DNA from: Pseudomonadota bacterium
GTDB lineage: Bacteria > Pseudomonadota > Gammaproteobacteria > Steroidobacterales > Steroidobacteraceae
Length of the DNA stretch: 33,118 bases
Reading direction: 5' to 3'
Assembly: GCA_021807675.1 (NCBI GenBank)
Contig: JAKBCR010000023.1
Coordinates: forward strand, 1 to 33,118
Shown: positions 1-33,118 of the stretch, piece by piece
Layout of the letters: every line of letters starts with the position of its first letter
How positions within the stretch are numbered: position 1 is the stretch's first letter
Translations under genes and position numbers: made by a program
Notes under the pieces: generated by a model
Databases searched by the model: none
Told to the model about the DNA's origin: nothing
What the model saw: only the letters and a program-made list of their open reading frames with translations

Positions 1-588
1 CGGCACCGAAGTCAGAATTTCCAGGTGCATGGATGAACCCCCGTGCGATGTGGGTTGAACATAACATCGTGCGGATGAAGCCGGGGAGTCTCCGGATGGC
101 GACTTTCGGCCTTCGGCGAAAAAAAAATCGAAACGGCTCGCAGAAGAGTTCCCGCAGTCAGCGCGGGCGGAAACGTCGCCATTGATGCGTGCGAGCGCGG
201 CACTTGCGACACCCATCGCCGCTCGTCGCCTGAAATAGCCGCTCATCGTTTCTAACATCTCGGCGCGTCCATCCTGTACGGGCCTATCAAACCAAAGAGC
301 TTGTGAATGACGGCTGAATCCTTCACGCGCTCCGGCGTCGCGGCGCCAGGCGCGGTGCCGCTCGGTCTGCGCCGGCATGCGGCAAGCGGTCACGGCCCGC
401 ATGCAGGAACCTGCTCGTGCGAGCCGAGCGCGAGTGCATGCCCGCAATCCGGGCATCGAGCTTGGCGGTGCGCTCGCGATTTGAAATTTTTTCCTCACCG
501 CGCGTTCACGGCGCGCGCGCTAGCTTGCGGCCTGCTTTTTGCCGGTGAGGCGGCCCGCCGCCGCCATCGCTCAATCCGGAGGTCGGGC
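1..588. other. Non-coding region upstream of the kdp operon
   Basis: No open frame here reads like a protein. A stem of 11 pairs, two of them G-U in RNA, can form between 41-51 and 64-74. There is a run of nine A at 119-127. The only AT-rich block close to the operon is at 478-493 (gatttgaaattttttc). T-rich tracts are known parts of KdpE operators in E. coli, so this block is a candidate operator or promoter element, but I see no confident -35/-10 pair. An 8-bp inverted repeat, CCTCACCG at 493-500 and CGGTGAGG at 543-550, brackets 42 bases just before the first small gene. Confidence 0.4.
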
Positions 589-681
589 GTGGACATCGTA
601 TTCATTCTTCTCATTGCAGGGCTTTATGCGGTCTCGCACGGGATCGCGTGGGCAATCGGGCGCCTCAGGGGCGAGCCGTGA
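589..681 (+). CDS. Uncharacterised 30-residue membrane peptide, first gene of the kdp operon
   Basis: A GTG start at 589 is preceded by a clear Shine-Dalgarno GGAGG at 578-582 with a 6-base spacer. The frame encodes 30 residues: a hydrophobic stretch (about residues 2-22, starting MDIVFILLIAGLYAV) and a basic tail (AIGRLRGEP). The stop TGA overlaps the GTG start of kdpF in a GTGA arrangement, which suggests translational coupling. This is a single-pass membrane peptide by composition. It is not KdpF, which follows immediately. From memory, short unnamed frames in this position occur upstream of kdpF in other bacteria, but I know of no assigned function. The inference is an accessory or assembly peptide of the KdpFABC complex. 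The ribosome-binding site and overlap make it likely to be translated. Confidence 0.6.
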   Translation: MDIVFILLIAGLYAVSHGIAWAIGRLRGEP

Positions 682-767
682 GCGCCGCGTACGTCGTGAG
701 CGGACTGCTCGCGCTCGGCCTGTGCGTCTACCTGCTCTACGCCTTGTTCAAGCCGGAGAAATTCTGA
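678..767 (+). CDS. kdpF: K(+)-transporting ATPase subunit KdpF
   Basis: This is a 29-residue single-span membrane peptide starting MSAAYVVSGLLALGLC and ending YALFKPEKF. It matches the length and layout of E. coli KdpF, which is also 29 residues with a YALxxxExF-like end. KdpF sits in the membrane and stabilises the KdpABC complex. The GTG start at 678 overlaps the stop of the preceding peptide gene by 4 bases and has AGGGG at 667-671 as ribosome-binding site. The stop at 765-767 lies one base before the kdpA ATG. It is too short for most gene finders, but position, size and sequence make the call secure. Confidence 0.88.
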   Translation: MSAAYVVSGLLALGLCVYLLYALFKPEKF

Positions 768-768
768 G

Positions 769-2574
769 ATGACCGCCCAATCCGTGGGCCTGCTCGCCCT
801 TTTCCTCGCGGTGGTCGTGCTCTGCACCAAACCGCTCGGGCTCTACATGGCCAACGTCATGGAAGGCCGGCCGATCTGGCCGCTGCGCGTCGGTGCGCGC
901 TTCGAGGCGCTGATCTACCGTCTCTGCGGCATAGACCCGGCGCAGGAGATGGGCTGGAAGCACTACGCCATCGCGCTCCTGGTATTCAATACCCTGGGCG
1001 GCCTCCTCGTCTACGGCCTGCAGCGCCTGCAGTTCTGGCTGCCGCTCGACCCCGAGCATTTCACCGGCGTCTCGCCCGACTCCTCGTTCAACACCGCGGT
1101 CAGCTTCGTCACCAATACCAACTGGCAGGGGTACACGCCCGAGACCACGATGAGCTATCTCACCCAGATGGCCGGGCTCGCGGTGCAGAACTTCCTCTCC
1201 GCGGCCTCCGGTATCGTGGTGGCGGTCGCGCTCATCCGCGGGCTGGCGCGTCATTCGGCCAAATCCATCGGCAATTTCTGGGCCGACATCACCCGCTCGA
1301 CCCTCTACGTGCTGCTGCCGATCGCGTTCGTGCTCGCTCTCGTCCTCGTCAGCCAGGGGGTGATCCAGAGCTTCAGCGCCTACAAGAGCGTGACCATGCT
1401 GCAGCCCGTGACCTATCAGCAGCAGAAAACCGACGCTGCGGGCAACCCGGTCAAGGACGCCGCCGGCAATCCGGTAATGGAGAGCGTCACCACCCGGACC
1501 CAGACTCTGCCGATGGGACCGATCGCCTCCCAAGAGGCCATCAAGGAGCTCGGCACCAACGGTGGCGGCTTCCTCAACGCCAATTCCGCCCACCCGTACG
1601 AGAACCCCACATGGCTCTCGAACTTTCTCGAGATGCTCGCGATGATCGTCATTCCCGCATCGCTCACCTATACCTTCGGCCGGACCGTGGGCGACACCCG
1701 CCAGGGCTGGGCGGTGTTCGGGGCCATGGCCATCCTTTTCGTGGGGCTGTTCGCGCTATGCAACCACAGCGAGCAGCTCGGCAACCCGAGGATCGCCGCG
1801 CTCGGGGTCGACCAGGCCGCGAGCGCGCTGCAGCCCGGGGGCAACATGGAGGGCAAGGAGGCCCGCTTCGGCATCGCCTCGTCCGCTCTCTTCAACACAC
1901 TCGCCACGGTCACCTCCACCGGAGCGGTGAACGCGATGAACGACTCCTTCATGCCGCTCGGCGGCTTCGTGCCGCTGTTCAACATGATGCTGGGCGAGGT
2001 GGTTTTCGGCGGCGTGGGCAGCGGGCTCTATTCGATCCTCATCTTCGCCATGATCGGGGTCTTCATCGCCGGCCTGATGATCGGGCGCACGCCCGAGTAC
2101 CTCGGCAAGAAGATCGAGGCGTTCGAGATGAAGATGAGCTCGGTCGCGATCCTCGTGATGCCGTTCATCGTGCTCCTCGGCACGGCGATCGCCGTGAGCA
2201 TGGCGGCCGGCCGCGCGGGCGCCGCAAATCCGGGTGCGCACGGCTTCTCCGAGATCCTCTACGGCTTCACCTCGGCCAGCAACAACAACGGCAGCGCCTT
2301 CGCCGGCCTGTCGGCCGATACCGTCTTCTACAACACGGCGCTGGGACTTTGCATGTGGCTCGGCCGGTATTGGCCGATCATCGCCGTGCTGGCGGTCGCC
2401 GGCTCGCTCGCGGCGAAGAAACGCATTCCGGTCACCGCCGGCACCATGCCGACGCATGGGCCGACCTTCATCATCCTGCTCATCGGCACGATCCTGCTCG
2501 TCGGCGCGCTCACTTTCGTGCCGGCGCTCGCCCTGGGTCCGATCGTCGAGCACCTGATCCTCTGGGGACGTTGA
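769..2574 (+). CDS. kdpA: K(+)-transporting ATPase subunit A (KdpA)
   Basis: KdpA is the potassium-binding, ion-conducting subunit of the KdpFABC pump, a polytopic inner-membrane protein of the potassium transporter superfamily. The 601-residue product has the usual four selectivity-filter regions in order: TNTNWQGY near residue 118, [20 protein letters not shown] near 261, [13 protein letters not shown] near 382, and [11 protein letters not shown] near 501. The length fits the family (E. coli about 557) with a somewhat longer periplasmic or loop segment around residues 205-250, which carries two near-identical DAAGNPV copies. The ATG at 769 follows the kdpF stop by one base, and kdpB starts one base after its stop, so the genes are translationally coupled. 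Confidence 0.97.
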
Positions 2575-2575
2575 G

Positions 2576-4720
2576 ATGTCAGTCAGCACGCAGAGCTCGA
2601 GCCCGGAGCTTCCGGCCGGCAAGCCACGGCCCAAGGTCGAGCCGCCGCGCCACGCTCGCCGGGGCAGACTTTCGATGTTCGACCGGTCACTGCTCGGTCC
2701 GGCGATCGTCGAGTCGCTGCGCAAGCTGGACCCGCGCGTGCAGTGGCGCAATCCGGTGATGTTCGTCGTCTACATCGGCGGCGTTCTCACGACCGCCCTC
2801 TGGCTCCAGGCGCTCGCGGGACATGGCGAGGCGCCGCCCTGGTTCATCCTGAGCGTCGCGATCTGGCTGTGGTTCACGGCCCTCTTCGCCAACTTCGCCG
2901 AGGCACTTGCCGAAGGACGCAGCAAGGCGCAGGCGGCGAGCTTGAAGGGCCTCAAGCAGACGGTGCAGGCCAAGCGCCTGGCCGACCCTGCGGATCGCAC
3001 GCGGGTGGCAGGAGTTCGGGCCGATCAGCTTCGCAAGGGTGAGGTGGTTCTCGTCGAGGCTGGTGACTACATCCCCGGTGACGGGGAGGTCATCGAGGGC
3101 GCCGCCTCGGTCGATGAGAGTGCGATCACCGGCGAGTCCGCGCCCGTCATCCGCGAGTCCGGAGGTGATTTCTCCTCCGTCACCGGCGGCACGCGCGTGC
3201 TCTCCGATTGGATCGTGGTGCGGATCACGGCCAACCCCGGCGAGACTTTCATCGATCGGATGATCGCGATGGTGGAGAGCGCGAAGCGCCAGAAGACGCC
3301 CAACGAGATTGCCCTGACCATCCTGCTCGTGGCGCTGACGCTCGTGTTCCTCTTCGCCACGGCGACATTGCTGCCGTATTCTCTCTATGGCGTCATGGTG
3401 ACGAAGTTCGGCACGCCGGTGACGATCACGGCTCTCATCGCGCTGCTCGTCTGCCTCATTCCCACGACCATCGGCGGCTTGCTCTCGGCCATCGGCGTCG
3501 CCGGAATGAGCCGGATGATGCAGGCGAACGTGATTGCGATGTCGGGACGGGCCGTCGAGGCGGCCGGAGACGTCGACGTACTGCTGCTCGATAAGACGGG
3601 CACCATCACTCTCGGCAACCGCCAGGCCTCCGCGTTCATCCCCGCCGCGGGCGTCACCGAGGAAGACCTGGCCGACGCCGCGCAGCTCGCTTCCCTGGCC
3701 GACGAGACGCCTGAGGGCCGCAGCATCGTGGTGCTCGCCAAGCAGCGCTTCAAGCTGCGCGAGCGCGACCTGACGGCGCTGCACGGCACCTTCGTGCCGT
3801 TCTCCGCCCACACCAGGATGAGCGGTGTCGATATCGGCGCCCGTCAGATCCGCAAGGGAGCCGCCGACGCCATACAGAAGCACGTCGAGTCCCGTGGCCA
3901 GACCTTTCCCAGGGCGGTGCTCACGACCGTGCAGGAAGTCGCGCGCCGCGGCAGCACGCCGCTCCTGGTCAGTGATGGTCCCCGCGTCCTCGGCGTGATC
4001 GAGCTCAAGGACATCGTCAAGGGCGGCATCAAGGAGCGCTTCGGCGAGCTGCGCCGCATGGGCATCAAGACCATCATGATCACCGGCGACAATCCGCTGA
4101 CGGCGGCGGCGATCGCCGCCGAGGCCGGCGTCGACGATTTCCTCGCTGAAGCGACGCCGGAAGCCAAACTGAACCTGATCCGCAGTCATCAGGGAGAGGG
4201 GCGGCTCGTGGCCATGACTGGCGACGGCACCAACGATGCGCCGGCGCTGGCCCAGGCTGACGTGGCCGTGGCGATGAACACCGGCACCCAGGCGGCCAAG
4301 GAAGCCGGCAACATGGTCGACCTCGACTCCAACCCCACCAAGCTCATCGAGGTCGTTGAGACGGGCAAGCAGATGCTCATGACCCGCGGCTCGCTCACCA
4401 CTTTCAGCATCGCCAACGATATCGCCAAGTACTTCGCCATCATTCCTGCGGCGCTGGCTACCACCTACCCGCAGCTGAACGCGTTGAATGTGATGAGGCT
4501 CACGAGCCCGTCCTCGGCCATCCTGTCCGCGGTGATCTTCAACGCGCTCATCATCGTCGTCCTGATCCCGCTTGCGCTGAAGGGCGTGCGCTACCGGCCG
4601 CTCGGCGCCGCCGTGCTGCTGCGCCGCAATCTCCTCATCTACGGCCTGGGCGGCATCCTCGTGCCCTTCGTCGGCATCAAGCTGATCGACATGCTGCTCA
4701 CGGCCGTGCACCTGACCTGA
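2576..4720 (+). CDS. kdpB: K(+)-transporting P-type ATPase subunit B (KdpB)
   Basis: KdpB is the catalytic P-type ATPase subunit that hydrolyses ATP to drive potassium import through KdpA. The 714-residue product shows the phosphorylation motif DKTGTIT with the aspartate at residue 339, the actuator motif TGES followed by APV, the nucleotide-binding region, and the hinge motif [16 protein letters not shown]. The C-terminal membrane segments are intact. In E. coli the serine of TGES is an inhibitory phosphorylation site, and that serine is present here. The N-terminus is about 30 residues longer than in E. coli (682 residues) and is polar and proline/arginine-rich before the first conserved segment. 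The gene lies one base after kdpA and nine bases before kdpC. Confidence 0.98.
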
Positions 4721-4729
4721 GGACCACGA

Positions 4730-5317
4730 GTGAAAAGACCGCCGAGCAATTCCATACTGCGTCCCGCCGTCAGCCTGCTGATCCTGATGACCGGCATCCT
4801 CGGCGTCGCATACCCGCTGGCCGTGACCGGTGTCGCCAGAGTCCTGTTCCCAGGGCAAGCAGCCGGGAGTCTCATCGTCAGGGATGGCAAGCCGGTGGGA
4901 TCGCGGCTCATCGGCCAGCCCTTCAGCGATGCCAGGTACTTCTGGAGCCGCCCGTCGGCCACCCGCCCGCAGCCCTACAACGGGCTCGCCTCCGGCGGCT
5001 CGAACTTAGGTCCCCTCAATCCCGCGCTCACCGCCGCGGTCGAGGCGCGCATCGCGGCGCTGAAGGCGGCCGATCCGACCAACCATGCCCCCATTCCGGT
5101 GGATCTGGTGACGGCGTCCGGCAGCGGCCTGGACCCCGACATCAGTCTCGCTGCGGCCTACTACCAGGTGGGCCGCATCGCCCGTACCAGGCACCTGACC
5201 CCGGGCCGGGTACGGGCCCTCATCGCCGCCCACGCCAGGACCCCGTGGCTTGGCGTCCTCGGGGAGCCCCGGGTCAATGTGCTGGAGCTGAACCTTGCGC
5301 TCGATAAGCTGAGATAA
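4730..5317 (+). CDS. kdpC: K(+)-transporting ATPase subunit C (KdpC)
   Basis: KdpC is a single-span subunit of the pump with a large periplasmic domain that assists the KdpA-KdpB complex. The 195-residue product begins with a transmembrane helix (about residues 9-32) followed by the family signatures GSRLIGQPF, YFWSRPSAT and SGSGLDPDIS. The length matches E. coli KdpC (190). The start is GTG at 4730, with GAGGA at 4719-4723 as ribosome-binding site, directly after the kdpB stop. The stop TAA at 5315-5317 is followed by a structured 88-base gap before kdpD instead of the tight spacing seen upstream. Confidence 0.97.
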   Translation: MKRPPSNSILRPAVSLLILMTGILGVAYPLAVTGVARVLFPGQAAGSLIVRDGKPVGSRLIGQPFSDARYFWSRPSATRPQPYNGLASGGSNLGPLNPALTAAVEARIAALKAADPTNHAPIPVDLVTASGSGLDPDISLAAAYYQVGRIARTRHLTPGRVRALIAAHARTPWLGVLGEPRVNVLELNLALDKLR

Positions 5318-5322
5318 TGGGG

Positions 5323-5410
5323 CGGTTTTCCCCGGCGCGCTCGTCGCGCCGCTACATGGATGGGGCTCGCCGAAGGCGCGTCCCATTGCGACCTGCGCCA
5401 AGCGCATGAC
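5323..5410 (+). promoter_or_regulatory. Three-hairpin leader element, copy A, ending on the kdpD start codon
   Basis: This gap holds three consecutive hairpins. H1 is a 7-bp stem at 5333-5339/5345-5351 with loop CTCGT. H2 is a 12-position stem at 5360-5371/5375-5386 with loop GAA, one T-C mismatch and one G-T pair. H3 is TGCGC-CAA-GCGCA at 5394-5406, whose last base is the A of the kdpD ATG. No purine-rich Shine-Dalgarno precedes that ATG. A second copy with the same order lies at 18345-18431 before spoVR, sharing the flanking strings CGCTACA and AGCGCATGAC. Pairs in H2 differ between copies but stay complementary. It could be a structured mRNA leader or a palindromic repeat that settled in front of the gene. 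Confidence 0.7.
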
Positions 5411-8120
5411 CAACAACCCGCCGGCCGAAGCCCGGCCCGATCCGGACCAGCTGCTCGCCCACGTCAAGGCCGAGGAGGCTCGCGCCACCCGTGGCCGGCT
5501 GCGCATATTCTTCGGCTCCTCCGCCGGCGTCGGCAAGACATACTCCATGTTGGAAGCGGCACGTGCCGCCAAGGCGTCCGGCACCGAAGTCGTCATCGGT
5601 TACCTCGAGCCGCACGGCCGGGTGGAGACGGAGCGGCTCGCAGAGGGATTTGAGCATCTGCCGCCCCTGCCGGTCGCCTACCGCGGCATCGTCCGGCAGG
5701 AGTTCAACCTGGACGCCGCCCTTTCCAGGCGCCCCGGTATTCTCCTGGTGGATGAGCTCGCTCACTCCAACCTCGCCGGCGGCGAGCCGGCGCCCCGGCA
5801 TCCCAAGCGCTGGCAGGACGTCGAGGAGTTGCTCGCGGCCGGCGTCAATGTCTGGACGACGGTCAACGTCCAGCACCTCGAGAGCCTGAACGACCTCGTC
5901 TACCAGACGACGGGTGTCAGGCAGCGCGAGACCCTGCCCGACAAAGTGTTCGATGAGGCCGACGACATCGAGCTGATCGACCTGCCCCCCGACGACCTCA
6001 TCGCGCGGCTGCACGCCGGCAAGGTCTACATCGCCGACGAGGTGGCGCGGGCGGTCGAGCGCTTCTTCCGCAAACCGAATCTCATGGCACTGCGCGAGAT
6101 CGCGTTGCGCCGCGTCGCGGACAGGGTCGAGGCGGCCGTGCGCGCGCTGGCGCCGGAGCGGACCCGAGCACGCATCGCCGGCGACCGGATCCTGGTCGCC
6201 GTCGGCCCGGACGCGCAGGCGGAGCAACTCGTGCGCGCCGGCAAGCGCATGGCTGACGCGCTCGATGCCCCATGGACCGTCGTTTATGTCGAGACGCTGC
6301 GGCTGCTGCGACTCTCCGACGAGGACCGCAATCGCCGGATCGCCGTCTTGCGGCTAGCGGAATCCCTGGGCGCGGAGACCGTGACGCTCGATGGGCCGTC
6401 GCCGGCCGCGGTGCTCCTGGAATACGCCCAGACCCGGGGCGCCACGCGCGTCATTCTCGGTGCCCCCAAGCGGCGGGGCTGGCGTGCATGGGTACGTCCC
6501 TCGACGGCAACCCAGCTTCTCCACCAGGCTCGCGGCTTCGACGTGGTGATCGTTGCGCCGGCGGAAGACCGCGTGCGGCAACGCGTGAGTTCGGCGCGCG
6601 TGGCGGAGGCGGCGGCCAGCTATCAGGGAGCGATCCGCTGGGATCGATACGGCCGCGCGGTGGGGCTTAGTGTGGCTTGCACGCTGCTCTCCCTCGTCAT
6701 GTATCCGCATTTCGAGCTCTCCAACCTCGCCATGGTCTATCTGCTCGGCGTCACCGTGGCCGGGCTGCGGCTGGGGCGGGGACCGTCGGCCTTGACGGCG
6801 GTGTTGAACGTCGCCTCCTTCGATTTCTTCTTCGTGCCGCCTCGATTCACGTTTGCCGTATCAGACGCGCAGTATCTCGTCACCTTCGGCGCGATGCTGA
6901 CCATCGCCCTGGTGATTGCAACCTTGACCGCAAACGTGCGGCAGCAGACCCGGGTTGCGGGTGCGCGCGAGCGCCGCACGGCCACGCTGTACGCGATGAG
7001 CCGCGAGCTGGCGGTGACCCGGGGGATCGAGAGCATCGCGGCGGTGGCGGTCCGTCATGTGGCGGAAGTGTTCCACTGCAAGGCCGTGGTTCTCCTGCCT
7101 GATTCCGGCGGCAAGCTGCGATACCCGCGCGGCGAAGCGCCGGAGAACGGGCTCCGGCGCGCGGATCTCGCCGTCGCCCAATGGGTGGTCGACCACGGGC
7201 AGCGCGCGGGACTCGGCACCGATACCCTGCCGGCGGCTCCCGCGCTCTACGTGCCGCTCGGCGACGAGCGCCGGACCGTGGGCGTGCTCGCCGTGCTGCC
7301 CACCAATCCGCGCCGCGTGTTGCTGCCGGAGCAGAGCCATCTGCTCGACACCTTCGCGGGCCAGATCGGGCTCGCGCTCGAGCGTGCGCGCCTCGCGGAG
7401 GTTGCTGAAGCGTCGAGTCTGGCGGTGGAGCGGGAGAGCCTGCGCAACACGCTGCTCGCGTCGATCTCACACGATCTGCGCACGCCGCTGGCCGTGATGG
7501 CAGGAGCCGCAAGCACCCTCGCGGAGCGCGGCACGGCGCTCACGGAGGAGAGCAAGGCCGAGCTCGCGCGGTCGATCGAGGTCAAGGCCCGCGAGATGTC
7601 GGATCTCGTTTCCAACGTGCTCGATCTCATGCGATTCCAGTCCGGGCAGATCCGGCTGCGCAGGGACTGGCAGCCGCTCGAGGATCTCGTGGGGACCGCG
7701 CTCGAGCGGCTGCAGGAGCGGCTGCGGGATCATCCGGTGGACGTTCGCCTGTCACCCGACCTCCCGCCCGTCCACGTGGATGCCGGGCTCGTGGTGCAGG
7801 TCTTCGGCAATCTGCTCGACAACATCGCCAAGTACACGCCGGCCGGCACTCGCTCCCGGATATCCGCCACCCACGACGACGACACCGTCCGGGTCGTGGT
7901 GGAGGACGAAGGGCCCGGTCTGCCGCCGGGCGATGCTTCGCGGCCGTTCGAGAAATTCCAACGCGGCAACGAGGAGGGTCCCGTGGTCGGGGCCGGTCTC
8001 GGGCTCGCCATCTGCCGCGCCGTCGTGCGGGCTCACGGCGGGGAGATCGCAGCGCGGCACCGCGAGGGCGGGGGAGCCCGGTTCGAGCTCACGCTGCCGG
8101 CGAAGGAGCCGCCCGCGTGA
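5406..8120 (+). CDS. kdpD: Osmosensitive K(+) channel histidine kinase KdpD
   Basis: KdpD senses potassium limitation and turgor and phosphorylates KdpE. The 904-residue product has the full family layout. The N-terminal KdpD domain has P-loop GSSAGVGKT at residues 37-45 and the LLVDELAHSN segment. A universal-stress-like domain spans about 255-375. Four close membrane helices lie at about 415-505, followed by a GAF-like segment. The dimerisation domain carries SISHDLRTPL with the phospho-acceptor histidine at 689. The ATPase domain has NLLDNIAKY at 802-810, then DEGPGLP and GAGLGLAI. E. coli KdpD has 894 residues and a similar N-terminus (a short RPDPD-containing lead before the P-loop domain), which supports the ATG at 5406. 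That ATG has no visible Shine-Dalgarno and sits at the end of a hairpin leader. The stop overlaps the kdpE start by 4 bases. Confidence 0.97.
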   Translation: MTNNPPAEARPDPDQLLAHVKAEEARATRGRLRIFFGSSAGVGKTYSMLEAARAAKASGTEVVIGYLEPHGRVETERLAEGFEHLPPLPVAYRGIVRQEFNLDAALSRRPGILLVDELAHSNLAGGEPAPRHPKRWQDVEELLAAGVNVWTTVNVQHLESLNDLVYQTTGVRQRETLPDKVFDEADDIELIDLPPDDLIARLHAGKVYIADEVARAVERFFRKPNLMALREIALRRVADRVEAAVRALAPERTRARIAGDRILVAVGPDAQAEQLVRAGKRMADALDAPWTVVYVETLRLLRLSDEDRNRRIAVLRLAESLGAETVTLDGPSPAAVLLEYAQTRGATRVILGAPKRRGWRAWVRPSTATQLLHQARGFDVVIVAPAEDRVRQRVSSARVAEAAASYQGAIRWDRYGRAVGLSVACTLLSLVMYPHFELSNLAMVYLLGVTVAGLRLGRGPSALTAVLNVASFDFFFVPPRFTFAVSDAQYLVTFGAMLTIALVIATLTANVRQQTRVAGARERRTATLYAMSRELAVTRGIESIAAVAVRHVAEVFHCKAVVLLPDSGGKLRYPRGEAPENGLRRADLAVAQWVVDHGQRAGLGTDTLPAAPALYVPLGDERRTVGVLAVLPTNPRRVLLPEQSHLLDTFAGQIGLALERARLAEVAEASSLAVERESLRNTLLASISHDLRTPLAVMAGAASTLAERGTALTEESKAELARSIEVKAREMSDLVSNVLDLMRFQSGQIRLRRDWQPLEDLVGTALERLQERLRDHPVDVRLSPDLPPVHVDAGLVVQVFGNLLDNIAKYTPAGTRSRISATHDDDTVRVVVEDEGPGLPPGDASRPFEKFQRGNEEGPVVGAGLGLAICRAVVRAHGGEIAARHREGGGARFELTLPAKEPPA

Positions 8121-8815
8121 CGGAAGCGATGCATCAGATCCTCGTGATCGAGGACGAGCCTGGCATCCGCAATGTGCTCAAGGTCCTGTTGCAGGCCGAG
8201 CGCTATCGCGTCATCGAGGCCGACACGGCGCTGCGCGCCGAGATCGAGACCCGCAGCCACAAGCCGGATCTGTTGCTCATTGACCTGGGACTCCCGGACG
8301 GCGATGGCCTGACGGTGATACGCAGGGTGCGCGCCTGGTCTCCGGTCCCGATTGTCGTCCTCTCCGCGCGCACGATGGAGGAGCAGAAGATCGCCGCGCT
8401 CGACGCCGGGGCCGACGACTACGTCACCAAGCCTTTCAGCGCCCCGGAGCTGCTCGCCCGGATCCGCGCGGCGTTGCGCCGCAACGTGCGCGGCGCGGAA
8501 CAGGCCTCCGTCCTGCGGTTCGGTGACGTGCGGCTCGACCTCGCCCGGCGCGAGGCCCACGGGCTGGCCGGAGAGCTCCACCTGACGCCGCTCGAGTACC
8601 GCGTGATCGAATGTCTCGCAAGGCACCTGGGCTCGATCGTGATGCAGAACCAGCTCATCCGCGAAGTCTGGGGACCGGACCGTCAGGATGACTCCCGGAG
8701 CCTTCGGGTCTGCATCAAGAATCTGCGCGGCAAGCTGGAGGCCGATCCCCACAGGCCCCGCTACCTGGTTACGGAGGCCGGCCTGGGCTATCGGCTGCGC
8801 GCCGACGAGCATTGA
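8117..8815 (+). CDS. kdpE: DNA-binding response regulator KdpE
   Basis: KdpE is the OmpR-family regulator that, once phosphorylated by KdpD, activates the kdp operon. The 232-residue product has a receiver domain with the acidic pair ED at residues 12-13, the phospho-acceptor aspartate at 56 (LLLIDLGLPDGDG) and the conserved lysine in TKPFSAPEL. A winged-helix DNA-binding domain follows, with LTPLEYRVIECL and a C-terminal RYLVTEAGLGYRL. The GTG start at 8117 overlaps the kdpD stop (GTGA), the usual coupling for this pair. An in-frame ATG at 8129 is a possible alternative. E. coli KdpE is 225 residues. Confidence 0.96.
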   Translation: MTEAMHQILVIEDEPGIRNVLKVLLQAERYRVIEADTALRAEIETRSHKPDLLLIDLGLPDGDGLTVIRRVRAWSPVPIVVLSARTMEEQKIAALDAGADDYVTKPFSAPELLARIRAALRRNVRGAEQASVLRFGDVRLDLARREAHGLAGELHLTPLEYRVIECLARHLGSIVMQNQLIREVWGPDRQDDSRSLRVCIKNLRGKLEADPHRPRYLVTEAGLGYRLRADEH

Positions 8816-8859
8816 TCAAGCGGCACGTCCGGGCACGCATTCCCCACAATGGTACGAAG

Positions 8860-9099
8860 TGGGATGCCGCGGTGCGGAATGGCGCCAAGCGCGCCATGTT
8901 CTCAGGTTCCTTCGGGTTTAGAATGGCCAGCGCCTGCCTGAGGATCGCCGCATCCATCTGGTCCTTCGGGCGGTCGCCCTGTTTGTGTACGATTGCGTCG
9001 TACCGTCCACCGCTCCCTGTCCCGCGCCATCTCCTCATGGCTCGTATAGAAATACAGCCCCTTTGGCGCGCGGGTTCGATAGCGAGCATTCGCATCCAT
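8860..9099 (-). pseudogene. Possible decayed small gene, apparently frameshifted
   Basis: On the minus strand an ATG at 9099 opens a protein-like stretch starting MDANARYRTRAPKGLYF and continuing through a YTSHEEMARDRERW segment to about 9006. The same frame then turns into low-quality sequence. A neighbouring frame picks up protein-like text from about 9004 downwards: YDAIVHKQGDRPKDQ, then MDAAILRQALAILNPKE. The two halves read as one or two small proteins joined by a frameshift, with no strong ribosome-binding site. I recall short conserved proteins with a similar APKG-Y-SHEEM pattern in proteobacteria but cannot name the family. The rest of the gap 8816-9335 shows no other gene. Confidence 0.3.
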
Positions 9100-9291
9100 G
9101 GCCGACCGAGCCGCCGCATTGGGGAGGGTCCCCGGCGGAGGCGCGACGCGCTTGCCGACCCACGCGCCGGATCGGCTGCTGGTCGGCAGGGATCCAGGAT
9201 TCTGGCGGACCGCTCATGGGCGGAGTATAGGCCGACCGGCATCGTCGATGTGACCGCAGCGCCAAGTCCTTCGTTTCGCGGGCGGGGCAAC

Positions 9292-9314
9292 GCCGGCGGG
9301 CTCGAACCGCCGGC
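9292..9314 (-). terminator. Hairpin downstream of the CheX-like gene
   Basis: GCCGGCGG at 9292-9299 and CCGCCGGC at 9307-9314 form a perfect 8-bp GC-rich stem with a 7-base loop. It lies about 21 bases past the stop of the last gene of the minus-strand operon. There is no T-tract after it, so it is a candidate RNA 3' end or weak terminator rather than a canonical intrinsic terminator. Confidence 0.35.
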
Positions 9315-9335
9315 CGCCTCGCCCGGCGCGGGGGC

Positions 9336-9782
9336 TCAGGTCAGCGAGACGACCAGCTTCGCCGAATGGCTGCGCCAGTTGATCGGGATGATGAAGGAGC
9401 GCTGGCCGGGCTTTTGCGGGACCTCGGGCTTCTCGCCGGCGAGCACGCTCGGTACCGAGATGACGAAGTCGCGGCCGAAGTCGCGCCGCGCATTGCCCGA
9501 GATCGTGTTGGCCACCTCCCCGACGAGGTCCCGCATGGTCTCGTGGCTGAAGTCGTTCTCCTGCATCTTCATCAGGAGCACGGTGAGCATGGCCCGCGGC
9601 GCGGTGAAGTACACGACTCCCTCACGCTTGCCCGAGATGCTGATGATCCCGGTGTAGTCGTGCACCTGGGGCGCCCCCTCCATGAGGTACGGCGAGCCGA
9701 TGGTGGCCGGCTGCTGCGCCGCCACCTCGAAATAGTTCGTCGTCCCCTCGACGAAAGTCTTCAGCTCCTCTTCCCGCAACAT
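9336..9782 (-). CDS. CheX-like chemotaxis phosphatase
   Basis: This 148-residue cytoplasmic protein resembles the CheC/CheX/FliY phosphatases, which remove phosphate from CheY-type receivers. The family's catalytic ExxN signature is visible in DLVGEVANTISGNARRDFG, with Glu89 and Asn92 and the typical GxA/GNA context. A single copy of the motif, as in CheX, is present. The C-terminal beta-rich half ends KLVVSLT. The ATG at 9782 is preceded by a GGAGAG-type ribosome-binding site. It is the last gene of a four-gene minus-strand operon, 22 bases after a CheY-like gene, and that regulator is its likely substrate. Assignment to the fold is confident. The partner is inferred from context. Confidence 0.85.
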   Translation of the reverse strand: MLREEELKTFVEGTTNYFEVAAQQPATIGSPYLMEGAPQVHDYTGIISISGKREGVVYFTAPRAMLTVLLMKMQENDFSHETMRDLVGEVANTISGNARRDFGRDFVISVPSVLAGEKPEVPQKPGQRSFIIPINWRSHSAKLVVSLT

Positions 9783-9804
9783 CTGCCGTCTCTCCGTCTC
9801 GCTT

Positions 9805-10203
9805 TCAGGACATCAGCTCCGCGATAGCCTCATTCAACTGCCGATCGGTGAACGGCTTGTTGAGAAAGCCGTTCGCCCCCCGCTCCATCGCCTCGACGGC
9901 GGTCGCCTTGTCCGCCAGCGCCGAGATCACCAGAATACGCACCGCCGGTTTCAATTGCACCAGCTTGGAGATGCACTCGATGCCGTCCATCTGCGGCATC
10001 GTCAGGTCCATCGTGACCATGTCGGGATCGGTCTTGTGGAACATCTCCAGTGCCTCGATCCCGTTGCCGGCCGTACCGACGACCTCGAGCTCCTCGAACT
10101 GCTGCGAGCGCTCGATCCGGCGCCGCATGATGTTCGAATCGTCCACGATGAGAAGCTTGAGCGATCGCCTGCCGCCCGCCCCGTTGACTTGTCCCACGCT
10201 CAT
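9805..10203 (-). CDS. CheY-like single-domain response regulator
   Basis: This is a 132-residue stand-alone receiver domain. The acidic pair is Asp21-Asp22 (LLIVDDSN), the phospho-acceptor is Asp66 in MVTMDLTMPQMDG, the switch serine lies in VISALAD, and the conserved lysine is Lys116 in LNKPF. There is no output domain, so it should act by protein contact, as CheY does. I chose the ATG at 10203 because AAGGGGG lies 5 bases upstream. An in-frame GTG at 10224, directly after the kinase stop, would add seven residues. It lies between the Hpt kinase and the CheX-like phosphatase genes, which together make a complete phosphorelay. Confidence 0.9.
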   Translation of the reverse strand: MSVGQVNGAGGRRSLKLLIVDDSNIMRRRIERSQQFEELEVVGTAGNGIEALEMFHKTDPDMVTMDLTMPQMDGIECISKLVQLKPAVRILVISALADKATAVEAMERGANGFLNKPFTDRQLNEAIAELMS

Positions 10204-10224
10204 CCACGCCCCCTTGCTCTTCAC

Positions 10225-12342
10225 TCAAGCCACTGCCGAGCTCGCCGCTTCAGCGGCTGGCAGCACGATCTTGAAGCGTGTGAAGCGGCCCGGGTTCGTG
10301 CTTACCCCGATCTTGCCACCCAGGCCGTATACGGTGCGTGCCACGACATCCATGCCTACGCCTCTTCCAGCGTCCATGGTGACTTCCTCCTGCGTCGAGA
10401 AGCCTGGCCGGAAGATGAGTGCCATTGCCGAGCGGGTGTCCATCGATGCCGCTTCCTCGGCGGTGATGATGCTCTTGCGCACGGCCGCATCCTTCAGAGC
10501 CTGCGGTGAGATGCCGGCGCCATCGTCCTCGAATACGAGCTCGTAACCGTCTCCCGAGCGGCGGAAGTCCACGCGTACTGCGCCCACGTCCGACTTCGCC
10601 AGGGCACGCCGCGCCTCGCAAGGCTCGATGCCGTGAACCGCGGAGTTGCGCAGCATCTGAATGAGGCAGTCCTTTACGGTCGCGACATACGGCGCCGGCA
10701 CATTCGCCAGCCCCGAGAGCGTCAGCCTGAAGGCTTTCCGGTGATCCCGTCCCAGCTTCTCGGCGAGCGCCTGCATCGTGGGCGTGAGGTCCTCACCCGA
10801 GCGGCCGCCCGGGCGCTCTGCCGCCGAGGACCTCGGCGCGTCAGCGCCGGATGTCGCGGAGTCTTTCAGCGCCGTGAGCCGGGTGGCCATCTCCCGCACG
10901 CCGCGCAGATGCGCCAACAGCTCATCGAGTTTCAGGACCATCGGCAGGAAGTCGTTACCGGAGAGCTCCGCCTTCTTCTTGAGCTCGCTTACCATGTCCT
11001 CGAGCCGATGCACCCGTTGGGCGATGCTCATCAGGTTCAAGGCCGAGGCCTCGCCCTTGATCGAGTGCAGCTCGCGGAACAGGCCCCCCAGCTTCTTGCG
11101 GAACTCCGCATCGGTGCGCGCCGGCTCCTTGAGGATCGCATTGATGAGCTGCAGTCCGGTCTGGGTGGTGTCGAGGAACGAGCCGAGCTGCAGCGGATCG
11201 ACGTGCATCATGCCGACCATCATGTCGACCTGCGCGTTCGCGTTCTCCTGCGCCTCCTGCAGCTCCTTGGCGAGCAGCACGTTGGAAGTGATGTCGCTCA
11301 CCGAGCACAGGACGTGCTTGACGCCCTTCGGGCCGAGCACGCGGTGGAAGTCGAATTGCAGATAGCGGGTCTCCTTGCCGCCGCGGCCGTTGTCCATGCT
11401 GATCTCGAGCTGCCCGAGAGGGTTGATGCTCTTCATCAGGTTCTCGTGGGCCCGGTCGCCCCAGAGCAGCTTGATGTACTTCATCGCCGTCGCCAGCGTA
11501 TTGGGCGGGACGCGGTTCTCGAGCAGCTTCTCGAACGAGAGCCCCGCGAAGTCGCTGCGATCGAAGATGTGCGTGAGCGCCTCCGACCAGACGGAGCCGA
11601 TCTTGTAGTCGGCATCGAGCAGGAAGAAGCCTTCGCGTACCGTCTTCAGGATGTCACGCGTCTGCTCCTGCGCCTCTCGCGCGGCCCGCTCGTGCCTGAT
11701 GCGGGTGAGCTGCAGATACGCGGCGGCGGCGGCCAGCACGAACGCCGCGAGCACGCCGCCCGAGAGCAATGCCCGCAGGCGCGCCGCGGCGCCCGAGGTC
11801 TGAGCCTCGAGCGAGCGGGTCACCGCACTGAGCAGCCGATGCAGCCGGCCGACGTTCTGCTTCGCGAGCAGCTGGGCTTGGCGCACGTTGCCGTAATACA
11901 GCTTGCCGCTCTCCGACAGCGAGCTGCCAGCGTCCGTATCGACGTATGGCTCGCCGGAGAAGGCGAGGATGGGAGCCAGCACCGGCCTGTACGCCTGCCA
12001 CATCTGCACTGCCTCCTGCAGCTGTGCTGACTGGAGCTTGCCGCGCGTGGCGAGCTGCCGGATGTCGCCGTTGAAGCGACCCACCGTGCCCGCGAGTTCC
12101 GCGTGGGCTTGTCCCGTGTACTCACGCGTCTCCAGCCGCTGGCGCAGGGCGGTCAGCTGCTGGGTGAGGACACCCGGATAAGTCTGAAGCTCGCTGGCCG
12201 TCTGCAGCGCCGTGATGCTGGAGCGAATCTGCGTCGCCAGCCTGAAGCCCGCGAGCAGGGCGAGGCCCATTACGAGGGCGAGGGCGGTACCCGCGCCGGC
12301 CGTGATCAGCCGTCGGTTGCGATCTGCGCCTGCGACATTCAT
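10225..12342 (-). CDS. Membrane-bound CheA-like histidine kinase with PAS and Hpt domains
   Basis: This 705-residue sensor kinase has an unusual layout. Transmembrane helix 1 lies at about residues 12-35. A helical periplasmic region spans about 36-190, and helix 2 lies at about 190-213. A PAS-like domain covers about 228-350 and ends in a CSVSDIT motif. An Hpt domain has His426 in ELHSIKGEASAL (the HxxKG pattern). After a linker comes a CheA-type ATPase domain with LIQMLRNSAVHGIE around Asn566, DDGAGI at 606-611 and GRGVGM at 659-664. The chain ends right after the ATPase core. There is no C-terminal CheW-like domain, so it should not dock into a chemoreceptor array as CheA does. The next gene encodes the likely receiver. 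The ATG at 12342 has AGGGAA upstream. Confidence 0.88.
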   Translation of the reverse strand: MNVAGADRNRRLITAGAGTALALVMGLALLAGFRLATQIRSSITALQTASELQTYPGVLTQQLTALRQRLETREYTGQAHAELAGTVGRFNGDIRQLATRGKLQSAQLQEAVQMWQAYRPVLAPILAFSGEPYVDTDAGSSLSESGKLYYGNVRQAQLLAKQNVGRLHRLLSAVTRSLEAQTSGAAARLRALLSGGVLAAFVLAAAAAYLQLTRIRHERAAREAQEQTRDILKTVREGFFLLDADYKIGSVWSEALTHIFDRSDFAGLSFEKLLENRVPPNTLATAMKYIKLLWGDRAHENLMKSINPLGQLEISMDNGRGGKETRYLQFDFHRVLGPKGVKHVLCSVSDITSNVLLAKELQEAQENANAQVDMMVGMMHVDPLQLGSFLDTTQTGLQLINAILKEPARTDAEFRKKLGGLFRELHSIKGEASALNLMSIAQRVHRLEDMVSELKKKAELSGNDFLPMVLKLDELLAHLRGVREMATRLTALKDSATSGADAPRSSAAERPGGRSGEDLTPTMQALAEKLGRDHRKAFRLTLSGLANVPAPYVATVKDCLIQMLRNSAVHGIEPCEARRALAKSDVGAVRVDFRRSGDGYELVFEDDGAGISPQALKDAAVRKSIITAEEAASMDTRSAMALIFRPGFSTQEEVTMDAGRGVGMDVVARTVYGLGGKIGVSTNPGRFTRFKIVLPAAEAASSAVA

Positions 12343-12366
12343 GGTAGGTTTCCCTGACGGCTGGAT

Positions 12367-14532
12367 TTAGTTCGGCAGCACGAAGCGGATGAGCGTGCGC
12401 ACGGGCACCTCGACGGGATGGCCGTCGTATTCGGCGGGCTTATAGCGCCAGCGCCGGATGGCGTCGGTCGCCGCGCGATCGAAAACGCCCGGCGGGCTGG
12501 ACTGAATGACCTTCACGTCCGTGGTGTACCCCTTCTTGTCCACCACGTACTGCACGATCACGCTGCCGCTGAGCCGGTCGTTCATGGCGTGGTCGGGATA
12601 GCGTGGCGGGACGTAATGGATCCGCCGCAAGCGTGCGGCGAGCTCCATAAAGCTGGGACCCGCGGCGGCCCGCCGTGCCCTCGGGGCTGAGCTCGCCTGC
12701 CGAACGGCTGCGGTTGCGGCCGCGCTCGCGCCCCAGCTCGTGGCGGCCGCGAGGTCGGCATCGGCCTGCTCTATCTCCCCGAGCTGCATCTCGGAGTGCG
12801 CCCGAGCGATCAGCTTTGCGGCGAGCAGGCCTCTATCCTCGGCCGCCGCGTCCAGGGCGGACCCGGTGGGGTGGGTGTCCTGCAGCTCCCGTAGATAATC
12901 CGCCGCGCTGTCACCGGCAGGCGAGGTCAGCGCACCGCTGCTCAGGCGGTCCCGAACGAGGGTCGCCAGGTGGTCTGCTCTCAGGTGCGCGGCCTTGATC
13001 TGCGCACTGGCGAGCTGCCGCTGGAACTGAGCGACCTCGGCCGACGAAGCGCCGTTCGCCCGGGCAGCGGCGACCCATCGGCTTTCGTCAGCGGTATTCC
13101 CGGAGAGCGCGCTCTGCTGTGCCTCGCCGAACAACGCTGCGACCAAAGCGCTCGCGGCCTGCTTCGTCGCAGGGGCGGAGGGGGCCGCCGCCTGGAGCTG
13201 GGTGAGGTAGTCTGCCGCGCTGTCGCCCGCTGGTCCGGTGAGCTCACCGGCGCGGATGCGTTTGCGCACCAGAGCCGCCAGGCGCTGCGCCTTGTCCGCC
13301 TGCTTCAGGTGCGAGAGCTCCCCGCGCCAGGCGGTGAGCTGTGTCGCGGGCACGGCGCCCGATTGCTGGGCCTGCCGCAGCAGCGCGGCGGCGCGGTCCG
13401 CCTTGCCGTTGCTGAGCGCTTGCGGGATTTCCGCGCTCGAGAGCTGCAGCTGGAACGTGCCCCAGTGCGGGTCCGAAGGATCCGCAAGCTTCAGGGTCGC
13501 CAGCGCCAGTGCGGCCTGGTTGTAGTGATCGCCCGACATCGCGTCATGGAAACGCGAGATACAGACGTCGCCCACCCGCCGCAGACCGTCTTTGGCTTCG
13601 CCGCTCGTCGGGTCCGCAGCCAGAGCGGACCGGTAGTAGACGAGCGCATTGTTCCCGGTCGGCGCGGTGAAGCGCCGATCGCGCATCGCGCGCCGCGCCT
13701 TTTCCAGCAGATCGTCGACGCGGCCCGCGACGATGGACGTATCCACCACGGGCTGGGGCAAAGCCGCTGCGGCACTCCGCGATGCCGCGCGGGCCGAGCT
13801 GATCGTACCCGAAGCCTGTGCCGTGGCATGCGGAGCAGTCGATGCCTTGCCATGGGCGAAGTACCACGCTGCCCCTGCGCCGAGGGCAACGAAGGCGAGG
13901 CCCAGGCCGGCCCACAGCGCCCGTTTGGGTCCGCCCTCTTGCGGCTCCTCGGGCTCCCTCGAGGAATACGACATGGTGGGTCGGAAAGAATCGAGCCTCG
14001 GCGTCGGAGCCGCAGCGGAGCCGGGCCGCTCCGACGCGGGGCCGCGCGCCGCGGCGCTGCGGCTGACGGCGTCGGCGATGGCGGCGTCCAGTACCGCCGT
14101 CGTCTTCGGTCCCTCGAGCGGGATCGTCAGAACCGCAAAGACACTCGTACCCTTTACCGCCGCGGCAGTCTGCTTCTCGGAATCCGCTTCAGCAAACAGG
14201 ACGACCACCGCATTCGGCGCTTGCTGCGTCGCGCGCTGTACGTCCGCCCGCACGTCGCTCGTTGCACGGGCATCGATCACCAGCATCTGCCCCCGTTTGG
14301 TGCTTCCAAGTTGCCCCATCGCGGTGTCGATCGAGTCGACTGGACTCACCGACGCTTGTCCGCCCAGCGCCTCTCCGAGCTCGAGCAGGAAGTCATCGCG
14401 GTCAGTGAGTGCCGTCAGATCGACTGTCGGCCGCTGCGTGGGGGACGGCGTAACCGCCGCATTCTCGCCGTTACCGGACTCGAGACTCCGGGGGGCACTC
14501 GATGCTGGATTGGCCACTGCTCGTGTCTCCAC
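12367..14532 (-). CDS. TonB-family protein with a cytoplasmic receiver-like domain and periplasmic helical repeats
   Basis: The 721-residue product has four parts. The cytoplasmic region (1-205) contains a receiver-like alpha/beta fold at about 48-158, with MLVIDARA where the phospho-acceptor would be and LTIPLEG where a KP motif would be, so it may be a pseudo-receiver. A single membrane helix lies at about 205-226 (LWAGLGLAFVALGAGAAWYF). The periplasmic region holds helical TPR-like repeats, two of which carry GDSAADYL-x-x-LQ (residues 436-447 and 540-551). The C-terminal TonB domain (about 635-720) has YPDHAMNDRLSGSVIVQYVV and WRYKPAEYDG. TonB proteins normally pass proton-motive energy to outer-membrane receptors. 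The start appears to be GTG at 14532 with a weak ribosome-binding site. It is the first gene of the signalling operon, 24 bases before the kinase. The function is unknown. Confidence 0.8.
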   Translation of the reverse strand: METRAVANPASSAPRSLESGNGENAAVTPSPTQRPTVDLTALTDRDDFLLELGEALGGQASVSPVDSIDTAMGQLGSTKRGQMLVIDARATSDVRADVQRATQQAPNAVVVLFAEADSEKQTAAAVKGTSVFAVLTIPLEGPKTTAVLDAAIADAVSRSAAARGPASERPGSAAAPTPRLDSFRPTMSYSSREPEEPQEGGPKRALWAGLGLAFVALGAGAAWYFAHGKASTAPHATAQASGTISSARAASRSAAAALPQPVVDTSIVAGRVDDLLEKARRAMRDRRFTAPTGNNALVYYRSALAADPTSGEAKDGLRRVGDVCISRFHDAMSGDHYNQAALALATLKLADPSDPHWGTFQLQLSSAEIPQALSNGKADRAAALLRQAQQSGAVPATQLTAWRGELSHLKQADKAQRLAALVRKRIRAGELTGPAGDSAADYLTQLQAAAPSAPATKQAASALVAALFGEAQQSALSGNTADESRWVAAARANGASSAEVAQFQRQLASAQIKAAHLRADHLATLVRDRLSSGALTSPAGDSAADYLRELQDTHPTGSALDAAAEDRGLLAAKLIARAHSEMQLGEIEQADADLAAATSWGASAAATAAVRQASSAPRARRAAAGPSFMELAARLRRIHYVPPRYPDHAMNDRLSGSVIVQYVVDKKGYTTDVKVIQSSPPGVFDRAATDAIRRWRYKPAEYDGHPVEVPVRTLIRFVLPN

Positions 14533-15161
14533 GCTCGAAAAGTGAGCTCTTCCGCGCGCAGCCAGCCCCGGCCCGACAGGCTATCTAGCGCCCACCCGCT
14601 TGATAACGCACGCAAAAGGCGGTTTTATGGAGGATATTGCGCGGCTGACGCACCGCAGTGCCGCAGTTCACAGTAACGACAGTCCTGTGGGGTGCCGGCG
14701 ACAGCTCGTCGTGAAAACTCTGAAGCAGTGCTCGCTTTCCGGTGCCGCACACAGTGGCGCACGCCGCGGACAAAACATAAGATGTCCCCATGCGCGCGGA
14801 CCCGTTCGCACCTTCTCGGCGCATCCAGGCACAACTGGGCATGCATTTTGCTTTATCGCTTCCAGTGCCGCATCTACGGGCCATATCCACGAACCAGGAG
14901 AGCGCTTCCCTGAGAGCCGCAGGCGTGACGAAGCAAAGCGCGTCTCGGGGGTCCGCGTGTACGACGGAGCCAAGTGCGCAGAGAGACGGAAACGATGAAC
15001 GATCCGCTGTCATGACCGTCTTATATAGCGGGACCGGGAAATCGAGCGCCATCACGCACATTGCACAGCGTTGAATCGGACTTGGGAGCCTTCGCGCTGG
15101 CATCCTTGGCCTGCCGGTCCATCCTTCATGGGGCCACGAACTGAAACGGGAGGGAGGGACG
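14533..15161. other. Long intergenic region between the TonB and prkA operons
   Basis: These 629 bases separate two divergent operons and should hold both promoters. The sequence looks less GC-rich than its neighbours. Open frames exist on both strands, including a long minus-strand one running into prkA, but their translations are rich in Arg, Ser and Cys and resemble no protein. The most AT-rich core is cttatata at 15019-15026, a possible -10 region for prkA, without a good -35 partner. I looked for a sigma-54 GG-N10-GC site before prkA and found only a poor match at about 15081. Nothing else is identifiable. Confidence 0.35.
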
Positions 15162-17120
15162 ATGCGATCGCTTTCTACTGACCCGGAATCGACGAGCCAC
15201 TCGGCCTTCATCGAGTCGCTGAGCTCCTTCAGCCGACTGCACAGAGCCCAGCGCTGGGAGGGCACCTTCGGCGAATTTCTCGCCGACATCCTGCCCGCGA
15301 ACGCCGCGGCGATGGCTCGATCGAGCCACGAATACATCTGGGACATGCTCCGCTGGCATGGACGCACCGCGCAACCCGATGCGGCGGAAAGTCTTCGCGC
15401 ACGGGAGCTCTTCAAGCGGGAGCTGTTTGGCATCGACGAGCCGCTGTCGCGTGTCGTCGATTACTTCAAGGCCGCCGCCGCCGGGTCTGATGTTGGCCGC
15501 CGGCTGCTGCTGCTGCTGGGTCCTCCCTCCGGTGGCAAGTCGACGATGGCCATCCTCTTGAAGCGCGGCCTCGAGGAGTACAGCCGCACGGACGAGGGGG
15601 CGCTCTATGCCATCAAGGGCTCGCCCTTGCGCGAGAATCCCCTGAATCTGATTCCAGCGAGCCTGCGGTCGGAGTTTCGCGACCGCTATGGAGTCACCAT
15701 CCAGGGGGAGCTGTCACCCTGGGCGCGCGATGCCGTGGAGCGGGAATTCGACGGCGACTTCGTGCGCGTGCCGGTCGAGCGCGTCTTCCTGTCGGAGGCC
15801 TCGCGCACTGGCATCGGCACTTACGCGCCCCACGACCCCACCACCGCCGACATCGCGGACCTCGTCGGCTCGGTCGACCTCGCCAAGGTCGCCCAGATCG
15901 GCGACGAGGGCGACCCGCGCGCCTGGTCATGGTCCGGCGCCGTGTATGCCGCAAGCCGCGGCGTTCTGGAGATGATCGAGATCCTGAAGGTGAAGCGGGA
16001 GTTCCTCTACCTGCTCCTCACCTTGACTCAGGAGAAGAACGTCAAGGTGTCCCGTTTTCCCCTGATTCACGTCGACGAGACCATCCTCGCGCACACCAAC
16101 CTCGCGGAGTTCCACAAGTTCCTCCAGGAGAAGGAGAACGAGGCCCTGCTCGATCGCATGGTGATCATCAAGGTCCCCTATGCGCTCTCGTATCGCGACG
16201 AGGCCCGCATCTACCAGAAGCTCGTTTCCGGCGCGCCGGCCTTCCGCAACGTGCACCTCGATCCCCATGTGCTCAACCTGGCGGCCGTCTTCGCGATCCT
16301 GACGCGACTCACGAAGCCGGAGCGTGAGGGCCTCGACGTTGCCAAAAAACTACGCCTCTATGCCGGCGAGGCGGTCGAGGGTGCGCCGGAGACCGAAGCC
16401 TCGCGTCTGCACGCGGAGTCCCCCGACGAGGGTATGACCGGCGTCAGCCCGCGTTTCATCATCAATGCCATTTCCAACGCGATCACCCGCGGTACGACCA
16501 ACAGTCTGACCAGCATGGAGCTGCTGCTCGCGCTCAAGGACGGCATCGAGAGCGACGCCCGCATGGAGGCGAAGCAGAAGAAGGCCTGGATCGACCACCT
16601 GGTGACCGCGCGCAAGGAGTTCTACAACCGCTGGGTCAAGGAGGACGTCCACCGCGCCATGTTTGCCTCGTTCGAGGAGGAGGCACAGCAGCTCCTGGAG
16701 AAGTATCTCGATGAGGTGGAAGCCTCGCTCGATCACCGCCAGGTCACCGACCCCATCACCGGCGAGACGCGGCCGGCCGACGAGCGGTTCCTGCGCTCGG
16801 TGGAGGAGAAGATCAAGGTCTCCGATTCCGGCAAGCTGTCATTCCGGCAGGAGGTGGTCCGCAAGGCGATGGTCGCCTTCAAGGCCGGCGAGAAGTTCAA
16901 GCTCGCGAGCCACGCTCGTATGCGCGAGGCGATCGAGCAATACCTCTTCGATGAACGGCGCGACGTGTTGCGGCTCGTCACCTCGACGGCGCGTCCGGAC
17001 GAGGACGCGCGACAGAAGATCTCGGCCGTGCAGCAACGCCTGATCACCGAGTATGGCTACGACGAGCACAGCGCCAAGGAAGCCTTGAGCTACGTCACCA
17101 CCTTGCTCGCGCAGGAGTAG
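15162..17120 (+). CDS. prkA: PrkA family serine protein kinase (YeaG-like)
   Basis: The product is a 652-residue cytoplasmic protein of the PrkA/YeaG family (E. coli YeaG is 644 residues). It has an AAA-type N-terminal domain and a C-terminal PrkA domain. The P-loop GPPSGGKST is at residues 120-128, preceded by four leucines and followed by the conserved PLRENPLNLIP region. The family is linked to starvation, stationary-phase and nitrogen-stress responses, with reported Ser/Thr kinase and, in some members, protease activity. A strong ribosome-binding site (gggagggagg) precedes the ATG at 15162. The genes yeaH and spoVR follow on the same strand, the conserved three-gene arrangement of this family. 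Confidence 0.95.
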   Translation: MRSLSTDPESTSHSAFIESLSSFSRLHRAQRWEGTFGEFLADILPANAAAMARSSHEYIWDMLRWHGRTAQPDAAESLRARELFKRELFGIDEPLSRVVDYFKAAAAGSDVGRRLLLLLGPPSGGKSTMAILLKRGLEEYSRTDEGALYAIKGSPLRENPLNLIPASLRSEFRDRYGVTIQGELSPWARDAVEREFDGDFVRVPVERVFLSEASRTGIGTYAPHDPTTADIADLVGSVDLAKVAQIGDEGDPRAWSWSGAVYAASRGVLEMIEILKVKREFLYLLLTLTQEKNVKVSRFPLIHVDETILAHTNLAEFHKFLQEKENEALLDRMVIIKVPYALSYRDEARIYQKLVSGAPAFRNVHLDPHVLNLAAVFAILTRLTKPEREGLDVAKKLRLYAGEAVEGAPETEASRLHAESPDEGMTGVSPRFIINAISNAITRGTTNSLTSMELLLALKDGIESDARMEAKQKKAWIDHLVTARKEFYNRWVKEDVHRAMFASFEEEAQQLLEKYLDEVEASLDHRQVTDPITGETRPADERFLRSVEEKIKVSDSGKLSFRQEVVRKAMVAFKAGEKFKLASHARMREAIEQYLFDERRDVLRLVTSTARPDEDARQKISAVQQRLITEYGYDEHSAKEALSYVTTLLAQE

Positions 17121-17153
17121 CGCTCGGCCTGAAAAAGGAGTAGACCAGCAACA

Positions 17154-18332
17154 ATGGCTGCGAACAGCGAGAGCGGCGGCGGACAGTCGGGCGGGGACGC
17201 CGCCAAGTGGTACGAGCTCTTCTCGCGCGGCGCCCGCGACTGGCTGCGCCACGACGAGAAGGTTCGCGAGTCGGTGCGTCAGCACTTGCCGCAGATCGTC
17301 GCGGGTGGGGAGCTGATCAACGGCGGCTCGCGCACCGTGAGAGTGCCGGTGCGCATGCTGGAGCACTATCACTTTCGGCTGCGCCGGCCGGAGGAGCAGC
17401 AGGGTGCCGGCCAGGGGAAGGCCAAGCCGGGCGATGTATTCGCCGATCCTTCCCGTCAGCGCGGCTCCGGAGAGAAGGGACCGGGAGGACAGGAGGAGGG
17501 CGAGGTGCAGCTGCTGCTCGAGTTCAAGGTCGATGACATCGTCGACTGGCTCTGGGAAGAGATGCAACTGCCCAATCTCAAGGCCCGCGTCGGCGCCTCG
17601 GAGGATTCCGACTGGGTGCGCGAGGGGTGGGATCGCCGCGGCGCTCGCTCCCGGCTCGACCGGCGCCGCTCCTTCAAGGAGCTGGTGAAGCGCCGTGGCG
17701 CGCCAGGCGCGACACCTACGTTCACGGACGAGGATCTGCGCTACCGCCAGCTCGCGCGACGGCGTCAACCGGCGATCCATGCCGTGGTCTTCTTTCTCCT
17801 CGATGTATCCGGCAGCATGTCGGATCGCGACCGGAAGCTCGCCAAGACCTTCTTCTTCTGGGTGGTGCAGGGCCTGCGTCGGGAGTACCGCTCGCTCGAG
17901 ACGGTGTTTGTCGCGCATACCACCGAAGCGTGGGAGTTCACCGAGGCCGAGTTCTTCCAGGTGAGCGGCACCGGGGGCACCGTTGCCTCGACCGGCTTCG
18001 CCAAGGTGCAGGAGATCATCGAGGAGCGCTACAACCCGGGCCGCTGCAACATCTATCTGTTCTATGCTTCCGACGGGGACAACTCCGTCAGCGACTCCGC
18101 GGATGCTCGCGAAGGGCTGTCCGCCATTGCCGAGGACGCCTGCTTCACCGGCTACGTCGAGGTCTCTTCCGGCCTCTCACGGCAGCTCGCCACCGAGACC
18201 GGGCGCCTGTTCGCGGAGCTGGCCGCCGCGGGTTGCGCCGCGGGCAGTTACGCTCTCAACGACTTTGACGATGTCTGGGGTGCGGTGCGGCACTTCTTCT
18301 CCGCGGAAAGCCGGGCCGAGGAAGGTGCATGA
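17154..18332 (+). CDS. yeaH: YeaH/DUF444 family VWA-domain protein
   Basis: This 392-residue protein of the DUF444 family is the constant partner of PrkA. After a charged N-terminal half comes a von Willebrand A-type domain with an intact metal-ion site, FLLDVSGSMSD, with the aspartate at residue 217. A second conserved block is HTTEAWEFTEAEFF, followed by GTGGTVASTGF. It is probably a soluble cytoplasmic metal-dependent adaptor that works with PrkA. The precise function is not established. The ATG at 17154 has AAAAAGGAG upstream, 33 bases after prkA. The residues around 82-115 are a low-complexity Gly/Lys/Gln linker. The stop at 18332 is followed by a structured leader before spoVR. Confidence 0.93.
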   Translation: MAANSESGGGQSGGDAAKWYELFSRGARDWLRHDEKVRESVRQHLPQIVAGGELINGGSRTVRVPVRMLEHYHFRLRRPEEQQGAGQGKAKPGDVFADPSRQRGSGEKGPGGQEEGEVQLLLEFKVDDIVDWLWEEMQLPNLKARVGASEDSDWVREGWDRRGARSRLDRRRSFKELVKRRGAPGATPTFTDEDLRYRQLARRRQPAIHAVVFFLLDVSGSMSDRDRKLAKTFFFWVVQGLRREYRSLETVFVAHTTEAWEFTEAEFFQVSGTGGTVASTGFAKVQEIIEERYNPGRCNIYLFYASDGDNSVSDSADAREGLSAIAEDACFTGYVEVSSGLSRQLATETGRLFAELAAAGCAAGSYALNDFDDVWGAVRHFFSAESRAEEGA

Positions 18333-18344
18333 GTGGTGAAATAT

Positions 18345-18431
18345 CGTTTTTCCCGGCGCGCATCGCGCGCCGCTACAGGGACGGGGTTTGCGTCTTAGCG
18401 AACCCCGTAAAGCCTGCGCGCAGCGCATGAC
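18345..18431 (+). promoter_or_regulatory. Three-hairpin leader element, copy B, ending on the spoVR start codon
   Basis: This is the same architecture as the element at 5323-5410. H1 is an 8-bp stem CGGCGCGC/GCGCGCCG at 18354-18361/18365-18372 with loop ATC. H2 is an 11-bp stem at 18381-18391/18398-18408 with loop GTCTTA. H3 is TGCGC-GCA-GCGCA at 18415-18427, and its last base is the A of the spoVR ATG. In H2 the second pair is C-G here and T-A in copy A, and the seventh pair is T-A here and C-G in copy A, so both changes preserve pairing. There is again no Shine-Dalgarno before the ATG. The element separates spoVR from yeaH within what should be one operon. Confidence 0.7.
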
Positions 18432-19797
18432 AAGCACAGACGACACCTGGCAGAGCTATACCCAACGTATCGAGGAGCTGGCGGGCCGGCTGGGCCTGAA
18501 GTTCCACCCCGTCGACTTCGAGGCGGTGCCCGATACCTTCATGATGGAGATCGCGGTGTATGGCCTGCCGGTGCGCATGCCGCACTGGTCATTCGGCGTC
18601 CGCTACATCTATCAGCTCATCCAGCGGCACATGGGCCACTCGCGGCTGTTCGAGGTGGTGTTTCCCGGAAATCCCGGACACGCGTACCTCGCCTCGAGCA
18701 ACGGGCTGGCGGAGAACGTTCTCGTCACCGCCCACGTCCTGGGCCATGCCGATTTCTCGCGCAACAATCTGCTCTTCCAGCGCTGCCAGGAGCAGGTCAG
18801 CGAGCACATTGTGGAGCATGCGGCCAACCACGCGCGGCAGATCCAGCAGGCGATCGAGACGCACGGTGTGCAGCGCGTCGAAGCGGTGCTCGACGCTGCG
18901 TTGGCCCTGGAGCAGCACATCGACGTCGATCAGTCGCTGCGACGCGCCCGATATCCCGAGTACCTGGAGGACAAGAGGACGCCGGAGGAAGACGACTTCC
19001 GCAAACGTTTTGCGCAACTTGAGCCGGCGGCCGCCAGCTCCGGTATCGAGCCGAAAAAGCGCGCTCCCGTGCCGCCGCATCCGGAGCGGGACCTGCTCTG
19101 GTTCGTGGCCCAATATGCGCCGGAGATGGAGAGTTGGGAGCGTGACATCTTCCTCGCGGTCCGCGAGGAATCGTTCTATTTCTATCCGGTCTTCGCCACG
19201 CAGATCATGAACGAGGGGTGGGCCTCGTACTGGCACGCGCGACTGCTGCGCGAGGCGGACTTCGTCCCGCAACAGGCGTACGTCGATGCCATCAAATGCC
19301 ACTCCGACGTCGTCCGGCCCATTGCCGCCGACCAACAGGTGGCGCTCAGCATCAATCCCTACCATCTCGGCTTCGCGATGTGGGAGAAGATCGTCGAGAG
19401 CGAGGGACTCGAGGCGGCCCGCGACATCATGATCCAGGACGACGACTTCGCCTTCGTGCGCAACCACCTCACGCGCGAGCTCGCCGAAGAGCTGAGTCTC
19501 TTCCGCTACAGCGCGCGCAGCGATGGACAGATCAAGGTGCTGGAGCAGGACCTCACTGCGTTGCACGAGGCGATTCTCAGCCCCAAGTACAATTTTGGCG
19601 CGCCCAGCGTGTTGGCGAAGCGCGTCCGCAATGACGGCACCCTGGAGCTGGTACATGACTATGCGCTCGACGGTCGCGGCCTCGACCTCGAGCGCAGCCG
19701 CAAGGTGCTCGACTATCTGCAGCGCGTCTGGCGGCGGCCGGTGCAGCTCACCACCACCAATCAGGCGGGTCTTGCGCTCGAGCTGACGGCTCCGTAA
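18427..19797 (+). CDS. spoVR: SpoVR family protein (YcgB-like)
   Basis: This 456-residue cytoplasmic protein of the SpoVR/YcgB family is the third member of the PrkA-YeaH-SpoVR module. Family landmarks include MPHWSFGVRY near residue 53, a VTAHVLGHADFSRNNLLF segment near 100-117, RDLLWFVAQYAPEMESWERDI, and the NEGWASYWH motif with conserved His and Glu. The family name comes from a Bacillus spore-cortex mutant; the biochemical role is unknown. I chose the ATG at 18427 because homology to YcgB begins shortly after it and earlier in-frame codons fall inside the hairpin leader. The length is a little shorter than E. coli YcgB (510). Confidence 0.93.
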   Translation: MTSTDDTWQSYTQRIEELAGRLGLKFHPVDFEAVPDTFMMEIAVYGLPVRMPHWSFGVRYIYQLIQRHMGHSRLFEVVFPGNPGHAYLASSNGLAENVLVTAHVLGHADFSRNNLLFQRCQEQVSEHIVEHAANHARQIQQAIETHGVQRVEAVLDAALALEQHIDVDQSLRRARYPEYLEDKRTPEEDDFRKRFAQLEPAAASSGIEPKKRAPVPPHPERDLLWFVAQYAPEMESWERDIFLAVREESFYFYPVFATQIMNEGWASYWHARLLREADFVPQQAYVDAIKCHSDVVRPIAADQQVALSINPYHLGFAMWEKIVESEGLEAARDIMIQDDDFAFVRNHLTRELAEELSLFRYSARSDGQIKVLEQDLTALHEAILSPKYNFGAPSVLAKRVRNDGTLELVHDYALDGRGLDLERSRKVLDYLQRVWRRPVQLTTTNQAGLALELTAP

Positions 19798-19804
19798 TTT
19801 ATTG

Positions 19805-19834
19805 GCGCAAAGTCGGCATCCTGCCGCGTTGCGC
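19805..19834 (+). repeat. Nested REP-like hairpin downstream of spoVR
   Basis: The element begins 8 bases after the spoVR stop. The outer stem is GCGCAA/TTGCGC (19805-19810/19829-19834), then a 3-base spacer, the inner stem CGGCA/TGCCG (19814-19818/19822-19826) with loop TCC, and a 2-base spacer. The same plan (outer stem, 3 bases, inner stem, TCC loop, 2 bases, outer stem) with different stem sequences occurs at 29260-29293 after the GH57 gene. A degraded version is at 32953-32987. The shared core is GGCATCCTG. It is probably an extragenic palindrome family placed after stop codons. Confidence 0.6.
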
Positions 19835-19862
19835 GGCCAGCCTTGGGGCAGGGATTCATCTC

Positions 19863-19889
19863 GCGGCCCAGGGAGCGGCCCTGGGCCGC
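19863..19889 (+). terminator. Strong hairpin downstream of spoVR
   Basis: GCGGCCCAGGG at 19863-19873 and CCCTGGGCCGC at 19879-19889 form a perfect 11-bp stem with a 5-base loop, about 65 bases past the spoVR stop. The following bases (ttcatgatttgctttc) are T-rich but not a clean T-tract. It is a plausible transcription terminator or RNA 3' stabiliser for the prkA-yeaH-spoVR operon. Confidence 0.55.
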
Positions 19890-20113
19890 TTCATGATTTG
19901 CTTTCGGACTGATCCCAATCCTCTTGGTGTCCTTCCTGGCGTTGCTGGGCGGCCTGGTGACGCATCAAGCGTGCCAGGCTCCAAATGGAGCGCCGGCGGT
20001 AGTACTCTCACAACCGTCCGGTGGCGCGACGGCGTACGAGGCCCAGGAGCTTGGCTCCCCCCGACCCCGGCGGATCCTGCCACCCCGAATCACTCCTAGC
20101 CGGGGATTACGAC

Positions 20114-22162
20114 ATGGGGTACACGACTCAGGGCATCCGAAATGTCGCGCTGGTCGGAGCGGCCGGCGCGGGGAAGACATTGCTCGCCGAGAGCCTGCTG
20201 CTGCAGGCCGGCGCCATCCGGACGAAGGGAAGCCTGGTGCGTGGCAGCAGCGTTTCGGACTTCGATCCCCAGGAGAAAGCGCTCCAACACTCGCTCGACC
20301 CCACCATCCTGACTTTCGATTGCGATTCGACCCGGATCCATCTCCTCGATACGCCAGGATACCCGGACTTTCTCGGGCGGACGCTCTCCGTGCTGGAGGC
20401 AGTTGAAGCCGTGGCCATCGTAGTCAGTGCGACGTCCGGTCCCGACGCCATTGCCCAACGGCTGATGGAATTCGCGCGCGACCGAGGGCTCTGCCGCCTC
20501 ATGGTCATCAACAAGATCGACAGCCGAGACGCCAAAGCCGCCGACGTGCTGGCCCAGATACGCGAGACGTTCGGGTCCGAATGCCTGCCGCTCAATCTTC
20601 CTTCGCACGGTGCTCAATCCGTGGTCGACTGCTTCTTTCAACCGCACGGCGCGCCAGCCGATTTTTCTTCCGTGGAGACCGCGCATACACAGCTCGTCGA
20701 CCAGGTGATCGAGCTCGACGAGCAGCTCATGGCCGTATACCTCGAGCAGGGGGAGGAGATCTCACCGGAGCAGCTCCACGACCCTTTCGAGCAAGCCCTG
20801 CGCGAGGGTCATCTCGTGCCCGTGGTCTTCACCTCGGCCGAGACGGGCGCCGGCATCGCGGAGCTGTTGCGGATATTCACGCAGCTCCTGCCGAATCCGA
20901 CGGAAGGCAACCCGCCGCAATTCCTCAAAGGCTCTGGAGAGCGGGCTCAGCGCGTCACGGTGACGCCGGATCCCGGCAAACACGTGGTCGCGCATGTATT
21001 CAAGATCACCATAGACCCGTATGTCGGCAAGCTCGGGGTCTTGCGCGTTCATCAAGGCACGGTTCGCCCGGGCTCTCAGCTCCTGGTCGGTGACGCCCGC
21101 AAGCCCTTCAAGGTCGCGCACCTGTACAGCCTTCTTGGCAAGGACACCCTGGAGACCCCGGAAGCGATTCCCGGCGATATCTGCGCCATCGCCAAGGTGG
21201 AGGAGCTGCACCTCGATGCCGTGCTGCATGACTCCCATGACGAGGACCAATACCACCTCAAGCCCGTCATCTTTCCGCCGCCCATGCTGGGAATCGCCAT
21301 AGAGCCGGAGCGCCGCGGCGACGAGCAGCGCCTCGCCGATACGCTGCACAAGCTCACCGCGGAAGACCCCTGCGTTCGCATCGAGCACCACGCTGCCGTC
21401 AACGAGACCGTGCTCTATGGTACCGGCGAGCTGCACCTGCGGACCCTGTTGGAGCGCATGAGTCAGCGCTACGGCGTTCGTGTCAAGACGCACCCGCCCA
21501 GCATCCCTTATCGGGAGACCGTCACCCGTCCCGCCCAAGGCCATTCCCGCCACAAGAAGCAGACCGGCGGCGCCGGTCAGTTCGGCGAGGTATTTCTGCG
21601 CATCGAGGCGCTGCAGCGCGGCGCCGGCTTCGAGTTCGTGGACGAGGTGGTGGGCGGGTCGATCCCGGGTCAGTTCATCCCCGCGGTGGAGAAGGGCGTA
21701 CGGCAAGTGCTGACGGAAGGCGCGCTGGCCGGTTTCCCTCTGCAGGATATCCGCGTCACCGTCTACGACGGCAAGCACCATCCCGTGGATTCGAAGGAAG
21801 TGGCCTTCGTGTCAGCCGGACGCAAGGCCTTTCTGGATGCCATCCGCAAGGCCAATCCGATCGTCCTCGAGCCCATCGTGCACCTCGAGATCACCGCCCC
21901 CGCGAGCGCCATTGGTGACATCACTGGCGACCTCGCGACCAAGCGCGCCCGCATCAACGGCAACAATACGCTATCCGGTCAGCTCGCTACCGTCTCGGCC
22001 CACGTGCCGCTCGCGGAGATCTCCGATTACCAGACTCGTCTGAAGGCGCTCACCGGCGGCCGGGGCACCTACGCCATGGAGCTCAGTCATTACGATCCCG
22101 TGCCCTCGCGCCGACAACAGGAACTGGTGCAGGCCTATCGGCCCAGGGCCGAGGAGGAATGA
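20114..22162 (+). CDS. EF-G2-type elongation factor G paralogue
   Basis: This 682-residue translational GTPase has the EF-G domain order. P-loop GAAGAGKT is at residues 15-22, the G3 motif DTPGYPDF at 79-86 and NKID at 133-136. Domains II to V follow, with the KKQTGGAGQFGEV segment and a domain IV/V end including SHYDPVP. Two features set it apart from housekeeping EF-G. The catalytic His of DTPGH is Tyr83, and the ERGITI switch-I signature is absent (the equivalent stretch is EKALQHSLDPT). These are traits of the EF-G2 group, some members of which have been reported to bind GTP but lack normal ribosome-dependent GTPase activity. It is therefore probably not the main translocase. The start is ATG at 20114. 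It converges with a DUF192 gene. Confidence 0.88.
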   Translation: MGYTTQGIRNVALVGAAGAGKTLLAESLLLQAGAIRTKGSLVRGSSVSDFDPQEKALQHSLDPTILTFDCDSTRIHLLDTPGYPDFLGRTLSVLEAVEAVAIVVSATSGPDAIAQRLMEFARDRGLCRLMVINKIDSRDAKAADVLAQIRETFGSECLPLNLPSHGAQSVVDCFFQPHGAPADFSSVETAHTQLVDQVIELDEQLMAVYLEQGEEISPEQLHDPFEQALREGHLVPVVFTSAETGAGIAELLRIFTQLLPNPTEGNPPQFLKGSGERAQRVTVTPDPGKHVVAHVFKITIDPYVGKLGVLRVHQGTVRPGSQLLVGDARKPFKVAHLYSLLGKDTLETPEAIPGDICAIAKVEELHLDAVLHDSHDEDQYHLKPVIFPPPMLGIAIEPERRGDEQRLADTLHKLTAEDPCVRIEHHAAVNETVLYGTGELHLRTLLERMSQRYGVRVKTHPPSIPYRETVTRPAQGHSRHKKQTGGAGQFGEVFLRIEALQRGAGFEFVDEVVGGSIPGQFIPAVEKGVRQVLTEGALAGFPLQDIRVTVYDGKHHPVDSKEVAFVSAGRKAFLDAIRKANPIVLEPIVHLEITAPASAIGDITGDLATKRARINGNNTLSGQLATVSAHVPLAEISDYQTRLKALTGGRGTYAMELSHYDPVPSRRQQELVQAYRPRAEEE

Positions 22163-22193
22163 GCAGGGATACGAGAGATCCAGCCGCCGGGAG

Positions 22194-22697
22194 TCATGCC
22201 CCGGGGTTTTTCCAGCTCACCCGATCCCCGACTCCGATCCCCAGTCGTTTCGCCTCGCCGCCACGGATCTCGAGCACCGCGATGACGGGCTCACCGGAGG
22301 ACAGAACATTCAGCGAGAACGGGTGCGCGTTGGCGATGATCTTCTCGATCCGCCCGTCTTCGCCCACGAACACCATATCGAGCGGGATGTAGGTATTCTT
22401 CATCCAGAAGTGCGCCACTTCCGGCGCACTCTGCGGGAAGAGCATTCCTTCGCTCGGCGGCAGATCGCGCACGAACATGAGCCCCTGCTCCTGGCGCACC
22501 TGGGTATCCGCGATCCAGACCTCGAACTGGTCCGGGTGACCGTGCGTCACGATCTCGAGCGTCGTGCGCGGGAAGTGGCTCAGGCTCTCGATGGTCAACG
22601 GCTGCGCCATGCAGGCCGAGGCGAGCGCGCCGGCGAGCACGATGCCCAGGGCCCATCGGAGGGTTGCGGAATTCGGACGACACCACTGGCTGCTCAC
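22194..22697 (-). CDS. DUF192 domain exported protein
   Basis: This 167-residue product has a basic N-terminus and a hydrophobic helix (WALGIVLAGALASACMAQ), so it is exported. Cleavage after AQ, or lipidation at the Cys of ASAC, are both possible, but the latter is a poor lipobox. The rest is a DUF192 domain: RQEQGLMFVRDLPPSEGMLF, then FWMKNTYIPLDMVFV and GRIEKIIANAHPF. The family function is unknown. The start is GTG at 22697 with a distant GAGG. It lies 22 bases after an exported protein gene on the same strand, so the two are probably co-transcribed. It converges with the EF-G-like gene (31-base gap). Confidence 0.88.
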   Translation of the reverse strand: MSSQWCRPNSATLRWALGIVLAGALASACMAQPLTIESLSHFPRTTLEIVTHGHPDQFEVWIADTQVRQEQGLMFVRDLPPSEGMLFPQSAPEVAHFWMKNTYIPLDMVFVGEDGRIEKIIANAHPFSLNVLSSGEPVIAVLEIRGGEAKRLGIGVGDRVSWKNPGA

Positions 22698-22719
22698 GAA
22701 CGGATGCCCTCACTGTCAC

Positions 22720-23409
22720 TCAAGGATCGTTGAAGTCGGCGCGACCCGCGAAATCGAAGGTCGTCACCAGGATGCGCCGCCGCCCGCTGACATCGTTGGC
22801 GGGCGCGATGCAGAACCCGTGGGCTACGACCCGATATGCGCGGGTCTTCGCCGCGATCGAGCGCGCGCGAATCGTCGCGGCCGCGCTTGGAGATCGAATT
22901 GGAGCGTGGCTCGCGCTTAGAGGCTCCTGCGTCAGCCGGTCGACGGTGCAGTTGCGGTCTCCTTGCGTGGAGAAGAGCAGATGCTCGCCCTCGAAGATCA
23001 CGGTCAGGTTGGCCGGCAGCTCGCGCCCCGCACGACCCTCCTGCACGCCGCCGATCCCGAAAACCATCCTCAGCTTGCGCCCGCCCGGCTCCACGCGTCC
23101 CTCGAAGCCCATCCGGATTCCGCCGCCGTCGAGGCGCGGCCCCCCCTCGCACGACAACCCGTGGCCTTTCAGGTCGATATCGAGGCGGACCGCTCCCCGG
23201 ATGTGCGCACGCAGATACGCCGTGCCCGAGCGCAGACAGGCTCCGCTGAGTGCCACGCGCGGCACGCCGGCCAGAAGCGAGTGCTGCCGCGCCTCTGGCG
23301 GAGCTGGCGCTGGCGCCGCCAGCCCCGCCGTCGCCGCCACCGCTGCCGCGACCGCCGCCAGGCCGCCCGCCAACGCCATCTTCCGGTAAGGCTTCCACAT
23401 GTCGCACAT
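22720..23409 (-). CDS. Secreted protein of unknown function
   Basis: The product is 229 residues, with a signal peptide (KPYRKMALAGG followed by an Ala/Val-rich helix ending near AAPAPAPP). The mature part has a beta-rich look, four spaced cysteines (ACLRSG, LSCEGG, RNCTVD, GFCIAP) that could form disulfides, and the stretch NLTVIFEGEHLLFSTQGDRNC. I recall similar unnamed proteins in Xanthomonadales but cannot name a domain. The start is ambiguous: ATG at 23409 and ATG at 23400 lie in two identical copies of a 9-base tandem duplication (acatgtcgc on the plus strand, 23397-23414), and neither has a visible Shine-Dalgarno. It is followed by the DUF192 gene. Confidence 0.72.
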   Translation of the reverse strand: MCDMWKPYRKMALAGGLAAVAAAVAATAGLAAPAPAPPEARQHSLLAGVPRVALSGACLRSGTAYLRAHIRGAVRLDIDLKGHGLSCEGGPRLDGGGIRMGFEGRVEPGGRKLRMVFGIGGVQEGRAGRELPANLTVIFEGEHLLFSTQGDRNCTVDRLTQEPLSASHAPIRSPSAAATIRARSIAAKTRAYRVVAHGFCIAPANDVSGRRRILVTTFDFAGRADFNDP

Positions 23410-23599
23410 GTCGCACAGTCTAGCGGCTCAGCTGCCGCAAAGCGGCGGCGACTCTCGAGGCTGCTCACCCGAGTTCAAGTCTGCGGTAAATCCTCGCAAT
23501 GCCTGCTGAATTCTGCGCGGCGCTCCCTGAGCAGAGGCCGTCCCGACCGGCTAGACTGCGCGGTCTCATTCTCTGCAGGACGCCCGATACAGGACCGCA

Positions 23600-26170
23600 A
23601 TGCGCAATACGCTCCTCGAGATCACTCCCGTCATTCCGGAGGGCTTGAAGCGCCTGCCCGAGCTGGCCGGCAATCTGTTCTTTTCCTGGCATCGTCCGAT
23701 CCGCGCCCTCTTCGAGGACCTCGACTCTGAGCTGTGGACGCAGACGAGCGGCAATCCGCGGCTGCTCCTGCGCTGCATCGCGCAGTCGAGCCTCGACCGT
23801 GCGGCACGGGATCCGGTGTACCTGGCGCGGTATCGCGCCGGGCTCGAGTCGCTCGATGCGTACTTGACGGCGCCCGCTCCCGGCAACGATGAGCCTCTGG
23901 TGGCCTACTTCTGCGCCGAGTACGGGTTCCACGAAAGCTTTCCCATCTATTCCGGCGGCCTCGGCGTTCTCGCCGGTGATTACTGCAAGTCCGCGAGCGA
24001 TGGACGCGCGAACTTCGTCGGGGTGGGCCTTCTCTACGAGCAGGGTTACTTCACGCAGACGGTCGACAACGACGGAGTGCAACACGCGGAGTACCGGGAG
24101 CACGATCCACGTGATCTGCCGGTGGAGCCCGCACGCGCTGGTAACGGGGAATGGATCAAGGTCATCGTGCGGATCGCGGGCCGCGACGTCGTCGCGCGAC
24201 TTTGGAAGGCTCAGGTAGGGCGCGTCCCCGTCTATCTGCTCGATACCAATACGGCTGAAAACGCCCCGACCGATCGCGACATCACCCACCGCCTCTACGG
24301 TGGTGATGAATCCACTCGCATCCGGCAGGAGATGATCCTGGGCATCGGGGGTACCCGTGCGCTGCGAGCGCTCGGCCTCATGCCCGCCGTGTGGCACCTC
24401 AATGAGGGACACGCCGCATTCCTCATCCTGGAGCTGCTGCGCGAGCATCTGGCGCTCGGACTCCCTTTCGAGGCGGCGCTCGAAGCGGTGGCCGCCGCGT
24501 GCGTCTTCACGACTCACACGCCCGTCGCCGCGGGGCACGACGCCTTCGGACACGATCTCATCCTCGCGCACTTCAACGATTTCATCCGGGAGCTCGGCAT
24601 TCCGCTCGAGCGCTTTCTCGATCTCGCGCGCAGTCCCACGGCACCGGGGCTCTTCAACATGACCCGGCTGGCCCTGAACGGCGCACGGCACATCAATGGT
24701 GTCAGCCGCATCCACGGTGCGGTCTCTTCCCGGCTCTGCGCGGATCAATGGCCGGAGATCCGCCCCGAGGAGAACCCGGTCGGCTTCGTGACCAACGGTG
24801 TGCACGTGCCGACCTTCCTGCACAAGACCTGGACGGATTTATTCGACACCGAGCTCGGCCCCCGCTGGCGCGACCGGCTGAGCGACATCGGCTTCTGGAG
24901 TGCGCTCGAGGCCGTGCCGAACGAGCGCTTCTGGGCCGCGGCCCAGTCGGTGAAATCCCGCATGCTGGCGAGCGTCCGTGAGCGCCTGCAGCGCGAGTAC
25001 ACTCGCAAAGGCATGAGTCCGGCGCAGCTGCGGCACGTCACGCGGTTTCTCGACCCCCTGCGGCCCAACGTGCTGACGATCGGCTTCGCGCGGCGTTTCG
25101 CGACGTACAAGCGCGCAACCCTGCTGCTGCGCGATCGGGCGCGGCTCGCGCGCCTCGTCAACGATCCGGAGCGACCCGTGCTCCTGCTCTTCGCCGGCAA
25201 GGCGCATCCTGCGGATGAGCCCGGCAAGCAGGTGCTGCGCGAGATCCGCCAGCTCATGACGTCGCCGGATTTCGTCGGCCGCATCATCTTCCTGGAGGAT
25301 TACGACCTGCAGCTCGGGCGCTCGCTCGTCTCCGGGGTCGACGTTTGGCTGAACAACCCCATTGCGCCGCTCGAGGCGAGCGGTACCTCCGGGATCAAGG
25401 CCGCCATCAACGGACGCCTGAATCTGAGCATCCTGGACGGCTGGTGGGCCGAGGGCTGGATGCAGGACAACGGCTGGGGCATCCCGCCGGCCAACGTGCA
25501 GGACCCCGAGCGCCGCGACGCGCTCGAGGCGGAGCTCATCCTCGATGCCCTCGAGGAAGAGATCATCCCGCTTTACTACGCGGCCGGGGAGAGCGATTGC
25601 TCGCCGGAGTGGGTCGCGAGAGCGAAGCACGCCATGATGACGGTGATTCCCCGCTTCAACATGAGGCGCGTGCTCGAGGACTACAGGCGCGGGCTCTATC
25701 GTCCGGCGGCGGAGCAGTACCGGCGGCTCGCCGAGGGCGGCTTCGCCGGTGCGCGCGGGCTCGCGGAGTGGCAGCAGCGCATCCGGCAGACCTGGAACCG
25801 GGTGAGTCTGCGGGTGGTCGCCGATGCGCCCCCCGAGCTGCCGCGCGGCGAGCATCTGCGCCTGCGGGTGGCGGTCAGCCTGAACGGATTGCAGCCATCC
25901 GACGTTCGCGTCGAGCTCCTGGCGCGGCGCCTGCTGCCCGAGGGAGAGCAGGGACCGCCGCCGCTTTGCTCCTTCATGCCGCCGGAGCGCGACGGTGTAT
26001 GGCGCGCGCCCCTCGCAGCCACGGGTGAGCACGAGTCCGACGGGGCGGCCGTCTTTGCGCTCGATGCGGAACCGGCGGAATGCGGCCAGTTTGCCACCGA
26101 GGTGCGCATCTACCCGCGGCACGACCTGCTGTCCCACGAGTACGCCCTCGGGCTGATGAAGTGGCTTTAG
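23600..26170 (+). CDS. glgP: Alpha-glucan (glycogen/maltodextrin) phosphorylase
   Basis: This enzyme releases glucose 1-phosphate from alpha-1,4-glucan ends using phosphate and pyridoxal phosphate. The 856-residue product belongs to the bacterial/archaeal phosphorylase group with an N-terminal DUF3417 region (about residues 10-115: LAGNLFFSWHRPIRALFEDLD). It continues with YFCAEYGFHESFPIYSGGLG, WHLNEGHAAFLILEL, and TIGFARRFATYKRATLLL. The pyridoxal-phosphate lysine is Lys600 in EASGTSGIKAAINGR. The C-terminal part around 700-850 is less conserved. It heads the glycogen cluster, divergent from the secreted-protein gene, with glgC 93 bases downstream. Confidence 0.93.
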   Translation: MRNTLLEITPVIPEGLKRLPELAGNLFFSWHRPIRALFEDLDSELWTQTSGNPRLLLRCIAQSSLDRAARDPVYLARYRAGLESLDAYLTAPAPGNDEPLVAYFCAEYGFHESFPIYSGGLGVLAGDYCKSASDGRANFVGVGLLYEQGYFTQTVDNDGVQHAEYREHDPRDLPVEPARAGNGEWIKVIVRIAGRDVVARLWKAQVGRVPVYLLDTNTAENAPTDRDITHRLYGGDESTRIRQEMILGIGGTRALRALGLMPAVWHLNEGHAAFLILELLREHLALGLPFEAALEAVAAACVFTTHTPVAAGHDAFGHDLILAHFNDFIRELGIPLERFLDLARSPTAPGLFNMTRLALNGARHINGVSRIHGAVSSRLCADQWPEIRPEENPVGFVTNGVHVPTFLHKTWTDLFDTELGPRWRDRLSDIGFWSALEAVPNERFWAAAQSVKSRMLASVRERLQREYTRKGMSPAQLRHVTRFLDPLRPNVLTIGFARRFATYKRATLLLRDRARLARLVNDPERPVLLLFAGKAHPADEPGKQVLREIRQLMTSPDFVGRIIFLEDYDLQLGRSLVSGVDVWLNNPIAPLEASGTSGIKAAINGRLNLSILDGWWAEGWMQDNGWGIPPANVQDPERRDALEAELILDALEEEIIPLYYAAGESDCSPEWVARAKHAMMTVIPRFNMRRVLEDYRRGLYRPAAEQYRRLAEGGFAGARGLAEWQQRIRQTWNRVSLRVVADAPPELPRGEHLRLRVAVSLNGLQPSDVRVELLARRLLPEGEQGPPPLCSFMPPERDGVWRAPLAATGEHESDGAAVFALDAEPAECGQFATEVRIYPRHDLLSHEYALGLMKWL

Positions 26171-26263
26171 CCTGCGCGCACGATAAGATTGGGCCATAAC
26201 CGCCCCGCTCCGAGACCCTGAGACCCGCATCCACGACTCCCAAGCGTCCCAGGAAATACACTC

Positions 26264-27538
26264 ATGTCCCGACAGCCAGCGCGTGCCTCTTCCGGACGCT
26301 ACGTGAGCCGCCTGACAGGCGGTACCCTCGCGGTCATCATGGCGGGGGGGAGGGGAGAGCGCCTCAAGGATCTCACCGAGCATCGCTGCAAGCCGGCGAC
26401 GCCGTTCGGCGGCAAATTCCGCATCGTCGATTTCGTGCTCTCGAACTGCGTCAATTCCGGCATCCGTCAGATCTCGATCCTGACCCAGTACAAGGCGCAG
26501 TCGTTGATCGCGCACGTGCAGCGCGGCTGGAGCTACCTGCGCGGCGAGTTCGGCGAGTTCGTCGAGACCATTCCGGCCCAGCAGCAGAAGGGCCCCGTCT
26601 GGTACCGCGGCACGGCCGATGCGGTCCATCAGAACATCGATCTCATTCTCTCCCACCGGCCGAAGCACGTGCTCGTGCTCGCGGGCGATCACATCTACAA
26701 GATGGACTACGGCCCGATGATCGCCTACCACGTGGAGAAGGGCGCCGACATCACCGTCGGCGTGGTCGAGGTGCCGGCGGGCGAGTCGCGGCACTTCGGC
26801 GTGCTCACGGCCACGGAATGGAATCGTGTGACGAAGTTTTCCGAGAAGCCCGCGGTCCCGGATACTCTTCCCGGCAGGCCCGATACCATTCTCGCGTCGA
26901 TGGGCATCTACGTCTTCAACACTCGCCTGTTGCAGCGTCTCCTGGAGGAAGATGCGGTCGATGACTCATCGGCCCACGACTTCGGCAAGGACATCATCCC
27001 GAAGACTCTCAGCAACACCCTGCAGGTGTTCGCGTATCCCTTCCAGGACGTCAAGACGCGCGCGCAGAGCTACTGGCGCGACGTCGGCACGCTGGATGCC
27101 TACTACGAGGCTAATCTGGAACTGGTGCACGTCAGGCCTGAGCTCAACATCTACGACGAAGACTGGCCCATCTGGACTTATCAGATGCATCAGCCTCCGG
27201 CCAAGTTCGTTCTCGACGAGGAAGGACGGCGAGGCACGGCCATCAACTCGATGGTCTCCGGCGGCTGCATCATCTCCGGCGCCCTCGTGCGCGAGTCGCT
27301 GCTCTTCTCCGATGTGCGCGTGGAGGAGCGCACGGCGATCGAGCGCTCCGTCATCCTGCCGCACGCCCTCATCGGCAGCGGCTGTCACATCCGCGGGGCG
27401 ATCGTCGATGAGGGCTGCGACATCCCCGACGGAATGCGTATTGGGCTCGATGGCCTGGAGGATGCGAGGCGGTTCCTCGTCACCGAGAAGGGCGTCGTCG
27501 TCGTGACTCCCGACATGCTCCGCCGGCTCTCCCCCTGA
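26264..27538 (+). CDS. glgC: Glucose-1-phosphate adenylyltransferase (ADP-glucose pyrophosphorylase)
   Basis: GlgC makes ADP-glucose from glucose 1-phosphate and ATP, the committed step of bacterial glycogen synthesis. The 424-residue product (E. coli 431) shows MAGGRGERLKDLTEHRCKPA near residues 26-45, followed by FGGKFRIVDF. Further signatures are GTADAVHQN, LAGDHIYKMDYG and KFSEKP. A C-terminal left-handed beta-helix-like part has VIAxx-type repeats (SVILPHALIGSGCHIRGAIV). The basic N-terminus and KDL/KPA region resemble the allosteric (fructose-bisphosphate) site of enteric enzymes, so similar control is possible. AGGAAA precedes the ATG. The GH57 gene follows after six bases. Confidence 0.96.
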   Translation: MSRQPARASSGRYVSRLTGGTLAVIMAGGRGERLKDLTEHRCKPATPFGGKFRIVDFVLSNCVNSGIRQISILTQYKAQSLIAHVQRGWSYLRGEFGEFVETIPAQQQKGPVWYRGTADAVHQNIDLILSHRPKHVLVLAGDHIYKMDYGPMIAYHVEKGADITVGVVEVPAGESRHFGVLTATEWNRVTKFSEKPAVPDTLPGRPDTILASMGIYVFNTRLLQRLLEEDAVDDSSAHDFGKDIIPKTLSNTLQVFAYPFQDVKTRAQSYWRDVGTLDAYYEANLELVHVRPELNIYDEDWPIWTYQMHQPPAKFVLDEEGRRGTAINSMVSGGCIISGALVRESLLFSDVRVEERTAIERSVILPHALIGSGCHIRGAIVDEGCDIPDGMRIGLDGLEDARRFLVTEKGVVVVTPDMLRRLSP

Positions 27539-27544
27539 GCGCCC

Positions 27545-29257
27545 ATGGCATCCGACTCACGCCTGCCCGTCGTTCTCCTGTGGCACATGCACCAGCCACA
27601 GTATCGCGATGCGCTCACCGGGCGCTACGTGCTGCCCTGGACCTATCTTCACGCGATCAAGGACTACACCGACATGGCCGCGCACATGGAGGCCAACCCG
27701 GCGGTGCGCGCGGTGGTGAATTTCACGCCGGTGCTGCTCGAGCAGCTCGAGGAGATCTCGCGCCGTGTGGCCGCGCATCTGCGCACCGGCAGCCCCCTGC
27801 CGGATCCGGTCCTCGCGCTCCTCGGTCCCGATCCGGTGCCGGCCGAGCCCGTCGAGCGCCTGGAGCTCCTGCGCGCCTGCCTCAAGGCCCAGCGCAAGCA
27901 GATGATCGAGCGATTCGGCCCGTATCTCGAGCTCGCCACGCTCGCCGAGACGCTCGCCACCCCGGAGCGCGTAAGTTACGCCTCCGACCAGCTCATCCAT
28001 GATCTCGCCGTCTGGTACCACCTCGCCTGGCTCGGGGAGACGGTACGCCGCTCCGATACGCTCGTCAGCAGCCTGACCCAACAGGGTCGCGCGTTCACGG
28101 CCGCGCAGCGGCGGGAGCTGCTCTCGTTGATCGGCGATCTGGTCGCCTCCGTCGTGCCGCGCTACCGCAAGCTCTCCGAGCGGGGCCAGTGCGAGCTGTC
28201 GGTGACACCGTATGGGCATCCGATCGTCCCGTTGCTCCTCGATTTCCAGGCGGCGCGCGATGCCGTGCCCAACATGCCGCTGCCGCAACACCCTTCCTAC
28301 CCGGGAGGGGCGGAGCGCGCGCAGTGGCACATCCGGGAGTCGCTCCGAGTTTTCAAACAGGCGTTCGGGACGGAGCCGGACGGCTGCTGGCCTTCGGAGG
28401 GAGCGATCAGCCGCGCCACGCTGGAGCTGCTGGACCGGGCGGGATTCAAGTGGGCCGCGACCAGCGCCAACGTGCTGCAGGGGGCCCTGTCCCGCAGCGA
28501 CCCCAAGGCCTCGCACGACTCGGATGCCTACAACCGACCTTACCGGCTGCCCGGCGGCAGCATGGTCGAGTTCTTCCGCGACGATACGCTGTCGGATCTC
28601 ATCGGCTTCACGTACGCGACCTGGCATGGCGACGATGCCGCCCACAACCTCGTCAACGAGCTTGCGCGTCTTGCCAAGCAGTACGCCGAATCCCCGGACC
28701 GCGGCCGTCACGCGGTGCTGATCGCCCTCGATGGCGAGAACGCCTGGGAGCACTACCCATTCAACGGCTACTATTTCCTGCGCGCGGTGTATTCGTTGCT
28801 GGCCACGCATCCGCTGCTGGAGCTCACCACTCTCTCGGATTGCGTCGCGCGCGGGCTCGACCCGCGCCCCCTGCAGAGCGTGGTGGCCGGCAGCTGGGTG
28901 CACGGCACCCTCGCCACCTGGATGGGCGATCCGGCCAAGAACCGCGCCTGGGATCTTCTCTGCGAAGCCAAGCTCGCCTTCGATGGGGTAATGTCCTCGG
29001 GCGTCCTGGCCAGCGGACCGCGGACCGCGGCCGAGCGCCAACTCGCTCTCTGCGAGAGCTCCGACTGGTTCTGGTGGTTCGGCGACTACAACCCCGCCGA
29101 TGCCGTGAGCCAGTTCGACAGCTTGTATCGCCGCCAGCTCGTCGTTCTCTACCGTCTCCTCGGCCTGCCGCCGCCCGAGAGCCTCGCGCAACCGATTTCC
29201 ATCGGGCGCGGCAGCCCCGAGTACGGGGGCGTCATGCGGCGAGCCTACGCGTCTTGA
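27545..29257 (+). CDS. Glycoside hydrolase family 57 alpha-amylase-like enzyme
   Basis: This 570-residue cytoplasmic protein (no signal peptide) belongs to family GH57. It has the N-terminal LLWHMHQPQYRD motif, a long helical segment, the nucleophile region GCWPSEGA with Glu285, and the acid/base region IALDGENAWE with Asp396. A C-terminal helical domain contains WFWWFGDYN. GH57 includes alpha-amylases, 4-alpha-glucanotransferases, branching enzymes and others; the motifs place it in the alpha-amylase/alpha-mannosidase-like group, and exact specificity cannot be read from sequence. It sits six bases after glgC and before malQ. No glgB or glgX is visible here, so it might trim or rearrange glycogen. 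Confidence 0.88.
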   Translation: MASDSRLPVVLLWHMHQPQYRDALTGRYVLPWTYLHAIKDYTDMAAHMEANPAVRAVVNFTPVLLEQLEEISRRVAAHLRTGSPLPDPVLALLGPDPVPAEPVERLELLRACLKAQRKQMIERFGPYLELATLAETLATPERVSYASDQLIHDLAVWYHLAWLGETVRRSDTLVSSLTQQGRAFTAAQRRELLSLIGDLVASVVPRYRKLSERGQCELSVTPYGHPIVPLLLDFQAARDAVPNMPLPQHPSYPGGAERAQWHIRESLRVFKQAFGTEPDGCWPSEGAISRATLELLDRAGFKWAATSANVLQGALSRSDPKASHDSDAYNRPYRLPGGSMVEFFRDDTLSDLIGFTYATWHGDDAAHNLVNELARLAKQYAESPDRGRHAVLIALDGENAWEHYPFNGYYFLRAVYSLLATHPLLELTTLSDCVARGLDPRPLQSVVAGSWVHGTLATWMGDPAKNRAWDLLCEAKLAFDGVMSSGVLASGPRTAAERQLALCESSDWFWWFGDYNPADAVSQFDSLYRRQLVVLYRLLGLPPPESLAQPISIGRGSPEYGGVMRRAYAS

Positions 29258-29434
29258 AGGCGCTGGATCGGGGCATCCTGCCCCGCCCAGCGCGCCTCGG
29301 GCAAAAAGCGCGGTTTTTTGCCCGAGGCTCCGCCGCCGGCGGCGGGGCACATTGCGCTGCGCAATCCTGCTTCGCGCAAGCCCGGGGTGTCCATCCATGG
29401 ACACCCGCTCGGCGGAGCGAAGCGATGCTTCGCT
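29258..29434. repeat. Composite palindromic repeat, copy 1
   Basis: Bases 29258-29424 match 32951-33118 in direct orientation, with roughly a dozen differences and one indel. The last 110 or so bases differ at a single position. It is a chain of palindromes: a nested hairpin (29260-29293), a 14-bp A/T-tract stem (29294-29307/29315-29328), a GC palindrome (29327-29348), ATTGCG-CTG-CGCAAT (29351-29365), a 10-bp stem GGGTGTCCAT/ATGGACACCC (29385-29406), and AGCGAAGC-GAT-GCTTCGCT (29416-29434). It starts at the base after the GH57 stop. The rest of the gap to malQ holds two more small inverted repeats (TGCCTG/CAGGCA and TCGACCG-T-CGGTCGA). It carries no gene; it is probably a non-autonomous or REP/BIME-like element. 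Confidence 0.75.
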
Positions 29435-29528
29435 GAAAGGCACCGCCTCGCCCATGTGCCTGGTTACCGCTTCAGGCATCGGGGTCGACCGTCGGTCGAT
29501 GGGAAATTAGATACAAGGAGTCTTCGCC

Positions 29529-30878
29529 ATGCGCCTTCCCGTGCTTGATCGGCGTCGCGCCGGAGTGCTGTTGCATCTCGGATCGCTGGAGGAGGCGCTC
29601 GGCCGCGGCGGCCGTGCATTCATCGACTGGCTGGCGCAAGCCGGCTTCAGCGTCTGGCAGATCCTGCCTGCCGGCCCGACGGGGCCGGACGGCTCTCCTT
29701 ATTGGGTGCGCTCCGACTTCGCCGGCAATCCCGCATTCCTCGATCCCGCCGGGATGTTCGATCCCGAACCTTCAGAGTACGCCGCATTTCTCGATGAGAC
29801 CCGGCACTGGCTGGATGACTACGCTCTCTTCGAGGTCCTGAGCGCTGCGCAGGCCGGTGCGGCATGGTGGACGTGGCCCACGGAGTTGCGTGAGCGGACG
29901 CCCGCCGCAATGGCGCAGGTGGCATCCGACCTTGCTCCCCAGTTGCAGCGCATCAAGCGCGAGCAGTTCGTCTTTTTCGCGCAATGGCGACGGCTGCGCG
30001 AGCACGCTCGCTCGCGGGGTGTGCGCATTCTCGGCGATCTGCCGTTCTATGTCGCACCCCATTCCGCCGAGACGTGGGCGCACCGCCAGCAGTTCCAGCT
30101 CGAGGCCGATGGCCGGCCAGCCGCCGTCGCCGGGGTGCCGCCGGATTATTTCTCGCGCACCGGACAGCTCTGGGGCAATCCGCTCTACGACTGGCAGGCG
30201 ATGCGACGTGACAATTTCGTCTACTGGCGCGCACGCGTGCTCGAGCAGCTGGAGCGCGTCGATCTGCTGCGCATCGATCACTTTCGCGCCCTTGCGGCGC
30301 ACTGGGCGGTGCCGGCCGGCGCTGCGGATGCGCGCGGGGGGCAGTGGCATCTGACCCCGGGGGAAGATCTCCTGCGACTGCTGTTGGATGAGCTCGGCGA
30401 CCTGCCGATCCTCGCCGAGGACCTCGGCGTCATCACCGATGATGTGGTTGCGCTGCGCAAGGGCTTCGGGCTCCCGGGCATGCGGGTCCTGCAGTTCGCC
30501 TTCAGCGGCGAGGGTGATAACCCGCACCTCCCGCACATGCACGAGCATGACAGCGTCGTCTACACCGGTACGCACGACAACGACACCACGCTCGGCTGGT
30601 ACAGGAGTCTCGATGAGGAGACGCGCCGCCGGGTCGACTCGATGCTGGGCGTGGCTTGCGGATCGATGCCCGATGCGCTCATCCGCGAAGCCCTGGGCTC
30701 CGTGGGGCAGCTCGCCATCATCCCCGCCCAGGATCTGCTCGCGCTCGGCTGCGATTCCCGCCTCAACACCCCCGGCACCGCGCATGGGAATTGGCACTGG
30801 CGCCTTCCCGCGGGCGCGCTGACACCGGAGCTCGGGCGGCATTTCGCGCAACTCAACAAGATGTACGGGCGCGCGTGA
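29529..30878 (+). CDS. malQ: 4-alpha-glucanotransferase (amylomaltase, GH77)
   Basis: MalQ transfers alpha-1,4-glucan segments between maltodextrins in the cytoplasm. The 449-residue product has the family GSPYWVRSDFAGNP motif near residue 56, the nucleophile region LLRIDHFRAL with Asp250, the acid/base region ILAEDLGVIT with Glu297, and GTHDNDTTLGW with Asp350 as transition-state stabiliser. It is at the short end for amylomaltases (about 500 for Thermus-type) but has all catalytic residues. The ATG at 29529 has AAGGAG with a good spacer, so despite the repeat-filled gap after GH57 it has its own translation signals. Its stop overlaps the next ATG by one base. Confidence 0.94.
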   Translation: MRLPVLDRRRAGVLLHLGSLEEALGRGGRAFIDWLAQAGFSVWQILPAGPTGPDGSPYWVRSDFAGNPAFLDPAGMFDPEPSEYAAFLDETRHWLDDYALFEVLSAAQAGAAWWTWPTELRERTPAAMAQVASDLAPQLQRIKREQFVFFAQWRRLREHARSRGVRILGDLPFYVAPHSAETWAHRQQFQLEADGRPAAVAGVPPDYFSRTGQLWGNPLYDWQAMRRDNFVYWRARVLEQLERVDLLRIDHFRALAAHWAVPAGAADARGGQWHLTPGEDLLRLLLDELGDLPILAEDLGVITDDVVALRKGFGLPGMRVLQFAFSGEGDNPHLPHMHEHDSVVYTGTHDNDTTLGWYRSLDEETRRRVDSMLGVACGSMPDALIREALGSVGQLAIIPAQDLLALGCDSRLNTPGTAHGNWHWRLPAGALTPELGRHFAQLNKMYGRA

Positions 30879-31342
30879 TGTTCGGTAGCATGCCTTCCAT
30901 GCGCTCCGTGCCGCTTCTGCTCGTCGCCGCCGCGCTTTCCGGCTGCGCGCTTCTCCTGCCGAGGCTGCAGACGCCGAAGCTCTCGATCGTCGATGTCGAG
31001 GTGCGCAAGGCCAACTTCCTCGAGCAGCAACTGCGCGTGCGCATGCGTGTCGAGAACCCGAATGACCGCAGTCTGCCCGTCCGGGGCCTTTCCTATACCG
31101 TCTACCTCGGCGGCCAGGAGCTCGCCTCCGGCGTCTCGGATGCGAGCTTCGTCGTTCCCGCGCTCGGGACGGCTGAATTCAACATGGATGTTACGTCCAA
31201 TGTCGCCGGCGCGATCTTCACCCTCTTCGGCAAGCCCCGCGGCCAGGGCATCGGCTATCGGATGAAGGGCAGGGTGGAGCTCACCCGCGGCTGGCTGCGC
31301 TCGATTCCGTTCGAAGAGAGCGGAACCTTCACCTTGCGCTGA
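30878..31342 (+). CDS. LEA type 2 family lipoprotein
   Basis: The 154-residue product has a lipoprotein signal peptide: RSVPLLLVAAALSGC with lipobox ALSGC, so it is likely lipidated on the Cys. The mature part is a LEA-14/water-stress-type beta-sandwich domain (about residues 30-150), recognisable by VRMRVENPNDRSLPVRGLSYTVYLGG and FVVPALGTAEFNMDVT. Roles proposed for bacterial members involve desiccation or envelope stress; none is proven here. The ATG at 30878 overlaps the malQ stop (TGATG), but ATG codons at 30890 and 30899 would give a more typical signal peptide. The 3' end overlaps the 3' end of glgA on the other strand by 14 bases. Confidence 0.82.
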   Translation: MFGSMPSMRSVPLLLVAAALSGCALLLPRLQTPKLSIVDVEVRKANFLEQQLRVRMRVENPNDRSLPVRGLSYTVYLGGQELASGVSDASFVVPALGTAEFNMDVTSNVAGAIFTLFGKPRGQGIGYRMKGRVELTRGWLRSIPFEESGTFTLR

Positions 31343-32789
31343 TCAGGCTGCGATAGATCTCCACATATCTTCGCCCCTGCCTTTCCCACGAGAAGTCCCT
31401 CGCCATCCCGTTGCGCACCATCTGCGTCCATTGAGAGGGCTCGTCATACAGATCGAGCGCCGTGTTGAGCGCCCACTCCAGCGCCGCGGAATTGAAGTCG
31501 TTGAAGACGATGCCGGTGCCCTGGCCGGTGTCGGGAACGTAGTGCTCCACCGAATCCGCGAGCCCTCCCGTGCGCCGTACGATCGGCACCGTGCCGTAGC
31601 GCAGGCTGTACATCTGGTTCAGCCCGCACGGCTCGTAGAGCGAAGGCATCAGGAACATGTCGCACGCGGCCTCGATCCAGTGCGACAGCTCATCGTCGTA
31701 GCCTTGCCGGAATACGACCCGTCCGGGAAAGCTCTGTGCGAGCTCGGCCAGGAAGCGCTCGTACTGCGGCTCTCCGCTTCCCAGGGCGACGAAGCCGAGA
31801 TCACGCCATTCCAGCACCTGCGGCAGCGACTCGAACATCAGCTCGATTCCCTTCTGCGAGGCCAGCCGGCTCACCATGCCGGCGAGCGGGATCGTGGCGG
31901 ACGTGGTCAGACCCAGCCGCTCGATGAGCGCGCGCTTCAGTTCCGTCTTGATCGAGAGAGTGTCCGAATCGTAATGCTCCGGCAGATACCGGTCGTTGCG
32001 GGGGTCCCATATGTGATAGTCGACCCCGTTCAGGATACCCGTCAGCGCGTCTCGTCTCATTCGCAGCGAGTCCTGCAGCCCCATCCCATATTCGTCGGTA
32101 CAGATCTCGAGGGCGTGCGTGGGACTGACGGTGGTGATTGCATCCGCGTACAGGATGCCGTGGCGCAGGGGGTTGATCGTCCCGGCGCGCAGCTCGTCCT
32201 GATGAAGCAGATGGCTCTTCGGACCGAGGTCCAGGTCCGCGATGGCGGCAGCGCCCAATATGCCCTGGTATCCGATGTTGTGGATCGTCAGCACCGAGCG
32301 CGTGCGCGCGAAGAGCGGCTCGCTCGCGAGCTGCGCCTTGACGAAGAGCGGGCCGAAGGCTGTATGCCAGTCATTGCAGTGCAGGATCTGCGGCGACCAT
32401 CGCATGCGCTGGCACGCCGCCAGCACCGCGCGGGTGAAGGCGAGGAATCTCAGGTGCTCATCCGGATCCGTCGTGTAGATGGCCGGGCGCCCATAAAGAA
32501 CCGGGCAGTCGATCAGGTACACGAGAGCGTCCGAGCCCGCAAGCCTGGTTGTGACGACGGAGAAGACATAATGATGCGGCCCGATCTGCAGCGGGACGTG
32601 CTGCAGCCCATCGATAGGCCGCATCGGGAATCTCGACTGGTCTATCGACGCATATAGGGGCGTGAAGAGGCGCACGTCGTGGCCGGCTGTCGCCAGGTAC
32701 TTCGACAGCGCGCCCGCTACGTCGGCGAGCCCGCCTGTCTTGGAGAGCGGGGCCACCTCAGCGGCGAGCAGGCAGATGCTGAGACTCAT
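31329..32789 (-). CDS. glgA: Glycogen synthase (ADP-glucose type)
   Basis: GlgA elongates alpha-1,4-glucan using ADP-glucose, the product of GlgC. The 486-residue GT5 enzyme (E. coli 477) has the ADP-glucose-binding motif KTGGLADV at residues 17-24, HCNDWHTAFGPL, LTIHNIGYQG, GVDYHIWDPRND, the GMVSRLASQKG loop, and the C-terminal PSLYEPCGLNQMYSLRYGT and RRTGGLADSV motifs. I chose the ATG at 32789 because GGAGG lies 5 bases upstream and GT5 enzymes begin just there. It faces the rest of the glycogen cluster and converges with the lipoprotein gene with a 14-base overlap and no terminator between them. Confidence 0.96.
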   Translation of the reverse strand: MSLSICLLAAEVAPLSKTGGLADVAGALSKYLATAGHDVRLFTPLYASIDQSRFPMRPIDGLQHVPLQIGPHHYVFSVVTTRLAGSDALVYLIDCPVLYGRPAIYTTDPDEHLRFLAFTRAVLAACQRMRWSPQILHCNDWHTAFGPLFVKAQLASEPLFARTRSVLTIHNIGYQGILGAAAIADLDLGPKSHLLHQDELRAGTINPLRHGILYADAITTVSPTHALEICTDEYGMGLQDSLRMRRDALTGILNGVDYHIWDPRNDRYLPEHYDSDTLSIKTELKRALIERLGLTTSATIPLAGMVSRLASQKGIELMFESLPQVLEWRDLGFVALGSGEPQYERFLAELAQSFPGRVVFRQGYDDELSHWIEAACDMFLMPSLYEPCGLNQMYSLRYGTVPIVRRTGGLADSVEHYVPDTGQGTGIVFNDFNSAALEWALNTALDLYDEPSQWTQMVRNGMARDFSWERQGRRYVEIYRSLISAR

Positions 32790-32794
32790 CCGCG

Positions 32795-32804
32795 CCTCCG
32801 GAGG
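32795..32804. promoter_or_regulatory. glgA: Palindromic Shine-Dalgarno shared by glgA and the small divergent gene
   Basis: The palindrome CCTCCGGAGG provides GGAGG on both strands. On the minus strand GGAGG lies 5 bases before the glgA ATG (32789). On the plus strand GGAGG lies 6 bases before an ATG at 32811 that opens a 46-residue frame. The two start codons are only 21 bases apart, so any promoter for each gene must lie inside or beyond the other gene. Confidence 0.6.
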
Positions 32805-32810
32805 ACTATC

Positions 32811-32951
32811 ATGGCGCGGGCACCCGCAGGCCTCACTTTTCCATCCATGCAACGCTTTCTCATAGGACTCACGCTCACTCTGCTGCTCATCGTATCGGTC
32901 GGTATCGGTATCGCCGTGGCCCGATGGCCGGAGTGGCGGCACTTCTTTTGA
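32811..32951 (+). CDS. Uncharacterised 46-residue membrane peptide divergent from glgA
   Basis: The ATG at 32811 has an ideal GGAGG at 32800-32804. The frame encodes a short polar lead (MARAPAGLTFPS), then a second Met and one long hydrophobic helix (about residues 17-37, LIGLTLTLLLIVSVGIGIAV) ending in RWPEWRHFF. A shorter product could start at 32847, but that ATG has no ribosome-binding site. It looks like a single-pass membrane peptide. I do not recognise a family. The stop TGA at 32949-32951 overlaps the first base of the composite repeat. GCGGG-CA-CCCGC at 32816-32827 can form a small hairpin just after the start. The coding call is plausible but not proven, since the Shine-Dalgarno could serve glgA only. 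Confidence 0.5.
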   Translation: MARAPAGLTFPSMQRFLIGLTLTLLLIVSVGIGIAVARWPEWRHFF

Positions 32952-33118
32952 GGCGCTGGATCCGGGCATCCTGCGCGATCGACGCGCGACTCGGTCAAAA
33001 AGCGCGGTATTTTGCCCGAGGCTCCGCCGCCGGCGGCGGAGCACATTGCGCTGCGCAATCCTGCTTCGCGCAAGCCCGGGGTGTCCATCCATGGACACCC
33101 GCTCGGCGGAGCGAAGCG
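32951..33118. repeat. Composite palindromic repeat, copy 2 (runs off the window)
   Basis: This is the second copy of the element at 29258-29434, in the same orientation, truncated by the end of the window. The 5' nested hairpin is degraded: GCGC outer stem at 32953-32956/32984-32987, inner CGGGCA/TGCGCG with one mismatch. The A/T-tract stem has substitutions. The remaining GC palindrome (perfect over 22 bases here, with one mismatch in copy 1), ATTGCG-CTG-CGCAAT and the GGGTGTCCAT inverted repeat are almost identical to copy 1. The start coincides with the stop codon of the small membrane peptide gene. Confidence 0.75.

Follow-up and report, generated by a model that had tools for sequence, protein, structure and literature searches.

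The closest described systems are the GTAG-tagged REPs, short palindromes with unpaired tags that, according to the excerpted text, are found for the most part where neighbouring genes share a direction or converge, near these genes or overlapping with them (PMC3733652), and whose ends often provide the TAG stop of a neighbour (Di Nocera et al. 2013, PMC3733652, same excerpt). REP/RAYT systems are described in the available part of another account as exceeding 100 copies per genome (PMC2817692), and Rickettsia palindromic elements join coding regions, adding residues inside proteins (PMC3733652, in excerpt). Regarding translation, integron attC sites with a short ORF and the attI1 ORF-11 represent cases where a short frame through the attC hairpin relays reinitiation (PMC8876359, in excerpt), and in termination-reinitiation ATGA overlaps couple translation, the importance of a Shine-Dalgarno being variable (PMC6728339, in excerpt). 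The term 'start codon' is absent from the main text of PMC3733652, and in the portions of the literature retrieved by our search we found neither a repeat family described as a source of start codons with a bridging frame nor a dispersed repeat with a ready stop-start end.

In the window, by which we mean the whole analysed stretch of 33,118 nucleotides, the gaps before kdpD and before spoVR each hold a copy of a three-hairpin element, with family consensus ends 5' TTCTTnCCGGCGC and 3' GCGCATGAnAAG. The element was delimited with two covariance models, R1 (4 copies, those before kdpD and spoVR among them) and R2 (60 copies). The features are:

4730..5317, + strand, kdpC (Pfam PF02669)
5317..5409, + strand, bridge reading frame before kdpD, peptide MGRFSPARSSRRYMDGARRRRVPLRPAPSA followed by the stop; its ATG overlaps the kdpC stop (TAATG) and its TGA overlaps the kdpD start (ATGA)
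5326..5411, + strand, repeat element before kdpD, 86 bp (cmsearch with R1/R2, alignment, end consensus)
5333..5351, + strand, hairpin 1 of the kdpD copy (5333-5339 with 5345-5351), then CTAC at 5352-5355 (alignment, fold)
5360..5386, + strand, hairpin 2 of the kdpD copy (5360-5370 with 5376-5386; alignment, fold)
5394..5406, + strand, hairpin 3 of the kdpD copy (5394-5398 with 5402-5406), the final base being the A of the kdpD ATG (sequence, fold, alignment)
5406..8120, + strand, kdpD (Pfam), KdpD sensor domain from residue 29
17154..18332, + strand, DUF444 gene upstream of spoVR (Pfam PF04285)
18329..18430, + strand, bridge reading frame before spoVR, peptide MSGEISFFPARIARRYRDGVCVLANPVKPARSA followed by the stop; its ATG overlaps the DUF444 gene stop (ATGA) and its TGA overlaps the spoVR start (ATGA)
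18347..18432, + strand, repeat element before spoVR (cmsearch with R1/R2)
18354..18372, + strand, hairpin 1 of the spoVR copy (18354-18360 with 18366-18372), then CTAC at 18373-18376 (alignment, fold)
18381..18408, + strand, hairpin 2 of the spoVR copy (18381-18391 with 18398-18408; alignment, fold)
18415..18427, + strand, hairpin 3 of the spoVR copy (18415-18419 with 18423-18427), the final base being the A of the spoVR ATG (sequence, fold, alignment)
18427..19797, + strand, spoVR (Pfam), with an in-frame TTG at 18388 within the element as alternative start

A preceding sequence-only reading had proposed that the two gaps share one element, and indeed the hairpin order, the string CGCTACA and the end AGCGCATGAC are present at 5323-5411 and 18345-18432. 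The alignment likewise bears out that two pairs of hairpin 2 differ between the copies yet stay complementary, and that hairpin 3 is TGCGC-NNN-GCGCA in both, its last stem base being the A of the ATG. Inspection of the upstream sequences by eye agrees with the claim that neither start is preceded by a Shine-Dalgarno while neighbours have one (kdpC, kdpE and prkA; for the DUF444 gene AAGGAG at long spacing), and Pfam supports the KdpD and SpoVR identities. The kdpD ORF holds no possible start upstream of 5406. Within 15162-19797, prkA, the DUF444 gene and spoVR follow each other on the same strand, with the element before spoVR only. As folds, the kdpD element is unremarkable (z -0.35; 69 of 200 shuffles equally good) and the spoVR element moderate (z -2.71; 2 of 200). 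Against the window's own genome, blastn with the kdpD element returned the spoVR copy at 2.7e-6 and a third copy at 1.9e-8, plus weaker copies, and R1 recovered copies absent from its building set at 1.2e-8 to 8.3e-7; the likeness of the two window copies is thus beyond chance.

The kdpD/spoVR element is almost certainly a dispersed palindromic repeat family of Steroidobacteraceae rather than a dedicated leader. It spans about 86 to roughly 90 bases and three hairpins, the end consensus being TTCTTnCC ahead of hairpin 1 and hairpin 3 followed by ATGAnAAG. The window's own genome has 12 R1 matches at E < 0.02 and 16 R2 matches at E up to about 0.01. Among 25 same-genus genomes R1 matched 23 at E up to 1 and 20 at E up to 0.01, G001 and G016 being the two without a match at E up to 1. 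With R2 at E up to 0.01, G005, G010, G002 and G003 gave 47, 20, 26 and 31 matches, counts that include a few copies matched on both strands. All copy numbers are lower bounds, because limited candidates were scored per genome (112-150, reduced to 45 or 16 for the scans of family and class). Across Steroidobacteraceae the spread is patchy, with 15 of 100 genomes and 7 of 25 genera including the window's own (E up to 0.001), and sparse occurrence in sister genera. A class-wide scan with stricter filters found the element in 1 of 274 genomes, the window's own, and in named genomes a pattern scan picked out 15 stretches, every one of them in a draft labelled Proteobacteria, Gammaproteobacteria or (2 of the 15) Steroidobacteraceae. 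The kdpD element had no match among plasmids. Lone hairpin-3 units away from elements numbered 13 in 0.9 Mb (8 in called genes) against 7 in shuffled sequence, with 9 more close to elements, and there is no sign of a large separate family of such units.

Individual copies depart from the common form. L104:2496-2744 (G003) holds three tandem copies, two nearly identical in unit, a sign of recent local duplication. In G002 many copies (L229, L231-L241 and others) match over about 70 bp only, as if without hairpin 1, and these short copies end CTGG or CTAG, not ATGA, several such ends overlapping reverse stop codons.

The gene context was assessed for 200 placed copies, a chosen subset of the matches listed, grouped into 141 sites and called with a home-made codon-usage caller, after removal of 3 antisense duplicates and then 2 further rows and 3 repeated contigs. 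Between same-direction genes lay 109 copies in sense (68 sites) and 29 in antisense orientation (23 sites); the remainder were convergent (30), divergent (19), inside called genes (11) or at contig ends (2). The sense bias (68 vs 23 sites, p 2.5e-6) persists when start-supplying sites are subtracted (53 vs 23, p 0.0008). Copies facing a reverse gene overlap its stop codon with the element 3' end in 23 of 59 cases, and the 3' end tends to favour gene edges, of either kind. Downstream genes of other copies include, by NCBIfam, rpsK, rplX, rplF, rpsJ, atpA, atpC, atpD, dnaJ, murI, nuoC and carB; the association with regulatory or stress genes suggested by the window pair does not look general.

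Two placements deserve separate mention. In L122:2562-2648 and L330:2010-2103 the called gene traverses the element into the downstream protein, an apparent N-terminal fusion, where one fused downstream part has a lipoprotein-like start and the other is presumably gatB. Moreover, in five genomes (L065, L067, L130, L136, L242) a reverse-oriented copy adjoins a sequence that we take to be the rnpB (RNase P RNA) 3' end and might serve this gene as terminator.

The terminal ATG coincides with a gene start in 26 copies at 15 of the 68 sense sites, three of these copies (L096, L154, L316) having been hand-corrected where the caller had chosen another start. These 26 of 109 sense copies contrast with 35 spread over the 12 positions 5-16 bases further, about 3 per position; the lack of a start-codon bias that would have spoken against the sequence-only reading is thus not seen. 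We hold it very likely that the element ATG serves as start codon of the downstream genes. The genes concerned are kdpD and spoVR (Pfam) along with dnaJ, nuoC, rbfA, rfbA, murI, rplX, sppA, carB, rplO, atpD, rsmH, rplF and coaE, the latter 13 identified with NCBIfam from one member each. Family profiles start at or adjoining the residue of the element ATG for dnaJ, rplX, rbfA, rfbA, murI, rplF and coaE. For rplO, a second ATG follows three codons after the first and the profile starts beyond it, which makes the element ATG a doubtful start for this gene. All 26 start copies read ATGA, as opposed to 68 of 79 other ATG copies (p 0.036). A Shine-Dalgarno is absent in 21 of the 26; the other 5 are shortened dnaJ copies from one site only, with GAGG in the hairpin-3 loop. 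Where the gene instead starts 5-22 bases further, sense copies have a Shine-Dalgarno in 24 of 44 cases, beginning in the element tail in 13.

Comparison of occupied and empty loci sheds further light on these starts. A full-length rplF match was available from 26 of 41 genus genomes, and 25 of the 26 loci start ATGTC; the exception, G002, has ATGAGT, the start lying within a doubled hairpin 3. In another genus two element-bearing rplF loci start ATGAGT and ATGAGC, and in G421 the element is just upstream with the old ATGTCG retained. For the rplF copy in L326 (8168) the caller placed the start 9 bases downstream, and the copy stayed in the non-start group although its ATG is probably the start; its site is counted as start-supplying via L154. 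The spoVR junction was compared at 16 loci, 2 with the element, 10 without and 4 that gave no motif, and the 10 element-free loci show a stop/start overlap of ATGA (5) or GTGA (4), or none (1, with a short gap). Upstream of its spoVR element the window retains ATGA and a few codons, ATGAGTGGTGAAATATCG, and the first six codons of the spoVR bridge look like an old spoVR start. Together with the blastn hits, the R1 matches and the 15 start sites, the rplF comparison supports the proposal that unrelated genes have received their start regions from a palindromic repeat family.

The sequence-only reading, whose proposal of repeat-supplied starts is upheld, overlooked the reading frame that crosses the element. 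We scored a bridge frame as one that starts -4 to +8 from the upstream stop and stays open to the terminal TGA. Among start-supplying sites 11 of 15 carry such a frame, and among the other sense sites 10 of 49 (Fisher 0.0003), or 12 of 53 when five mixed sites are placed in both groups (Fisher 0.0005); without the doubtful rplO it is present at 10 of 14 start-supplying sites. Sites without a bridge start in this window are nuoC, sppA, atpD and rsmH. The start windows were of our choosing and three were tried, p ranging from 0.003 (narrower) to 0.00005 (wider) by exclusive sites and from 0.03 to 0.002 by copies. A filter on the distance to the upstream stop removed 1 of the 26 start copies and 11 of the 83 remaining sense copies from the frame test. 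An equivalent frame in either other reading frame was found at 0 of 15 start-supplying sites each, the zero for the ATG frame being partly built in because the caller would extend the gene over any frame entering it. The +1 frame offers the fair comparison, with 0 of 15 start-supplying sites vs 8 of 49 elsewhere, this frame being generally less open.

The TGA frame was open through the element in 11 of 11 start-supplying copies vs 80 of 120 others in a first data set. Within the 200-copy set it was open in 136 of 198 copies with called context and, before hand correction, in 19 of 23 start copies, all four failures being shortened dnaJ copies. Of the five shortened dnaJ copies, four lost the full open frame and four kept a 16-codon GTG frame to the same TGA; the GAGG of their hairpin-3 loop looks as if a Shine-Dalgarno had joined or replaced translation across the repeat. 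Where hairpin 3 is doubled, the frame reaches the second ATGA for spoVR in G010 and for rplF in G002; the doubled hairpin 3 of L134 (kdpD, G005) has just a 9-codon frame from the first ATG, and that of L120 no such frame.

Aggregated, these data lead us to propose a repeat of about 90 bp, REP- or MITE-like and probably non-autonomous, residing mostly at gene boundaries and with a 3' end CATGA. Such a repeat would land next to the first codons of a downstream operon gene or slightly within them, where the repeat's own ATG could become the new start. The old start, left at the upstream gene's stop, would then open a 24-42 codon frame through the repeat, with a terminal TGA that shares bases with the new ATG. 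Ribosomes leaving the upstream gene may restart on this bridge, unwind the hairpins and restart again at the ATGA. Coupled translation of the operon would be kept although the new start is mostly without Shine-Dalgarno and within a hairpin; operons would tolerate the repeat through its translation as a relay of about 30 codons reinitiating at ATGA. The data show the repeat family, the ATG that it supplies and the frame statistics; insertion as the route, translation of the bridge and reinitiation feeding the gene are what we infer. A REP-like repeat with a translated relay reinitiating at ATGA is in our judgement the best explanation, and probably the right one. More tentatively, and with somewhat less than even confidence, we suggest that a mobile repeat with a CATGA end makes insertion into first codons survivable, even in essential operon genes, the old start, the repeat and the ATGA together forming a translated relay, approximately a self-bypassing insertion that keeps operon coupling.

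We also searched for traces of the proposed mobility. A RAYT origin was rejected, since PF01797 (Y1_Tnp, RAYT) is absent from G002, G005 and G010, three of the four copy-rich genomes, all searched as drafts. Strong PF01797 matches occur in G003, G004, G023 and G024, in frames of 135-160 aa that we take to be ordinary IS200, and weak partial ones in G008, G011 and G012; at G000:C373:9575-9936 the window's own genome contains a PF01797 (IS200-type) transposase frame that is broken. No target-site duplication stands out at fixed offsets in 92 copies, and local flank matching found none in 23 start copies; 84 other sense copies show a slight excess of flank similarity (5.38 vs 4.95, sd 0.12). By eye, a few bases are repeated around the old and new start in the murI, rbfA and rplF copies, a pattern that is not general, and the ends TTCTT... 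and ...GAAG match as terminal inverted repeats only in a short CTTCT-type form.

Alternatively, the element may be a plain REP-type repeat, selfish or neutral DNA at gene edges, of which the brought ATG is used by ordinary weak initiation and the frame is open by chance. Congruent with this are copies in all orientations and gene-end contexts, the 3' end over the stop codon of a reverse gene in 23 of 59 facing copies, the symmetrical G-U and A-C counts given below and a TGA frame that some two thirds of copies keep open. It is however at odds with a bridge frame at 11 of 15 start-supplying vs 10 of 49 sites and none in the other frames, with new starts that mostly are without Shine-Dalgarno (21 of 26) and inside a hairpin, and with the GAGG that the five shortened dnaJ copies, from a single site, carry in their hairpin-3 loop. 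We consider this explanation unlikely, if still a serious one.

The covariation bears on another explanation, a structured RNA leader of which the fold itself regulates initiation of the downstream gene, as had been put forward from the window pair. Pairing holds in 95.7% of cells of the 60-copy alignment, with double changes at 20 of 23 pairs, both figures being inflated by the fitting of this alignment to the structure; the double changes, the start codon paired within hairpin 3 and the sense bias, with or without the start-supplying sites, would suit a leader. Under RNA selection on the sense strand one would expect G-U intermediates to be favoured, which DNA palindromes should not show. 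Over the 200 copies G-U and A-C intermediates number 88 and 82 (p 0.70), in alignments that, if anything, favour G-U; the counts are 38 vs 39 in sense copies not used as start, and 13 vs 9 in start copies. Thus the compensatory changes expected in a larger alignment are abundant but lack an RNA-strand signature, and since G-U and A-C are equal, the covariation fits DNA palindromes and is no proof of a selected RNA fold. Furthermore, antisense, convergent and divergent copies exist (29, 30 and 19 of 200), part of the family lacks hairpin 1, e.g. the short G002 copies, and Rfam has no match in the window at gathering score. On the G-U/A-C and orientation counts we reject a structured leader as main explanation, and the idea as a whole is improbable. 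A transcription-level role inside operons, as terminator, RNA processing or stabilising site, functions that have been proposed for REPs, is highly improbable, for while copies between convergent genes and the reverse copies beside the presumed rnpB 3' end in five genomes would agree with it, the element consensus has no T run after hairpin 3, and the ATGA and frame are left unexplained.

If the translated relay holds true, a selfish repeat would give housekeeping genes their start codons and carry its own means of harmlessness in operons, showing a route for palindromic repeats through densely coupled operons. The sites would also represent natural replicates for testing termination-reinitiation without a Shine-Dalgarno, and would caution that annotation at such junctions can easily err, over start codons as well as over short upstream frames.

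How, then, does the element compare with the described systems? It resembles the GTAG-tagged REPs as a short palindromic extragenic repeat with many copies and placement at gene edges, as far as the excerpt of that work describes them (PMC3733652), and its copy numbers of 47, 20, 26 and 31 matches, themselves lower bounds, are below the more than 100 per genome stated for REPs in the available part of PMC2817692. On the minus strand the consensus hairpin 1 reads GTAG then the stem, the corresponding CTAC next to hairpin 1 being the column-majority sequence, exact in 30 of 141 copies having hairpin 1. It differs from these REPs in having three hairpins per unit, in numbering tens of detected copies per genome, in the absence of PF01797 from three of the four copy-rich genomes, and in a 3' end that supplies start codons with ATGA. 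Integron attC sites carry the core motif RYYYAAC / GTTRRRY, and this core pair is found in only 1 of 200 element copies. Like attC, the element lies between genes as a site of mobile DNA that forms hairpins, and the short frame traversing it would here relay ribosomes by termination and reinitiation (PMC8876359, in excerpt); in contrast to attC it is a dispersed chromosomal repeat rather than a cassette array, and its stop and new start share the ATGA at the repeat end. Like the Rickettsia palindromic elements, as excerpted in PMC3733652, it is a palindromic repeat entering coding regions, although it mostly provides a separate bridge frame and a new start, L122 and L330 being the two apparent fusions. 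As in the ATGA overlaps covered by the excerpt of PMC6728339, stop and start lie within one ATGA, which here is repeat-borne instead of placed between two long-standing neighbour genes. The repeat type itself is familiar, and the unusual part is the use of the repeat end as a start codon.
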